Shown piece by piece: positions 1-64,000 of a stretch of 64,000 bases of DNA. This DNA is from Maritimibacter alkaliphilus HTCC2654. GTDB taxonomy: Bacteria; Pseudomonadota; Alphaproteobacteria; Rhodobacterales; Rhodobacteraceae. The notes below the pieces were generated by a model. The model was not told the DNA's origin. It saw only the letters and a list, made by a program, of their open reading frames with translations, and ran no database searches. Both the position numbers and the translations under genes were made by a program. The stretch spans positions 1 through 64,000 of the forward strand of contig NZ_CH902578.1 of assembly GCF_000152805.1 (NCBI RefSeq). The letters are read 5' to 3'. Position 1 is the stretch's first letter. Each line of letters starts with the position of its first letter.

Positions 1-126
1 CTGCCCCTGTCGCTCGACGTGCGGCTGGCCGGGGATGCGGGCAAGCCCGTCGCCCTGACCGAAGGTGCGGTGGGCGAGGCCTATCGCGCCTTGGCGGCGG
101 ACCTGATCCAGCGCGGAATCGGTTGA
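1..126 (+). CDS. C-terminal end of a Mrp/NBP35-type P-loop ATPase (iron-sulfur carrier), partial
   Basis: The window opens inside a reading frame that runs 41 codons to a TGA. The residues (LPLSLDVRLAGDAGKPV, then an AEAYRALA-like helix) look like the C-terminus of Mrp/ApbC ATPases, where a short PL-x-x-D-x-R strand is followed by a G-x-P-(I/V) turn and a last helix. Mrp proteins carry Fe-S clusters to apoproteins. Only the last part is here, so the Walker motifs cannot be checked. The family call rests on this tail alone. Confidence 0.5.
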   Translation: MPLSLDVRLAGDAGKPVALTEGAVGEAYRALAADLIQRGIG

Positions 127-168
127 CCGGACGGGTCGGGGCGGGTTCCCTGTCTGGGGGAGGCGCGC

Positions 169-627
169 ATGTCGAACGTCCGGACCTGCCTTTGGTATGA
201 CGGCAACGGCCATGAGGCCGCGGCCTTTTATGTCTCGCTCATTCCCGGCTCCGACGTGACGGGCGAAATGGGCCGCACGCAATCCGGCGCGCCGCTCATG
301 GTGAATTTCCATCTCGCGGGCGTGCCCTATCAGGCGCTGAACGGCGGACCGACGTTCACGGCCAGCCCGGCGGCGTCGATCACGGTCACCACCGAAGATC
401 AGGATGAAACCGACCGCCTCTGGGCCGCGCTCACGTCGGATGGCGGGGCGGAAAGCCGCTGCGCCTGGTGCGTGGACAGGTTCGGCATCAGTTGGCAGAT
501 CGTGCCCAAGGACCTTCCGCGTTATGTCGGTGGACCTGACCCTGAAGGCGCACGCCGCGCCACCGAGGCGATGATGGGCATGACCAAGATCGACATCGCC
601 GCACTCAGGGCCGCCTACGAGGGCTGA
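169..627 (+). CDS. VOC-superfamily protein, PhnB-like
   Basis: A 152-residue protein of the vicinal-oxygen-chelate fold. It starts VRTCLWYDGNGHEAAAFYVSLIPGS and has the WCVDRFGISWQIVP strand typical of the PhnB/YjdN group (once annotated 3-demethylubiquinone methyltransferase-like). Family members are cytoplasmic and bind small molecules or metals, but most have no known substrate, and none can be assigned here. The start ATG follows a GGGGGAGGCGCGC stretch that can act as a ribosome binding site. It lies 42 bp after the Mrp-like gene and before the long mraZ leader, so it is probably the last gene of the preceding unit. Confidence 0.75.
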   Translation: MSNVRTCLWYDGNGHEAAAFYVSLIPGSDVTGEMGRTQSGAPLMVNFHLAGVPYQALNGGPTFTASPAASITVTTEDQDETDRLWAALTSDGGAESRCAWCVDRFGISWQIVPKDLPRYVGGPDPEGARRATEAMMGMTKIDIAALRAAYEG

Positions 628-1276
628 CTGGCCCGGCCATGGTATTTCATGGTCCCGATGCTGAAATCGGCAGGTCGGACGGGATTTCATGGTACTCACG
701 CCAAATCACCGACGCGGGATGTTCGATTTTTGCAATTTTTGGCCGATTCATCCTTGATTCGAGGCTGAATTCTCGGCATCAGACTGCCGGTTCCCGGGAT
801 TTCGTGGTGCGGGACGCGGAAAAACCCGAAAAAATCTCAAAAAAATCGCCCTGACTACATTTGGTGTTCGCGCTTTCGTGAACTCGCTAAATCCGGGGTT
901 TTGTTCTCTCTTTGATCTACGAAATCTTGCGTTTTGCAGGTCCGCGAAACAACATCTGGTGGCGCAGTTCCATAAAAAGGGGTTGTTTCCCATGTAATCC
1001 CATGGCATCCCTAAATCATCGAAGAGACGGGAACATAACGGGGCGACAAAGAACCCCTGAAACATCTCCCAAGTCAGGTTTCATACAGGCACCCCGCCTC
1101 TTCGGAATTGAGAGATCCGACGCGTACGCGAGCAGACATCCCCCCAGGTGGCGCACGCGATCGGGCGAACCCAGAGATGGGACGAGGGCGGCGGATTGGG
1201 CAGTGGCAGCAGCTCAATCCGTCGTTTTCGTTTCTGGCGGACGAAGACGGCGAAGGGCAGATAGGAGCCGCGGACA
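628..1276. other. 649-bp gene-free region upstream of mraZ
   Basis: No convincing gene is present; open frames here lack family signatures and good start sites. The stretch is visibly richer in A/T than its neighbours between about 700 and 950. It holds three copies of a near-identical 10-mer, ATTTCATGGT at 644-653 and 684-693 and ATTTCGTGGT at 799-808. It also holds two GATTC (GANTC-type CcrM) sites at 745-749 and 756-760 and the MraZ-type box listed separately. It presumably carries the main promoter of the dcw cluster, but I could not fix a convincing -35/-10 pair. Confidence 0.6.
988..1012 (-). promoter_or_regulatory. Candidate MraZ-binding box (three TGGGA-type repeats, 10-bp period)
   Basis: On the plus strand TCCCA (988-992), TCCCA (998-1002) and TCCCT (1008-1012) are separated by exactly 5 nt. 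Read on the minus strand these are TGGGA-type direct repeats. Known MraZ operators consist of TGGGN repeats spaced by 5 nt upstream of mraZ, and the match in sequence and spacing is good. The orientation is opposite to mraZ and the box is about 265 bp upstream of its start, so autoregulation is inferred. Confidence 0.5.
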
Positions 1277-1774
1277 GTGGCCGAAGTGTTTCTGAACGGT
1301 GGGCGTCACAAGGTTGACGCGAAAGGGCGGGTCTCGATCCCGTCCGGTTTCCGTTCGGTCCTGTCCGACTGCGATCCCAACTGGACCGAAGGTCTTCCCC
1401 CTCAGTTCTATATCGTTTTCGGTGACACGCGCCGCGATTACCTCGAATGTTTCACGGTCGAGGCGATGGACGAGGTCATCACCAAGATCAAGGCGATGCC
1501 GCGCGGGTCGAAGAACCGCAAGATCCTTGAATTCGTCTACTTCCAGGGCTCGCAGAAGATGTCGGTCGACGACACGGGCCGGATCGTTTTGTCGCAGAAG
1601 CTGCGCGACCGGATCGGCCTGACCGGCGAGGCCGAGTTCGTGGCCGCGGGCGACACTTTCCAGATCTGGCATCCCGACAAGTTCGCCGAGTTCGCCGAGG
1701 ATCAGACTTCGGCGCTCGAAGAGCTGCCGCCCGACATGGATGTGGCCGAGCTTCTCGACGGGATCGATCTATGA
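1277..1774 (+). CDS. mraZ: MraZ, transcriptional regulator of the dcw cluster
   Basis: A 165-residue protein with two SpoVT/AbrB-type MraZ repeats. The first has [17 protein letters not shown] (about residues 12-28) and the second has [19 protein letters not shown] (about 97-115); both are the conserved D-x-K/T-G-R-(I/V) loops. MraZ forms ring oligomers that bind upstream repeats and repress the cluster. I use the GTG start at 1277, because it gives the usual alphaproteobacterial N-terminus just ahead of the first repeat. It is the first gene of the cluster and its stop overlaps the rsmH start by 4 nt, so the two are translationally coupled. Confidence 0.95.
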
Positions 1775-2763
1775 TGGTCGCTGCCGCCGCCAGACCCAGC
1801 CCGCATATCCCGGTCCTCCTCAGACCTCTGCTCGAAACGGTCGCGCCGGTGTCGGGTGTCTGGATCGACGGCACGTTCGGGGCGGGGAGTTATGCGCGCG
1901 GGCTGGTCGAAGCGGGGGCGGAGACCGTGATCGGCATCGACCGCGACCCGCTGGCGCATGAGATGGCCGAGGGCTGGCTGGCGGACTACGACGGTCGTAT
2001 CCGGCTGGAGCGGGGCACGTTTTCGGACATGGACGAAATCGCGGGCGACCCTGTCGACGGTGTCGTGCTCGACCTTGGCGTCTCATCGATGCAACTCGAT
2101 CTCGCCGAGCGCGGTTTTTCTTTCATGCGCGACGGGCCGCTCGACATGCGCATGAGCCAGGAAGGGCCGACGGCCGCGGACCTCGTGAACGAGGCGCCGG
2201 AAGAAGAGCTCGCCGACATTCTCTATCATTACGGGGAAGAGCGTGCATCGCGCCGCATCGCCCGTCAGATCGTCCGCGCGCGCGAGGCGGAAAGCTTCAA
2301 GACCACCGCGCAACTTGCGGAAACCGTTGAGAAATGTCTGCCTCGCCCGAAGCCCGGCCAAAGCCATCCGGCGACCCGCAGCTTTCAGGCGATCCGCATC
2401 GCGGTGAACGACGAATTCGGGCAACTGGCCGAGGGGCTGGAGGCTGCCGAGCGCGCGTTGAAGCCCGGTGGCAAACTGGCCGTCGTCACCTTTCATTCGC
2501 TCGAAGACCGGGTCGTGAAACGCTTCCTGCAACTCGCCGCCTCAACGGGTGGGGGCGGTTCGCGCTACGCGCCCGCCGCCGAGGATCACACCCCGCGCTT
2601 CGACCTGACGCCGCGCCGCGCCATCGCGCCGGATGAGGAGGAGCTGGCCGAAAACCCCCGCGCGCGCTCGTCGCGCCTGCGTGTCGCGACCCGCACCGAC
2701 GCGCCCGCCGAGCGCACCGACCGTTCCAAACTGGGCCTTCCTGCGCCCGCGTTCCGAGGCTGA
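1771..2763 (+). CDS. rsmH: RsmH, 16S rRNA (cytosine-1402-N4)-methyltransferase
   Basis: 330 residues, the normal length. The N-terminus has the family HIPVLL motif and the SAM-binding loop DGTFGAGSY (about residues 34-42), followed by GIDRDP. The [13 protein letters not shown] segment and the late [16 protein letters not shown] segment are also diagnostic. The enzyme methylates C1402 of 16S rRNA with RsmI. It is coupled to mraZ by an ATGA overlap and followed at 3 bp by ftsL, the standard order. Its older name is mraW. Confidence 0.97.
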
Positions 2764-2766
2764 GAC

Positions 2767-3156
2767 ATGATGCGTTCCGCTTTCTACGTCCTTGCCACAC
2801 TGGCCGTCATGGGTCTGGGCTACTGGGCCTATGTCGAGAACTACAAGACCCAGCACGCGCTGGACGAGGTCGAAGACCTGCAACGCGAAATCGGGCAGAT
2901 GCGCGAAAAGCTGGTCGTTCTGCGGGCCGAATGGGCCTATCTCAACCGGCCAGACCGCCTGCGCGATCTGGCCGAGATGAACTATGACCGCCTTGGGCTT
3001 CTGCCCCTGATGCCGGAGCAGTTCGGCAAGGTCGACCAGATCGCCTATCCGCAGGAAGACGCGTTCCCCTTCCTGTCGTCGGACGACTCGATCGACGTGC
3101 AGGGCAACCTCGTCGGCACCATCGATCCCTCGCCCGAGGGGGAGGATTTCCCATGA
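2767..3156 (+). CDS. ftsL: FtsL, bitopic divisome protein
   Basis: 129 residues. One N-terminal membrane segment (about residues 4-22) is followed by a heptad-rich periplasmic helix with LDEVEDLQREIGQMREKLVVLRAEWAYLNRPDRL, as in alphaproteobacterial FtsL. The AEWAYLNRPDRL end is especially typical. FtsL forms the FtsQLB complex that activates FtsWI. The gene starts at a double ATG (2767 or 2770) and ends in an ATGA overlap with ftsI. The acidic tail after residue 110 is variable in the family. Confidence 0.92.
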   Translation: MMRSAFYVLATLAVMGLGYWAYVENYKTQHALDEVEDLQREIGQMREKLVVLRAEWAYLNRPDRLRDLAEMNYDRLGLLPLMPEQFGKVDQIAYPQEDAFPFLSSDDSIDVQGNLVGTIDPSPEGEDFP

Positions 3157-4943
3157 CCCGCGTGCCGCTGCGCCCCTTGGCGCGCATCCTCGAAGCCCGC
3201 GCACACGGCGGCGATCCCGATGCCATCGAGCGCGAGAACAAGCAGCGTCGGCATGAGGAAATGCGCGACCGGGCCCGTCTGCGGGCCGAAGGCCGCCTTT
3301 TGGTGCTGGCCGCGATGTTCTTTTGCGCCTTCGTGACCGTTGGGGTGCGGATGGGGATGCTTTCGTCCTCGGTTCCGTCCGAACCGCGCGCCTATGCGCC
3401 GGGCGCCCAGATTTCCCAGACCCGCGCCGACATCGTCGACCGACAGGGGCGGCTGATGGCGACGAATTTCGTCACCCACGCGCTTTATGCCGAGCCGCCC
3501 AATATGGTCGAGCCCGCGCACGCGGCGGCGGAACTGGCCAGGATCTTCCCCGATCTGGAAGAGGACAAGCTGCTCGCGCTTTTCACCGGGCCGCGCAAAT
3601 TCCTGTGGATCAAGCCGCAGATCAGCCCGGAGCAGAAGCAGGCGGTGCACGATATCGGCGAGCCGGGGCTGTTGTTTGGCCCGCGCGAAATGCGTCTCTA
3701 CCCGAACGGCCCGGTCGCCGCGCATGTCATGGGCGGCGCACGCTACGGCGAACAGGCGGTGCAGGCCGCCGAACTGATCGGCGTCGCTGGCATCGAAAGC
3801 GCGTTCAACGACCGTCTGTCCGACCCAGCCCGCGCGGGCGAGCCGCTGATGCTGACGCTCGACCTGACCATTCAGGCGGCGGTGGAGCGCGTGCTGGCGG
3901 GCGGCATGACCGTGATGAATGCCAAGGGCGCGGCGGCGATCCTGATGGATGCACATACCGGCGAGATCATCTCGCTCGCCTCGCTGCCCGATTTCGACCC
4001 GAACGACCGCCCCAGCCCGCTGACGACGGGGTTCGACCCCTCCGAAAGCCCGCTTTTCAACCGGGCGGTGCAGGGCGTCTATGAACTCGGCTCGACCTTC
4101 AAGATCTTCGCGGCCGCTCAGGCGCTCGAGATGGGTCTGGTGAACCCGAACACCATGATAAACACGCGCGGGCCGATCAGGTGGGGCAAGCACCGGATCA
4201 ACGATTTCCACGACTACGGCGCTGAACTGACGGTCAGCGACGTGATCGTGCGCAGCTCGAACATCGGAACGGCGCGGCTTGCCCAGCAGATCGGGGCCGC
4301 GAACCAGCGCGAATTCCTCGACCGACTGGGCTTCACCAAGCCGACCGCGATCCAGTTGACCGAAGCCTCGGGGAGCCAGCCCTTGCTGCCCTCGAACTGG
4401 TCGGAACTGTCGACCATGACGATCTCCTATGGTCACGGCCTGTCTGCCTCGCCGCTCCACCTTGCCACCGCCTATGCCTCGCTTCTCAACGGCGGCACGC
4501 GCGTCACGCCGACGCTGGTGCGCACCGGGCCGGTCGCGCCCGGCCCGCGCGTGGTGAGCGAACGGACATCGGCCGTCGCGCGCGACATGCTGCGGCAGGT
4601 GGTGGCGTCCGACCACGGCACGGCGTCCTTCGCCGAGGTCGCGGGCTATCAGGTCGGCGGCAAGACCGGGACCGCCGACAAGCCCAAGCCGCGCGGGGGC
4701 TATTACGACGACAAGGTCATCGCGACCTTCGCCAGCGTGTTTCCCACGAACGATCCGAAATACATCCTGATCGTCACGCTGGACGAGCCGGTGGTGACGA
4801 TCCTGAACGAGGCGCGGCGCACGGCGGGCTTCACCGCCGTTCCGGTCGCCGCCGAGATCATACGCCGCGTCGCGCCGCTTCTGGGTCTCAAGCCCGAGAT
4901 TGAACAGCCCGGCCCGTTGGGTGTAACACTCACGGCGAACTGA
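3153..4943 (+). CDS. ftsI: FtsI (PBP3), septal peptidoglycan transpeptidase
   Basis: 596 residues. A cytoplasmic, charged N-terminus of about 47 residues precedes one membrane span (about 48-68), then the pedestal domain and the penicillin-binding transpeptidase domain. All three active-site motifs are present: STFK (314-317, nucleophile Ser314), SSN (368-370) and KTGT (504-507). It cross-links septal peptidoglycan as the partner of FtsW. It overlaps ftsL by 4 nt and murE follows after 19 bp. Nothing in the protein suggests loss of function. Confidence 0.97.
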   Translation: MTRVPLRPLARILEARAHGGDPDAIERENKQRRHEEMRDRARLRAEGRLLVLAAMFFCAFVTVGVRMGMLSSSVPSEPRAYAPGAQISQTRADIVDRQGRLMATNFVTHALYAEPPNMVEPAHAAAELARIFPDLEEDKLLALFTGPRKFLWIKPQISPEQKQAVHDIGEPGLLFGPREMRLYPNGPVAAHVMGGARYGEQAVQAAELIGVAGIESAFNDRLSDPARAGEPLMLTLDLTIQAAVERVLAGGMTVMNAKGAAAILMDAHTGEIISLASLPDFDPNDRPSPLTTGFDPSESPLFNRAVQGVYELGSTFKIFAAAQALEMGLVNPNTMINTRGPIRWGKHRINDFHDYGAELTVSDVIVRSSNIGTARLAQQIGAANQREFLDRLGFTKPTAIQLTEASGSQPLLPSNWSELSTMTISYGHGLSASPLHLATAYASLLNGGTRVTPTLVRTGPVAPGPRVVSERTSAVARDMLRQVVASDHGTASFAEVAGYQVGGKTGTADKPKPRGGYYDDKVIATFASVFPTNDPKYILIVTLDEPVVTILNEARRTAGFTAVPVAAEIIRRVAPLLGLKPEIEQPGPLGVTLTAN

Positions 4944-4962
4944 CGCCGCATCCGGGGGGATC

Positions 4963-6450
4963 ATGGCACCGCAGAAAACGCTACCGCTCTCGGCACTCGG
5001 TCTTCGGGCCAAGGGTGGGCAGGACGTTGAAATCACAGGGCTTTCCGTAGACAGCCGGACCGTCAAGCCGGGGCATCTTTTCGCCGCGCTGCCGGGGTCC
5101 AAGCTGCACGGCGGGGAATTCATCCAATACGCTCTGCGCATGGAAGCCGCCGCGATCCTGACCGACCGCGAAGGCGCGCGGATCGCGGCCGACGAACTGG
5201 CCGCGTCCAAGACCGCGCTTATCGTGACCGAAGACCCGCGCGCGGCGCTGGCCTATGCCGCGGCCCTCTGGTTCGGGGCGCAACCCGAAGTGATGGTCGC
5301 CGTCACCGGCACCAACGGCAAGACCTCGGTCGCAAGCTTCACGCGCCAGATCTGGACGGAACTGGGCTTGATGGCTGCCAACATCGGCACCACCGGGGTT
5401 GAGGGCGCCTTTGCCGCGCCGTCGCCCCACACCACACCGGAACCGATCACGCTGCACCGCCTGCTGGCCGAGATGTCGCAGGCCGGCGTGACACATGCCG
5501 CGATGGAGGCATCCTCCCACGGGCTCGACCAGCGACGGCTCGAAGGCGTGCATCTGGCGGCGGCGGGGTTCACGAACTTCACGCAGGATCACCTCGACTA
5601 CCACGCCAGTTTCGACGACTACTTCCGTGCCAAGGCCCGGCTGTTCAACCGTGTGCTGCCCGATGACGGTGTGGCGGTGCTGAACGTCGACGACCCGCGC
5701 GGTCGCGAGCTGGAGGAGATCGCGCAGGAGCGCGGGCAGGAGGTCATTTCCATCGGGCGGACCGAGGATTGCACCCTGCAATTGACCTCGCAACGCTATC
5801 ACATGACCGGCCAGCAGATCCGCTTTCTCTACAACGGGCGCCCGCAGACCGTGCAGCTTGACCTGATCGGCGGGTTTCAGGCGGAAAACGTGCTTGTCGC
5901 CGCTGGCCTCGCCATCGCGTCGGGCAGCGACCCGGATGAGGTGTTCGCCACCTTCCCGGCGCTCACCACGGTCCGGGGCCGGATGCAACTGGCCGCCAAG
6001 CGGGACAACGGTGCCGCGATCTTCGTCGATTACGCGCATACGCCCGACGCGCTCGCCACCGCGCTCGAAGCCCTGCGCCCGCATGTCATGGGCAAGCTCG
6101 TCGTCGTGTTCGGCGCGGGCGGCGACCGGGACACGACGAAGCGCAAACTGATGGGCAAGGCGGCGGCGGATTATGCCGATGTGGTGATCGTCACAGACGA
6201 CAATCCCCGCACCGAAGACCCGGCCGCGATCCGGGCGATGGTGCTCGAAGGCTGCCCCGACGCCAACGAATACGGCGACCGGGCCGAGGCGATCCTGCGC
6301 GGCGTCGACATGCTCGACCCGGGCGACGCGCTTCTGATCGCGGGCAAGGGGCATGAGACCGGGCAGATCGTCGGTGACGACGTGTTGCCCTTCGACGATG
6401 CCGAACAGGCCAGCGTGGCCGTCGCGGCGCTGGAAGGGCGTCTCGCATGA
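4963..6450 (+). CDS. murE: MurE, UDP-MurNAc-L-Ala-D-Glu: meso-diaminopimelate ligase
   Basis: 495 residues with the three Mur-ligase domains. The ATP-binding loop GTNGKTS is at about 116-122, the EASSHGL motif at about 182-188 and DNPR at 413-416. DNPR marks ligases that add meso-DAP rather than lysine, so the organism should make DAP-type peptidoglycan. The start ATG at 4963 follows CCGGGGGGATC as ribosome binding site. The stop overlaps the murF start by 4 nt. Confidence 0.97.
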   Translation: MAPQKTLPLSALGLRAKGGQDVEITGLSVDSRTVKPGHLFAALPGSKLHGGEFIQYALRMEAAAILTDREGARIAADELAASKTALIVTEDPRAALAYAAALWFGAQPEVMVAVTGTNGKTSVASFTRQIWTELGLMAANIGTTGVEGAFAAPSPHTTPEPITLHRLLAEMSQAGVTHAAMEASSHGLDQRRLEGVHLAAAGFTNFTQDHLDYHASFDDYFRAKARLFNRVLPDDGVAVLNVDDPRGRELEEIAQERGQEVISIGRTEDCTLQLTSQRYHMTGQQIRFLYNGRPQTVQLDLIGGFQAENVLVAAGLAIASGSDPDEVFATFPALTTVRGRMQLAAKRDNGAAIFVDYAHTPDALATALEALRPHVMGKLVVVFGAGGDRDTTKRKLMGKAAADYADVVIVTDDNPRTEDPAAIRAMVLEGCPDANEYGDRAEAILRGVDMLDPGDALLIAGKGHETGQIVGDDVLPFDDAEQASVAVAALEGRLA

Positions 6451-7871
6451 ACCTGTGGACCGCCGCCGAGGCGGCTGCCGCCACCGGGGGCAATGCCACG
6501 ACCGACTGGACCGTGTCTGGGGTTTCGATCGACACCCGGACTTTGCAGCCCGGCGACCTGTTCGTGGCGCTGGCGGACGTGCGCGACGGGCATGACTTCG
6601 TGAAAGACGCACTCGCCAAGGGGGCAGGGGCCGCCATGGTTTCGCGCATCCCCGAGGGCGTGCGCACAACCGATCCTCTGCTCGTGGTGGAGGACGTTCT
6701 GCCTGCTCTCGAACGTCTGGGCGCGGCCGGGCGGGCGCGCACGCAGGCGCGGGTCGTGGCGATCACCGGGTCGGTCGGCAAGACCTCGACCAAGGAAATG
6801 CTGGCCACCATTCTTGACCGGCAGGCGCGATGCCACGCGGCCGAGGCAAGTTACAACAACCACTGGGGCGTGCCCCTGACGCTGGCCCGGATGCCGCGCG
6901 AGACGGATTTCGCCGTGATCGAGATCGGGATGAACCATCCGGGCGAGATTGCACCGTTGACCCGACTTGCCCGCCCGCATGTCGCGCTCATCACCACCGT
7001 CGCCGCCGTCCACCTTGAAGCGTTCGAAAATGTGGAAGGCATCGCGCGGGAAAAGGCCGCGATCTACGAGGGGTTGGAGCCTGCGGGCGTCGCGATCCTG
7101 CCGGGTGAGATCGACACCACCACGATCCTTCTAGCCGAAGCCGACAAACGCGCGGGCCGGGTCGAGACCTTCGGGCTGGGTGCGGCCAATACGCTGCAAC
7201 TCACCCACCTCGACCTGACGGACACCGCGACCGTGGCCCAGATCGAGGTGGGCGAGGTCACGCATCTGGTGCGTCTCGCCACGCCGGGGCGCCACTTCGC
7301 GATGAACGCGGTGGCGGTGCTTGGCGCGGTGCGTGCGCTGGGAGGCGACGTGACGCTGGCCGCCCGCGATCTGACCTTCTGGACCCCGCCCGCCGGGCGC
7401 GGCACCCGTGAATTCGTCCAACTCGACCCGGTCGAGCGCGAAGGAGTCACGCTGATCGACGATGCCTTCAACGCGAACCCCACGTCGATGGCCGCCGCGC
7501 TCGAGGTGCTGGCCGCCACCAAGCCCGCCCACGGACACGGCCGCATCGCGCGCGGTCGGCGGGTCGCCGTGCTGGGCGATATGCTGGAACTGGGGCCGGA
7601 CGAGGCCGCGCTTCACGCGGGCCTTGCCGACCTCGACCACCTCGACGCCATCGACCAGGTGCATTGCGCCGGGCCGCTGATGCATCACCTCTGGGCGGCG
7701 CTGCCCGCCGAAAAACAGGGGCGCTGGTCTGAAAAGGCCGAGGATCTGGCCGCCGAGGCCCACAACCTCATCGACGCCGGCGATGTTCTGCTGGTGAAGG
7801 GCTCGAAGGGCAGCCGCGTCTCGCGCGTGGTTGACGCCATCCGAAAACTGGGCCATCCGCAAGACGCTTAA
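6447..7871 (+). CDS. murF: MurF, UDP-MurNAc-tripeptide: D-Ala-D-Ala ligase
   Basis: 474 residues. The P-loop GSVGKTS lies at about 108-114 and is followed by NNHWGVPLTLARMP and EIGMNHPGEI, both characteristic of MurF. The later LIDDAFNANPTSM segment is the usual central-domain motif. MurF completes the pentapeptide precursor in the cytoplasm. The gene is coupled to murE by an ATGA overlap and followed by mraY after 18 bp. There is nothing unusual in length or motifs. Confidence 0.97.
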   Translation: MNLWTAAEAAAATGGNATTDWTVSGVSIDTRTLQPGDLFVALADVRDGHDFVKDALAKGAGAAMVSRIPEGVRTTDPLLVVEDVLPALERLGAAGRARTQARVVAITGSVGKTSTKEMLATILDRQARCHAAEASYNNHWGVPLTLARMPRETDFAVIEIGMNHPGEIAPLTRLARPHVALITTVAAVHLEAFENVEGIAREKAAIYEGLEPAGVAILPGEIDTTTILLAEADKRAGRVETFGLGAANTLQLTHLDLTDTATVAQIEVGEVTHLVRLATPGRHFAMNAVAVLGAVRALGGDVTLAARDLTFWTPPAGRGTREFVQLDPVEREGVTLIDDAFNANPTSMAAALEVLAATKPAHGHGRIARGRRVAVLGDMLELGPDEAALHAGLADLDHLDAIDQVHCAGPLMHHLWAALPAEKQGRWSEKAEDLAAEAHNLIDAGDVLLVKGSKGSRVSRVVDAIRKLGHPQDA

Positions 7872-7889
7872 GAACAAGGGACGCGAGAC

Positions 7890-8978
7890 ATGCTTTACTG
7901 GTTGGCCGAACTGTCCGACGGTGGCGACTTTTTCAACCTGTTTCGCTACATCACGTTTCGCGCGGGCGCGGCGTTCTTCACGGCGCTGATCTTCGGATTT
8001 CTGTTCGGTCGCCCGCTCATCAACCTGTTGAAACGGCGCCAGAAAAACGGGCAACCGATCCGCGCGGACGGGCCCGAGGGGCATGTGCTGACCAAGGCCG
8101 GGACGCCGACGATGGGCGGGGCGCTTATTCTCGGCGCGATCACGGTCTCGACGCTGCTCTGGGCGCGGCTCGACAATGGTTTCGTTCTTGTCGTGCTCGG
8201 TGTGACGCTGAGTTACGGGCTGATCGGGTTCGCCGACGACTATTCCAAGATCGCCAAGAACGACAATTATTCGGGTCTGTCGGGCAAGTTGCGCCTGACG
8301 CTTGAAGGGGTCATCGCGCTGGCGGCGTCCTACGTCATCATGACGCTGCATCCGGCGGAACTGACCGGCCAACTTGCCTTTCCGGTGTTCAAGGATCTGC
8401 TTCTGAACCTCGGCCTGTTCTTCCTGCCGGTGGCGGCCTTCGTCATGGTCGGGGCCGCGAATGCCGTGAACCTGACCGACGGTCTGGACGGGCTGGCGAT
8501 CATGCCGGTGATGATCGCTGCGGGCACGCTGGGCGCCATCGCCTATGCCGTGGGCCGGGTCGACTTTACCGAGTATCTCGACGTGCACTACGTGCCCGGC
8601 ACGGGGGAGTTGCTGGTCTTCGCGGCGGGGTTGATCGGCGGCGGACTGGGCTTTCTGTGGTACAACGCGCCGCCCGCCGCCGTGTTCATGGGCGACACCG
8701 GATCGCTCGCGCTCGGTGGCGCGCTCGGCGCCATCGCCGTGTCGATGAAGCATGAACTGGTGCTGGGCATCGTCGGCGGTCTGTTCGTGGTCGAGGCGCT
8801 TTCGGTCATCATTCAGGTGCTCTATTTCAAGCGCACCGGGAAACGGGTGTTCCTGATGGCGCCGATCCATCACCATTTCGAAAAACGCGGCTGGGCCGAA
8901 CCTCAGATCGTGATCCGGTTCTGGATCATTTCGCTGATCCTCGCGCTGGTGGGGCTGGCGACGCTGAAGCTGCGCTAG
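7890..8978 (+). CDS. mraY: MraY, phospho-MurNAc-pentapeptide translocase (lipid I synthase)
   Basis: 362 residues with about ten membrane segments. The cytoplasmic signatures of the family are present: [18 protein letters not shown] with the catalytic Asp pair, [10 protein letters not shown], and the [12 protein letters not shown] histidine loop near the C-terminus. MraY joins the soluble precursor to undecaprenyl phosphate, making lipid I. It ends the first uninterrupted block of the cluster; its TAG stop overlaps by 4 nt the end of the convergent Hint-domain gene. Confidence 0.97.
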
Positions 8979-10138
8979 GAGACCAGACGCAGGGGCGGGG
9001 CGGTTCGCGTCGCGTCCGCGTGCGGCTCGACCAATCCGGTATCGACCAGGGGCTTCAGGTTCTTCTGATGCCGCCGGATCAGTTCCTTGACGAGCGGACC
9101 CTTTTCGATGATCGGGCGCGCGGGCCGTGACAGCCCGTCCCCAAGGGGGAGGAGCGCGTCCTGCGCGGTCTGCTCCAACACGTCACGCGCCTCGGCTTCG
9201 ATCAGAAGCGTTTCGGCATAGGCCCCATCGGCACGGACGATTTCATGCGTTCCGAGGAAGAGGTGGCAATAGGTCACCTCGGGCAGGCCCTTGAGCCGGT
9301 CCACGCCCGGAAGCCCGACGAGCTTCTTGGCCGGAACGAGGATTTCGGCGCAGCCGAACATGCGACCGGCGATGCGCGAGGCCACGAACATCCGGTGATG
9401 CGGCGACACGATCAGGTCGCGCTCGGGCATTCCGGCGCCGAACGCGCCGCGTTTGAACCGCACGGGCGCATTGCGTTTGCGCCGCATGGCGTTGTCGAGC
9501 GGGAGCGTCTTGTGCCCGACCCAGAGGACGGGTCGCGGACCATGATCCAGAGTGACGACCAGATCGCCCACCGCGATGGTTTCGACGGGGCGCGGGCCGG
9601 TGGGCGTGTCGATGGACGTGCCGGCCGCGAAGCACACCGCGACGTTGTTGTTCTGATCGAGGTCGATCTTGACGTCGTCGCCCGCCGGGTCCCAGTCGAG
9701 CCCTCGGGTCTGGACCGACGTGATGCCCGGCATGTCCCCGGCGCCGTCGTCGAACGCCATGAAATAACGGTCGCTGCCACCGCCCAGAGGCGTGGCCACG
9801 ATGAACGCGACCTGCGAAGTGCCGTCGTCACCGACGAGGTTTCGCGTCGCGCCACCGTCGTAAGTGACGGTGACCGGGTTCGACGTGCTCGAAGGCGTAA
9901 CGATCTGGATAGAATACTCGACGCCATCGATGAACAGCCGTCCGGCATCGGCGTCCTGTGTTTCGTTGATCTCCGTGATCTGGGTGGCGGAGTTGTTGTT
10001 TTCGTCGTCGGTATAGGTCGCGTTGTCGACGTAACCGATGATGTCGCCGTCACCACCCGGCGCCGTGGTGAAGGTCCGGTTTTCGCCGAGGCTCGACAAC
10101 TCGACGAGATCGTAAAGCGGCGTATTGCTCGCTCCCAT
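8975..10138 (-). CDS. Hint-domain (hedgehog/intein-type) protein
   Basis: 387 residues. The first 165 or so are acidic and rich in Asp, Asn, Gly and Thr, like the secreted RTX-type or Hint-linked proteins of Rhodobacterales. A Hint domain starts at Cys169 in [18 protein letters not shown] and continues through [11 protein letters not shown] (245-251) and HEIV. Hint modules can cut their own chain at the first Cys; whether this one is active is not known. No classical signal peptide is visible. The gene lies antisense between mraY and murD, so it splits the dcw cluster. Its substrate and role are unknown. Confidence 0.8.
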
Positions 10139-10244
10139 TCGTCACTCCGCAGCACTGGAAACACAAAATACGGCTTTGAGTGTTGCGAAAAAGATTGGTT
10201 CCCAGACGGCTGAAATGTGGAATTTCCGGGAACATCGTTGCGAA

Positions 10245-10256
10245 TTTTCGCGAAAA
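10245..10256. promoter_or_regulatory. 12-bp palindrome TTTTCGCGAAAA in the Hint/murD divergent region
   Basis: A perfect palindrome sits in the 193-bp gap between the divergent Hint gene and murD, 76 bp before the murD start. Placement and symmetry would suit a repressor or activator site for either gene. I do not recognise the motif as that of a known regulator, so function is inference. Confidence 0.3.
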
Positions 10257-10331
10257 CCTGCGCGGCGCTTGGGGCCACTGGTCAACCCTCACCGGCCGCG
10301 TTACCAAGATCGCGTCACGAAGGAGCGTTCC

Positions 10332-11732
10332 ATGATCCCCGTCCACGGATACGAAGGCGAAAAGGTCGCCGTGCTGGGCCTTGGCCGATCCGGGCTCGCC
10401 ACCGCGCGGGCGCTGCAGGCCGGGGGGGCGATCCCGTTGTGTTGGGACGACGGGGCCGAGGCACGGGCGCGGGCCGAAGCGGCGGGGCTGACCCTGCACG
10501 ATCTCGGCCGCCGCGAGGCGTTCGAGGGTGTCGCCGCGCTCATCACCAGCCCCGGTATCCCGCATCTCTATCCCGAGACGAACAAACACATCGCGCGGGC
10601 CTACAAGGCGGGCATCCCGGTCGATAACGACATCGGGCTGTTCTTCCGCTCGCTCGGGTCGGGCGCCTGGGACGAGATGGACCAGCCGCCGCGCGTGGTC
10701 GCCGTCACCGGATCGAACGGGAAATCCACGACCTCGGCGCTGATCCATCACATCCTGAAGGTGGCCGGGAAACCCGCGCAGCTTGCGGGCAACATCGGGC
10801 GCGGGGTGCTCGACATCGAACCGCCGATCGATGGCGAGGTGATCGTGCTGGAGCTGTCCAGCTATCAGACCGATCTTGCGCGCGCGCTCACCCCCGACGT
10901 GGCGGTGTTCACCAACCTGTCGCCGGACCATCTTGACCGTCATGGCGGGCCGGGGGGCTACTTCGCCGCCAAACGCCGCCTGTTCGCCGAGGGCGGGCCG
11001 GATCGCGCGGTCGTCGGCGTGGACGAGCCCGAGGGGCTTTTCCTCGCCGGTCAACTGGCGATGGGGCCGGGCGACGACCGGGTGATCCGCGTGTCGGTCG
11101 ACGAGAAGCTCACCGGGCCGGGCTGGCTGGTCTATGCCCGCAAGGGGTTCCTGTCGGAGACGCGCAAAGGCAAGCAGGTCGGGTCCATCGACCTGCGCAC
11201 CATCGCGAGCCTGCCGGGCACGCATAACCATCAGAATGCCTGCTGTGCCTATGCGGTCTGCCGCACGCTGGGCCTGTCGCCCAAGGTCATCGAACAGGCG
11301 TTCCATTCCTTCGCGGGCCTGCCGCACCGTTCGCAACTGGTGGCCGAGGCGGGGGGCGTGCGCTACGTGAACGACTCAAAGGCGACCAATGTGGATGCCG
11401 CCCTGATGGCGCTTCTCGCCTTCAGGAACATTCGTTGGATCGTCGGCGGCCTTCAGAAAGAGGGCGGCCTGTCGGGGCTGGCCGAGGGGCTGCCCAACGT
11501 CGCCAAAGCCTATGTCATCGGGCGCGAGGCGGAAGCCTTCGCGCGTGACCTCGGCGCGGTCGAGGCGCAGGTCTGCACGACGATGGAGGCGGCCGTGGCC
11601 GCCGCCATGGCCGACGCGCAGTCCGGCGACACCGTGCTGCTCGCCCCGGCGGCGGCGAGTTTCGATCAGTACGACAGTTTCGAAAAGCGGGGCGAGGATT
11701 TCATCGCCCGCGTGAAAGCCGCGCTTGACTGA
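10332..11732 (+). CDS. murD: MurD, UDP-MurNAc-L-Ala: D-glutamate ligase
   Basis: 466 residues from the ATG at 10332, which follows GAAGGAGCG as a strong ribosome binding site; the open frame extends upstream but without family similarity. The N-terminal GLGRSGLA loop (about 16-23) and the ATP loop GSNGKST (127-133) are typical of MurD, as is NIGRG followed by ELSSYQTD. It adds D-Glu in the cytoplasm. Because the Hint gene separates it from mraY, it must have its own promoter in the 10139-10331 gap. Confidence 0.96.
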
Positions 11733-12657
11733 AGAACGGCAACGAACCGGCTTCGGGATTTCGCTCAAGATCGGTGCGGTGCTGTGCTTCACGATCATGG
11801 GCGCGCTCATCAAGGGCACCGAGGGGCGCGTGCCGACCGGCGAGGTCGTGTTCTTCCGCTCGTTCTTCGCAATTCCGATCATGATCGGCTGGCTGGCCTA
11901 TGTCGGCCAGTTGCACGAAGGGGTGCGCACGTCGCGGCCCTTCGGGCATATGTGGCGCGGTTTCATCGGCACGACCGCGATGGGCCTGATGTTCACCGCG
12001 CTTACGCTCCTGCCGCTGCCCGAGGTGACGGCGCTGCAATACGCGACGCCCTTGTTCATCACCATTCTGGCGGCCATCCTTTTGGGCGAGCGCATCCGGC
12101 TCTTTCGGATGTCGGCGGTTCTGATCGGCCTCGTCGGGGTGCTGGTCGTGCTCTATCCACGGCTGAGCGGGTTTGGCGAGGCGGGCGGGGCCGAATCCCT
12201 CGGCGCGCTCATCATGATCGTATCCGCCGTCGCGGCGGCCCTTGCGCAGGTGCAGGTGCGCCGTTTGGTGGCGACCGAGCGTCCGGCCACGGTCGCGCTG
12301 TATTTCTCGTTCTCATCGACCCTCTACGCGCTTCTCACGCTGCCGTTCGGCTGGGTCGTCCCCGGCGGCATGGATGCCGCGCTGCTCATCCTGACCGGGC
12401 TTGTCGGCGGGGTCGGGCAGGGGATGCTGTCGTCGTCCTACCGCTATGCCCCCGCCAGCGTGATCGCCCCCTTCGACTATGCCTCGATCTTCTTCGCCAC
12501 GGCCCTTGGCATGATCTTCTTCGACGAGGTGCCAACGCGCACGACGCTGCTCGGGGCCGCCATCGTGATCGCGGCGGGCATCCTCATCATCTGGCGCGAA
12601 CGCAAGCTGGGCATGAACCGCGCGGCATCGCGGCGGGCCAAGCAGCCGCCATTTTGA
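11725..12657 (+). CDS. DMT-superfamily (EamA) transporter
   Basis: 310 residues with about ten membrane helices in two repeated EamA halves; the ends of the halves carry [31 protein letters not shown] and the matching [28 protein letters not shown]. Such proteins usually export metabolites or drugs; the substrate cannot be told. It starts with TTG at 11725, overlapping the murD stop by 8 nt, so it is probably co-translated with murD although it has no known cell-wall role. It is one of several passenger genes in this cluster. Confidence 0.85.
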
Positions 12658-12761
12658 GCGGTTCGCGCGCGCGCCGGACCTATGCAGCACAGGCTTTTGG
12701 CGCTAGAGTGAAGACAGACCCGGAAAACCGGGCACCTTGAGGCAGTATCGGGCGGTTCATC

Positions 12762-13931
12762 ATGACCGAGATGGTTTATGGCGTCGCACCACGTCAGGCG
12801 AAGGATCCGATCCTTCCCCGCTGGTGGCGTACGATCGACAAATGGTCGGTTTCCTGCATTCTCTTGCTGTTCGCGATCGGCATTCTGCTGGGCCTCGCGG
12901 CCTCGCCGCCGCTGGCACAGCGCAACGGGCTGGACCCGTTCTATTACGTCGAACGACAGCTCATGTTCGGCTTTCTCGCCTTCATCGTGATGTTCGCGAC
13001 CACCATGATGTCGCCGCAGATGGTGCGACGGCTGGGCGTGCTTGGGTTTCTCGCGGCCTTCGCCGCCATCGTGGCGCTTCCGTTCTTCGGCACCGATTTC
13101 GGCAAGGGCGCGGTGCGCTGGTATTCGCTGGGCTTCGCCTCGTTCCAGCCGTCGGAATTCATGAAGCCGGTCTATGTCGTGGTGATCGCATGGCTCATGT
13201 CGGCCAGTCAGGAAATTCAGGGCCCGCCGGGCAAGACCATGTCGCTGGTCCTGACGCTCGTCATCGTGGGCTTTCTGGCGATGCAGCCTGACTTCGGTCA
13301 GTCCGCGCTGATCCTGTTCGGCTGGGGGGTCATGTATTTCCTCGCCGGTGCGCCCTACATCCTGATCGTCGGGGCGGCTGCCGTGGTGGTCGCCGCAGGC
13401 TTCGTGTTCTACGAAAACTCGCAGCACTTCGCGCGCCGGATCGACGGGTTCCTCAACCCCGAGGTCGATCCGACCACCCAGCTTGGTTATGCCACCAACG
13501 CGATCCGCGAAGGCGGGTTCTTCGGTGTCGGCGTGGGTGAGGGGCAGGTGAAATGGTCGCTTCCCGACGCGCATACCGATTTCATCATCGCCGTCGCCGC
13601 CGAGGAATACGGCCTCGTCCTCGTCATGCTCATCATCGCGCTCTATGCCACCGTCGTCGTGCGCTCGTTCCTGCGTCTCATCAACGAACGCGACCCCTTC
13701 ATCCGGCTCGCGGGCACCGGACTGGCGGCCATGTTCGGCGTTCAGGCGCTCATCAACATGGGTGTGGCCGTCCGCCTCTTGCCCGCAAAGGGCATGACGC
13801 TACCTTTCGTGAGCTACGGGGGCTCGTCGCTGATCGCGACGGGGATCGCCGCAGGGATGCTGATCGCATTCACGCGGACCCGCCCCCAGGGCAAGATCGA
13901 AGACTTCCTCAGGCAGAGAGGCCACGGATGA
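12762..13931 (+). CDS. ftsW: FtsW, SEDS-family septal peptidoglycan polymerase
   Basis: 389 residues with about ten membrane segments. The large periplasmic loop and the closing [24 protein letters not shown] motif are diagnostic of SEDS proteins. With FtsI it forms the septal peptidoglycan synthase. Upstream, a CCCGG-AAAA-CCGGG hairpin (12719-12732) lies 30 bp before the start and could affect translation or end the murD/DMT transcript. The stop overlaps murG by 4 nt. Confidence 0.96.
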
Positions 13932-15052
13932 CGGACAAGACACCGCTGCTGGTGATCGCAGCGGGCGGGACGGGCGGACATATGTTCCCCGCGCAGGCAC
14001 TGGCCGAGACCATGCTGGCGCGCGGGTGGCGTGTGAAACTTTCAACGGATGCACGAGGCGCGCGCTACGCGGGCGGATTCCCCGATGCGGTGCAGATCGA
14101 AGAGCGGGCTTCGGCCACCTTCGCACGCGGCGGCGCCCTGGCGAAACTCGCCGTGCCGTTCCGCGTCGCGGGCGGCATACTGGGGGCTTTGGTACGTACA
14201 CTTACGGATCGGCCAGATGTGGTGGTCGGATTCGGCGGATATCCCAGTATTCCTGCACTTGCGGCGGCCACGGTTCTTCGCGTGCCGCGCATGATTCACG
14301 AGCAGAACGGGGTGATGGGCAAGGTCAACGCGATCTTCTCGAAACGCGTGAACGTGCTCGCCTGCGGCACCTGGCCGACCCGGCCGATCCCCGAGGGCGT
14401 CGAAGCCGTCCATGTCGGGAACCCGGTGCGCGGGGCGGTGCTGGAACGTGCGGGGGCGGGCTATATCCCGCCCGGCGATTACCCGATGTCTGTGCTGGTC
14501 ATCGGTGGCTCGCAAGGCGCGCGCGCGCTGTCGGACAACGTGCCCGCTGCGCTCGCCGCGCTCCCCGATCATATCCGCGAACAACTCACCGTTTCGCATC
14601 AGGCGCGCGACGAGGACGAGGCGCGGGTGCGCGACTTCTACGACGCGCAGGGTATCCGCGCCGATGTGAAGCCGTTCTTTTCCGACGTTCCGCGCCGGAT
14701 CGCGGAAAGCCAGCTTGTCATCAGCCGCTCCGGCGCTTCCTCGGTCGCCGACATTTCGGTCATCGGGCGCCCCGCGATCCTGATCCCCTATCCGTTCGCC
14801 ACCGGCGACCACCAGACCGCCAACGCGCAGGGGCTGGTCGACGCGGGCGGCGCGATCCGTATCCCGGAAAGCAAGCTGGAACCCGCCATGTTGTCGGAAC
14901 AGGTCGCCAGTGTGCTGGACAATCCCGAGGCGGCCATGCAGATGGCGCGGGCCAGTCTGTCGACGGGCAAACCCGAGGCTGCCGAAAGCCTCGCGCGGTT
15001 GGTGGAACTGCTGGCTGACGGACAGGGTTCTGTCCGGAAACAGGCGGCCTGA
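13928..15052 (+). CDS. murG: MurG, lipid II-forming GlcNAc transferase
   Basis: 374 residues from the ATG at 13928; the frame is open further upstream, but only this start gives the family N-terminus [19 protein letters not shown]28-type features include [22 protein letters not shown] and [11 protein letters not shown] near the donor site. It transfers GlcNAc from UDP-GlcNAc to lipid I at the inner face of the membrane. It is coupled to ftsW by an ATGA overlap; murC follows after 33 bp with AGAAAGGGAC as ribosome binding site. Confidence 0.96.
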
Positions 15053-15085
15053 ACGCCGCCGCGCACAACGAGAAAGGGACAGGCG

Positions 15086-16489
15086 ATGAACGCAGCGGCG
15101 ACGAAACTCCCCACCGAGATGGGGGCGATCCACTTCGTCGGGATCGGCGGAATCGGCATGTCGGGCATCGCCGAAGTGCTTCTGAACCATGGCTACCGGG
15201 TGCAGGGCTCCGACCTGAAAGCCTCGCCGATCACCGAACGCCTCGCCTCGCTGGGCGCCGAGATTTTCATTGGTCAGCGTGCCGAGAACCTCGAAAACGC
15301 CGAGGTCGTCGTGATTTCCTCTGCGATCAAGCCGGGCAACCCGGAACTCGACACCGCGCGCGCCCGTGGCTTGCCTGTCGTGCGCCGGGCCGAGATGCTG
15401 GCCGAGCTCATGCGGCTCAAGTCGAACATCGCGGTGGCGGGCACCCACGGCAAGACGACGACCACGACGCTGGTCGCGGAACTGCTGGTGGCGGGCGGCA
15501 TCGACCCGACCGTCATCAACGGCGGTATCATCCACGCCTACGGCTCGAACGCCCGGATGGGGCAGGGCGAGTGGATGGTGGTCGAGGCGGACGAAAGCGA
15601 CGGCACCTTCAACCGCCTGCCCGCGACCATCGCCATCGTCACGAACATCGACCCCGAGCATATGGATCACTGGGGCACCGAAGAGGCGCTGCACAAGGGG
15701 TTTTACGACTTCGTGTCGAACATCCCGTTCTACGGTCTGGCCGTGTGCTGCACCGACGACGCCGACGTGCAGACGCTGGTGGGCAAGATCACCGACCGCC
15801 GGGTCGTGACCTTCGGCTTCAACGCGCAGGCGGACGTGCGGGCGGTGAACCTGACCTATGACGCCGGAATCGCGCATTTCGACATCGTGCTGCCCGACGG
15901 GCGGATCGACGGCTGCACCCTGCCGATGCCGGGCGATCACAACGTGTCCAACGCGCTCGCCGCCGTCGCGGTGTCGCGTCACCTCGGCATGAAATTCGCC
16001 GAAATCCGCGAGGCGCTGGCCAAGTTCGGGGGCGTCAACCGCCGGTTTACCCGCGTCGGCATGTGGAACGACGTGCCGATCATCGACGACTACGGCCACC
16101 ACCCGGTCGAAATCGCCGCCGTCCTCAAAGCCGCGCGCCAAGCCGTGAAGGGCCGGGTGATCGCCGTGCACCAGCCGCACCGTTATTCGCGCCTGCACAG
16201 CCTGTTCGACGACTTCTGCACCTGTTTCAACGAGGCCGACGTGGTCGGCATTTCCGAAGTCTACGCGGCGGGCGAAGATCCGATCCCCGGCGCGACCCGT
16301 GACGATCTGGTCCGGGGGCTCACCGCCCACGGCCACCGCCATGCCTATGCGGTCGATACCGAAGAAGATCTCGCCGCCCTCGTGCGCGCCGAGGCCGAGC
16401 CGGGCGATATCGTCGTCTGCCTGGGGGCCGGGACGATCAGCACATGGGCGCGGGGGCTGGAGGCCAAGCTTACGAAGGTTCCCGCCTAG
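15086..16489 (+). CDS. murC: MurC, UDP-MurNAc: L-alanine ligase
   Basis: 467 residues. The N-terminal [16 protein letters not shown] segment, the ATP loop GTHGKTT (119-125) and the DDYGHHPVE motif are all characteristic of MurC. It starts the peptide side chain of the precursor in the cytoplasm. In related genomes murC is followed closely by a DUF2484 gene and murB; here three unrelated genes lie between. Confidence 0.97.
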
Positions 16490-16567
16490 ACCCTGTGCGG
16501 CGGCGCGGCCCCCGGTCCGCCCCCCGCAATGACAGCATACGACCGCCCACAATCTTCGGAGTTTCGC

Positions 16568-17404
16568 ATGACCCGTATCGACCCAGCCCCCACCGTCACG
16601 CTCGCAAACGGTGTCGAGATGCCGCAACTGGGCCTTGGCACATGGCCGATGACCGATGACGAAGCCGCGAAAGCCGTCGCGACGGCCATCGAGACGGGTT
16701 ACCGCCTGATCGACACGGCCGAGAATTACAAGAACGAAACCGGCGTCGGGCAGGGCATCCGCGATGCGGGCGTCGCGCGCGACGAGGTCTTCCTCACCAC
16801 CAAGATGAACAAGCAATGGCACAGCGTCGACGGGGCGCGGCGGGCCTGCGAGGCGAGCCTCGAACGGCTCGGTCTGGACTACATCGACCTGTTCCTGATC
16901 CACTGGCCGAACCCGGACCAAGGCACATATGTCGAGGCTTTCGAGGGGCTGACAAGGCTCCTCGACGCGGGCCTCGTGCGTGCCATCGGCACCTCGAACT
17001 TCCTGCCGCATCACCTGAACGACCTGTTCGCGGCGGGCTTCGTGCCGCATGTGAACCAAATCCAGCTCGACCCCTATCACCTGCGTCCCGACATCACGGC
17101 GATCCATGCCGCAAAGGGGATCGTGACCGAAAGCTGGTCGCCCATCGGTCGCGCGGGCGAGATGCTCGCGGACCCCGCGATCACCCGGATCGCCGAGGCG
17201 CATGGCAAGACACCGGCCCAGATCGTGCTGCGCTGGCAGGTCCAGTCGGGTTTCGTTCCGGCCCCGAAGTCGGCGGACCCTGAGCGGCAGGCCCAGAACC
17301 TCGACGTTTTCGGCTTCGCCCTGACCGAGTCGGACATGGCGGCTTTGAACGGGCTCGACCGCCCCGACCCGGACATGCTGGACGCCAACAGCTTCGGGCA
17401 TTGA
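16568..17404 (+). CDS. Aldo/keto reductase, 2,5-diketo-gluconate reductase type
   Basis: 278 residues of the TIM-barrel AKR family. It has GLGTWPM, the DTAENYKNE segment with the catalytic Asp and Tyr, the HWPNPDQ His segment and the C-terminal PAPKSADPERQAQNL cofactor loop for NADPH. I start at the ATG at 16568, preceded by CGGAG, rather than the ATG 39 nt upstream. The substrate is not predictable. It starts the three-gene insert between murC and murB. Confidence 0.85.
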   Translation: MTRIDPAPTVTLANGVEMPQLGLGTWPMTDDEAAKAVATAIETGYRLIDTAENYKNETGVGQGIRDAGVARDEVFLTTKMNKQWHSVDGARRACEASLERLGLDYIDLFLIHWPNPDQGTYVEAFEGLTRLLDAGLVRAIGTSNFLPHHLNDLFAAGFVPHVNQIQLDPYHLRPDITAIHAAKGIVTESWSPIGRAGEMLADPAITRIAEAHGKTPAQIVLRWQVQSGFVPAPKSADPERQAQNLDVFGFALTESDMAALNGLDRPDPDMLDANSFGH

Positions 17405-17467
17405 CCGCCAGACCTTGACCCGGCTTTGCGAAAAGCGGACCCTGCGCGCCACATCAGGGAGGATGCC

Positions 17468-17920
17468 ATGACGATCGAGGCCAAACCCCGCGTGCGGGAA
17501 CTGTCGCGCTACGATTTTCCCGACCTGCGCGAGCTTCTGACGCATTACAGCGGCGGCAAACCCGTGCCGGACGGGGCCGAGGGCGAGGCGATCCTTTATG
17601 AAATCCTCGCCATGCCGGGCACCTCGCTGTTCGGTGCGGAATGCGAAGGGCGGATCGTATCGACCGCGATGCTGTCGATCCTGCCGAATCTGACCTTCGG
17701 CGGCCGTCCCCTTGCGCGGATCGAGAACGTGGTAACGCTTCCCGATTTCCGCGCCCGTGGTTTCGCCGCCGCCGTCATGCAAAAGGCGATCGACAAGGCC
17801 AAGTCCAAGAACTGCGCGGATATATCGCTGCTTTCGCCCAAGTCTTTAAATGCCGAAGGTTTTTATCGCAAGCTGGGCTTCAAGGACGACACGATCGGCC
17901 TGCATCTGTCCATCGGCTGA
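17468..17920 (+). CDS. GNAT-family N-acetyltransferase
   Basis: 150 residues. The acetyl-CoA binding segment VVTLPDFRARGFAAAVMQKAIDKAK (about residues 80-105; the R-A-R-G-F-A turn is the Q/R-x-x-G-x-A motif) and the C-terminal FYRKLGFKDDTIG are typical of GNAT. The ATG at 17468 follows GGGAGGA, so it is preferred to an earlier in-frame start. The acceptor is unknown. It lies between the aldo/keto reductase and an APC permease. Confidence 0.8.
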   Translation: MTIEAKPRVRELSRYDFPDLRELLTHYSGGKPVPDGAEGEAILYEILAMPGTSLFGAECEGRIVSTAMLSILPNLTFGGRPLARIENVVTLPDFRARGFAAAVMQKAIDKAKSKNCADISLLSPKSLNAEGFYRKLGFKDDTIGLHLSIG

Positions 17921-17959
17921 CTTGCCCCCGAAAGACGCTGGCGGCATCGTCGTCTGGCG

Positions 17960-19159
17960 ATGACGGACACGACGGACACTCTTCCCAAACGATTGGGCAC
18001 CGGGCTTTTGACGGCCTACGGGGTCGGCATCATGGTCGGCGCCGGTATCTACGTGCTGGTCGGCCATGCGGCGGGCGAGGCCGGGGTCTGGGCGCCGCTC
18101 GCGTTTCTGCTGGCCGGGATCGTCGCCGTGCCTTCGGCGCTGTCCTTCGCCGAGCTGTCGTCGCGCATTCCCGAAGCCGCGGGCGACAGCGCCTATGTCG
18201 AGCATGGTCTGCGCGCCCATTGGCTCGCCGTGCTGGTCGGCCTTATCAATATCGCCGCCGGGATCATCGGCGGCGCGGCGGTCCTGCGCGGCGGGGTCGG
18301 ATACCTCACCGCGCTCCTGCCGGTCGATCCGCTCATGGCCATCGTCGCGCTCGGTGGGCTGCTGACACTGATCGCGGTGCTCGGCGTGGTCGAGAGCCTG
18401 TCCTTTGCCGCGATCCTGACGGCGGTCGAAGTCGGAGGCCTCGCGCTGGTCGTCTGGGCGGGGTTCACGGCGGCCCCGACATCGGACTGGGCCGCGCCGA
18501 CGGCGCTCCATCTGCCGGGGGTCATGGCCGCGTCGATCTTCGCGTTTTTCGCCTTTCTCGGTTTCGACGACCTCGTGAACATGGCCGAAGAGGCGCGTGA
18601 CCCTGCCCGCCAGATGCCGCGCGCGATCCTGTGGTCGCTCGCGATCACTTCGGTGCTCTACGCGCTCGTCACGCTCGCCGCCGTCCGCGCCGTCCCGCTC
18701 GAGGCCCTTTCTGGGTCCGAGCGCCCCCTTGCGCTGGTCTGGTCCGCCGCCACCGGGCAGCACGCCGCCTTTTTGTCTTCCATCGCCGTCGCGGCGGCGC
18801 TGAACGGTGTGCTGGCCCAAGTGGTCATGGCGTCGCGCGTGTTCTTCGGTCTCGGGCGACGCTCGCGTGGCCTCGCGATCTTTCACCGGGCCAATCCTCG
18901 GTTCGGCACCCCGGTTCTTGCCACCATCGTCACGGGCGCGGCCACCATCGCGGCGGCGGCCATGCTGCCGGTCGCGCTTCTTGCCGAATACACGACCCTC
19001 GCGCTGCTCGTCGTCTTCACCATCGTGAACGCCGCCCTGATCGGGGTGAAGCGGCAGAAAACCCCGTCACCGTTCTCGGTGCCGGTGATCGTGCCGTGGC
19101 TTGGCATCCTCGGCGCGCTCGCGCTTTTCGTGGCCAACGTGCAGGCGTTTCTGCCCTGA
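17960..19159 (+). CDS. APC-superfamily amino-acid permease
   Basis: 399 residues with about twelve membrane helices. The N-terminal GTGLLTAYGVGIMVGAGIYVLVG segment is the substrate-binding first helix of APC permeases, and ASIFAFFAFLGFDDLVNMAEEARDPARQMPRAI is the usual helix 6 and loop. It probably imports or exchanges an amino acid or amine across the inner membrane; specificity cannot be read. It is 39 bp after the GNAT gene and is the last of the insert. Confidence 0.85.
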   Translation: MTDTTDTLPKRLGTGLLTAYGVGIMVGAGIYVLVGHAAGEAGVWAPLAFLLAGIVAVPSALSFAELSSRIPEAAGDSAYVEHGLRAHWLAVLVGLINIAAGIIGGAAVLRGGVGYLTALLPVDPLMAIVALGGLLTLIAVLGVVESLSFAAILTAVEVGGLALVVWAGFTAAPTSDWAAPTALHLPGVMAASIFAFFAFLGFDDLVNMAEEARDPARQMPRAILWSLAITSVLYALVTLAAVRAVPLEALSGSERPLALVWSAATGQHAAFLSSIAVAAALNGVLAQVVMASRVFFGLGRRSRGLAIFHRANPRFGTPVLATIVTGAATIAAAAMLPVALLAEYTTLALLVVFTIVNAALIGVKRQKTPSPFSVPVIVPWLGILGALALFVANVQAFLP

Positions 19160-19253
19160 GCGGGGGCCGAAACATTGGCCCGCTATCGCCCCAGTTTTGC
19201 CCGGTTCCGCGAACAGACTGCCCGGATCGCATGAATTCGACAGGAGCCCTGCC

Positions 19254-19514
19254 ATGACCGTTTCCCTGATCGCCGGATGCCTCTGGGTGCTCGCCGCCTC
19301 GCTGATCGCGTTCCTGCCGATCCGGCAGCAGATCATCCCCGGCACGATCCTCGGCCTGTCCGCCTTCGCGCTTCTGGGCTGGATCGGCTACCAGAACGGC
19401 TGGATCTGGACGGCGGTGGGGATCTTCGCCTTCGTCTCGCTGTTTCGCAACGGGTTCAAAGCGATCCCGGCCATGATGCGCGGCGAAAAGCTGGAAATCC
19501 CCGACCACATCTGA
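19254..19514 (+). CDS. DUF2484 small membrane protein
   Basis: 86 residues from the ATG at 19254 (ribosome binding site CAGGAG). Three hydrophobic segments fill most of the chain, starting TVSLIAGCLWVLAASLIAFLP, then IPGTILGLSAFALLGWIG, then a third helix before a short tail, EIPDHI. This matches DUF2484, a family I know as sitting just before murB in Rhodobacterales cell-wall clusters. Function is unknown; a link to division or envelope is inferred from position only. Confidence 0.75.
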   Translation: MTVSLIAGCLWVLAASLIAFLPIRQQIIPGTILGLSAFALLGWIGYQNGWIWTAVGIFAFVSLFRNGFKAIPAMMRGEKLEIPDHI

Positions 19515-19661
19515 CCGGGGCGAAACCCTCGCGGGAGCGGGGATCGCCAGTTTCGCGCCATTGGTCCGAGCGGCTATGGCGCTGCCCCCACACGGGCCGG
19601 ATTGCGCCAAAGCGCAATGCGAAACCTTGCCCCGGCCTGATCCGCGCGCTACCCGGTGGCC

Positions 19662-20591
19662 ATGACACGCACGCTTCCCGAAACCCGCGGCACCCTGACC
19701 GAAAACCGCGACCTCGCCTCGCTCACATGGATGCGCGTGGGCGGACCTGCGGACTGGTTGTTCCAGCCAGCGGACGAAGACGACCTCGCCGCCTTTCTGC
19801 GCGACCTCGACCCGTCCGTTCCGGTGTTTCCCATGGGCGTCGGCTCGAACCTGATCGTGCGCGATGGCGGTATTCGCGGCGTGGTGGTGCGGCTCGGCCG
19901 CGGTTTCAACGGGATCGACATCCAGGGCACCACGGTGACCGCAGGCGCCGCCGCGCTCGACGCGCATGTGGCGCGCAAGGCGGCGGAGGCGGGCGTCGAC
20001 CTGACCTTTCTGCGCACGATCCCCGGCACCATCGGCGGTGCGGTGCGCATGAACGCGGGATGTTACGGCAGCTATACGGGGGACGTGTTCCAGTCGGCGC
20101 GTGCTATCACCCGGTCGGGCGAGGTGGTGACGCTAATGTCCGAGGATCTGAACTTCCGCTACCGCCAGAGCGACGTGCCCGAGGGCATGATCCTGACCTC
20201 GGCCACGCTTCGGGGCGGCGAGGGCGCGCCGGAAGAGCTTGCCGCGCGGATGGAGGCGCAGCTTGCCAAACGCGACGAAACCCAGCCGACCAAGGACCGC
20301 ACCGCAGGCTCGACGTTCCGTAATCCGGCGGGCTTTTCGTCGACGGGACGCGAAGACGACACGCACGAGTTGAAGGCGTGGAAGGTGATCGACGACGCCG
20401 GGATGCGCGGGGCCGTGATCGGCGGTGCGCAAATGAACATGAAACACTCGAATTTCCTGACCAACACCGGTGGGGCCACCGCGCAGGACCTTGAATCTTT
20501 GGGAGAAGAGGTTCGGAAAAAGGTTTACGAAACCAGCGGCCTGACGCTAGAGTGGGAAATCATGCGGGTCGGAGAACCCGCTTTCAAATAA
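19662..20591 (+). CDS. murB: MurB, UDP-N-acetylenolpyruvoylglucosamine reductase
   Basis: 309 residues from the ATG at 19662; a GTG two codons earlier is also possible and no good ribosome binding site favours either. The FAD-binding domain has [28 protein letters not shown] and the [15 protein letters not shown] segment. The C-terminal part has [12 protein letters not shown] with the catalytic Ser and ends in LEWEIMRVG. It reduces the enolpyruvyl group to make UDP-MurNAc. It is followed by a short hairpin and ddl. Confidence 0.96.
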
Positions 20592-20603
20592 AAGCAGATC
20601 AGA

Positions 20604-20621
20604 ACGGTCGCAAAAGACCGT
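20604..20621 (+). other. Short stem-loop between murB and ddl
   Basis: ACGGTC (20604-20609) and GACCGT (20616-20621) pair around a GCAAAA loop, 15 bp before the TTG start of ddl. There is no U-tract, so it is more likely a leader structure or processing site than a terminator. Whether it has any function is uncertain. Confidence 0.3.
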
Positions 20622-20636
20622 CACGAGAGGCAGACC

Positions 20637-21557
20637 TTGGGCAGTGCGAGCAGGCAAAGCCCCAAAGTCGTGGTATTGAAGGGTGGTCCTTCCGCAGAGC
20701 GGGAGGTGTCGCTCAGTTCAGGGCGTGAATGTGCCGCCGCGCTGCGGGGTGAAGGATACGAGGTGGTCGAGCTGGATGCCGGCCCCGACCTTTGCGCGCG
20801 CCTGTCCGAGATCGCCCCCGACGTCGTTTTCAACGCCCTGCATGGCCAGTTCGGCGAAGATGGCCGGGTTCAGGGCCTGCTCGAATGGCTCAGGATTCCC
20901 TACACCCATTCCGGCGTCCTGTCCTCGGCGCTCGCCATGGACAAGGAGCGCTCGAAAGAGGTGTTCAGCCAGGCCGGGCTGCCCATCGCCGAAAGCCGTC
21001 TGGCCAGCAAGGACGAGATCGAGGGGCGTCACGTGATGGAGCCGCCCTATGTGGTGAAGCCATATAACGAAGGGTCGTCCGTGGGGGTCTATATCGTGGC
21101 CGAAGGGGCGAACACGCCGCCGAAACTGGCCGTCGACATGCCCGACACGCTGATGGTGGAAAAATACGTGCCCGGTCGTGAACTGACCGTCACCGTCATG
21201 GGCGACCGCGCGCTGGCCGTGACCGAGATCGTGACCGACGGCTGGTATGACTACGACGCCAAATACAAGCCCGGCGGGTCGCGCCACGAGGTGCCGGCCA
21301 AGTTGCCCGACCAGATCACGGCGGCTTGTCTGGACTATGCCGTGCGCGCCCATGACGCACTGGGATGCCGTGGTGTGTCGCGGTCCGATTTCCGCTGGGA
21401 TGAGGACAAAGGGCTAGACGGTCTGATCCTGCTCGAACAGAACACCCAGCCGGGGATGACGCCCACGTCGCTGACGCCCGAACAGGCGGCGACCGTGGGG
21501 ATCACCTTCGGCGCGCTCGTGCGCTGGATGGTGGAGGACGCCTCATGCAATCGCTGA
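20637..21557 (+). CDS. ddl: Ddl, D-alanine: D-alanine ligase
   Basis: 306 residues. The N-terminal [18 protein letters not shown] motif is classic Ddl, followed by ATP-grasp segments [26 protein letters not shown] and the late [13 protein letters not shown] and [10 protein letters not shown]. It makes D-Ala-D-Ala for MurF. The likely start is TTG at 20637 with GAGAGG upstream; no ATG or GTG gives the complete N-terminus. It overlaps ftsQ by 13 nt. Confidence 0.95.
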
Positions 21558-22444
21558 TCGCGAACCGGGGCGCCCCGCACACGCAATCGGTGAAACGTGA
21601 TCCGGCGCCGTCGCGCTGGGCCTATCGCATTCACCGCATCTGGCTGACCCCGGTCTACCGCGCGATGCTGCGGGTCGGTTTGCCGAGCTTCATCCTGCTG
21701 TTCGCGGCGGGCTGGTATATCTCGAACCCCACCAACCGCTTCGCCATCGTCGAGACCGTCAGCGAAATCCGCCGTTCGGTCGAAACGCGCCCCGAGTTCG
21801 CGGTGAAACTCATGGCGGTCGAGGGGGCCTCGCCCGTGCTCGACCACGCGATCCGCGACATCGTGGCGGTCGAGTTCCCGGTGTCCTCTTTCGACCTCGA
21901 TCTCGAAGCCCTTCAGGCCCAGATCTCCGCCTTCGACGTGGTGCAGGACGTGGCCCTGCGCATTCGTCCCGGCGGGGTGCTCGAGGTGGCCGTGACCGAG
22001 CGGACGCCGGTCATCATCTGGCGCCATGCGAGCGGGATCGACATGCTGGACGCCACCGGACATCGCGTCGCCTCGCTCAAGGATCGCGGGTCGCGCCCCG
22101 ATCTGCCGCTTATCGTCGGTCCCGGCGCGGGCGCGGCGGTCGCCGAGGCGCGGGCCATCCTTGAGGCGGCAGGCCCTATCGCGCCCCGCCTGCGCGGCCT
22201 CGTCCGGGTGGGCGAACGGCGCTGGGACCTCGTGCTCGAACCCGATCAGCGCATAATGCTGCCGGAAATCGCCCCCATCGCCGCGCTGGAACAGGTGCTC
22301 GCGCTCGACGAAGCGCAGGACGTTCTGGCGCGTGACCTGACCCATATCGACATGCGCAACCCCGCGCGTCCGACGCTTCGCATGACCCAGCCAGCGGTCG
22401 AGGAGCTTCGGCGCATCCGGAGCCTCGACAACGGAGAACGATAA
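21545..22444 (+). CDS. ftsQ: FtsQ, POTRA-domain divisome protein
   Basis: 299 residues. About 35 cytoplasmic residues precede one membrane span (about 39-58), then a POTRA domain ([40 protein letters not shown] region, about 115-160) and the FtsQ beta domain ([25 protein letters not shown]). It forms the FtsQLB complex with FtsL. It overlaps the ddl 3-prime end and abuts ftsA with no gap, so the genes are translationally coupled. Confidence 0.94.
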
Positions 22445-23779
22445 ATGACGGAGCTCTACGAACAGCAGCGTGCCATGCGCGCCATGCGAAAAACCGCGAT
22501 GCAGCGCGGCGTGATCGCCATTCTGGACATCGGCACGTCCAAGATCGGATGCCTTGTGCTCAGGTTCGACGGGAACGATCGGGTGGCGGCGAACGACGGG
22601 GTCGGATCGCTTGCGGGGCAGTCCGGCTTTCGGGTCATCGGGGCGGCCACCACGCGTTCGCGCGGTGTGCGCTTTGGCGAGATTGACGCGATGCAGGAAA
22701 CCGAACGCGCGATCCGCACCGCCATTCAGGCCGCGCAGAAGATGGCCAACATGCGGGTCGACCACGTGATCGTCACCTTTTCGGGCGCCAATCCCCGCAG
22801 CTACGGCGTGGCGGGCGAGGTGGACGTGGCGGGCACCGCCGTCACCGAGGACGATATCGCCCGCGTCATGGCCTCCTGCGATGTGCCGGATTTCGGCGAG
22901 GGGCGGGAGGTGATCCATGCCCAGCCGGTGAACTTCGCGCTCGACCACCGCTCGGGCCTCTCCGACCCGCGCGAACAGGTCGGCAAGACGCTCGCCGTCG
23001 ACATGCACCTGCTGACCATCGACGCGGCCACCGTGCGCAACGTGGCCTATTGCATCAAACGCTGCGATCTGGAGCTCGCTGGGCTGGCCTCGTCCAGCTA
23101 CACCGCCGGCCTCGCTTCGCTGGTCGAGGACGAGCAGGAGCTTGGGGCGGCCTGCATCGATATGGGCGGCGGGTCGACCGGGGTGTCGATCTTCATGAAG
23201 AAACACATGATCTACGCCGACAGCGTGCGGCTGGGCGGCGATCACGTGACCTCGGACATCTCCAAGGGGCTTCAGATCCCGATGGCGACGGCCGAGCGGA
23301 TCAAGACCTTTTACGGCGGCGTTTTCGCCACCGGCATGGACGACCGCGAGATGATCGAGATCGGCGGGGACACCGGCGATTGGGAGCACGACCGGCGCAC
23401 CGTGAGCCGGTCCGAACTCATCGGGATCATGAAACCGCGGGTCGAGGAAATTCTCGAAGAGGTGCGTGCGCGTCTGGATGCCGCCGGGTTCGATCATCTG
23501 CCCAGCCAGCAGATCGTGCTGACGGGCGGGGCGAGCCAGATCCCCGGCCTCGACACCCTCGCACCGCGTATCTTGGGCCAGCAGGTGCGCATCGGACGCC
23601 CGCTCAGAGTGCAGGGGTTGCCGCAGGCCGCGACCGGCGCGGCCTTCGCCAGCGCCGTGGGCCTGTGCCTGTTCGCGGCCTCGCCGCAGGACGAGTGGTG
23701 GGACTTCGACATTCCCGCCGAAAGCTATCCGGCCCGCTCGCTCCGCTGGGCGGTCAAATGGTTCAAGGACAACTGGTGA
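22445..23779 (+). CDS. ftsA: FtsA, actin-like FtsZ membrane tether
   Basis: 444 residues with the actin-fold motifs: IAILDIGTSKIGCLVLRF (phosphate 1, about residues 21-38), the 1C subdomain, CIDMGGGSTGVSIF (phosphate 2) and VLTGGASQIPGL (adenosine). The C-terminus, LRWAVKWFKDNW, is an amphipathic helix for membrane binding. It anchors FtsZ filaments to the membrane. It abuts ftsQ. A GGGGG-CCGGA-CCCCC hairpin starts at the base after its stop (23780-23794). Confidence 0.96.
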   Translation: MTELYEQQRAMRAMRKTAMQRGVIAILDIGTSKIGCLVLRFDGNDRVAANDGVGSLAGQSGFRVIGAATTRSRGVRFGEIDAMQETERAIRTAIQAAQKMANMRVDHVIVTFSGANPRSYGVAGEVDVAGTAVTEDDIARVMASCDVPDFGEGREVIHAQPVNFALDHRSGLSDPREQVGKTLAVDMHLLTIDAATVRNVAYCIKRCDLELAGLASSSYTAGLASLVEDEQELGAACIDMGGGSTGVSIFMKKHMIYADSVRLGGDHVTSDISKGLQIPMATAERIKTFYGGVFATGMDDREMIEIGGDTGDWEHDRRTVSRSELIGIMKPRVEEILEEVRARLDAAGFDHLPSQQIVLTGGASQIPGLDTLAPRILGQQVRIGRPLRVQGLPQAATGAAFASAVGLCLFAASPQDEWWDFDIPAESYPARSLRWAVKWFKDNW

Positions 23780-24160
23780 GGGGGCCGGACCCCCACGCAA
23801 GCCCCTGAGGGTCAGGCGAGTTACCGCCGCCTTCCACGGAATCCCCTTGATTGCCGCGCCCACCAATGGTGCAGTCGCACGAGCGGTGGGGCGTGGACCG
23901 GGGGTGAGTCCGTCGACAAGACACCAGATATGCCCCGAGACGCGAAATCTCGCCGCTAAAGCCCGGTAATCCACCGGATTTAGGGGCTTTTTTGTGTTTT
24001 TTGCGTGACCTGTGTCATGGATACGGTTAAGCTGATGGGAAATAGGCAGATAACCGGCACAGATCGGAAAGAGCCCGGCCAAAACCGGGACTGAACTGGA
24101 CAGGCCAACGGATAAGACAGGTCTCAGGACGACAAGTCGAAAAGGACAGGCGGAAAGATC
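23780..24160 (+). ncRNA. Structured 381-bp ftsA-ftsZ gap; possible small RNA or long leader
   Basis: No protein gene fits. The region is rich in pairing segments: GGGGG/CCCCC at 23780-23794; TCCACG (23833-23838) with CGTGGA (23892-23897); CCCACC (23859-23864) with GGTGGG (23885-23890); and an inner GTGC/GCAC (23869-23880). A strong intrinsic terminator follows at 23958-23993. GAATC (23839-23843) and GAGTC (23906-23910) are GANTC methylation sites. This could be a stand-alone small RNA or the processed 3-prime end of the ftsA message; the promoter of ftsZ must lie after the terminator. Confidence 0.35.
23958..23993 (+). terminator. Intrinsic terminator upstream of ftsZ
   Basis: AAAGCCC (23958-23964) pairs with GGGCTTT (23984-23990); an inner GGT/ACC pair closes the loop further, and the T-run spans 23988-23993. 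It should stop transcription arriving from ftsA, so ftsZ needs a separate promoter in the 167 bp that follow. Confidence 0.75.
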
Positions 24161-25825
24161 ATGACATTGAACCTCACCATGCCGGGTCAGGACGACCTCA
24201 AGCCCCGCATCACCGTATTTGGCGTCGGTGGCGCTGGCGGCAATGCGGTCAACAACATGATCGACAAGGCGCTGGAAGGGGTCGAATTCGTCGTGGCGAA
24301 TACCGACGCGCAGGCGCTGGCACAGTCGAAATCGCAGGCCCGCATCCAGATGGGCGTGAAGGTGACCGAGGGTCTTGGCGCAGGCGCGCGGGCCACGGTC
24401 GGCGCAGCGGCGGCGGAAGAGTCGATCGAACAGATCGTCGATCACCTCGCAGGCGCGCATATGTGCTTCATCACTGCCGGGATGGGCGGCGGCACCGGCA
24501 CCGGGGCGGCCCCGATCATCGCACAGGCCGCGCGTGAGCTTGGCGTTCTGACCGTCGGCGTCGTGACCAAGCCGTTCCAGTTCGAAGGCGCCAAGCGGAT
24601 GCGCCAAGCCGAGGACGGCGTGGACGCGCTGCAAAAGATGGTCGACACGCTCATCATCATTCCGAACCAGAACCTGTTCCGCCTCGCCAACGAAAAGACC
24701 ACGTTCACCGAAGCCTTCTCGATGGCCGACGACGTGCTTTATCAGGGTGTCAAGGGCGTGACCGACCTCATGGTCCGTCCGGGTCTCATCAACCTCGACT
24801 TCGCCGACGTGCGCGCGGTGATGGACGAGATGGGCAAGGCCATGATGGGCACCGGCGAAGCCGAGGGTGACGATCGTGCCATTCAGGCCGCCGAAAAGGC
24901 TATAGCGAACCCGCTGCTCGACGAGATCAGCCTCAAGGGTGCCCGGGGCGTTCTCATTAACATCACCGGCGGCTACGACCTGACGCTCTTCGAACTCGAC
25001 GAGGCGGCGAACCGCATTCGCGAAGAGGTGGACCCGGACGCCAACATCATCGTTGGCTCCACGCTGGACACGGACATGGAAGGCCAGATGCGCGTTTCCG
25101 TGGTCGCCACCGGCATCGACGCCACCGAATCCCACGCCGACATTCCGCTGCCGCGCCGCTCGCTGGCCGAGCCGCTGCATTCCCCGGCCGAGGTCGAGCA
25201 TTCCTTCGGCCACGACGCGCCCAGCTTCCAGCACGGGCAGCCGGAAACCGCCGCCGATCAGGGGTATGAGCAGGATTATTCCAGCGAATACTCGACCGAC
25301 GGCAACGAACCGCAGGCGTCGTTCTTCGACGAAGAGATCGACCCGACCGCCGCAGCCGCGGAAGAGCAGGTCGAGAACATCTTCCCGGCCGAAGAGGCTG
25401 GCGACGATGTGCCGGCCCCCGTGTTCCAATCCTCGCAGCGCGCCGAACCGGCTCCGCAGCCCGCGCCGCAGCCGCGCCCGCAGGCCCGTCCGCAGGAAGG
25501 CGTGTCGCAGTTCGTGGCACCCAAGTCGCCGCAGCCGGGACAGCCTTCGGCCGATACGCTCGCACGGCTGGAAGCGGCCGTGACCCGCTCGCGCAGCGGC
25601 GAAGGCCGGGCCGCACCGCAGCCGCCGCAGGGTGGTGGGGGCGATCGTCCGCGCTTCGGGATCAACTCGCTCATCAACCGGATGACCGGGGGCGCCGAGC
25701 AAGCCTCGCAACAGGAACCGCGCCATGAGCCGCAGGCACGCCCGGCGCGTGAGCCCGAGCAGCAGGCCGACCCGGATCAGGAACGGGTGGAAATCCCCGC
25801 CTTCCTGCGCCGTCAGGCCAACTGA
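24161..25825 (+). CDS. ftsZ: FtsZ, tubulin-like division GTPase
   Basis: 554 residues. The GTP-binding signature GGGTGTG is at 109-115 and the T7 catalytic loop NLDFADV at 211-217. After the globular domain (about 1-320) comes a long, acidic then Pro/Gln-rich linker of about 220 residues, and the conserved C-terminal peptide [13 protein letters not shown] (about 542-554) that binds FtsA and other partners. Long linkers are common in alphaproteobacteria. The start ATG follows GGCGGAAAGATC. It is a separate transcription unit with terminators before and after it. Confidence 0.98.
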
Positions 25826-25847
25826 GCATCAGGATACCTCGCAAAGG

Positions 25848-25872
25848 GGCCGGCCTTCGGGTCGGCCTTTTT
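25848..25872 (+). terminator. Intrinsic terminator of ftsZ
   Basis: GGCCGGCC (25848-25855), a TTCG tetraloop, and GGTCGGCC (25860-25867, one G-U pair) are followed by TTTTT (25868-25872). It lies 22 bp after the ftsZ stop. Confidence 0.85.
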
Positions 25873-25902
25873 CGTTTCATGGCTTGAGGTTGAGGGCGCA
25901 GC

Positions 25903-25931
25903 TTCACGCAACACCTGAACCCGGATACAAT
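25903..25931 (+). promoter_or_regulatory. Candidate sigma-70 type promoter for bamD-recN
   Basis: TTCACG (25903-25908) and TACAAT (25926-25931) are spaced by 17 bp, giving 4/6 and 5/6 matches to the consensus. It lies after the ftsZ terminator and 152 bp before bamD. The call is by eye, and the leader would be long. Confidence 0.35.
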
Positions 25932-25943
25932 ATCTGGAGACCC

Positions 25944-25952
25944 TGTGGATAA
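25944..25952 (-). promoter_or_regulatory. Perfect DnaA-box sequence in the ftsZ-bamD gap
   Basis: TGTGGATAA on the plus strand is the reverse complement of the DnaA-box consensus TTATCCACA. It lies just downstream of the candidate bamD promoter, at about +7 to +15 of its expected start point. A single box can occur by chance, so a role in cell-cycle control is inference. Confidence 0.4.
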
Positions 25953-26082
25953 CTTTGACCACATCGGGTGTTTTTCGCCGCCAAACCATTTTGCCCGGAA
26001 AATTTATGTGCTAGGAAAAGTCCCAACGCGAGACCGGGATCTGCAATCCGGTGAATCAGTTGCGATGGGGTAGGCGGGGGAT

Positions 26083-26976
26083 ATGCACGAACAGCGACAG
26101 GGCAGGACGGTGGCACGGCTCCTCAAGGGCGCGACCACACTGGCGCTGGTTGTCACGCTGGCCGGTTGTTCGGGCACGGGCCTGGGCACGGCGTTCAGCA
26201 ACCTCTTCGGGGACGACCGCGAAACGAAACCGATCGAGGATTACACGGCCGAGCAGATCTATGCCCGCGCCGAATACGATCTCGAAAACAACGATTACGA
26301 CGAAGCCGCCAAGTGGTTCGGCGAAGTCGAGCGGGTATACCCTTACACCCAACTCGCCAAGCGCGCCCTCATCATGCAGGCCTTCGCGCACCATAAGGAT
26401 GGCGAATACGAATTGGCCCGCGCCGCCGCGCAGCGGTTCGTCGACTTCTATCCGGGGGATGAGGACGCAGGGTATGCGACCTATCTTCTCGCTCTCAGCT
26501 ACTACGACCAGATCGAAGACGTGGGTCGCGATCAGGGCCTGACCTATCAGGCGCTGCAAGCCCTGCGCGACGTGATCGAGCTGTATCCGGACACGGAATA
26601 CGCGCGTTCCGCGATCCTCAAGTTCGACCTTGCCTATGACCACCTCGCCGCGAAAGAGATGGAAATCGGCCGCTATTACCTCAAGCGCAAGCATTACGCC
26701 GCTGCCGTGAACCGGTTCCGCGTGGTGGTGGAGCAGTTCCAGACCACGACCCAGACGCCCGAGGCGCTGCACCGACTGGTGGAAAGCTACGTTTCGCTCG
26801 GTCTCTCGGACGAGGCGGAAACGGCGGGCGCGATCCTCGGCTACAACTACCAGTCGACCGAATGGTATCAGGACAGCTACAACCTGCTGACCAAGAACGG
26901 GCTGAAACCGCAGTCCAAGGGCAACAACTGGCTCTCCGCGATCTACCGCCAGATGGTCAGGGGTGAGTGGCTCTAG
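26083..26976 (+). CDS. bamD: BamD, outer-membrane assembly lipoprotein
   Basis: 297 residues. A signal peptide ends in the lipobox LAGC with Cys29. TPR-type repeats follow (YTAEQIYARAEYDLENNDYDEAAKWFGEVERVYPY and later units), giving the usual YfiO/ComL architecture. BamD is part of the BAM complex that inserts outer-membrane proteins. The ATG at 26083 follows GGCGGGGGAT. recN starts 12 bp downstream. In related genomes lpxC lies between ftsZ and this gene; here it does not. Confidence 0.94.
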   Translation: MHEQRQGRTVARLLKGATTLALVVTLAGCSGTGLGTAFSNLFGDDRETKPIEDYTAEQIYARAEYDLENNDYDEAAKWFGEVERVYPYTQLAKRALIMQAFAHHKDGEYELARAAAQRFVDFYPGDEDAGYATYLLALSYYDQIEDVGRDQGLTYQALQALRDVIELYPDTEYARSAILKFDLAYDHLAAKEMEIGRYYLKRKHYAAAVNRFRVVVEQFQTTTQTPEALHRLVESYVSLGLSDEAETAGAILGYNYQSTEWYQDSYNLLTKNGLKPQSKGNNWLSAIYRQMVRGEWL

Positions 26977-26988
26977 CCCCAACCGCCT

Positions 26989-28641
26989 ATGCTCGTCAGC
27001 CTCGACATCCGGGACATGCTTATCATCGACCGGCTGGAGCTTGAGTTCCGGCCGGGTCTGAACGTGTTGACCGGTGAAACCGGGGCGGGCAAATCCATCC
27101 TTCTCGACAGTCTTGGCTTCGTGCTCGGCTGGCGCGGGCGTGCCGATCTGGTGCGGCAGGGCGCGGACGAGGGCGAGGTGACGGCGGTCTTCGCCCTGCC
27201 TGACGATCACGCGGCCCACGCGGTGCTGGACGAGGCGGGGATTCCGCGCTCCGACGAGTTGATCCTGCGGCGGGTGAACCGCACGGGCGGCACGAAAAGC
27301 GCGTGGATCAACGACCGCCGCGCCTCTGGCGACGTTCTGCGGGCGCTGTCCGATACGCTGGTGGAGCTTCACGGCCAGCAGGACGACAAGGGCCTGCTCA
27401 ACCCGCGCACCCACCGGCTTCTGCTCGACCAGTTCGGCGGGCTGGACACGCAGGTGGCCGAGGTCCGGGCCGCGTGGCGGGCGTTGTCGGACGCGGGCAA
27501 GGCTTTGTCGGCGTCCGAGGCCCGGCTGGCGGCGGCGCGGGAGGAAGAGGACTTTCTGCGCCACGCGGCGGGCGAGCTCGAGGCGCTCGACCCGCAACCC
27601 GGCGAGGATGCGGACCTCGACGCGCGTCGCCGCATGATGCAGACAGGCCAGCGGATCGGCGAGGATGTGACACGCGCCGCCGAGGCGCTCGGGCCGGGCG
27701 AGGGGGCCGAGGGCCGCATGGGCGACGCGCTGCGCTGGCTCGAAGGGGTGGCCGACAAGGCGGGCGAGGCGCTCGATCCCGCGATCGAGGCGCTGAACCG
27801 CGCGCTTGTGGAACTGGGTGAGGCGACGCAGGGGGTGGAACAGGCGCTCGACGCGCTCGCCTTCGATCCCGGTGAGTTGGAGCGGGTCGAAGAACGGCTG
27901 TTCGCGATCCGGGCGCTCGCGCGCAAGCACGCGGTCGCGCCGGACGATCTTGGGGCCTTCGCGGGCGACATCCGCGACAAGCTGGCCGCGCTGGACAAGG
28001 GCGAGGGCGACATAGCCGACCTGCGCAAGGCGCTGTCCGTCGCCCGCGCGGCCTATGACACGGCCGCGGGGGCACTCAGCAACGCACGGGCCGAGGCCGC
28101 GACACGCCTGGATGCCGCCATGTCGGCAGAACTCGCGCCGCTCAAGATGGAACGCGCGGTGTTCACGACCGAGATGTCGGAGACGGACCCCGGCCCTGAG
28201 GGGCGCGATGCCGTGACCTTCACGGTCGCGACCAACCCCGGCGCGCCGTCCGGCCCGCTGAACAAGATCGCATCCGGCGGCGAATTGAGCCGCTTTCTGC
28301 TGGCCTTGAAGGTGTGCCTCACGAAAGAGGCCGAGGGGCTGACCATGATCTTCGACGAGATCGACCGGGGCGTCGGCGGGGCGACGGCCGATGCGGTCGG
28401 ACGGCGGTTGAAACGCCTTGCCGACGAGGGCGGTCAGGTGCTTGTCGTGACCCATTCCCCGCAGGTCGCGGCCCTAGGTGCCCATCACTGGCGGGTGGCG
28501 AAGGCCGTCGAGGACGATGTGACGCTGTCTCGGGTCACGCCGCTGGATGCAGGCGATCGTGTGGATGAAATCGCGCGCATGATCTCGGGCGATGTCATCA
28601 CCGAAGAGGCGCGCGCCGCTGCCAAGAGCCTTTTGGGCTGA
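26989..28641 (+). CDS. recN: RecN, SMC-like DNA repair ATPase
   Basis: 550 residues. Walker A GETGAGKS is at 29-36. A long helical middle with many Ala/Glu residues forms the coiled-coil arms. The C-terminal head holds the ABC signature SGGELSRF and Walker B MIFDEIDRGVGG, then VTHSPQVAAL. It acts in repair of double-strand breaks. It probably shares a transcript with bamD (12-bp gap). I saw no clear SOS box next to it. Confidence 0.96.
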   Translation: MLVSLDIRDMLIIDRLELEFRPGLNVLTGETGAGKSILLDSLGFVLGWRGRADLVRQGADEGEVTAVFALPDDHAAHAVLDEAGIPRSDELILRRVNRTGGTKSAWINDRRASGDVLRALSDTLVELHGQQDDKGLLNPRTHRLLLDQFGGLDTQVAEVRAAWRALSDAGKALSASEARLAAAREEEDFLRHAAGELEALDPQPGEDADLDARRRMMQTGQRIGEDVTRAAEALGPGEGAEGRMGDALRWLEGVADKAGEALDPAIEALNRALVELGEATQGVEQALDALAFDPGELERVEERLFAIRALARKHAVAPDDLGAFAGDIRDKLAALDKGEGDIADLRKALSVARAAYDTAAGALSNARAEAATRLDAAMSAELAPLKMERAVFTTEMSETDPGPEGRDAVTFTVATNPGAPSGPLNKIASGGELSRFLLALKVCLTKEAEGLTMIFDEIDRGVGGATADAVGRRLKRLADEGGQVLVVTHSPQVAALGAHHWRVAKAVEDDVTLSRVTPLDAGDRVDEIARMISGDVITEEARAAAKSLLG

Positions 28642-28668
28642 AATGTTCGATTACTGATCTGAAACTTT

Positions 28669-28708
28669 CACATTTCGAACTTTTCCGGCTTTGGATGTTC
28701 GAAAAGTG
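28669..28708. repeat. Inverted repeat around TTCGAA between recN and the convergent gene
   Basis: CACATTTCGAAC (28669-28680) and GTTCGAAAAGTG (28697-28708) match as inverted arms at 11 of 12 positions. A third partial copy, AATGTTCGA, lies at about 28642-28650. The gap is AT-rich for this genome. It may form a transcript-end hairpin for recN or the convergent small gene, but has no clear U-tract. Confidence 0.4.
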
Positions 28709-28719
28709 CAATCTTCCTT

Positions 28720-28944
28720 TCACTCGCGATTGCGCCGGGTGACCCAGTGCCAGATCGGTTTGACGTCGAACCACGCCACGGCGGCGCCCAAGGGGATCAT
28801 CCAGAACCCCAGAACGGGCAGAAAGCCGAAGACGCCGCCGATCATCAGAAGCACGCCGAACAACAGGCGCACGCCGGGCGGCAAACGGCGATGCGCCCAG
28901 TCGAGCGTGCCGTCCCAGATCCACTTGATGCGGTCGGTCGTCAG
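28720..28944 (-). CDS. Small two-helix membrane protein, PGPGW-like, unusual CTG start likely
   Basis: From 28944 the frame reads L/M-TTDRIKWIWDGTLDW, then a hydrophobic block (RLLFGVLLMIGGVFGFLPVLGFWMIPLGAAVAWFDV) and a short basic tail, 74 residues. The first codon at this point is CTG, overlapping the upstream TGA as CTGA, much like the ATGA junctions elsewhere. The only good in-frame alternative is a start near 29019, inside the upstream gene. The protein resembles small inner-membrane proteins of unknown function. It is the second gene of the unit with the FAD-linked dehydrogenase. Confidence 0.6.
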   Translation of the reverse strand: MTTDRIKWIWDGTLDWAHRRLPPGVRLLFGVLLMIGGVFGFLPVLGFWMIPLGAAVAWFDVKPIWHWVTRRNRE

Positions 28945-30311
28945 CCGCGAACCACCTTGCCCGGGTTCAGGATGCCCTTCGGGTCCAGCGCGGTCTTGAT
29001 GTCTGTCATCACGTCCCATGCGTCGCCGTGCTGCGCCTCCATATACGCAAGCTTGCCCATCCCGATCCCGTGCTCGCCGGTCACGGTCCCGCCAAGGCGT
29101 AGCGCCCTTTCGTTCATGCGGGCGGCCAGCGATTTGGCCGCTTCCAGTTCGGCGGGTTGGGCCGGGTCAACGAGCAGGATGGCATGGAAGTTCCCGTCGC
29201 CGACATGGCCCAGGATCGGCCCGTCGATGATCGAAGCGGCGATATCGGCCTGCGTTTCCTCGACCGCCTGCGCAAGATGCGAGATCGGCACGCAGACATC
29301 GGTGACCACGGCGGTCGCGCCGGGTTTCAGGCCCAGACAGGCCCAATAGGCATGGTGACGCATCGTCCAGAGCGCCGAGCGATCCTCGGGCTTGGTCGCG
29401 ACTTCGACCCCCGAGGCCCCGAAATCCGCGACGATTTCGCCGAACCGTTCGGCGTCCTCGGCGACACTTGCCTGCGAGCCATGGAATTCGACGAACAGAT
29501 GCGGCGTCTCGCGCACCTCGCTGCCGGAATAGGCGTTCACGGCACGCACGGCATCGGCATCCAGAAACTCGATCCGGGCCATCGGCAGACCCATCTGAAT
29601 CACCGCCACGACCGCTTCGACCGCATCGCTCATCCGGTCGAAAGCGCAGATGCCCGCCGAAATCGCCTCCGGTTGCCCGTTCAGACGCAGGGTGAGTTCG
29701 GTGATGATGCCCAGCGTCCCTTCGGAGCCCAGAAACAGGCCCGTCAGGTCATAGCCGGACGACGATTTACGCGCCCGTGTCCCGGTGCGGATCACGCGGC
29801 CGTCCGCCAGCACGACCTGGAGCGCGAGCACGTTGTCGCGCATGGTTCCGTAGCGCACGGTGGTGGTGCCGGAGGCCCGCGTGGCGGCCATGCCCCCGAC
29901 GCTCGCATTGGCGCCGGGATCGACCGAGAAGAACAGGCCTGTGGCGCGCAACTCGCGGTTCAGATCCTCACGCGTGAGGCCCGGTTGCACGACCACGTCC
30001 ATGTCGCCCTGATTGATCGTTAGGATGTCCGCCATCCGTGAAAAATCCAGCGTCACGCCGCCCCGGATCGCGCTCGTATGCCCTTCGAGAGAGGTGCCCG
30101 CCCCATAGGCGATCACCGGCACGCCATGCGCATGGCAGATCGCCAGGATGCGCGACACGTCTTCGGTGGATTGCGGATAGGCGACGGCATCGGGCGGGGC
30201 GAGCGCGAAATGCGTCTCGGAGCCGCCATGAGCGTCCAGATCGGACTTGGACCGGCTCAAGCGATCCCCTAGAACGGTCGCAAGCTCGGAAAATGCGGCA
30301 TCGAAGGCCAT
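28941..30311 (-). CDS. FAD-binding 2-hydroxyacid dehydrogenase (GlcD/D-lactate dehydrogenase type)
   Basis: 456 residues. The PCMH FAD-binding domain has VIAYGAGTSLEGHTSAIRGGV and VDPGANASVGGMAATRASGT (about residues 65-150). The C-terminal FAD-oxidase domain includes GHVGDGNFHAILLVDP and TGEHGIGMGK, both typical of D-lactate dehydrogenase (cytochrome) and glycolate oxidase subunit D. Likely it oxidises a 2-hydroxy acid and passes electrons to the respiratory chain. Which acid is unknown. It is divergent from the ClC gene. Confidence 0.88.
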   Translation of the reverse strand: MAFDAAFSELATVLGDRLSRSKSDLDAHGGSETHFALAPPDAVAYPQSTEDVSRILAICHAHGVPVIAYGAGTSLEGHTSAIRGGVTLDFSRMADILTINQGDMDVVVQPGLTREDLNRELRATGLFFSVDPGANASVGGMAATRASGTTTVRYGTMRDNVLALQVVLADGRVIRTGTRARKSSSGYDLTGLFLGSEGTLGIITELTLRLNGQPEAISAGICAFDRMSDAVEAVVAVIQMGLPMARIEFLDADAVRAVNAYSGSEVRETPHLFVEFHGSQASVAEDAERFGEIVADFGASGVEVATKPEDRSALWTMRHHAYWACLGLKPGATAVVTDVCVPISHLAQAVEETQADIAASIIDGPILGHVGDGNFHAILLVDPAQPAELEAAKSLAARMNERALRLGGTVTGEHGIGMGKLAYMEAQHGDAWDVMTDIKTALDPKGILNPGKVVRG

Positions 30312-30391
30312 GCCCTTACCCCCATTGAAGTCCGGCCCAAGTTATAGAAACGCCCAAATGAAAAAAAGGCGGGGGCGAGGATGGAAACACA

Positions 30392-32074
30392 GTGTCGTTG
30401 AGAAAAGCGGTAAAGCGGCAATTCTCCGCCGCCAATGATTACCGCGCCCGCTCACTCGCACTGATCCGCGAAAAGGGGCCGGGGCAGGCGCAGTTCTGGG
30501 TCATCGCGCTTATCATCGGGATCGCGGCCGGGTTCGCCGCCCTGTTCTTCCGTCTCGGCATCGAACGATTGCAGGCGTTCCTTTACGGCACCGATGACGT
30601 GGCGCATCTGCACAGTTTCGCGGAAACCCTGCCGTGGTTTCTGATCCTCGTCCTGCCCGCCGCCGGGGGTCTGATCGTCGGTTTCATCCTGAACTGGACG
30701 ACCAACGACGGGCGCGTGCGCTCGGTCGCGGACGTGATCGAAGGTGCGGCCATGTGGGAAGGGCGGGTCGAGAAACGCGCGGGCCTCGGCTCGGCCCTCG
30801 CCTCGTTCATCACGCTCTCGGCGGGCGGATCGTCCGGGCGCGAAGGGCCTGTCGTTCACCTTGCCGCCGTCATGGCCACCTGGGTTTCGGTCCGGATCGA
30901 AGCGAGCGGGGTCACGGCCCGCGAGATCCTCGGATGTGCGGTCGCCGCTGCGGTTTCGGCCAGCTTCAACGCGCCCATCGCGGGGGCGCTTTTCGCGCTG
31001 GAGGTCGTGCTGCGCCACTTCGCCGTCCATGCCTTCGCGCCCATCGCCATCGCATCGGTTGCGGGGACGGTCATCAACCGGCTCGAATTCGGTGGCGTGA
31101 CCGAGTTCGTCCTGCCGCAAAAGGGCGGGCTGGCGTTCTATGTCGAATTGCCCGCGTTCCTGCTGCTGGGCGTGGTGGCCGGTGTGGTCGCGGTCGCCCT
31201 GATGCGCGCGATTTTCCTGTCCGACGACTTCGGGAATTGGCTTCAGAAACGCATCAACCTGCCACGTGTTCTGCGCCCGGCCATCGCGGGGTTGATGCTG
31301 GGGGGAATCGCCATCGCGTTCCCGCACATCATCGGCGTGGGGTATGAGACGACGTCGCGCGCCCTGACCGGGGAACTGGTCCTGCACGAAGCCGTGGTCT
31401 TTACCGTGCTCAAGGTGGTGGCCGTGTCGATCACGATGGCGGGGCGCATGGGCGGCGGCGTGTTTTCCCCGGCGCTGATGGTGGGGGCGCTGACCGGCCT
31501 TGCCTATGGATTGATCGCGACGGCCGTCTTCCCCGAAGTGTCGGGAAGCGAAACGCTTTACGCGCTCGCCGGGATGGGGGCGGTCGCGGCGGCGGTTCTG
31601 GGCGCGCCGATTTCGACCACGCTTATCGTGTTCGAATTGACGGGCGACTGGCAGACCGGGCTGGCCGTCATGGTCGCGGTGTCGATCTCGACCGCGATTT
31701 CGACCCGGCTCGTCGATATGTCGTTCTTTCTCACGCAACTGGCACGACGGGGCGTGAAACTCGCGGCCGGGCCAGAGGCGTGGCTTTTGGCGACGCTTCG
31801 GGTGGCCAGCGTGATGCGCAAGAAGGAAGACCCGCGCGCGGCGGGCGAGGATGCCTGTTGGGAGCTGATCGAGGACGGGGTCTATATCGACGGCAACGCG
31901 ACGCTCGACGCGGCGATGCCGATTTTCGAGAAGACCGGCACGCCCTTCATCCCCGTCGTGACCATCACGGGCGAAGGCGAGGGGCCGGAACTTTGGGGTG
32001 CGCTGCATCACGTGGATGCGCTGAAGGCGTTCAACAAGAAGCTGTCGGACGCGGCGATCGAAGAACATTCGTGA
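30392..32074 (+). CDS. ClC-family chloride channel or H+/Cl- antiporter with CBS domain
   Basis: 560 residues. The ClC core has about ten or more membrane helices with the filter segment GGSSGREGPVVHLAA (the G-R/K-E-G-P motif) and the later GGGVFSPALMVGA. The C-terminal 90 residues (VMRKKEDP..., then WELIEDGVYIDGNATLDAAMPIFEKTGTPFIPVV) look like one CBS unit, which may sense nucleotides. The start is GTG at 30392. Whether it is a channel or antiporter cannot be fixed from the sequence alone. Confidence 0.9.
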   Translation: MSLRKAVKRQFSAANDYRARSLALIREKGPGQAQFWVIALIIGIAAGFAALFFRLGIERLQAFLYGTDDVAHLHSFAETLPWFLILVLPAAGGLIVGFILNWTTNDGRVRSVADVIEGAAMWEGRVEKRAGLGSALASFITLSAGGSSGREGPVVHLAAVMATWVSVRIEASGVTAREILGCAVAAAVSASFNAPIAGALFALEVVLRHFAVHAFAPIAIASVAGTVINRLEFGGVTEFVLPQKGGLAFYVELPAFLLLGVVAGVVAVALMRAIFLSDDFGNWLQKRINLPRVLRPAIAGLMLGGIAIAFPHIIGVGYETTSRALTGELVLHEAVVFTVLKVVAVSITMAGRMGGGVFSPALMVGALTGLAYGLIATAVFPEVSGSETLYALAGMGAVAAAVLGAPISTTLIVFELTGDWQTGLAVMVAVSISTAISTRLVDMSFFLTQLARRGVKLAAGPEAWLLATLRVASVMRKKEDPRAAGEDACWELIEDGVYIDGNATLDAAMPIFEKTGTPFIPVVTITGEGEGPELWGALHHVDALKAFNKKLSDAAIEEHS

Positions 32075-32164
32075 GCGCGCGGCCCTTCGGTCGCCCACTT
32101 GATCAGGCGTTCGGGCGCGCGTATCCGTCAGGCACGCGGGGCTTAGGCCCACACCGCAGACAGT

Positions 32165-32506
32165 TCAGAGTTCCTCGACGGTGACCCGGTCGGTGTAGAA
32201 GGCGAGGTAGCCCTTGATCTGGGCCATGTCGTCCTTCGGGTCCTCATAGGACCATGCCGCGTCCTTGATGACGGTCGATTTCGTCGGGATCGAATAATAG
32301 GACGCGTCGCCCTTCCACGGGCAGTGCGTCTTGGTGTCCGAGGCGTCGAGGAAGGACATGGCGATGTCTTCGCGCGGGAAGTAGATCACCGGGGCATAGT
32401 CGCCCTCGATCAGTTCGAGCGCGTTCTGGGTTTCGCCCAGCACGGCGCCGCCGGCACGCACAACCCACTTCCCGGTGGCTTTGCGGATCTTGATGTGGTC
32501 GGCCAT
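32165..32506 (-). CDS. DUF427 protein
   Basis: 113 residues. Typical DUF427 elements are VYFPREDI-like ([14 protein letters not shown]), [14 protein letters not shown] and [21 protein letters not shown]. The family is a small beta-rich domain of unknown function, sometimes fused to other domains. The start ATG at 32506 follows GGGAGACGC on the minus strand. It is downstream of, but separate from, the aminopeptidase P gene. Confidence 0.85.
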
Positions 32507-32564
32507 GCGCGTCTCCCTGTCCCTGCCGGGCGGAGCCTAGCAGGTTTTGCATGAATGTTCTGTG

Positions 32565-34367
32565 TCAAAGTGGCGCACAGGCCTTGGTCAGCCAAAGGTG
32601 CGCGGGGGCCGAAACGCGGCCCGAGAGTTTTTCGAGGCAGGTCTTGTGATAGGCGTCGAGCCAGGCGCGTTCGCCCGCCTCCAGCATGTCCGTCAGGATC
32701 AGGCGGCGGTCGATGGGCACGAAAGTCAGCGTTTCGAAGGCGAGGAAATCGCGATCGTCGCCGCCGGGCAGGGGCTGAGCTTCGGTGACCGCGATCAGGT
32801 TTTCAATGCGGATGCCGAAGGCGCCGTCGCGGTAATAGCCCGGCTCGTTCGACAGGATCATCCCCGGCTCGAACGGCACGTCCGAGACGCGCGATAGCCG
32901 CTGCGGGCCTTCGTGGACCGAGAGATAAGACCCGACGCCATGCCCGGTGCCGTGGTTGAAATCCTGATGCGCGAGCCAAAGCGGATAGCGCGCCAGCGCA
33001 TCCAGATGTGCGCCAGCCACGCCGCGCGGGAAGCGCGCACGGGAGATCGCGATCATCCCCTTGAGAACACGGGTGAAGGCCGCGCGCTCGTCGTCCCCGA
33101 CGTCGCCCACGGGCAGGGTGCGGGTGATGTCGGTCGTGCCGTCCAGATACTGCGCGCCGCTGTCGAGCACGACAAGGTCGCCGGTTTCCAGCGTCCGGTT
33201 CGACTCCCGCGTCACGCGGTAATGCATGATCGCGCCGTTCGGCCCTGACCCGCAGATCGTATCGAACGAGATGTCGCGCAATTCGTTGGACGCCCGGCGC
33301 TGGGTTTCCAGTTCGGTCACGAGGTCGATCTCGGTCAGCCCGCCAAGCGGCGCGGTGGCGTCATACCACGTCAGGAACTCGACCAAAGCGGCGGCATCGC
33401 GCAGATGGGCCGCGCGGGCGCCCTCAAGCTCGGCCGGGTTTTTGCGGGCTTTGGGCAGGGCGCAGGGGTCCTGACCCCAATCCACCGCGATGCCTTCGGC
33501 GTCGAGAATGCGCGAGACGGCGATGGGCGCGGTCGCCTTGTCGACGCGCACCGGGCCGATGAGATCGCAAAGAGCCTCGGCGAATTCCGCGATATCCGTG
33601 AACGCCACTTCGTCGCCGAAGGGCGCGATCCCATCGAGCGGGCGGGTGGGTTCGGTGAAGACAAGGCAGCGCCCCTCGTCGGTCACGATGGCGAAAGCCT
33701 GCATCACGGGCACGCGCGGAATGTCGGCGCCGCGGATGTTCAGAAGCCAGCAGATCGAATCCGGCGCGCTCAGAACCGCGGCCTGCTGGCCCTCGGATTT
33801 CAGCGTCTCGACCACGGCGGCGAGTTTTTCGACGGTGGTCTTGCCCGCGAACTCGATCGGTTGATCGAAGATCGGTTCGGCGGGCGGGGCCGGACGATCC
33901 TCCCATATCCGGTCGACGAGGTTGTCGGTCTGAACCAGTTCGATGCCTTTGCCGCGCAGCGCCTTTTCGATGGCCTCGATTTCGCCCGCCGTGTGCAGCC
34001 ACGGGTCGAACCCGACCCTGGCCCCTTTGTCCAGCCGCTCGGCAAGCCAGACGCCCGGCTTCACTTCGGGCCAGTCGACGGGGGTGTAGGCGGCAAGATC
34101 GACCTGTCCGCGCACCTGATTGCGGTAGCGCCCGTCGACGAAGACGCCCGCCTGATCGCCAAGCGCGATGCAGAACCCGGCCGAGCCCGTGAACCCGGTG
34201 AGCCACGCGAGCCGCGCGTCGCAATCGGCCACGTATTCGCCCTGATAGGCGTCGGCGCGCGGGACGAAGAACCCGTCCAGCCCGTCCGCGGCCATCTCGG
34301 CGCGCAGCCGCTCCAGCCGGGCCGCGCCCTTGGTCGGGTCTGACGAAGTCTCGAAGGTCTGAAACAT
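32565..34367 (-). CDS. pepP: Xaa-Pro aminopeptidase (M24B)
   Basis: 600 residues, as in long aminopeptidases P with two creatinase-type N-terminal domains and a C-terminal pita-bread domain. The metal ligands are visible in VVLDSGAQYLDGTTDITRTL (two Asp), GTGHGVGSYLSVHEGP (His), LSNEPGYY (Glu) and the final IENLI (Glu). It removes N-terminal residues before proline. The start overlaps the cobT stop by 1 nt (TGATG), so the two are co-translated. The gene symbol is by function only. Confidence 0.9.
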   Translation of the reverse strand: MFQTFETSSDPTKGAARLERLRAEMAADGLDGFFVPRADAYQGEYVADCDARLAWLTGFTGSAGFCIALGDQAGVFVDGRYRNQVRGQVDLAAYTPVDWPEVKPGVWLAERLDKGARVGFDPWLHTAGEIEAIEKALRGKGIELVQTDNLVDRIWEDRPAPPAEPIFDQPIEFAGKTTVEKLAAVVETLKSEGQQAAVLSAPDSICWLLNIRGADIPRVPVMQAFAIVTDEGRCLVFTEPTRPLDGIAPFGDEVAFTDIAEFAEALCDLIGPVRVDKATAPIAVSRILDAEGIAVDWGQDPCALPKARKNPAELEGARAAHLRDAAALVEFLTWYDATAPLGGLTEIDLVTELETQRRASNELRDISFDTICGSGPNGAIMHYRVTRESNRTLETGDLVVLDSGAQYLDGTTDITRTLPVGDVGDDERAAFTRVLKGMIAISRARFPRGVAGAHLDALARYPLWLAHQDFNHGTGHGVGSYLSVHEGPQRLSRVSDVPFEPGMILSNEPGYYRDGAFGIRIENLIAVTEAQPLPGGDDRDFLAFETLTFVPIDRRLILTDMLEAGERAWLDAYHKTCLEKLSGRVSAPAHLWLTKACAPL

Positions 34368-36244
34368 CAGGAGGCTTTCCGAATGCCCATGATCCGCGCT
34401 CGGGCGCGGGGGTCGCTGTCGAAAAGCGCGGCGAGCTGTTCGGTCATCGCCCCGGCGAGTTGTTCGACATCGGTGATGGTCACCGCCCGGTCGTAATAAC
34501 GCGTCACGTCATGGCCGATCCCGATGGCGAGCAGTTCGACGAACTTCTTCTTCTCGACCATCGCGATCACGTCGCGCAGGTGCTTTTCAAGGTAATTCGC
34601 GGGGTTCACCGAAAGCGTCGAGTCGTCCACGGGCGCACCGTCCGAGATCACCATGAGGATCTTGCGCGCCTCGGGGCGGCCCACGAGCCGCTTGTGCGCC
34701 CATTCCAGCGCCTCGCCGTCGATGTTCTCTTTCAGCAGGCCCTCTTTCATCATGAGGCCAAGGTTCGTGCGGGTGCGCCGCATCGGCGCGTCGGCGGATT
34801 TGTAGATGATGTGGCGCAGGTCGTTCAGACGACCGGGGGCTTGCGGGCGCCCATCGGCCAGCCATTTTTCGCGGCTCTGGCCGCCCTTCCACGCGCGGGT
34901 GGTGAAGCCGAGAATCTCGACCTTCACGTCACAGCGTTCCAGCGTGCGGGCGAGCACGTCGGCGCAGATCGCGGCGATGGAGATCGGGCGACCGCGCATC
35001 GAGCCGGAGTTGTCCAGAAGCAGCGTCACGACCGTATCGCGAAATTCCATGTCCTTTTCGATCTTGAACGACAGCGGCGTGGTCGGGTTCGCGACGACGC
35101 GCGCAAGGCGCCCGGCGTCCAGCACGCCCTCTTCCTTGTCGAATTCCCACGACCGGTTCTGCTGGGCCTGAAGCCTGCGTTGCAGCTTGTTGGCCAGCCG
35201 TCCGACCGCGCCTTTCAGCGGTTCGAGTTGCTGGTCGAGATAGGCGCGCAGGCGTTCGAGCTCGGCAGGTTCGGCCAGATCCTCGGCCGAGATTTCCTCG
35301 TCATGGTCCGAGAAGAACACCTTGTAGTTCGGATCGGCTTCGGAGGCCGGGGGCGGGGGCGGCGGTTCGTGCGGGGCGTCGGCATCGGGCAGTTCGGCCT
35401 CGTCGCCCATTTCCTCGTCCGACAGTTCGTCCATCGAGACCTGAGCCTGACTTTCGTCCTGCTGCTGTTCCTGCTCCTGTTCGGGCGTCGCACCGGACTC
35501 GTCCTCTTCCGTGCTTTCGTCCTGCCCTTCTTCCTGATCCTGCTGGTCTTCGTCCTCCTCGGCCTGATCGTCCGAGTCGTCGTCCATGTTGTCGTCGGGG
35601 TCATCGCCCAACTGGTCGCCGTAACCCAGATCGTCGATGACCTGTCGCGTGAACTTGGCGAATGTCGACTGATCGTTCAGCTTGTCTTGAAGGTCTTCGA
35701 ACGTGTCGCCGGCCTGACCTTCGATGAAGTCGCGCCACAGATCGAGCACGTTGGACGCGCCCAGCGGCAGATCGCGGCCCGTGGCGGCGTTGCGCACGAA
35801 ATACCCGGCGGCTTCTGCCAGCGGCGCGTCGGTCTGCTGCGTGATCCCCACGTAGCCGCGTTTCATCGCGTCATCCGCGATCTTGTGGTCGATGTTCGAC
35901 GCCGTGCCGGGCATGACGCGCGCGCCCATCGCCTCGCATCGGGCGGTTTCCATCGCCTCGTAGATCGCGCGGGCCATGTCGCCCGATGGCGCATAGCGGG
36001 CGTGGGTCGCGGTGTCGTGGAACTTGTGACGCATGGCGAGCGCATCGGCGGTGCCCCGCGCCAGCAGAACTTCGTCGCGCGACATGCGGCGGGTGACTTG
36101 CGGCAGGCGCATCGTATCGCCCGACGTGCCCGACGGGTCGACCGAATAGGTCACCTGAAGATCATGGTCGTCCGCCATCACCTTGGTCGCCTCGGCGAGG
36201 GCCTTTTTGAACGGGTCGGCGGGGTTGTCGGAACTCTTGGCCAT
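34367..36244 (-). CDS. cobT: CobT, cobaltochelatase subunit
   Basis: 625 residues. The N-terminal CobT domain is followed by a very acidic stretch at about 213-292 (runs of D, E and Q), a poly-Pro patch, and a C-terminal von Willebrand A domain. The MIDAS motif DNSGS is at 411-415. CobT forms the chaperone-like rings with CobS that help CobN insert cobalt in the aerobic B12 pathway. CobN is not in the window. The start ATG is at 36244; pepP is coupled at its end. Confidence 0.95.
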
Positions 36245-36325
36245 GGCAGAGTTAAATCACCGGGTCAGGGCGGGGGCAAGCCGTGACGCGCCGTGCGACG
36301 CGATTGCCTGACGTCGCACAGAGTC

Positions 36326-36380
36326 TGCGCATTTGCGCACCAATCCACCGATTGAAAGGGGGTCACTGTGCGATCAGATT
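36326..36380 (+). promoter_or_regulatory. Candidate promoter and palindrome upstream of the FMN reductase gene
   Basis: TGCGCA-TT-TGCGCA (36326-36339) is an inverted repeat. It is followed 12 bp later by TTGAAA (36352-36357), a 17-bp spacer and CAGATT (36375-36380), a fair sigma-70 type pair. The start codon of the gene lies 37 bp after the -10. Function is inferred from layout only. Confidence 0.35.
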
Positions 36381-36416
36381 GAGGTCAGAACAGACATCAT
36401 CCTCTGGAGAGAGATC

Positions 36417-37019
36417 ATGACCAAACCCCGTATCGCCCTCATCATCGGTTCGACGCGCGAGACGCGTTTCGCCGACAAACCCGCCGCTTGGCTTCTGGAA
36501 AAGGCTCAGGCCCGCACCGATATCGACGTCGAACTCGTCGACCTGCGCGACTATGACCTGCCGCTCTTCAACGAGGTCGCGTCGAACATGTGGGCGCCGT
36601 CGCAGGATCCGAACGTCCTGAAATGGCAGAAGAAAATCGCTGAATTCGACGGCTACATCTTCCTCGTCGCCGAATACAACCACTCGATCACCGGCGCGCT
36701 GAAGAACGCGCTCGATCAGGCCTATGTCGAATGGGTGCACAAGCCGATGGCCGCGATGGGCTATGGTGGCGTCGGCGCGGCGCGCGCGGTCGAGCATCTG
36801 CGCGGCATCGGTGTCGAGCTTCAGATGGCGCCGATCCGGCACGCCGTGCACCTTGGCGGTGGCGAATTGATGAAGGTTCACCCGATGGGGCAGGACGGCC
36901 CGATGTCCGAGGTGGACGAGGTGCTTGCACCCTCCGCGACCGCGATGCTCGACGATCTGGTGTGGTGGGCGAATGCCACCATGGCGGCCCGCGCCGAAGA
37001 TCAGGCGAAAGCGGCCTGA
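36417..37019 (+). CDS. NADPH-dependent FMN reductase family protein
   Basis: 200 residues from the ATG at 36417, which follows CTGGAGAGAGATC; the longer open frame adds 28 unlikely residues. IALIIGSTRETRFADK is the FMN phosphate loop, and LVAEYNHSITGALKNALDQAY is the family signature second loop. Members reduce quinones, azo compounds or chromate with FMN. The native substrate is unknown. It lies between cobT and the cobS side and is transcribed the other way. Confidence 0.88.
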   Translation: MTKPRIALIIGSTRETRFADKPAAWLLEKAQARTDIDVELVDLRDYDLPLFNEVASNMWAPSQDPNVLKWQKKIAEFDGYIFLVAEYNHSITGALKNALDQAYVEWVHKPMAAMGYGGVGAARAVEHLRGIGVELQMAPIRHAVHLGGGELMKVHPMGQDGPMSEVDEVLAPSATAMLDDLVWWANATMAARAEDQAKAA

Positions 37020-37046
37020 GGTCAGGCATCCTGACGAGAACGACCT

Positions 37047-37073
37047 AAGACCCGCCCATCGTGGCGGGTCTTT
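37047..37073 (+). terminator. Intrinsic terminator after the FMN reductase gene
   Basis: AAGACCCGCC (37047-37056) and GGCGGGTCTT (37063-37072) form a perfect 10-bp stem with a CATCGT loop, ending in TTT. It can act in both directions, also for the convergent secreted-protein gene. Confidence 0.8.
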
Positions 37074-37091
37074 CGCATCCGGCGCAGAGCC

Positions 37092-37475
37092 CTAGGACAG
37101 GATCAGCGCCCGACAACTCCCGATCTCGACCGCCGCCCGTTCCGTCGCCCAAGCCGCATCCGCGCTGTCGGCGTTGAAATGCGCTCGGGTCAGAAGGACG
37201 TTCTGGGCATGTTTCGCCTCGATCCGCGTGGCAAGCGCCAAACGACGGTCTTCCGGTGGCACGACCGCTTCGAGAAGCGAGATCATGGCGGCGCGTTCCG
37301 CCTGCGTCCGGTCCGCTGCGGGATCACCGAGGAGCCATTGAAACTCCATCTGTGCAGAGAACCGCCCGGTGCAGGAGGCGAACTGCCGAACCAGATCGCT
37401 GGTGCCGGCGGTGAGAGCCGACGGGAGCAGCAGGGTCGCAAGACCGGCCTGCAAGATTGTTTTCATTCTGCTCAT
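37092..37475 (-). CDS. Small secreted protein of unknown function
   Basis: 127 residues from the ATG at 37475 (GGAAAG upstream); another Met three codons later is also possible. An N-terminal signal peptide (MKTILQAGLATLLLPSALTAG) is clear. The mature part is mostly helical and has two Cys residues, in FASCTGRF and GSCRALIL, which could form a disulfide in the periplasm. I recognise no family with certainty. It is monocistronic, convergent with the FMN reductase gene. Confidence 0.65.
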   Translation of the reverse strand: MSRMKTILQAGLATLLLPSALTAGTSDLVRQFASCTGRFSAQMEFQWLLGDPAADRTQAERAAMISLLEAVVPPEDRRLALATRIEAKHAQNVLLTRAHFNADSADAAWATERAAVEIGSCRALILS

Positions 37476-37731
37476 GTTTTGAGCTTTCCAGAAAATATGT
37501 GCCAATCAAGCACGCATTTCTGAAAGAATGATAAATTTGCCGCGCGTGCCTGACGTTACGAACGCAACGCGACTCATAAGGATTTGGTTTCGGTAGGTTT
37601 CTTTTGATCGAATGGTCAAAGTCCTGTTGCGCATAGGACACGCAGAAACCAGAAGGGCGGCGGGACAACCGCGTGATCCGTGCGCGGCCGATCACTCCCT
37701 GCCGCCGTCCTCAGGCGGAAGGGCAGGCGGC

Positions 37732-38730
37732 TCAGCCCTTGGCGGCCTGCTTTTGCTGGGCCAGCTCGGCGCGCATCCGTTCCTTGTATTTGCCCATGAT
37801 CGGCTCATAGACAAAGGTGCTCGGCATGTCCGGTGCGGCACAGAGAACGTAGTTCGACACGTTCGAATTGCCGTGCACGAAGTGGCGCGCGCGGGCGAGC
37901 AGCATGGCCTCGACCAGCACGTCGAGGCCCAGTTTGAACGGCGAGTACACCGCGCCTTCGTTCTCGGGGTGGCTTTCGTGCATTTCCCCGAAACGCGACC
38001 GTGTCGAGGGATAGGTCACGACGCGTTTGCCGAATTCCCGCCGCACGCGGTCGATCACGTCCTGCGAGTCGGAGCAGGCAAAGACCAGCGCGCGCCGGTT
38101 CTGCCGAAGCGCCCGGCGCACGGCCTTGAAGTAGAACTTGTAAGGGATCGGCTCACCGGGTTGGAGCAGGTCGCGCATCACATCGGCGCCACCGTGCAGA
38201 CGCCCCGGCCCGCGCAGGTGCAGCCCCACGAAGGGCCGGTTCAGGAACGCCGTCTGGAAATCGTCGGCCATGGCGCGGACATAGGCTTTCGGACGGATGA
38301 ACTTGGTCAGGATGCTGTGGCCCAGATGCCGGTCTTTGGGCAGATCCTGCGACTCGGCGATTCCGCGAAAGATACGCGGCGAAAAGATGTGCTCGGTCGA
38401 GGTGACGGTGCCCGGATACAGCGAGTTGATGCCGGTGAGCTTCCCGATCGGCCCCGCATAGTCGGTCATCGGCGGCTCGAAGAAATATTCCCACGGGTCG
38501 CCCCGCATCTCGGGGTCTTTGTAGACGCTCTCGGGCCAGCGCACGACGACATCGTGGCCATCCTGTTCGGCGAGGTGCAGCAGGTGCCCGGCGGTCGAGA
38601 CCGCCCGGAACATGCCGCCCTTGGTCATGACCAAGCGGATCGGCAGCTTTTCGGTGTCGGGTGTATCGTCCGGCTTCGGCGAGGCGGGCGTGGCGACCGC
38701 TTGGGTCGTTTCAGGCACTCCGTCGGTCAC
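37732..38730 (-). CDS. NodZ/O-fucosyltransferase-like glycosyltransferase
   Basis: 332 residues. The first 30 residues are a Pro/Thr-rich, probably disordered tail. After RLVMTKGGMFRAV come FVGLHLRGPGR (about 167-177) and FACSDSQDVIDRV, which match the H-x-R and S/T-D-S/N motifs of NodZ-like alpha-1,6-fucosyltransferases and their relatives. GNSNVSNYVLCAAPD is near the end. It may transfer a sugar from a nucleotide sugar to a surface glycan, but neither donor nor acceptor is known. It is just downstream of cobS on the same strand. Confidence 0.55.
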   Translation of the reverse strand: MTDGVPETTQAVATPASPKPDDTPDTEKLPIRLVMTKGGMFRAVSTAGHLLHLAEQDGHDVVVRWPESVYKDPEMRGDPWEYFFEPPMTDYAGPIGKLTGINSLYPGTVTSTEHIFSPRIFRGIAESQDLPKDRHLGHSILTKFIRPKAYVRAMADDFQTAFLNRPFVGLHLRGPGRLHGGADVMRDLLQPGEPIPYKFYFKAVRRALRQNRRALVFACSDSQDVIDRVRREFGKRVVTYPSTRSRFGEMHESHPENEGAVYSPFKLGLDVLVEAMLLARARHFVHGNSNVSNYVLCAAPDMPSTFVYEPIMGKYKERMRAELAQQKQAAKG

Positions 38731-38785
38731 TCTTCCATCCTCAACTCACCCGGAACCCGGCAGGCCCCCAATATGGGCCGCCCGG

Positions 38786-39772
38786 TCAGACGATCGCCAC
38801 GTTGGCGGCGCTTTCCGGCAATTCCTCGTCAAAACACCGCTGGTAGAACTCGGCCACCGTCTGCCGCTCAAGCTCGTCGCATTTGTTGAGGAACGTCAGG
38901 CGGAAGGCATAGCCCACATCGCGGAAAATCTCGGCGTTCTGCGCCCAGTTGATGACGGTCCGGGGGCTCATCACCGTGGACAGATCGCCATTCATGAACG
39001 CCGTGCGCGTCAGGTCCGCGACGGTCACCATCTGGCCCACCTGCTTGCGGCCCTTTTCGGTGTTGTAATGCGGGGCCTTGGCCAGAACGATGGCCGCCTC
39101 GGCGTCGTGGCGCAGGTAGTTCAGGGTCGCGACCAGCGACCAGCGGTCCATCTGCGCCTGGTTGATCTGCTGGACCCCGTGATACAGCCCGGTCGTGTCG
39201 CCCAAGCCTACGGTGTTCGACGTGGCGAACAGGCGGAAGAATTTGTTCGGCGTGATGATCTCGTTCTGGTCGAGCAGCGTCAGCTTGCCGTCATGCTCCA
39301 GCACGCGCTGGATCACGAACATCACGTCAGCGCGGCCCGCGTCGTATTCATCGAACACGATGGCGACGGGGTTGCGCAGCGCCCAGGGCAGGATGCCCTC
39401 GTGAAACTCGGTGACCTGCTTGCCGTCCTTCAGTTTGATCGCGTCTTTCCCGATCAGGTCGATCCGGCTGATGTGGCTGTCGAGGTTCACGCGCACCGTA
39501 GGCCAGTTCAGCCGCGCGGCGACCTGTTCGATATGCGTCGATTTGCCGGTGCCGTGGTAGCCTTGGATCATCACACGGCGGTTGTGCGAGAAGCCCGCGA
39601 GGATCGCGAGCGTCGTGTCGGGATCGAACTTGTAGGTCGAATCCAGCTCCGGCACCCGGTCGGACCGGTCGGCGAAGGCCCTGACCTTCATGTCGGTGTC
39701 GATGCCGAACACCTCGCGCACCGAAACATCTTCGGTCGGTTTCGCGTTGATGTCAGTGGTTCCGTCAGCCAT
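38786..39772 (-). CDS. cobS: CobS, cobaltochelatase AAA+ subunit
   Basis: 328 residues, the usual length. The P-loop is GYHGTGKST, the Walker B segment is [10 protein letters not shown] and sensor-1 is LFATSNTVG. The N-terminus ([20 protein letters not shown]) is typical of CobS. It powers the CobN-CobS-CobT cobalt chelatase. It lies about 2.5 kb upstream of cobT, with a NodZ-like gene, a secreted protein and a reversed FMN reductase gene between, so it cannot share one simple transcript with cobT. Confidence 0.95.
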
Positions 39773-39910
39773 CGGAGGTCCTTTGTCCGGTCATTTCGTC
39801 TGAAGCGGCACCATAAAGGAATGACGGGCGAGGAAAAGGGGCCGAACGCCCCATTTGATTGCGTGGAGGGGGAATTTGCGTAAGGTAGTTTCCAGAGTAG
39901 AAGGGGCAGC

Positions 39911-40450
39911 ATGGCGACACGCGACGAGATAGATACATGGATCGCGCGTTGTGCCCTAGGTGATCGGGCCGCTTTCCAAAATCTCTATGACCATACTTCG
40001 GCGAAACTTTTCGGCGTCACCTTGCGTGTGTTGAAGGACAGGAGCGAAGCCGAAGACGCGCTGCAAGAGATCTACGTCAAGGTCTGGAAGGGCGCGAAAC
40101 GCTACGCCACAGGGGGTGCAAGCCCCATGACCTGGCTTATCACGATCGCGCGGAACCACGCGATCGACCGGCTGCGCGCGCGCAAGAGCACCGAGGGTGA
40201 CGATGCGCTCGCCTTCATGCCGGACAAGGGGCCGGGGCCTGAGGCACAGGCTGTCGCCGCGTCCGAAGCGCAACGGGTCGAGGCGTGTTTCGACACGCTC
40301 GAGCCGGACCGCGCGAACGCTGTGCGCCGCGCCTATCTCGACGGCGACTCCTACGCGGATCTCGCCCGGCACTTCGACGTGCCGTTGAACACGATGCGAA
40401 CCTGGCTGCGCCGCAGCCTGATAAAACTGAGGGAATGTCTCGAAGGATGA
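39911..40450 (+). CDS. ECF sigma factor, SigK/RskA-paired type
   Basis: 179 residues. Region 2 (about 20-85) has AEDALQEIYVKVWKGAKRY and SPMTWLITIARNHAIDRLR. Region 4 (about 120-172) has AVRRAYLDGDSYADLARHFDVPLNTMRTWLRRSLIKLRECL, a clear helix-turn-helix. It has no extra domains. The next gene, overlapping by 4 nt (ATGA), encodes its likely anti-sigma factor. The paired layout and the fasciclin gene downstream match the SigK arrangement of mycobacteria. Confidence 0.9.
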   Translation: MATRDEIDTWIARCALGDRAAFQNLYDHTSAKLFGVTLRVLKDRSEAEDALQEIYVKVWKGAKRYATGGASPMTWLITIARNHAIDRLRARKSTEGDDALAFMPDKGPGPEAQAVAASEAQRVEACFDTLEPDRANAVRRAYLDGDSYADLARHFDVPLNTMRTWLRRSLIKLRECLEG

Positions 40451-41124
40451 CCGAGACCGAACTGCCAGAAGACGACCGCGCCCTAGCCGGTGAATACGTG
40501 CTTGGGTTGATGTCGATGGACGAGGCCGCCGCCTTCAAGGCGCGGCTCACGCGTGAGCCACGGCTCGCCGCGCTCGTCCTGTCGTGGCAGGAGGATTTCG
40601 CGGGCCTCGCCGACGAGGTCGAAGCGGTGCCACCGCCCGCGAAGGTCTGGCGCGGGATCGACAGACGGCTTTTCGCCGGGGCGCGCGGTCCGCGCTGGAT
40701 GCTCGCGGGTATTCCCGGGATTCTCGCCGCCGCGCTGGCGGTCATGCTGGTGTTCTTCCCGGTGGTGACCGGGGTGCAGCCGCCTGCGAACCCGGTTTAT
40801 CACATCGATCTGGCGGGCGATGACGGCACGCTCATCTTCGCGGCCGGTTTTGACGGCGAGACGAACGAATTGTTCGTGCGACCCGAAAGCGGCGCGCCCG
40901 ATGCGGGCACCGTGCGCGAGCTGTGGCTGATCGCGGGCGACAATGCGCCCGTCTCCATGGGTGTGCTGCCCGATGCAGCACCCGCGCGCCTTCCGGTGTC
41001 TCAGGACATCGCCGCGCAACTCGATGGGGCGGTGCTGGCCATCTCGGTCGAACCGCCGGGCGGCTCGCCCACGGGGGCGCCCACGGGTCCGGTGATCGCG
41101 ACCGGGGCGGTCGAAACGCTCTGA
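40447..41124 (+). CDS. RskA-type membrane anti-sigma factor
   Basis: 225 residues from the ATG that overlaps the sigma stop; an ATG 12 nt earlier is possible. The N-terminal domain has ALAGEYVLGLMSMDEAAAFKARL (the RskA family signature), one membrane helix lies at about 84-108, and a C-terminal domain of about 110 residues is outside the membrane. No zinc-binding H-x3-C-x2-C motif is seen. It probably holds the sigma factor until proteolysis frees it; that mechanism is inferred from the family. Confidence 0.85.
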   Translation: MTETELPEDDRALAGEYVLGLMSMDEAAAFKARLTREPRLAALVLSWQEDFAGLADEVEAVPPPAKVWRGIDRRLFAGARGPRWMLAGIPGILAAALAVMLVFFPVVTGVQPPANPVYHIDLAGDDGTLIFAAGFDGETNELFVRPESGAPDAGTVRELWLIAGDNAPVSMGVLPDAAPARLPVSQDIAAQLDGAVLAISVEPPGGSPTGAPTGPVIATGAVETL

Positions 41125-41147
41125 CGTCGCCGCAACGACACGGAGCA

Positions 41148-41170
41148 GGGGGGCCACCGGCCCCCTTTTT
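41148..41170 (+). terminator. Intrinsic terminator after the sigma/anti-sigma pair
   Basis: GGGGGCC (41149-41155) pairs with GGCCCCC (41159-41165) around ACC, followed by TTTTT (41166-41170). It separates the regulatory pair from the fasciclin gene, which must therefore have its own promoter in the next 170 bp. Confidence 0.8.
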
Positions 41171-41341
41171 CGTTTGGGCGGCGCGCCACGAACGCCCTGA
41201 ACACCGGGGAAAACCGGGCGTTTCGGAAAAAATCGACAAAAAAATTTCGGGGGCCTGAAACTCTCTCCCGCGCCGTTCCGTGGCTTTCAGTAATCCCGGC
41301 CAACACGGACCGGGACACACTGACACATAGGGAGAAAACAC

Positions 41342-41896
41342 ATGCTTCATACCAAGATCCTGACCGCGACGGCCGCACTTGCCGTGACCGCCGGTGGCGC
41401 CTTCGCCGCCGAGAACCCGATGGTCGGCGGCGCGCCGATGTTCGCGGACAAGACCATCGTCGAGAACGCGGTGAATTCGGCGGATCACACGACGCTCGTC
41501 GCCGCCGTTCAGGCCGCCGGCCTTGTCGAAACGCTGTCCGGCCCCGGTCCGTTCACCGTGTTCGCGCCGACCAACGCCGCGTTCGAGAACCTTCAGGCGG
41601 GCACGGTCGAGAACCTGCTCAAGCCCGAGAACAAGGACATGCTGACCAAGGTGCTGACCTGTCACGTGGTCGCGGCCGATGCGATGGCCGATGCGATCAA
41701 GGGCATGGTCGATGACGATGGCGGCACCCACCCGGTTCCGACCGTCGGCGGCTGCACCCTGCAAGCCACCTATGACGGCGACACGATCATGCTCGAAGAC
41801 GAGCGCGGTCGCACTGCGACCGTCACCATCGCCGATGTCGACCAGTCGAACGGCGTCATCCACGTGATCGACGAAGTTCTACTGCCCGCGATGTAA
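41342..41896 (+). CDS. Secreted fasciclin-domain protein
   Basis: 184 residues. A signal peptide (ending near AFAAENP, about residue 22) is followed by one FAS1 domain with TLVAAVQAAGLVETLSGPGPFTVFAPTNAAFENL and the closing GVIHVIDEVLLPA, both diagnostic. FAS1 proteins are extracellular or periplasmic and often mediate adhesion. Two Cys residues (in LTCHVV and GGCTL) may bond. It lies downstream of an ECF sigma/RskA pair, as do the sigma-K targets MPT70/MPT83 in mycobacteria, and it is likely a target here. Confidence 0.88.
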   Translation: MLHTKILTATAALAVTAGGAFAAENPMVGGAPMFADKTIVENAVNSADHTTLVAAVQAAGLVETLSGPGPFTVFAPTNAAFENLQAGTVENLLKPENKDMLTKVLTCHVVAADAMADAIKGMVDDDGGTHPVPTVGGCTLQATYDGDTIMLEDERGRTATVTIADVDQSNGVIHVIDEVLLPAM

Positions 41897-41986
41897 TCCG
41901 GGGGCATCGAGCAGAGGGCAGGGGGCGCATGGCAGCAGTTGCGCCCCCTGCCTGCCCAAGACGCGCACAACCATTGGAGAGGACCC

Positions 41987-42454
41987 ATGAAACGCCGCTC
42001 ATTCCTGACAACCGCACTGGCCGTGATGGCCACCCCGGCGCTCGCCGGCAAGGCGGGCGTGACCTACGAGGTGACGCGCAGCGAAGACGAATGGCGCGCC
42101 ATGCTCACCGACGCCGAGTTTCGCGTGATGCGCGAGGAAGGGACGGAACGCGCCTTCACTTCGCCGCTGAACGACGAGCGCCGCGCGGGCATCTTCCACT
42201 GCAAAGGTTGTGACCAGCCGCTTTATTCGTCCGAGACGAAGTTCGAGAGCGGCACGGGCTGGCCGAGCTTTTACGACAACCTGCCGGGCGCGATCGGCAC
42301 CAAGGACGACCGCAAGCTGTTTGCGGTTCGGACCGAGTGCCACTGTTCACGCTGCGGGTCGCATCTGGGGCACATCTTCGACGATGGGCCGGAACCGACC
42401 GGCAAGCGGCATTGTCTGAATGGCGTCAGCCTGACATTCGCCCCGTCCTCGTGA
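41987..42454 (+). CDS. msrB: Exported methionine-R-sulfoxide reductase (MsrB)
   Basis: 155 residues from the ATG at 41987 with GGAGAGGACC upstream. The N-terminus KRRSFLTTALAVMATPALA looks like a Tat-type signal, so the enzyme probably works outside the cytoplasm. Zinc is held by C72-x-x-C75 and C120-x-x-C123. The catalytic Cys is in RHCLNG (Cys143), and Cys118 in ECHC may be resolving. It repairs oxidised methionine in envelope proteins. It sits 90 bp after the fasciclin gene. Confidence 0.88.
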   Translation: MKRRSFLTTALAVMATPALAGKAGVTYEVTRSEDEWRAMLTDAEFRVMREEGTERAFTSPLNDERRAGIFHCKGCDQPLYSSETKFESGTGWPSFYDNLPGAIGTKDDRKLFAVRTECHCSRCGSHLGHIFDDGPEPTGKRHCLNGVSLTFAPSS

Positions 42455-42602
42455 CGGGCCTGAAACGGGCCGTGCCGACCCAGTTGGCGCGGTCCCAGCG
42501 GCGGGCCGATATGTCTGTCCCGTCCCCCGGTCCGCCGCACCCGACCCCCGACCTTGCCACCGCCCGCCTGCGCTGATTTGATCGGTGCGGAAAGGGGCGT
42601 CG

Positions 42603-43364
42603 ATGCAGGCCAGACTTCGCGAACTTTACGAGGGCACGAGCGACCGCGCGCACCGGTTCCGCTATGGCCTGCTGGCGTTCGACATCGCGACGATCCTGTT
42701 CGTGATCGTGACGTCGTTTTTCGACCACGGCCGCATCATCGAGACCATCGACATGGTGATCGGCGTCGTCATCCTAGCCGACTTCGTGGCCCATGTGATC
42801 GCGGCCCGAAACAAGTGGCAGCATTTCCGCCGCATCTCGACCTGGACCGATATCGTGGCGATGGTCAGCTTCCTCGCCCCCATCGCGGGCGAAGGCTTCG
42901 GGTTCCTGCGTATCCTGCGCACGCTCAGGCTTCTGCACACCTACCAACTCACCGCCCGCCTGCGGCAGGACTTCGCGTTCTTCAAGGAACACGAACAGGT
43001 GCTTCTGGCGACGGTGAACCTGATCGTGTTCCTGTTCGTGATGACGGGCCTGATCTATGCCACGCAATATCCCCAGAACCCGCAGATCGGAAATTACGCC
43101 GACGCACTCTACTTCACCGTCACGACCCTGACGACGACGGGCTTCGGTGACATCACGCTCAACGGCACGGCCGGGCGAATGCTCGCCGTGCTGGTGATGA
43201 TCGTGGGGATCACGCTGTTCCTGCGCCTTGCGACGGCCCTGTTCCGCCCCGCCAAAGTGCGCTGCGAATGTTCCAACTGCGGTCTGCTCCTGCATGACCC
43301 GGACGCGGTGCATTGCAAGCACTGCGGCGAGGTCGTGCATATCGAAACGGAGGGGGTGTTGTAG
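42603..43364 (+). CDS. Small voltage-sensor-type potassium channel with C-terminal zinc ribbon
   Basis: 253 residues. Four sensor-like helices come first; the fourth has spaced Arg residues (FLRILRTLRLLHTYQLTARLR, about 101-121). A pore follows with the selectivity filter TTTGFGD at 177-183, then the last helix. The cytoplasmic tail (221-241) holds two CxxC pairs, C223/C226 and C238/C241, forming a likely zinc ribbon. The start ATG at 42603 follows AAGGGG. The tail could make gating metal- or redox-sensitive; that is inference. Confidence 0.8.
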   Translation: MQARLRELYEGTSDRAHRFRYGLLAFDIATILFVIVTSFFDHGRIIETIDMVIGVVILADFVAHVIAARNKWQHFRRISTWTDIVAMVSFLAPIAGEGFGFLRILRTLRLLHTYQLTARLRQDFAFFKEHEQVLLATVNLIVFLFVMTGLIYATQYPQNPQIGNYADALYFTVTTLTTTGFGDITLNGTAGRMLAVLVMIVGITLFLRLATALFRPAKVRCECSNCGLLLHDPDAVHCKHCGEVVHIETEGVL

Positions 43365-43383
43365 CCAGCCCCCACGCCGGACC

Positions 43384-44013
43384 TTACTTGAAGTTGCGGC
43401 TTTCCTTGATCTGGTCCCAGGCCCAGACGACTTCCTGCAACTGTTCTTCCTGGCTGCGATCGCCCCCGTTCATATCGGGGTGAAGCACCTTGATGAGCGC
43501 CTTGTAGGCTTTGCGCACCTCGGCCTTGGTCCAGTTGTCCTTGGCATCGAGAATCTCGATCGCACGGCGTTCCGTGGGCGGCAGACGCCGCGTGCCGCTC
43601 GCCGCCTTGCCGGGGTTCTGGGTCGCGTTGGCCCCCAGCACCTGATGCGGGTCGTCCACGCCCAGACGCGACCAGGCGCGCTGTTCGGCAGCCGAGCGGA
43701 AGGATTGCGTCTCACGCTCCCACACCCGGTCCTTGTTGGCCTGTTCGTCCATTTCCTCTTCGGTCGCGCCGTTGAAGAAATTCCATTTCAGATTGTACTC
43801 GCGCACATGGTCCTTGCAGAACCACAGGTATTCGTCGAGGTGATCGGGGCTGCGCGGGGCACGGTACTGACCCTGTTCCTCGCATCCCGGATGCTCGCAC
43901 ACGCGCGTCGAGGTTTCGAACGCACCAGACATGCCACGCTTGCCGCGCGTCTTCTTTTTCTTCGAGGCCGACACCGAAATGTCAAAACCGAAAGGATCGC
44001 TGCTCTTATCCAT
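43384..44013 (-). CDS. J-domain protein with N-terminal Cys/His segment
   Basis: 209 residues. The J-domain is at the C-terminus (about 145-205): AIEILDAKDNWTKAEVRKAYKALIKVLHPD with HPD at 178-180, followed by the third and fourth helices. The N-terminal half has C39, H41, C44, C66 and H69, which could bind zinc. Such proteins recruit Hsp70. It is convergent with the channel gene and divergent from bolA, an arrangement common in Rhodobacterales. Confidence 0.88.
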   Translation of the reverse strand: MDKSSDPFGFDISVSASKKKKTRGKRGMSGAFETSTRVCEHPGCEEQGQYRAPRSPDHLDEYLWFCKDHVREYNLKWNFFNGATEEEMDEQANKDRVWERETQSFRSAAEQRAWSRLGVDDPHQVLGANATQNPGKAASGTRRLPPTERRAIEILDAKDNWTKAEVRKAYKALIKVLHPDMNGGDRSQEEQLQEVVWAWDQIKESRNFK

Positions 44014-44147
44014 GAACCCACTCTTTTCGACTCGGACAAGGGAGTTTAGATGATTTTCGTCTCATGAGAAGGGACCAGCGGCAAAAAGGCGGTGGTCCGC
44101 TGAAAAACTTGTCTGACGATGTCGTGTTTACGACGGTAGGAGGGATC

Positions 44148-44405
44148 ATGGCGCGCGAAGACGAAATCCGAACGGCGCTTGAGGCGGCGTTCCAGCCCCG
44201 CACGCTCGAGGTCATCAACGAAAGCCACCGCCATGCGGGCCACGCCGGTGACGACGGATCAGGCGAAAGCCACTTCCGGGTGAAGATCGAGGCCGATGCC
44301 TTCGCCGACCAGTCGCGCGTGGCGCGTCACCGCGCGGTGCACGCCGCGCTGGGGCCCGATCTGATGGCCAAGATCCATGCGCTTGCGCTCGAGATTTCCG
44401 GCTAA
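44148..44405 (+). CDS. BolA-family protein
   Basis: 85 residues from the ATG at 44148, preceded by GTAGGAGGGATC. The BolA signature runs through LEVINESHRHAGHAG, ESHFRVKIEADAF and the closing helix RHRAVHAALGPDLMAKIHALAL. BolA proteins act with monothiol glutaredoxins in iron-sulfur handling; some also bind DNA. It is divergent from the J-domain gene, and its stop abuts the end of the convergent DUF4177 gene. Confidence 0.9.
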   Translation: MAREDEIRTALEAAFQPRTLEVINESHRHAGHAGDDGSGESHFRVKIEADAFADQSRVARHRAVHAALGPDLMAKIHALALEISG

Positions 44406-44831
44406 TCAGGCAGCGGTGATCGGTGGGGTCGCGTCCTTCTTGTCCTCGGACGTCTCTGAACTGTCCTCGATCTTGTCGATCAGGGCCGCACCCTCGGCGG
44501 CTTCGGCCACCGTGTTGGCTTCGGTCGCGGACGGAAGACGCGGAATCGCGTCGCCCGACATCTCGTCCAGCCGGCGCCCGATACCCGCCGCTTCGGCGCT
44601 GACGGCGCGACGGAACACCAGCATGTTCTGAAATACCGTGGCGCGCCCCGTGATCCCGGCGCGTTCTTCGGACGGCAGGGTGTCGGTGCGCAGGTATTCC
44701 CAGCCGTCGGCGGCCATTTCGTTCATGCATTCGGCGAGCGCATGGGCGAACCGGGCCTCGGCGCCCTTTATCCCTCTGGCTTTCTTGCCTTTTCTGGGGG
44801 CGGGGACGACGTTGTATTCATAGCGTTGCAA
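44406..44831 (-). CDS. DUF4177 protein
   Basis: 141 residues. The N-terminus QRYEYNVVPAPRKGKKARG and the strand-helix block MAADGWEYLRTDTLP match DUF4177, a small domain of unknown function. The C-terminal 60 residues are low in complexity, rich in Ala, Glu and Asp, and probably disordered. It lies tail to tail with bolA with no gap. Confidence 0.75.
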   Translation of the reverse strand: MQRYEYNVVPAPRKGKKARGIKGAEARFAHALAECMNEMAADGWEYLRTDTLPSEERAGITGRATVFQNMLVFRRAVSAEAAGIGRRLDEMSGDAIPRLPSATEANTVAEAAEGAALIDKIEDSSETSEDKKDATPPITAA

Positions 44832-44923
44832 GGCATGTCTCCACTGAACCTGCGCCCACGTAGCAGATTCGGAACGGGAAAGTCCAAGCGAGGTTCCGCG
44901 CCTGCGCCGTTTGCGGCGGAAAA

Positions 44924-45400
44924 CTACCCTTTCCGCTTGATCCCGATGCCGCGGCCGGCACGTTCCGGCCAGGGGTCGGCGCTGTGCTTTTCGTGAAACT
45001 TTTCAAGACGTTCGTAGACGTCAGTCGGCATCGGTGCCACCTTCGGCCCGCTCATGTCGATATGCAGCCCCAACGCCTCGCCGGTGGCCGCGATCCAGCC
45101 GTCTTCGTGGTGGATTTCCTGATAGGTGTGAAAGCGTTTCTCGTCGAAGTCGAGCAGCCAGCTATGGACCCGCACGCGAGCGTCGAGGTGCAATTCGCGC
45201 AGGTAGCAGATGTGGAATTCGGCCGTATAGGTCGTGAAATTCCGCTCGCTCAGATACTCGGGACCGAAGCCGATCTCGGGATAGAAATCATCCGCCGCAT
45301 TGTCGAACAACACGTTGTAGAACGCCATGTTGAGGTGACCGTTATAGTCGATCCACTCCGGCTTGATGGTCTTGATCTCGGATATATGCGGCGTGCCCAT
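44924..45400 (-). CDS. 4HBT-type acyl-CoA thioesterase
   Basis: 158 residues with a hot-dog fold. EWIDYNGHLNMAFYNVLFDNAADDFY carries the D-Y-N-G-H motif typical of the YbgC/4HBT active site. The rest is DARVRVHSWLLDFDEKRFHTYQEIHH. It probably cleaves a CoA thioester in the cytoplasm; the acyl group is not predictable. The start at 45400 follows AGGAGGGACAC. It is monocistronic and divergent from the CoA-transferase gene. Confidence 0.85.
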   Translation of the reverse strand: MGTPHISEIKTIKPEWIDYNGHLNMAFYNVLFDNAADDFYPEIGFGPEYLSERNFTTYTAEFHICYLRELHLDARVRVHSWLLDFDEKRFHTYQEIHHEDGWIAATGEALGLHIDMSGPKVAPMPTDVYERLEKFHEKHSADPWPERAGRGIGIKRKG

Positions 45401-45671
45401 GTGTCCCTCCTGTCCCGGTTTCGGGTGAGCCTAGGGGGCCGGGGTCTGAGCGCAAGCGGAACGTGGGGTCGGTGCGTGAAGCGGTGGCGGCGGGTGACTT
45501 GCGGGCTGTGTCCGGGCCGTCCGACCTCTGGCGCCTCGGTGATGTCCCCTTTCGTGACGACACGTAAACTGCACCATGCACAGGCCGGCCTTTGATTCAG
45601 GTCACGGCCCCGCTGCATGGTTAGGGGCAGGCTGCGCGAGACCTTTGGTAAGCGCGAACAAGGAGAAACAC

Positions 45672-47192
45672 GTGACGGCGATGGAACGGATCGGGCATCG
45701 GGCCCTGCGGGACAGGGTCATGTCTGCGGACGAGGCGGCGGCGCTGATACGCCCCGGCGATACGGTGGGGATGTCTGGCTTCACCGGGTCGGGCTATCCC
45801 AAGGCGATCCCCCCCGCGCTCGCAGCCCGGATCGACGCGGCCCACGCGGCGGGAGAGGCGTTTCGCATCAAGCTCTGGACCGGGGCGAGCACGGGGCCGG
45901 AACTCGACGGCGCGCTCAGTCGGGCCGATGCGGTGGAATATCGTCTGCCCTACAACTCGGACCCCGTGGGGCGCGAGAAGATCAACCGGGGCGAGATCGA
46001 CTATCTCGACATGCACCTCAGTCACGTCGCGCCGATGGTGTGGGAGGGGTTCTTCGGAAAGCTCGATGTCGCCGTGATCGAGGTGACGGGGATCAAGGAG
46101 GACGGCTCGCTCATCCCCGCGACCAGCGTGGGCAACAACAAGACCTGGATCGAATGTGCGGACAAGGTGATCCTCGAGGTGAACGCATGGCACGACATGC
46201 GGCTCGAGGGGATGCACGACATCTACTACGGCACGGCGCTGCCACCGAACCGGGTGCCGATCCCGATGACCCATGCGGACGACCGGATCGGGCAGACCAC
46301 GTTCCGATGCGACCCGGCGAAAGTGGCGGGCATCGTCCTGACCGACCTGCCGGACCGCAACACGCCGTTCACGCCGATCGACGACGGGTCGCGCGCCATC
46401 GCCGGGCTGATCGTCGACTTTCTGGAACACGAGGTGCGCATGGGGCGGATGGGCGAGGGCCTGTTGCCGCTGCAATCGGGCGTGGGGAACGTGGCCAACG
46501 CCGTGCTCGACGGACTGCGGAAGAGCCGGTTCGAGGGGATGCGCGCCTATACGGAAGTTTTGCAGGACGGGATGCTGGACCTCTTGGATTCCGGTAAGCT
46601 TCTGAGTTGCTCGACCACCGCGCTGTCGCTCAGCCCGGAAGGGGCCAAGCGGTTCTGGGCGGGGCTCGACGATTACCGCGACAAGGTGATCCTGCGCACG
46701 ACCGAGATTTCCAACCACCCCGAGGTCATCCGGCGGCTTGGCGTCATCAGCATGAACGGGATGATCGAGGCGGACATCTACGGCAACATCAACTCGACGC
46801 TGGTGATGGGCAGCCGGATCATGAACGGCATCGGCGGGAGCGGGGATTTCGCGCGCAACGCCTACCTGTCGTTTTTCGTCAGCCCTTCGACGGCGAAGGG
46901 CGGCAAAATCTCGACCATCGTGCCGCAGGCGAGCCACGTGGACCATATCACGCAGGACGTGCAGGTGATCGTGACCGAGCAGGGGCTGGCGGATCTGAGG
47001 GGGCTTTCGCCCAAAAAGCGCGCCGAGGCGATCATCGCGAAATGCGCGCACCCCGACTACCGCGACGGCTTGCAGGATTACTACGACCGGGCGCGGGCCG
47101 GGGCCTATGGGTTGCAGACCCCGCAGCTTCCGTCCGAAAGCCTGAGCTGGCACCAGCGGTTCATCGAGACCGGGGACATGCGGCCGGGATGA
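45672..47192 (+). CDS. Succinyl-CoA: acetate CoA-transferase (acetyl-CoA hydrolase/transferase family)
   Basis: 506 residues from GTG at 45672, preceded at 6 nt by AGGAG; the frame is open 32 codons further back without family similarity. Features are [18 protein letters not shown] (CoA loop), [15 protein letters not shown] and SGGS-type loops near [19 protein letters not shown]. The family forms a glutamyl-CoA intermediate and moves CoA between succinate and acetate or related acids. It could link acetate and TCA-cycle use. The exact substrate pair is inferred from best overall resemblance. Confidence 0.85.
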
Positions 47193-47247
47193 ACCGGATG
47201 GTCCAATTCGCACTGGCGCCGGGTCGGCGGGCAGGGTAGGCGGGCGC

Positions 47248-47577
47248 ATGACCGATCATTTGCCCCCGTGCCCCGACTGCGCCTCGACATTCACCTATGA
47301 GATGGACGCGCTGCTCGTCTGCCCCGAATGCGGCCACGAATGGACGCCCGAGGCCGAAGCGGTGGTGCGCGACAGCGTGGGCAACGTGCTGGCGGATGGC
47401 GACACCGTGACGGTCATCAAGGACTTGAAGGTGAAGGGGTCGTCCGCGGTCGTGAAGGTCGGGACAAAGGTGCGCGGCATCCGGCTGGTGGCGGGCGATC
47501 ACGACATCGACTGCAAGGTGCCGGGGATCGGGCTGATGGGCCTGAAGTCCGCCTTCGTGAAGAAAGTGTCCGACTGA
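47248..47577 (+). CDS. YjdM (PhnA)-family zinc-ribbon protein
   Basis: 109 residues. The N-terminal zinc ribbon has CPDC and CPECGHEW. The C-terminal PhnA domain has [27 protein letters not shown] and [22 protein letters not shown]. The family was once linked to phosphonate use, but the molecular role is not settled. It is 55 bp after the CoA-transferase gene and may be co-transcribed. Confidence 0.9.
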
Positions 47578-47586
47578 GCGAGCGGA

Positions 47587-47689
47587 GCGGGCGGCGGGGC
47601 CGCCCGCGCGTCATGAGCTTCAAATCGCGTGCGATTTGAAGCGGTGAGGGGGCCAGCCCCCTTGGCTTCATTTGCAGGCAAATGAAGCC
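47587..47689. repeat. Four perfect palindromic hairpins in a row
   Basis: Between the convergent yjdM-like and AraC genes are four back-to-back perfect inverted repeats. They are GCGGGCGGC/GCCGCCCGC (47587-47607), a 12-bp arm pair starting GCTTCAAATCGC (47617-47642), GGGGGC/GCCCCC (47648-47661) and a 12-bp pair starting GGCTTCATTTGC (47664-47689). They resemble REP-like elements. They may end both transcripts, but four in tandem is more than termination needs. Confidence 0.75.
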
Positions 47690-47725
47690 CACCCCCGAGG
47701 TTTCCGGAAACGAAGAAGAGACGGG

Positions 47726-48727
47726 TCAGTGGCGGGTCGTCTGCGTTTTGCGCCAGGCGCCGGGGCTGGTGCCCATGCGGGTCGCGAAGAGGCGGCCGAA
47801 ATGGGACGGGTCGCGAAAGCCCGCGTCGGCGGCAAGCGTCGCGATCGGCAGGTGCGCGCGGGCCGGATCGGCGAGCAGGCGGCGCGCGGTGGCGAGCCGG
47901 GTGTCGGTGAGCAGGTCCGAGAACGTATCGCCGGTCTGCGCGAGAGCGCGCTGGATCGCGCGGGGGGTGAGGGCGGTGGCATCGGCGCAGGCGGCGAGGT
48001 CGAAATCGGGGTCGCAGGCGCGGCGGCTCAGGGCGGTGAGGATGCGGGCGCGGTGGGTGGCGGCACGGGTGGCCGGGGCAGCGTCGTCCGGTGTCATGGC
48101 CTCGACGGTCAGGTCGAGCAGGATGGATTGCAGCCGTTCGGCGCGCGCGGGCGCGCCTTGCGTGAGGGCCGCGAGCAGGGCGGCCGCGCTGTCCGCCGCC
48201 AGTGCGCCGAGGGCGGGGTTCAGCGACAGGGCCTTTGGCCGCCCGTCGAAGCGCGTGCGGCGCTCGGACAACCGGGCGTCCAGCGCCGGTTTCGGCACCA
48301 TGAGCGAGGCGACGGCGAGGTCGGGGGCCTCGTCATGACGTAGCTCCATCGCCTCGGAGGTGAACAGCCCGAGATCGCCGCGCTGGAGCGCGATTTCGCC
48401 ACCGTTCTGACGGATGCGGCAGACGCCGGTGAGTTGCAGGTTGAGGTAATAGCATTCGGCGGGCGACGCGGCGAGCTCCCGCGCGCCCTTGGTCACCGTG
48501 TGGGCGGTGGCGCGGACATGGTTCAGAACGGCGCCGCCCACGTCGTGCGAGGCGATGGCGAAGCGGAAGCCCGCGTGCCGGTCGCGCCCCAGTTCGGCGG
48601 CGAGCGGCATGAAGGCCGCGCAGACCCCCTCGCGGTAATAGGCGAAGGCGTCGCGCGCACCGACGTCGCGCCAGTCCCACCGGCGCGGTCCGTCGCCTGT
48701 GGCACAGGTTTCGTCGCGTGTGTCCAT
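47726..48727 (-). CDS. AraC-family transcriptional regulator
   Basis: 333 residues from the ATG at 48727 (ribosome binding site GGAGGAA). The N-terminal 200 residues form a cupin-like AraC-binding domain with NLQLTGVCRIRQNGGEIALQRGDLGLF. The C-terminal double helix-turn-helix includes DLAACADATALTPRAIQRALAQTGDTFSDLLTDTRLATARRLLAD and the closing GFRDPSHFGRLFATRMGTSPGAWR. It is divergent, with an 88-bp gap, from an alpha/beta hydrolase that it may control. The inducer is unknown. Confidence 0.88.
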   Translation of the reverse strand: MDTRDETCATGDGPRRWDWRDVGARDAFAYYREGVCAAFMPLAAELGRDRHAGFRFAIASHDVGGAVLNHVRATAHTVTKGARELAASPAECYYLNLQLTGVCRIRQNGGEIALQRGDLGLFTSEAMELRHDEAPDLAVASLMVPKPALDARLSERRTRFDGRPKALSLNPALGALAADSAAALLAALTQGAPARAERLQSILLDLTVEAMTPDDAAPATRAATHRARILTALSRRACDPDFDLAACADATALTPRAIQRALAQTGDTFSDLLTDTRLATARRLLADPARAHLPIATLAADAGFRDPSHFGRLFATRMGTSPGAWRKTQTTRH

Positions 48728-48815
48728 GGTCGTGGTTCCTCCTCCCACGTAGGGTCATGCTGCGCCGAACGGGGCTGCGACGCAAGCGCGGCCCGGATCA
48801 TCAAGGGAGGACGAT

Positions 48816-49541
48816 ATGGCGGTATATGTTTTGGTTCACGGGGCCTGGCACACGGGCGATCTGCTGGAGCCGGTGGCGGCCCCGATCCGCGCGGCGGGGC
48901 ACGAGGTGCATCTGCCGACGATTGCCGGGAACCTGCCCGGAGGGTCCAAGGACGTGGGGCTGGACGCGGCGATCGGGTCGATCGTGGACTATCTCGACGA
49001 GCACGATCTGCGCGATGTCGTGCTTCTGGGTCACAGCTATGGCGGGATGGTCATCACCGGGGTGGCGGACCGGGTGCCCGAGCGGCTTCGGCGGCTGGTC
49101 TACTGGAACGCCTTCGTGCCGAACGACGGCGAATGCCTGAACGACATGGTGCCGCCGCATTACGTGGCGCTGTTCGATGGGGTGTCGCAGGCCAGCGCGG
49201 ACAACACCGTGATGCTGCCCTTTCCGATCTGGCGCGAAGCGTTCATCAACGATGCGGACCTCGCGCGGGCGGAAGAGACCTTCGCGATGCTGAACCCGCA
49301 TCCCTATGCCACCTTCACCGACGCGATCTCGCTTTCGAAGAACCCGGCCGAGATGGAGATCGGCAAATCCTACGTGCTCTGCGTCGAGGATACGGCGCTG
49401 CCGCATTCGATGCCGTGGCACCCGCGTCTGTCGGAAAAGCTGGGACTGTTCCGGCTGGTGACCACCGGCGGCTCGCACGAGGCCTGTTTCACCGATCCCG
49501 AGGGGCTGGCGGACGCGATCCTGCGGGCCGGGCGGGACTGA
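48816..49541 (+). CDS. Alpha/beta hydrolase
   Basis: 241 residues. The N-terminal YVLVHGAWHTGD carries the oxyanion HG motif, GHSYGG (about 73-78) holds the nucleophile Ser, and the C-terminal TGGSHEACF holds the catalytic His. This pattern is that of small esterases near salicylate-esterase/MenH relatives. The start follows GGGAGGACGAT. Substrate is unknown; the divergent AraC gene is its likely regulator. A 9-bp GC-rich hairpin (49552-49583) follows the stop and may end the transcript. Confidence 0.85.
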   Translation: MAVYVLVHGAWHTGDLLEPVAAPIRAAGHEVHLPTIAGNLPGGSKDVGLDAAIGSIVDYLDEHDLRDVVLLGHSYGGMVITGVADRVPERLRRLVYWNAFVPNDGECLNDMVPPHYVALFDGVSQASADNTVMLPFPIWREAFINDADLARAEETFAMLNPHPYATFTDAISLSKNPAEMEIGKSYVLCVEDTALPHSMPWHPRLSEKLGLFRLVTTGGSHEACFTDPEGLADAILRAGRD

Positions 49542-49694
49542 TCCGAGCGGCGGGGGCGCGGGGGCCGGACCTCTCGCGCCCCCACGATACTATAGGTCCG
49601 AAGGGGGCAGCCCGGTTTGGCGGGCCGGACGGCGTTGCAATTACGGGTCCGGGGCGTGCAAGGTTGGGGCGTTCCATCCGCGAAAGGAAACCCC

Positions 49695-50735
49695 ATGCGT
49701 TATCGCCGGCTCGGCCACAGCGGCCTTTTCGTTTCCGAGCTGTGTCTCGGCACCATGACCTTCGGCGGGTCCAACGATATGTGGGGCCAGATCGGACAGC
49801 TCGGTCAGGACGGGGCCGATGCGCTGGTCAGGACCGCGCATGAAGCGGGGGTGAATTTCTATGACACCGCCAATGTCTATGCCAGGGGCCGGTCCGAAGA
49901 AATCCTCGGGCAAGCGATCCGCAACCTCGGCGTGCCGCGCGAGGAGGTGGTGATCGCCACCAAGGTGCATGGTCAGATGGGCGAAGGGCCGAATGCGCGC
50001 GGGGCGTCGCGGGGCCATATCCTCGATCAGGTCAAGGCGAGCCTCGGACGGCTTGAGATGGACCATATCGACCTTTACCAGTTGCATGGCGTCGATCCGG
50101 CGACCCCGGTCGAGGAGACGCTGGAGGCGCTGGACATGCTCGTGCGCCATGGGCATGTGCGTTATGTCGGCGTGTCGAATTGGGCGGCCTGGCAGATCAC
50201 GCAGGCCGTGGGGGTGGCCGAGGCGCGCAGGCTCGCGCCCATCGTGTCGCTTCAGGCCTATTACACGCTGGCCGGGCGCGATCTGGAACGGGAAATCGTG
50301 CCCGCGCTTCAGGCGATGAACGTGGGGCTCATGGTGTGGAGCCCGCTGGCGGGCGGGTTCCTGTCGGGCAAGTTCGACCGGGACGGCAAGACGGCGGAAG
50401 GTCGGCGGGCCAGTTTCGACTTTCCCCCCATCGACAAGGACCGCGCCTATGATGCGATCGAGGTCATGCGCGGGATCGCCGAGGCCAAGGGCTGCACCGT
50501 GGCGCAGGTCGCGCTTGCGTGGCTGTTGCATCAGCCGGTGGTGACCAGCGTTCTGGTCGGGGCCAAGCGGGTGGAGCAGTTGACCGACAACCTTGGCGCG
50601 GTGGATGTCGAGCTGAGCGGCGACGATTTGGATGCGCTGGGCAAGGTGACGGAGCTGCCGATGGAATACCCGCACTGGATGATCGCGCAGCAGTCGGCCT
50701 ATCGCCGGGGCCTCATCGAGGACGAATACCGATAG
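49695..50735 (+). CDS. Aldo/keto reductase, YghZ/tas-like
   Basis: 346 residues from the ATG at 49695 (GAAAGGAAACC upstream). It has the family N-terminus RYRRLGHSGLFVSELCLGTMTFGG, FYDTANVYARGRSEEILG with the catalytic Tyr, and the C-terminal VLVGAKRVEQLTDNLGA for NADPH. It is related to the AKR-1 group that reduces aldehydes or ketones. No direct link to its neighbours is seen. It is longer than and distinct from the aldo/keto reductase near murC. Confidence 0.87.
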   Translation: MRYRRLGHSGLFVSELCLGTMTFGGSNDMWGQIGQLGQDGADALVRTAHEAGVNFYDTANVYARGRSEEILGQAIRNLGVPREEVVIATKVHGQMGEGPNARGASRGHILDQVKASLGRLEMDHIDLYQLHGVDPATPVEETLEALDMLVRHGHVRYVGVSNWAAWQITQAVGVAEARRLAPIVSLQAYYTLAGRDLEREIVPALQAMNVGLMVWSPLAGGFLSGKFDRDGKTAEGRRASFDFPPIDKDRAYDAIEVMRGIAEAKGCTVAQVALAWLLHQPVVTSVLVGAKRVEQLTDNLGAVDVELSGDDLDALGKVTELPMEYPHWMIAQQSAYRRGLIEDEYR

Positions 50736-50849
50736 GCGGGATCGTGCCCGGCGAGGTGACTGGGGCGCGTGAAAGGCATCGCAGCCTTGATTTTCAGGGC
50801 CCCGGATGGGTATTCTTCGCGCCAAAGGGACAGTGACGAAGGTTTCTCC

Positions 50850-51434
50850 ATGCGTGTGATCCGGTGGACGGGAACGGTGGCGTTGGTGGTCGCGGCGGCG
50901 ACCGTTTCGGGATGCGCCAAGCGCAACACCACGTCTTTCAGCACGAAAGACCACGAATGCATGGCGCGCGCGATGTATTTCGAGTCGAACCGGTCGAGCC
51001 GGGACGGCATGGTGGCGGTCGGCAGCGTTGTGATGAACCGGGTCGCGTCCGACGCGTTCCCGAACGATGTCTGCGGCGTGGTCGGCCAGCGGGGCCAGTT
51101 CGCGCCGGGGGTGATGACCAAGAAGATGACCGAGGAAGCCTCGGTCGCGCGGGTGTCCGAGGCGGCCTCATCCGTGCTTGGCGGCGAACGGCATCCCAAC
51201 GTCGCCAACGCCCGCTTCTTCCACGCGCAGTATTACCGCGCGAACTACAACAACATGCATTACGTCGCCTCGGCGGGGGGGAACGCGTTTTATGAAAAAC
51301 GTGATCCATCGCTGGTCACGCAGCCCACGCCGCTCGCCAATGTCGAGGGGCTGACGGGCGGCGGCGAAACCTATGTCGCGATGAACGCCCCGCGTGAGCG
51401 CAAGGGCCTTCTGGGTCGCCTGTTCGGGCGGTAG
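50850..51434 (+). CDS. SleB-type cell-wall hydrolase, lipoprotein
   Basis: 194 residues from the ATG at 50850. A short signal ends in VSGC, so Cys22 is probably lipid-modified. The hydrolase-2 domain has CMARAMYFESNRSSRDGMVAVGSVVMNRV with the catalytic Glu, then NVANARFFHAQYYR. Such enzymes cut peptidoglycan in the periplasm. The C-terminus ends in a basic tail. It overlaps the following GST gene by about 41 nt if that gene starts at 51394. Confidence 0.85.
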   Translation: MRVIRWTGTVALVVAAATVSGCAKRNTTSFSTKDHECMARAMYFESNRSSRDGMVAVGSVVMNRVASDAFPNDVCGVVGQRGQFAPGVMTKKMTEEASVARVSEAASSVLGGERHPNVANARFFHAQYYRANYNNMHYVASAGGNAFYEKRDPSLVTQPTPLANVEGLTGGGETYVAMNAPRERKGLLGRLFGR

Positions 51435-52458
51435 GCGCGTCATCTCGGGCGGCAGGATCACGGACAATTCGGTCGAAGAGGACCAGTCGGGCGCTGCCGA
51501 GCGCCGGGCCGGGGGCGAATTCGTGCGTGGGGTCAGCGGATTTCGCCATGCCATCGGCGATGCGGCGTTTCCGGCCGAACCCGGTCGCTATCATCTGTTC
51601 GTCGCGCTCAACTGCCCGTGGTGTCACCGGGTCGTGCTGGCGCGCAGCGTTCTGGGCCTGACCGGCGCGATCAGCATGGACATCGCCTTTCCCAACCGGA
51701 CCGAGGAGGATGATCCTGACGGCGGTGGCCTGTGGGAGTTCGCGCCGCGCCGGGTGGCGAGCCTGACGGGGGCGACGCTGCCGGAATGCACGGCTGAGAC
51801 CGGGACCGGGCGGGGTCTGCGGTTGGCCAAGGACATCTACCGCGCCGAAGGGTCCGAGGAGCAGTCGCTGCCGCTGCTCTACGACAAGCGCGCGGGCCGG
51901 ATCGTGAACAACGAGAGCGCCGAGATCCTGCGCATGTTGAACGCGCAGGCCGGGCCGCTCGGCGCATCGGATGCGCCGGACCTCTATCCCGAGGGTTTGG
52001 CGGATGAGATCGACGCGCTGAATGCCGACATATACGCCGCGATCAACAACGGGGCCTACAAGGCCGGGTTTTCGTCGGATCAGGCGGTCTATGCCGAGGC
52101 GTTCAGGGCATATTTCGACATGCTGGCGACGCTTGACGCGCGGCTGTCGGACGGGCGTGCATTCCTGACGGGCGATCGGTTCACCGAGGCCGATCTGCGG
52201 CTTTTCCCGACGCTGTTTCGGCACGATCCGGTCTATTACCTGCGGATGAAACTGAACGGTGCGCGCATCCTCGACTATCCGCATCTGTGGCGCTGGCTGT
52301 GCCGGGTTCACGCACTTCCGGGCGTGGCCGAGGCCGGGTCGCTAACCCATTGCCGTCAGGGCTATTTCGGGCGCTCGTGGAACCGCACCGTGCCGCTTGG
52401 GCCGTTCGCGCCGATGCCCTATCCCGAGGCCTACGCGCACCCGGAGCTCGCCCGTTAA
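51394..52458 (+). CDS. Xi-class glutathione transferase (glutathionyl-hydroquinone reductase)
   Basis: 354 residues at most. The catalytic motif NCPWCHR sits in the thioredoxin-like part, preceded by EPGRYHLFVALNCPWC; the helical C-terminus includes FLTGDRFTEADLRLFPTLFRHDPVYY. These match xi-class enzymes that reduce glutathionyl-hydroquinones. The start is unsure: GTG at 51394 overlaps the SleB gene, and no clear site lies closer. The final segment is typical of the group (LPGVAEAGSLTHCRQGYF). It is tail to tail with the MFS gene (4-nt overlap). Confidence 0.85.
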   Translation: MSARAFWVACSGGRRVISGGRITDNSVEEDQSGAAERRAGGEFVRGVSGFRHAIGDAAFPAEPGRYHLFVALNCPWCHRVVLARSVLGLTGAISMDIAFPNRTEEDDPDGGGLWEFAPRRVASLTGATLPECTAETGTGRGLRLAKDIYRAEGSEEQSLPLLYDKRAGRIVNNESAEILRMLNAQAGPLGASDAPDLYPEGLADEIDALNADIYAAINNGAYKAGFSSDQAVYAEAFRAYFDMLATLDARLSDGRAFLTGDRFTEADLRLFPTLFRHDPVYYLRMKLNGARILDYPHLWRWLCRVHALPGVAEAGSLTHCRQGYFGRSWNRTVPLGPFAPMPYPEAYAHPELAR

Positions 52459-53711
52459 CTGCGCGTGTCGAGGATGCGTCGGGGCATGATGAGGACCAGC
52501 GCGATGGCGAGGATCTTGAGCGCACAGGGCAAAAGCGCGTAGCTCATGTTGAGCGCGGCGAGCGCGTCGGCGCTGTTCGTCTCGCCCGGCTCGTAGCCCG
52601 CGCTTTGCAGGAACGGCAGAACGACTCCGGCGGCGATGGCGAGCGTGGCCTTGGTCGAGAAGTTCCACAGCCCGAACGCCTGACCCGCCTGCCGCCCCGC
52701 GCGTTGCAGGTTGGCGGCGAAGAGCGCGGACAGGATCACCATGTCCGCGCCCAGCGCGACACCGGAGGCCAGACAGATGAGCGCGAAGGCCGCCGTCGCG
52801 CCTTCGGGCAACAGGAACGCGCCGATGAAACTGACGATGGCCAGCGTCATGGACACGGGCAGCACCCGGCGCGCGCCGAGGCGTTGCGTGATGCGGCTCC
52901 AGAACGGGGCGCTGACGCCTGCGGCCACGAAGAAGAGGATGAGGAAGGGGCCGGCCATGGCGGGCAGCGCCAGCCGATCCTCGACGAAGAACAGGAACAG
53001 GGTCGAGGTGACGGCGACCGGCAGGTTGTTGACGAAGGCGAGCGCGAGGAGCCAGCCTGCGCCAGACCCGATGATGCCGGACCAGTCGAGGCGCATGTTT
53101 TTTGGTTGCGCCTTGGCCCAGAGCGGTGCCGAGACGAGAAGGGCGGCGAGGGCGAGGAGCGCGATGGCGATGCCGAAGGGGGCATAGCCCTGATCGGCAT
53201 CCGAGAATCCGGCGAGCAGCGTCGGACCCGCCGCGCCGAGCGTGACGCCGATCAGCACCCCCATTTCGCGCACGCCCGACAGGTTGAGTTGCTCGTTCGG
53301 GCTGGCGTTCGCGGCGAAGGTCGCGCTCTGGCCGTAAAGCAGGATGGTGCCGAGGCTGTAGCCGGTGAAGGTCACCAAGAGGCCCGCCACCAGCCAAAGC
53401 GCCACGGGGCCGATGGGCGCGATGGCGAAGACCATGAGGCTGCCGACCGAAAGAGCGATCAGCCCCGCGCTCGCCAGCCGTGCGATGCGGTGCGAATAGC
53501 GGTCGGTCATCCAGCCCAGAAGCGGGTCTTGGAGGAAGTCGACCATGCGGATCGCAAGCAGGATGGTGCCGACCTGCCCGAGGGTCAGGCCCAGGCGCGA
53601 CGCCGCGAAGCTGGGCAGATGGATGTAGATCGGGATCGACGCCGTGGCGAGCGCCATGGCGAGAAAACCGACGCGCCAGTAATCGCGGGTGGGGGAGAGG
53701 GTGCGGGCCAA
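52455..53711 (-). CDS. MFS transporter, GPH/melibiose-carrier type
   Basis: About 418 residues with twelve membrane helices. The loop RMVDFLQDPLLGWMTDRYSHR after the second helix is the MFS signature D-R-x-x-x-R. The GPH group usually moves sugars or glycosides with a cation; the substrate is not known. A start at TTG 53711 is the best fit; the frame is open back to 53876, but those residues look like translated control region. It is divergent from satD, and the shared gap carries the repeats listed below. Confidence 0.8.
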   Translation of the reverse strand: MARTLSPTRDYWRVGFLAMALATASIPIYIHLPSFAASRLGLTLGQVGTILLAIRMVDFLQDPLLGWMTDRYSHRIARLASAGLIALSVGSLMVFAIAPIGPVALWLVAGLLVTFTGYSLGTILLYGQSATFAANASPNEQLNLSGVREMGVLIGVTLGAAGPTLLAGFSDADQGYAPFGIAIALLALAALLVSAPLWAKAQPKNMRLDWSGIIGSGAGWLLALAFVNNLPVAVTSTLFLFFVEDRLALPAMAGPFLILFFVAAGVSAPFWSRITQRLGARRVLPVSMTLAIVSFIGAFLLPEGATAAFALICLASGVALGADMVILSALFAANLQRAGRQAGQAFGLWNFSTKATLAIAAGVVLPFLQSAGYEPGETNSADALAALNMSYALLPCALKILAIALVLIMPRRILDTRS

Positions 53712-53802
53712 GGATCTGCTCTCGTCGTTGCGTGTGGCTGTTACGGTGAACCGCCGGGGATGGATCGGTCGGGCGGCGTGGCCTGCGCGATGGTCCGAAA
53801 TC

Positions 53803-53852
53803 GGGTCAATTTCATTATTGACCCAAAATTGGTTACATTGCAGAATTGACCC
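53803..53852. promoter_or_regulatory. Operator-like GGGTCAAT/ATTGACCC repeats over the satD promoter
   Basis: GGGTCAAT (53803-53810) and ATTGACCC (53817-53824) form a perfect inverted repeat with a 6-bp spacer. A third ATTGACCC lies at 53845-53852. TTGACC at 53818-53823 with CAGAAT at 53841-53846 (17-bp spacing) makes a good promoter for satD. The repeats therefore cover its -35, -10 and start point. No ribosome binding site precedes the ATG at 53857, so the message is nearly leaderless. The gap is also shared with the MFS gene. Confidence 0.55.
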
Positions 53853-53856
53853 AATT

Positions 53857-54516
53857 ATGGAAAACGACGCCGACATATATGCCGTGGTGATGGGCGATCT
53901 GGTGCGCAGCGAAGCCGCGCCCGCACCGGAGGCGCTTCACGCCGCCTTCAACGCGGCCGTCGAGGCCGCGAATGCGCGGGCCGCGGACGCCATCGTTTCG
54001 CCTCTGACCATCACGCTTGGGGACGAGTTCCAGGGGCTGCTCGGGTCGCTGGCCGAAGCCGCGCGGCTGGCGCGCCACCTGCGCTTCACGCTCATGGCCA
54101 AGGGGATCGACTGCCGTTTCGTCATCGGGCAGGCGCGGATCGAGACTCCGGTGAACCGCGAAAAGGCGTGGAACATGATGGGGCCGGGGCTGGCACGGGC
54201 GCGCGAGACGCTGGACGAAAAGAAACAGGGGCTGACCTATCGCTTCACGCTGTTGGAGGAGGCGATGACCGAACGGTTGCTGGAGGCCATCGGCGCGGGC
54301 CTTGCCGTCATCGAACGCGACTGGACCGACCGGCAGCGCGAAGACATCGAGGCGCTGCTCGACGGGCAAACGGTCGAGGAAATCGCCGGGCGGCGTGGCG
54401 TGACGGTGCATTCGGTCTATAAGGTGCGCAGCGCGGGCGACTATGACGCCTACACGATGCAATGGGCGGCGGTCGAGGCCGCGCTGGACGCCATCGACGG
54501 GGAGGGCACGGCATGA
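53857..54516 (+). CDS. SatD-family protein with C-terminal helix-turn-helix
   Basis: 219 residues. The N-terminal MGDLVRS and TITLGDEFQGLLG strands match SatD, a family named from the acid-tolerance locus of Streptococcus, with no settled biochemical role. The C-terminus (about 157-195: DRQREDIEALLDGQTVEEIAGRRGVTVHSVYKVRS) is a clear helix-turn-helix, so it could bind DNA and its own operator. The start follows the third ATTGACCC by 4 nt. It overlaps the next gene by 4 nt. Confidence 0.82.
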   Translation: MENDADIYAVVMGDLVRSEAAPAPEALHAAFNAAVEAANARAADAIVSPLTITLGDEFQGLLGSLAEAARLARHLRFTLMAKGIDCRFVIGQARIETPVNREKAWNMMGPGLARARETLDEKKQGLTYRFTLLEEAMTERLLEAIGAGLAVIERDWTDRQREDIEALLDGQTVEEIAGRRGVTVHSVYKVRSAGDYDAYTMQWAAVEAALDAIDGEGTA

Positions 54517-54950
54517 TCGACATCCTGCACGGGGCGGCCTATTCTCTCGTCGCGCTGGTCTTGTTGAGCTGGGGCGGAAACCTTGCCTGTCGCTGGCTTC
54601 TGAGACTGACGGGGCTGAAACCCGTGGCGGCGGACGCGCCCGCGACACCGGAGGGCGAGGCCGACACGGCCCGCGCAGGCCGGGTGATCGGGTCGCTCGA
54701 AAGGCTCATAATGGCGGGCGGCGTGCTGATCCAGCGGTGGGAAATCCTCGCCGCCGTGATCGCGCTGAAATCCGTGTCGCGGTTCAAGGAACTGAACGAC
54801 AAGACCTTCGCGGAATACTTTCTCGTCGGCTCGCTGTGCAGCCTGTTCTGGACGATCCTCGTCGCGGTGGCATGGCTTGGCTACGACGCCACGCTGGGTG
54901 TCGGACTGCGCGCGAAGCTTTTGATCTTGCTCGGAATTTCGGCGGGCTAG
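54513..54950 (+). CDS. Membrane protein of unknown function, satD partner
   Basis: 145 residues from the ATG at 54513, coupled to satD by ATGA. About three membrane segments are visible: near 7-30 (AAYSLVALVLLSWGGNLACRWLL), near 60-85 and near 107-125 (LVGSLCSLFWTILVAVAWLGY). A conserved-looking cytoplasmic block LKSVSRFKELNDKTFAEYFLVGS lies between. I know that satD genes often sit beside small membrane proteins such as DUF3307, but I cannot assign this one. A shared role is inferred from coupling only. Confidence 0.6.
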   Translation: MIDILHGAAYSLVALVLLSWGGNLACRWLLRLTGLKPVAADAPATPEGEADTARAGRVIGSLERLIMAGGVLIQRWEILAAVIALKSVSRFKELNDKTFAEYFLVGSLCSLFWTILVAVAWLGYDATLGVGLRAKLLILLGISAG

Positions 54951-54957
54951 GCCGGGG

Positions 54958-56565
54958 TCAAAGCCCCAGCTTGGCCGCCACGATCTCGTTCACCGCCTTG
55001 GGGTTGGCCTTGCCGCCCGTGGCCTTCATCACCTGACCCACGAACCAGCCTGCGAGTTTCGGGTTCTGCTTGGCCTTTTCGACCTGTTCGGGGTTGGCCG
55101 CGATTACCTCGTCCACCGCCGTTTCAATGGCGCCGGTGTCGGTGACCTGCTTCATGCCTTCGGTTTCCACGATCTCTTCCGGGTCGCGGTCCTGCGTATA
55201 GGCGATTTCGAACACGTCCTTGCCGATCTTGCCGGAAATGTCGCCCTTCTTGATGAGCGCGACGATCTGGCCAAGGCGGGCCGGGCTGATCGGGCTGTCG
55301 GCGATGTCGCGGTCGTCTTTCTTCAGGCGGCCGAACAGCTCGTTGATGACCCAGTTGGCAGAAAGCTTCCCCAAATCTCTTGATTGGATTGACTCAAAAT
55401 CGCCAACAGGTTTGTCGGACGTAGTGGCGTAAACTGGCGAAAGGGGCAATTCGTCGAGCTTACCGATAGTAGAGCCGACGACCTCTTCGAAGAAGCTCGC
55501 GTTGGTGGTGTCCGCCGTCAGCACGCCCGCATCGTATTCGGACAGGCCGAAGTCCTTGACGAACCGCGCCTTTTTCTCGTCCGGCAGCTCGGGAAGCGTG
55601 GCTTTGATCCCATCGACCCAGGCCTGTTCGATCTCGAGCGGCAGAAGGTCGGGGCAGGGGAAGTAGCGGTAATCATGCGCCTCTTCCTTGGACCGCATGG
55701 AGCGGGTCTCGTTCTTGTCCGGGTCGTAAAGCCTGGTTTCCTGCACAACCTCGCCCCCGTCCTCGACAATGGCGATCTGGCGGCGGGCCTCATAGTCGAT
55801 GGCGGCCTGAATGAAGCGCATGGAGTTCATGTTCTTGATCTCGCAGCGCGTGCCGAGATGGCTGAAGTCCTGCGTTTCCATGTATTTTTCATACTGACCG
55901 GGGCGGCAGACCGACACGTTCACGTCGGCCCGCAGATTGCCGTTCTGCATGTTGCCGTCGCAGGTGCCCAAATAGCGCAGGATCTGGCGCAGCTTGGTGA
56001 CATAGGCCGCCGCCTCTTCCGGGCCGCGGATGTCGGGGCGGCTGACGATCTCCATCAGCGCGACGCCGGTGCGGTTCAAGTCCACGAAGGACATCGAGGG
56101 GTCCATGTCGTGAATCGACTTGCCCGCGTCCTGCTCCAGATGGATGCGCTCGATGCGCACGCGGCGGGCGATGCCCGGTCCCATGTCGACGATGATTTCG
56201 CCCTCGCCCACGATCGGGTGGTAAAGCTGCGAAATCTGGTAGCCCTGCGGCAGGTCGGGATAGAAGTAGTTCTTGCGGTCGAAGGCGGAGAACAGGTTGA
56301 TTTCGGCCTTGAGGCCCAGACCCGTGCGCACCGCCTGTTCGACGCAGAATTCGTTGATGACCGGCAGCATCCCCGGCATGGCGGCATCCACGAAGGCGAC
56401 GTTGGCGTTGGGTTCCGCGCCGAATTGCGTGGAGGCGCCCGAGAACAGCTTGGCCTTGGACGACACCTGCGCGTGCACCTCCATCCCGATGACGAGTTCC
56501 CAGTCCTCGCGCGCACCGGCGATGACGGTGGGTTTCGGGGTCTCGAAGGCAAGATGGTCGAGCAT
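54958..56565 (-). CDS. gatB: GatB, Asp-tRNA(Asn)/Glu-tRNA(Gln) amidotransferase subunit B, with an insertion
   Basis: 535 residues, about 30 more than most. The amidotransferase core has [39 protein letters not shown] and [27 protein letters not shown]; the C-terminal YqeY-like tail includes [22 protein letters not shown]. It makes Gln-tRNA and/or Asn-tRNA with GatA and GatC. An extra 34-codon block (55372-55473) lies just before the conserved [16 protein letters not shown]; its codons (ACT, AAA, TCA, CAA, AGA, TTT) are unlike the rest of the gene. The frame stays open, so the enzyme is probably active. Confidence 0.95.
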
Positions 56566-56905
56566 TGCAGGCTCCTAAAACGGTCTATCGACGCCTTCTA
56601 GGACAGGGGCGGGGCGGAGACAAGTTCGGCTTGCCGCCGCATAGGTAAAGGGGGGCGGCGCGCGCCGGGACACGGAGAGAATCGGGGGTCTGCGTGGTTC
56701 GCCGCGCTCGCGCAAAGGTAAACCGTCCGTGAAATCGAATGGGTCAGTTTAGGGGTCGATTGTGGCGAAATCCCCATATCTGGGGGTCTTCCACAAGTGG
56801 AGCGGCGGGAATCTGCCCATTTCCCGTGCAGTCATGGAACCCGGATTGCTGGAACCGCCCAAATCGCGTTTCTCGCGGGAGCCGAAACAATGGACGGAAA
56901 GTTAC
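56566..56905. other. 340-bp gap upstream of the lytic transglycosylase
   Basis: No gene is evident. A small hairpin, CCCCA/TGGGG with a TATC loop, lies at 56772-56785. No clear promoter pair was found by eye. The stretch presumably carries the promoters of gatB (minus) and of the transglycosylase-like gene (plus). Confidence 0.5.
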
Positions 56906-57509
56906 ATGGGACTGAAGACCGTACTCATGGGAGGGCTGGCCGCACTCGCACTCACGGGTTGCGCCGAAATGAACATCGAAGAAGTGTTCTCGTCTAAGAG
57001 CAACGCCGATGTCGAACTGACGATGCGCTGGGACCATTCGCCGAATGGTGCTGCGTGGACCGCGACACATGAATGCGTTGGATAGCCATGGCACCAACCT
57101 GACCGCGATCATTCCGGGTGACATCGACACCTGGTGCCCCGGATACCGCACCGCGAACCTGGACGGACGCAAGGCGTTCTGGACCGGGCTTCTGTCGACG
57201 CTGGCCAAGCATGAAAGCACCTGGCGCCAGTCCGCCGTCGGTGGCGGTGGCCGCTGGTTCGGTCTGGTGCAGATCGCACCGTCGACCGCGCGGCTCTACG
57301 GCTGCGAGGCCCGGTCGGGCGAGGCGCTGAAGGACGGCAACCTGAACCTGTCCTGCGCCGTGCGTATCATGAACAAGACCGTGGCCCGCGACGGTGTGGT
57401 GAGCGCCGGTATGCGCGGCGTGGCCGCCGACTGGGGCCCGTTCCACACCCGCGTCAAACGCGAAGACATGATAAACTGGACCCGCGCTCAGAACTATTGC
57501 GCGAGCTGA
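56906..57509 (+). pseudogene. Frameshifted lytic transglycosylase (SLT-type lipoprotein)
   Basis: From the ATG at 56906 (GGAAAG upstream) the first frame has a lipoprotein signal, ALALTGC, and reads MRWDHSPNGAAWTAT before hitting TAG at 57083. The second part is one base out of frame: MNALDSHGTNLTAIIPGD, then LAKHESTWRQSAVGGGG with the catalytic Glu, RWFGLVQIAPSTARLYG and GVAADWGPFHTRVKREDM. Dropping one base near 57068 joins both halves into one normal transglycosylase of about 200 residues. So there is one extra base (or two lost), by mutation or sequencing error. Confidence 0.75.
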
Positions 57510-57535
57510 TCCCCGAATAATCGGGCAGTGAAGTC

Positions 57536-57568
57536 GGGCGCTCACCTGAAACGGGTGGGCGCCCTTTT
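57536..57568 (+). terminator. Intrinsic terminator after the transglycosylase gene
   Basis: GGGCGCTCACC (57536-57546) pairs with GGTGGGCGCCC (57554-57564) with one G-U pair, followed by TTTT (57565-57568). Confidence 0.8.
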
Positions 57569-57680
57569 CGTTCGGATTGCTGCCTGCGGGCGTTTCGACC
57601 GTCCGCGCGGCCCCGGGAGTGATCCATATCGCGCCCCCCGCGCGTATGCTCCGCAGAACACTCAAATATGTGGAGGACAT

Positions 57681-58418
57681 ATGCGTTTCGTTTCACTCAC
57701 ATTCGCCGCCGCCATGCTGGCCGCGCCCGCCGTTGCCGAAGATGTCGAATACACGGTCGATGGTGAGACCTTCACGGGTTATTTCGCCGCCGCCGACGCG
57801 CCCAAGGGCCTCGTCCTGATCGTCCACGATTGGGACGGCATGACCGATTACGAACGGCAGCGTGCCGACATGCTGGCCGAGATGGGCTACGACGCCTTCG
57901 CGCTGGATATGTTCGGCGACGACACCCCGACCGAGACGATGGATCACCGCATCGCGGCCACGGGCGCATTGTATCAGGACCGCGACCGGATGCGCAGCTT
58001 GATCGAGGCGGGCGTGGCGCAGGCCCGCGCGCAGTCGGACGCGCAGGGCATGGTCGTCGCCGGCTATTGCTTCGGGGGTGCCGTGACGCTTGAAATGGCG
58101 CGCAGCGACATGGCGGACATGGCGAACGGGTTCGCGACGTTCCACGGCGGTCTCGGCACGCCCGAGGGCCAGTCGTGGGATGGCGACGAGCCGCCGATCA
58201 TGGTGTTCCACGGTGGCGCCGATACGTCGATCACGATGGAAGACGTCGCGGGCTTCGCGACCGAGATGGAGGCCGCGGGCAACACCTATACGATCGAGGT
58301 CTACTCGAACGCGCCGCACGCCTTCACCGTCTTCGGCTCCGACCGCTATCAGGAACGCGCCGACACGGCGTCGTGGGAGGCGTTCAAGGGCTTCCTGTCC
58401 GAAAGCGTTTCGGGCTGA
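57681..58418 (+). CDS. Secreted dienelactone-hydrolase-family protein
   Basis: 245 residues from the ATG at 57681 (TGGAGGACAT upstream). A signal peptide (MRFVSLTFAAAMLAAPAVA) is followed by a DLH fold: VLIVHDWDGMTDYERQRADMLAEMGYDAFALDMFGD, the nucleophile Cys in VAGYCFGGAV, and the His in APHAFTVFG. The true substrate is not predictable, and export makes classic chlorocatechol breakdown unlikely. It has its own terminator downstream. Confidence 0.87.
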   Translation: MRFVSLTFAAAMLAAPAVAEDVEYTVDGETFTGYFAAADAPKGLVLIVHDWDGMTDYERQRADMLAEMGYDAFALDMFGDDTPTETMDHRIAATGALYQDRDRMRSLIEAGVAQARAQSDAQGMVVAGYCFGGAVTLEMARSDMADMANGFATFHGGLGTPEGQSWDGDEPPIMVFHGGADTSITMEDVAGFATEMEAAGNTYTIEVYSNAPHAFTVFGSDRYQERADTASWEAFKGFLSESVSG

Positions 58419-58445
58419 CAAGGCACGCCTCGTCGCGTTGCGAAG

Positions 58446-58479
58446 TGCACGGCCACCCCGACGGGTGGTCGTGCATTTT
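58446..58479 (+). terminator. Intrinsic terminator after the dienelactone hydrolase gene
   Basis: TGCACGGCCACCC (58446-58458) and GGGTGGTCGTGCA (58463-58475) form a 13-bp stem with one G-U pair and a CGAC loop, followed by TTTT (58476-58479). Confidence 0.85.
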
Positions 58480-58484
58480 CATGT

Positions 58485-59201
58485 TCAGCCGCCGCGCAGC
58501 GCCGTGACGCGGGCGAACAGGTCGTCGACATAGGGATCGGACACGTTCAGCGCCGACAGATGCGCGTGCACGTTGTCGAGATAGGCGAAGTTGGTGCCCA
58601 GAAGCCCCTCGGCGACGGCGATCATGCGGGCCTGCTCGTCCAGAGGGATACCGGGGCGGATATTCTCTGCCGCGTGGTCGGCGACGAACGACAGGGCCTC
58701 GACCGGGCCGTGATCGGTGGACATCATCGACCAGGTCGGCACGTAGCCCTCCGCGATCATCTCGCGCCGGAACAGCACGAAGGTCTCATGCTCGATCCGC
58801 TCACGTTCGATCCGGAAGACCAGCCCGTCGCAGCCCGCGCCCGCATCGATGCCCAGCATCAGGCCGGGTTGTTCGGGCGAGCCGCGCCCGCCGTCATCCC
58901 ACATGCAGAAGGTGCGCGCGAACTCAGGCGCATGGGCGCGGCGCACTTCGGCAAAGATCATCGCGGGGTCCCACATCAGTGAGCCGTAGGCAAAGACCCA
59001 GATGTCGTCGTCCAGATGCCCCTCCAGCACCGCGCGGCGGTTCGCCTCGCGCAGGTCATCGGGCGTGCGCCAGTCGGGGTCGCCGCCTGTGGCCAGAACG
59101 TGCCTGTGGATCTCGTCCACGTCGAGGTTACGAAAGAACGATTCCTCCGCCGGACGGATCTGGTCGCGCAGACCGGGGTGGTGACGGAACGGGTCGGTCA
59201 T
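58485..59201 (-). CDS. ChaC-like gamma-glutamylcyclotransferase
   Basis: 238 residues. DIWVFAYGSLMWDP is the family glycine-rich YGSL motif, and GLVFRIERERIEHETFVLFRREM carries the conserved Glu side. ChaC enzymes cut glutathione to 5-oxoproline and Cys-Gly in the cytoplasm. The start overlaps the NodZ-like gene stop by 4 nt. It is the last gene of the pepN/NodZ-like/chaC unit. Confidence 0.88.
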   Translation of the reverse strand: MTDPFRHHPGLRDQIRPAEESFFRNLDVDEIHRHVLATGGDPDWRTPDDLREANRRAVLEGHLDDDIWVFAYGSLMWDPAMIFAEVRRAHAPEFARTFCMWDDGGRGSPEQPGLMLGIDAGAGCDGLVFRIERERIEHETFVLFRREMIAEGYVPTWSMMSTDHGPVEALSFVADHAAENIRPGIPLDEQARMIAVAEGLLGTNFAYLDNVHAHLSALNVSDPYVDDLFARVTALRGG

Positions 59202-60223
59202 GGGCCGGGAAGCTCCCCGAACCCGGCGGTGCTGCCGTCGGGATTGACCAGTGTCAGGCGACCCGGATCGCCCCAGAGCGCGGCGGCATGGCAGAACAGC
59301 GAATGCCCCCCGACGATGCGCGTCGCGCGCCCGAGGATCGTCAGATCGACCAGCAACCGGGTCAGCCGGGCCGCGCGCACGTCGTCGTTTTCGCTTTCGC
59401 TCAGAAACTCGCGATGTGCACGGTCGGGCAGGTCGTCGGGCGACAGGGCCGTGCCGCCTGTCAGGTCGGCCAGCCTTTGCGCGGTCTCGAAATTGTCACT
59501 CAGACAGACCGTCTGGCCGTTCCCGGCGGCGCTGGCCCGATCGCGGGCGAGCGCGGCCACCGTTTCGAGGTAGGTGCCGAAGGCCGCGTCGGTGCCTTCG
59601 GTGCGCCCGTGGAGATGTTCGCCATTTCCGTGGCGCAGGTGCACGGCGACATAGGCGTCGTGCGGCACGGCGGCTTTGGCGAGTTCGACGATGCGCGGAT
59701 GCGGGGCGAAGATCGGCGCGATGCGGGGCAGGGACCGGGTCGGCTCCCGCTCCGGCACGACCGAATCCACATAAAGAAGGGCATAGGGGGCAAGCGCCCT
59801 TGGCGTCATCGCGTCATCGTCCCATCGGTCGATGAAATCCGCCGTCTTGAGGTCCGGAAACTCGCGCCCGGGGCGCTGGATCGCGTCCTTGCGCCCGACG
59901 ATGGCGGCGGAGGCTGGCGGATGCGCGTCTCCGGCCAGGGCCGCGTGGATCGGCGCATGGCCGAGCGACACGTCGAAATCGTCGGGCCAAGCCGGGACGA
60001 GGTAATTCGAGAAAAAGTCGGCCCCGTCGTCGCCCTTGTCGAACACGGTCCCTTTCGCCGTCACGACAAAGCGCGTGCCGTTCTGCCGGGCGAGCGCGCC
60101 GTAGACCGCCGACGAAAACAGCAGATGCCCGATCCCGACCGCCGAGACGGGCCGGTAGATGACCACCTTGTCCGGTTTGTCCGGCTGTGCGGTCCGGCCG
60201 AACAAGGACCGGAGCATCCGCAT
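59198..60223 (-). CDS. NodZ-like glycosyltransferase-fold protein
   Basis: 341 residues. VYRPVSAVGIGHLLFSSAVYGAL comes first, then VAVHLRHGNGEHLHG (about 193-207) and VCLSDNFETAQRL, which match the H-x-R-H-G-N-G and S-D motifs of NodZ-like fucosyltransferases. VGGHSLFCHAAALWG is near the end. It resembles the protein encoded at 37732-38730 in plan, but differs in detail. Donor and acceptor are unknown. It follows pepN by 4 bp and overlaps chaC by 4 nt, so the three are co-transcribed. Confidence 0.6.
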   Translation of the reverse strand: MRMLRSLFGRTAQPDKPDKVVIYRPVSAVGIGHLLFSSAVYGALARQNGTRFVVTAKGTVFDKGDDGADFFSNYLVPAWPDDFDVSLGHAPIHAALAGDAHPPASAAIVGRKDAIQRPGREFPDLKTADFIDRWDDDAMTPRALAPYALLYVDSVVPEREPTRSLPRIAPIFAPHPRIVELAKAAVPHDAYVAVHLRHGNGEHLHGRTEGTDAAFGTYLETVAALARDRASAAGNGQTVCLSDNFETAQRLADLTGGTALSPDDLPDRAHREFLSESENDDVRAARLTRLLVDLTILGRATRIVGGHSLFCHAAALWGDPGRLTLVNPDGSTAGFGELPGP

Positions 60224-60227
60224 CGCG

Positions 60228-62780
60228 TCAGGCCCCCCGGATGCGGCTTATCATTTCAGTCGTGTCCCGGCTGAGGCCGGGCGTGGCGAGAATACGGTCG
60301 AGCTGATCCGCGATCAGGCTCTGGCGGTCGCCATCGTACCGCTTCCACGTCTCGAACGCGCCGGACATGCGGGCGGTGATCTGCGGATTGATCGGGTCGA
60401 GCTTGATGAGCCAGTCGGCAAGCAGGCGGTAGCCCGACCCGTCCTTCTGGTGAAAGCCCGCCGGATGACCCGCGAAGGCACCGAAGACCGAGCGGAAGCG
60501 GTTCGGGTTCTTCATGGAGAAGGCCGGGTCCTGCGTCAGTCTCGTCACGGTCTCGGCCGCTTTGTCGGGGTCGGCATGGGCCACCTGAAGCATGAACCAC
60601 TTGTCCATGACGAGCGCGTCGTCCTGCCATTTGTCGCGGAACGTGGCCAGCGCCGCGTCGGCCTTGCCCGCATTCAGGAGGCAGGCCAGTGCGCCCAGCG
60701 AAAGAGTCATGTTGTCGGCCCGGTCGAACAGCGCCTGTGCCGCCTTGCCGCCGTCGAGGCGGGTGAGCATTTGCAGGATGCCATGCCCCAGCGCCCGCTT
60801 GCCCGCCTGTTCATGGGTCGGTGCGAAAGGTTCGGTCACCGTCATTTCCGACATGAGCCGGGGCAGCATATCCTGAAAGTATTCGGCGCGCGATTGCTTG
60901 AGCGTTTCGGTCGCGTCGTGGATCACGTCCGGGTCCGGGGTGACGCCGGAATCGAACAACGTCTGCGCCATGTCGTCCGCGCTCGGAATGGCGAGGGCGA
61001 GGGCGCGGAAGTCGGGGTCGGTGTGATCCTCGCGCAGGACCGAGGCGAGGGCGTCGAAATAGATCGCCTGCGGTGCGTCCTTGCCGGTGATGAGGGCCGT
61101 GAGCACTTCCTTGGCGAGCGAACGTCCCGCTTCCCACCGGTTGAACTCGTCCGTGTCGTTGGCGAGCAGGAAGGCGCGTTCCTGCGCGCTCGTCTCGCGC
61201 TCGAGGATCACGGGGGCCGAGAAGCCGCGCAGGATCGAGGGCACGGGTTTGGCGGCGAGACCGTCGAAGGTGAAGGTCTGGGTGCCTTCGGTCATTTCAA
61301 GCACCTGCGTCGCCACCACTTCGTCCCCGTTGGGGCCGATCAGACCGACCGCGATGGGGATGACGAAGGGTTCCTTCACCTCCTGACCGGGTGTGGGCGG
61401 GGTCGTTTGCGTGAAGGTCAGTTGATAGGTGCCGTCGTTCCAATTCTCGCTCACCCGCAGACGCGGCGTGCCCTCCTGCTTGTACCAGCGTTTGAACTGG
61501 CCGAGATCGCGCCCGGTCGCATCCTGAAACACCGTGAGCCAGTCGTCGATGGTGCAGGCCTGCCCGTCGTGGCGGTCGAAATAGAGGTCGAGCGCCTTTT
61601 TGTAGCCCTCGTCGCCCACGAGCGTCTTGAGCATCCGAATGACCTCGGCGCCCTTTTCGTAGATCGTCGAGGTGTAGAAGTTGTTGATCTCGACGAAGCT
61701 GTCGGGCTGCACCTGATGGGCGAGCGGCCCGTTGTCCTCACGGAACTGCCGCCCGCGCAGAGACAGCACGTCGGAGATCCGGCAGACGGACGGGGACCGC
61801 ATGTCGGCCGAGAAGGATTGATCCCGGAACACCGTCAGCCCTTCTTTCAGCGAAAGCTGGAACCAGTCGCGGCAGGTGATGCGGTTGCCGGTCCAGTTGT
61901 GGAAATATTCATGCGCGATGATCGCCTCGATCCGCTCGAAATTCGCGTCGGTCGAGGTTTCGGGCGAACAGAGCACGGCGGAGGTGTTGAAGATGTTCAG
62001 CCCCTTGTTCTCCATCGCGCCCATGTTGAAATCGCTGACGGCGACGATCTGGAAAATGTCGAGGTCGTATTCGCGGCCATAGACATCCTCGTCCCACTTC
62101 ATCGACTTCTTGAGCGCCTCCATCCCGAAAGCCGTCTTGCCCTCATCCCCCGGACGAACCCAGAGCTTCAGGTCAACGTGCTTGCCCGACATGGTGGTGA
62201 AGCTGTCCTCGCGCGCGACCAGATCGCCCGCGACCAGCGCGAAGAGATAGGCGGGCTTGGGCCACGGGTCGGTCCATTCCGTCCAGCCGTCGCCGGACCC
62301 GGTGGGGTTGCCGTTCGACAGCATCACCGGCTCGTCGCCCTCGATGCGCACCTTGAACGGGGCCATGACGTCGGGACGGTCGGGATACCACGTGATCTTG
62401 CGGAAGCCCTCGGCCTCGCACTGGGTGCAATACATGCCGTTGGACATATAAAGCCCTTCGAGCGCGGTGTTGGCGGCGGGGGCGATTTCGACCTCGGCCT
62501 CCCACACGAAGGGCGCGTCCGGCACGTCGACCTCGATGCCGCCCTCGACCTCGCGCGGCGTCACCGGGGTTCCGTCGATGCTTGAACTAATGTGCGTAAG
62601 CTCCTCGCCATGCAGGAAAAACCGCTTCGATACCGCGTCCGGGTTGGGGCGGAACGCGATGCGGGAGATCACGCGGGTGGCGTTCGGGGACAGCCGGAAC
62701 GTCAGGTCGACCTGATCCACCAGATAGGTCGGCGGGGTGTAGTCGGTCAGGTAGATCGTCTGCGGGCTCGCGTCTTTCAT
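60228..62780 (-). CDS. pepN: PepN, aminopeptidase N (M1)
   Basis: 850 residues, normal for the PepN group. The substrate-binding GAMEN motif is at 254-258, the zinc site HEYFHNW starts at His290 and the third ligand is Glu313 in LKEGLTVFRD. The C-terminal ARM-like domain is complete. It cuts neutral or basic N-terminal residues from peptides in the cytoplasm. It is the first gene of the minus-strand unit with the NodZ-like and chaC genes. Confidence 0.96.
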   Translation of the reverse strand: MKDASPQTIYLTDYTPPTYLVDQVDLTFRLSPNATRVISRIAFRPNPDAVSKRFFLHGEELTHISSSIDGTPVTPREVEGGIEVDVPDAPFVWEAEVEIAPAANTALEGLYMSNGMYCTQCEAEGFRKITWYPDRPDVMAPFKVRIEGDEPVMLSNGNPTGSGDGWTEWTDPWPKPAYLFALVAGDLVAREDSFTTMSGKHVDLKLWVRPGDEGKTAFGMEALKKSMKWDEDVYGREYDLDIFQIVAVSDFNMGAMENKGLNIFNTSAVLCSPETSTDANFERIEAIIAHEYFHNWTGNRITCRDWFQLSLKEGLTVFRDQSFSADMRSPSVCRISDVLSLRGRQFREDNGPLAHQVQPDSFVEINNFYTSTIYEKGAEVIRMLKTLVGDEGYKKALDLYFDRHDGQACTIDDWLTVFQDATGRDLGQFKRWYKQEGTPRLRVSENWNDGTYQLTFTQTTPPTPGQEVKEPFVIPIAVGLIGPNGDEVVATQVLEMTEGTQTFTFDGLAAKPVPSILRGFSAPVILERETSAQERAFLLANDTDEFNRWEAGRSLAKEVLTALITGKDAPQAIYFDALASVLREDHTDPDFRALALAIPSADDMAQTLFDSGVTPDPDVIHDATETLKQSRAEYFQDMLPRLMSEMTVTEPFAPTHEQAGKRALGHGILQMLTRLDGGKAAQALFDRADNMTLSLGALACLLNAGKADAALATFRDKWQDDALVMDKWFMLQVAHADPDKAAETVTRLTQDPAFSMKNPNRFRSVFGAFAGHPAGFHQKDGSGYRLLADWLIKLDPINPQITARMSGAFETWKRYDGDRQSLIADQLDRILATPGLSRDTTEMISRIRGA

Positions 62781-62893
62781 GGCTCACCTTTTCGGGAGGA
62801 TTTGAACAGTTTGCGTCGGGGCGACGTTAGTCCCCCAAGAGGCGGGTCACAACCACGTGCCGCCATGAGCCCATTGTCCCGGAGGACAAGACC

Positions 62894-63091
62894 ATGCCGA
62901 TGCAAAGTGTCAGACCGGAAAGCGATGCACCGCATAGCCCGGCGGACCGCCTCAAACCCATGCTCTACGCAAGTGCGCTCGTGATCGGTGGAGCGGTCGC
63001 GACCTATGCCTGGCTCGAAGCCAGCGACACCGATCTGATCGTGTTGCCGGAGGAAAGCCTGAACGCCGGGACGCGATCCCTTACGCCCTAG
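62894..63091 (+). CDS. Small single-helix membrane protein
   Basis: 65 residues. The start ATG is 8 nt after CCGGAGGAC, a good ribosome binding site. One membrane helix, MLYASALVIGGAVATYAWL, lies near residues 23-41; the tail is acidic then polar. No family was recognised. It could be real, given the start site and composition, but there is no further support. Confidence 0.5.
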   Translation: MPMQSVRPESDAPHSPADRLKPMLYASALVIGGAVATYAWLEASDTDLIVLPEESLNAGTRSLTP

Positions 63092-63194
63092 GCCGCTTGC
63101 ACGATCAGAGCGTTAACCAGTGCGCGGACAGGTCCGCCGGACAAGGGCCGTGACGGACGCTGGCCGCCTTACCAGAAATAATGGAGAACTTCAG

Positions 63195-63386
63195 ATGTCT
63201 GCACCCGATACCAGCCTCGAACGCGAAGAACGCCGCCACGCGCCGGCCCTTGTCGGCATCGCGCTGGCGGTTCTGATCGGTCTCATCATGGGGGCCGCGA
63301 TCACCTATGCGACCATCGACCGCGCCGATGCGCCCGCGGCGGCGAGCGAAGAGACGACCGACGCGACGGGCACGCCCGTGCAATAA
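63195..63386 (+). CDS. Small single-helix membrane protein
   Basis: 63 residues from the ATG at 63195 (ATGGAGAAC upstream). One membrane helix, ALVGIALAVLIGLIMGAAITYATI, is followed by a short acidic Ala/Thr-rich tail. No family was recognised. It is close to the previous small gene, which has a similar plan, and it has a strong terminator, so it is probably expressed. Confidence 0.55.
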   Translation: MSAPDTSLEREERRHAPALVGIALAVLIGLIMGAAITYATIDRADAPAAASEETTDATGTPVQ

Positions 63387-63408
63387 CGGGCGCAGCACGC
63401 GAACGACC

Positions 63409-63456
63409 CGTCGCCCCGGCCCGAGGCTGCCCCCTCGGCCGGGGCGACGCCTTTTT
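63409..63456 (+). terminator. Strong intrinsic terminator upstream of glcB
   Basis: CGTCGCCCCGGCC (63409-63421) pairs perfectly with GGCCGGGGCGACG (63437-63449); an inner GAGG/CCTC pair is possible, and TTTTT follows at 63452-63456. Confidence 0.85.
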
Positions 63457-63482
63457 CTCAAGCCTTTTCCGACCGCTTGTTG

Positions 63483-63508
63483 CCTATAGGAAACTTTTTT
63501 CCTATTGG
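63483..63508. promoter_or_regulatory. Inverted repeat in the glcB promoter region
   Basis: ATAGGAAA (63486-63493) and TTTCCTAT (63498-63505) are perfect inverted arms around CTTT; the outer CC/GG pair extends them with one mismatch. It lies 50 bp before the glcB start, within a stretch that could hold -35 (TTGTTG, 63477-63482) and -10 (CCTATT, 63501-63506). This suits a repressor or activator of the glyoxylate bypass. The regulator is not identified. Confidence 0.45.
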
Positions 63509-63557
63509 TGGCAAAGGGCTATGGCCCAACCCCGAACTCAATTCGTCAGGAGGCGCC

Positions 63558-64000
63558 ATGGAACGGCGGGTGCAGCAATTCGGTCTGAAAATCGCACCGG
63601 AAATCGCGTTGTTCGTCGAGGCGCGGGCCTTGCCGGGCACCGGGGTCAAGGTCGACGACTTCTGGCGCGGATTCGCCAAGATCGTCGAGGATCTGACGCC
63701 GAAGAACCGGGCGCTTCTGGACAAGCGGGAACAGCTTCAGGGCAAGATCGACGCGTGGCATGTGGCCCACAGGGGTGAAGCCTTCGATGCGCAGGCCTAC
63801 CGCGCCTTTCTGGAAGAGATCGGCTATCTGCTGCCCGAAGGCGATGATTTCCGGATCGAAACCGCCAATGTGGACCCCGAGATCGCGACGATCGCCGGGC
63901 CGCAGCTCGTGGTGCCGATCACCAATGCGCGCTATGCCCTGAACGCGGCCAATGCCCGCTGGGGGTCGCTTTACGACGCGCTTTACGGCACCGACGCGCT
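63558..64000 (+). CDS. glcB: Malate synthase G, N-terminal part
   Basis: The frame runs open to the window end (147 full codons). Features are [55 protein letters not shown] and [59 protein letters not shown], all typical of the first domain of malate synthase G. It condenses glyoxylate with acetyl-CoA. The ATG at 63558 follows CAGGAGGCG. The catalytic Arg, Asp and metal ligands lie beyond the window. Confidence 0.93.

Follow-up and report, generated by a model that had tools for sequence, protein, structure and literature searches.

The SatD protein family (PF16264) is named for the secretion and acid tolerance genes of Streptococcus mutans. As at the locus described here, a gene for a membrane protein lies downstream of satD in the family; in some relatives a DUF3307 protein takes the place of this partner. 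Among the papers listed by the literature searches, outside of which most subscription papers fall, none reports DNA binding by SatD, a satD operator or autoregulation of satD. Two other groups of described proteins are of importance for comparison with SatD. Class III nucleotidyl cyclases possess a VNxAxR catalytic stretch that holds the transition-state Asn and Arg, and CapW/BrxR and the type II antitoxins are autorepressors of defence and toxin-antitoxin operons.

Here, we analysed the satD locus in a 64-kb stretch of DNA, further called the window, for which an original prediction had proposed that SatD may bind inverted repeats in front of its own gene and thereby control both itself and a divergent MFS carrier. 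Our analysis indicates that SatD is most likely a self-regulating DNA-binding protein that acts on its own operator array and would repress the operon, with a nucleotide as the likely signal. The features of the locus are the following (coordinates of the window):

50769-51434: cell-wall hydrolase gene (Pfam Hydrolase_2), resembling the gene upstream of satD at locus L003
52455-53711, minus strand: divergent MFS_2-type carrier gene (Pfam MFS_2, E 4.4e-43), TTG start assumed, outside the conserved unit
53790-53809: predicted operator unit 1, ATGGTCC-N6-GGGTCAA, from the array fit (period 28, gap 6), left half degenerate
53803-53824: perfect palindrome GGGTCAAT-N6-ATTGACCC, the facing halves of units 1 and 2
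53818-53837: predicted operator unit 2, TTGACCC-N6-GGTTACA, from the array fit, right half degenerate, left half containing the -35
53818-53823, plus strand: -35-like TTGACC, from the consensus scan
53841-53846, plus strand: -10-like CAGAAT after a 17-bp spacer, from the consensus scan
53845-53852, plus strand: third exact half-site ATTGACCC, by reading of the sequence
53846-53865: predicted operator unit 3, TTGACCC-N6-GGAAAAC, from the array fit, right half degenerate, spanning the start point and the ATG
53857-54516, plus strand: satD, 219 aa (Pfam SatD, E 3.9e-16), cyclase-fold domain at about residues 1-155 and helix-turn-helix (HTH) at about 156-217
54513-54950, plus strand: partner gene for a probable membrane protein of 145 aa, its ATG overlapping the satD stop (ATGA), following satD in relatives

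Relatives were collected by a scan of genome contigs, which yielded at least 528 satD relatives, 80 of which were kept as loci, and their start codons were chosen by script. The protein alignment (A1) holds 79 sequences and omits L051 (upstream region identical to that of L003), L058 (cut), L076 and L079 (no start found), L081, L004, L007 and L008. SatD of the window passes the gathering score of PF16264 (59.8 bits against a cut-off of 29) and its AlphaFold model has a mean pLDDT of 95. The helix-turn-helix with which the protein had been credited is present at the C-terminus of this model, formed by helices 158-168, 173-180 and 184-193, the latter being the recognition helix; Pfam HTH_23 matches weakly and below its cut-off (13.7 vs 24.6 bits). 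Residues 1-155 best match the class III adenylyl cyclases 1ybt and 4wp9 (Foldseek E 2.2e-4 and 3.4e-4; VIA Z 10.6 and 10.4), with Cas10 (9l7d, Z 9.9) and GTP cyclohydrolase III (2qv6, Z 9.6) nearly equal, as gaps in Z of less than 1 are to be read as ties. Asp14, Ser18, Thr53, Gly55, Asp56 and Gln59 are invariant in all 79 rows and Glu57 and Phe58 are conserved in 77. Judged from strand position, Asp14 and Asp56 would represent the metal-binding Asp pair of the cyclases. With the cyclase motif aligned by eye, Arg116 is found in 77 of the 79 rows and position 113 is Ala, Ser or Thr in 72; since it is this stretch that holds the transition-state Asn in cyclases, catalysis is uncertain and sensing of a nucleotide is at least as likely. 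On the basis of the modelled fold, a nucleotide is likely to be the signal to which SatD responds.

The coupling of satD to its partner gene is common among the relatives. In 77 of 83 loci, a script called an open frame of at least 80 aa whose start falls between -31 and +27 nt relative to the satD stop. No frame was called at L058, L072 and L081, where the available DNA ends within 1-97 bases, and at L003, L065 and L082 the script picked the wrong frame, L003 indeed carrying the partner (tblastn, 81% identity). A tblastn search with the partner of the window matched 67 loci, three of them from the window's own genome. We infer that satD and the partner gene are co-transcribed. The AlphaFold model of the partner (mean pLDDT 92) is composed of helices only, and three hydrophobic peaks (19-residue mean of at least 1.6) are situated near residues 1, 65 and 99-106. 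G60, E63, R64, A84, L85, K86, Y102, G106 and S110 are invariant in all 59 rows, and the charged residues among these (E63, R64 and K86) sit in predicted helices.

This overlapping two-gene arrangement also speaks for a toxin-antitoxin-like or abortive pair, in which SatD represses the operon and in addition restrains a harmful membrane partner. The distribution of satD fits such a pair as well, since the gene is patchy (7 of 394 sampled genomes of the family, 2 of 8 genomes of the genus) and has plasmid copies (7 records over two queries). A class-wide search with SatD of L017 matched only the window's genome among 385, though the contig scan gave many other loci. Moreover, the copy on pAt of A. 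tumefaciens (L098, 1-12621) lies among genes for a (p)ppGpp synthetase, DUF4365, an antitoxin, HEPN and HipA. At this locus the next listed gene starts just 135 bp after satD, in a gene table that is incomplete, and the partner may be misannotated or altered. In S. pyogenes, satD is reported to be essential though accessory (178 of 249 genomes; PMC11323703), which would again suit a toxin-antitoxin function. Conversely, the partner reaches the cut-off of no Pfam family, DUF3307 included, and has no confident match to a fold in the PDB (best E 2.4). A known anti-phage system was considered and rejected, as neither SatD nor the partner has a match in PADLOC-DB 2023, with E values up to 1 considered. 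A phage origin of satD was rejected likewise, with no match in phage records and none confirmed in viral contigs. Taken together, we regard a toxin-antitoxin-like pair as possible, though we lean against it, and it extends the account of SatD as an autorepressor more than it competes with it.

The case for SatD as an autorepressor starts from the DNA upstream of satD. Direct reading of the sequence bore out the proposed inverted repeat and its third copy, all three 8-mers being exact: GGGTCAAT at 53803-53810 and ATTGACCC at 53817-53824 and 53845-53852. These are the only exact copies in the 64-kb window. In a local stretch of 3,022 bp, 0.10 copies of the 8-mer are expected and three copies were reached in 0 of 200 shuffles, while at up to one mismatch the window holds 40 matches in all against 46.3 expected, which is chance level. 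The 22-mer palindrome has a single occurrence in the genome of 4.54 Mb (reversed-pattern control: 0). In addition, we identified a degenerate fourth half-site that had been missed before, GGTTACAT at 53831-53838, and with this one included the half-sites alternate every 14 bp (53803, 53817, 53831 and 53845). We also considered a genome-wide regulon and rejected it: with as many as 2 mismatches allowed, two palindrome patterns matched 16 and 24 times and their reversed controls 19 and 21 times, the second pattern missing the window's own unit (3 mismatches). That similar palindromes are not in excess elsewhere in the genome suits a private operator.

A consensus scan of positions 53690-53900 detected TTGACC-17 bp-CAGAAT (53818-53846; 9 of 12 matches, 0.2 expected in shuffles) as the sole promoter-like site. 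The good -35 thought to lie under the repeat is thus found at 53818-53823, within the left half of unit 2. Transcription would start about 7 nt past CAGAAT, which is about 4 nt before the ATG, and the predicted leader would have a length of about 4 nt.

Upstream of satD in the relatives, where the same repeats had been expected, the layout of the array is conserved and its letters vary by clade. Half-sites alternate in orientation with one pair per 28-30 bp, and at many of the loci this alternation can be recognised by eye. The array test was applied to 83 loci (L004, L007, L008 and L051 are not among them), and none of 100 dinucleotide shuffles reached the array score at 75 of these 83 satD loci, compared to 0 of 83 control stretches taken from the same loci. 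With a looser cut (at most 5 of 100 shuffles reaching the array score) these numbers become 80 and 5, respectively, the three loci that failed being L032, L036 and L055. Seven further loci, two of which are haloarchaeal plasmids, all passed the test (0 of 100 shuffles). Direct repeats of 6-mers at distances of 29 and 28 bp are present at 34 and 24 of the 83 loci, respectively, against control means of 2.8 and 2.75. When the inner gap was fixed at 6, the fitted period was 28 bp in 26, 29 bp in 31 and 30 bp in 3 of the 60 alignment rows (L002-L066); when it was left free among 5, 6 and 7, a gap of 6 was picked in 52 of the 60 loci, among them 28 of the 31 whose period is 29. Because the inner gap is mostly 6 while the period varies between 28 and 30 bp, the rigid unit is TTGACCC-N6-GGGTCAA (53818-53837 in the window). 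The palindrome of the original prediction, exact in its letters, was consequently read out of register, as it is made up of halves of two adjoining units.

The two haloarchaeal plasmid loci (L099 and L100, at about 2850-3000) are satD-DUF3307 operons with an array of half-sites GTTCGCC/GTTCGGC, which is alike in kind though archaeal promoters are unlike bacterial ones. The family to which the window belongs also contains distant SatD relatives (L004-L008), whose arrays have other half-sites (e.g. GCAAGC, GCAACC, GCACCC, TTTCCTT).

Of the 24 loci with a His at SatD residue 185, 17 have TTGACC at 35-39 nt upstream of the start codon, three Pseudomonas loci have it at 28-29 nt and four lack it, which indicates that the nearly leaderless geometry is widely shared. 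GGTTACA is located at most 60 bp from the start codon in 9 of these 24 loci, the window counted. Sites over the -35 or the start point are the placement usual for repressors, and their position over both elements of a nearly leaderless promoter argues for autorepression of satD and the membrane protein. An activating instead of repressing action of SatD from the array could be read from a few loci (L043, L050, L057, L061 and L063; 5 of 60), at which the centre of the last fitted unit lies 59-97 bp upstream of the chosen start codon and promoter occlusion is less obvious. However, in the window as well as in the relatives with TTGACC at 35-39 nt (17 of the 24 His185 loci), the -35 is overlapped by half-sites that extend in the direction of the start point, and we consider activation to be improbable.

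The divergent MFS gene, with its assumed start at about 90 bp from the array, raised the idea that the repeats jointly control satD and this carrier. However, in the satD loci examined by tblastn, an MFS homologue is found only in those of the window's own genome, the consensus scan of 53690-53900 gave no minus-strand promoter, and a relative of the same genus (L003) has a cell-wall hydrolase gene directly upstream of satD on the same strand instead, with gatB downstream. Joint control is therefore very improbable; from the claim that SatD governs itself and the carrier we dropped the carrier and retained self-control, which is well backed by the conservation of the array and its covariation with the recognition-helix region. 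GST-like and MFS genes occupy 51400-53711 of the window, between the hydrolase gene and satD, and were presumably inserted in the window's lineage or lost in that of L003. Inside gatB, positions 55370-55450 of the window have a G+C content of 0.48, compared to 0.62 for the whole gatB frame.

The differences in half-site letters among relatives made it possible to relate the array to the protein. Rhodobacteraceae and many Sphingomonas have TTGACCC, whereas Phenylobacterium and Bordetella carry TATCCC or TAGCCC, Roseibium and Brevundimonas TTGAACC, Bacteroidetes and others TTTCA or TTGCA/TTGTA and one Lachnospiraceae locus TATAGCC; TTCGCC also occurs among the relatives. For 209 variable SatD positions in 60 loci (those of L002-L066 present in A1), we determined the half-site difference explained after removing the overall protein distance; the rankings for single half-site positions cover positions 3 to 7. 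Residue 185 comes out on top of the 209, both when the half-site is taken as a whole and for its position 3. Top-ranked for positions 4, 5 and 6 are residues 182 (just before the helix), 191 and 189, respectively, while position 7 is led by the non-helix residues 152 and 108, and high ranks for the half-site as a whole are also held by the non-helix residues 163, 73 and 152. The fit of the half-site phase weakly favoured C at position 6 and either C or T at position 7, which makes the covariation at these positions less independent, and one locus (L046) is possibly out of phase. As a set, columns 182-191 exceed the other columns (p = 7.5e-6), whereas the N6 spacer, used as a control, displays no covariation with them (p = 0.94) and ranks residue 185 only 172nd.

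The residue groups and the rule for residue 185 were picked after inspection of the table and read as follows: Arg185 (17 loci) goes together with a G at position 3 (0.98) and an A at position 5 (0.76), Pro185 (3 loci) with A at position 3 (0.94), Gln185 (9 loci) with A or C (0.56 and 0.37) and His185 (24 loci) with G or T at position 3 (0.53 and 0.33). The residue-185/position-3 rule is broken by 2 of 60 loci (L020 and L024), the pairing of Arg185 with A at position 5 by 6 of 60 and that of Arg191 with C at position 5 by 8 of 60. Of two loci added later, L097 agrees with the residue-185 rule and L098 has His185, yet mostly A at position 3. Residue 186 probably contributes as well, since the combination His185-Asn186 (L015, L024 and L098) tends to A or a mixture at position 3.

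Leave-one-out prediction from the ten residues 182-191 outperforms that from the cyclase domain when relatives of more than 65% identity (p = 2.2e-4) or more than 55% identity (p = 2.6e-7) are excluded; with close relatives kept in, the helix predictor is only marginally above the cyclase domain (p = 0.059). In distant phyla, 5-mer counts revealed that TTGYA exceeds TTTCA/TATCA in 7 of 7 rows with Arg189 and that the reverse holds in 9 of 9 rows with Lys189 (Fisher p 8.7e-5), these 16 non-Firmicute rows being 16 of 19, with the Firmicute rows L080, L084 and L088 set aside for their other motifs and L076, L079 and L081 outside the alignment. The sequences in the covariation analysis share ancestry, and in an independent-pairs test on a cyclase-domain tree only 2 pairs were supported for the residue-185/position-3 rule (with on average 1.9 of 2 in agreement) and a single pair for each of the two position-5 rules, which is too few for significance. 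Because the letters track the recognition-helix region and the spacer does not, SatD is, as far as sequence comparison can tell, very probably the protein that binds the array. That another, unlinked regulator occupies the array and SatD is merely downstream is highly improbable, since, although many regulators bind palindromic arrays and the tree-based test had few pairs, letters that, in 60 loci and in distant phyla, follow the SatD helix region beyond what the protein background explains are not expected from an unlinked protein.

For SatD as regulator of its own operon we propose the following mechanism. Through its C-terminal HTH, and most simply as a dimer, SatD would bind the TTGACCC-N6-GGGTCAA units that occur every 28-30 bp before its own gene, a direct binding suggested by the covariation. 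In the window, three such units, comprising three exact and one recognisable degenerate half-site, would extend over the -35, spacer and start point. Bound SatD would then shut out RNA polymerase and hold expression of satD and the membrane protein low, as the placement of the sites suggests. The cyclase-fold domain with its two invariant Asp residues would sense or handle a nucleotide and in this way determine whether SatD stays on the DNA or leaves it, a signal to which the fold alone points.

This gives the widespread SatD family a testable molecular role as regulator of its own operon, and points to the cyclase-fold domain as the body of a transcription factor and to the membrane partner as the controlled product. 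Moreover, the natural protein-operator pairs, in which one helix residue changes together with one or two bases, provide a data set for DNA-recognition codes. More speculatively, and with considerable doubt as to whether it will hold, SatD could be the prototype of one-protein switches in bacteria and haloarchaea that combine a cyclase-fold nucleotide sensor or synthase and an HTH with a private, rapidly diverging operator array and guard an operon for a small membrane effector. The operator alphabet of each lineage would prevent cross-repression by co-resident or incoming copies, and a change in the nucleotide (e.g. upon infection or acid stress) would free the array and the effector.

Compared to the class III nucleotidyl cyclases (Rv1900c, Ma1120), residues 1-155 of the predicted SatD model are alike in fold (rmsd 3.0-3.4 over 137-141 residues with 1ybt/1ybu). 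In contrast, SatD has an identity of only 13-19% with the mycobacterial cyclases, its VNxAxR stretch seems altered and its domain is fused to an HTH. With CapW/BrxR and the type II antitoxins, SatD shares the position of a regulator inside the operon it would control and a palindromic operator over its own promoter; unlike these, it possesses a cyclase-fold body and an array of 28-30 bp period whose letters have diverged together with the protein across bacteria and haloarchaea. Autoregulation through palindromic operators is already known, and what is new is the combination of a cyclase-fold body with an array that is conserved in layout and re-lettered.
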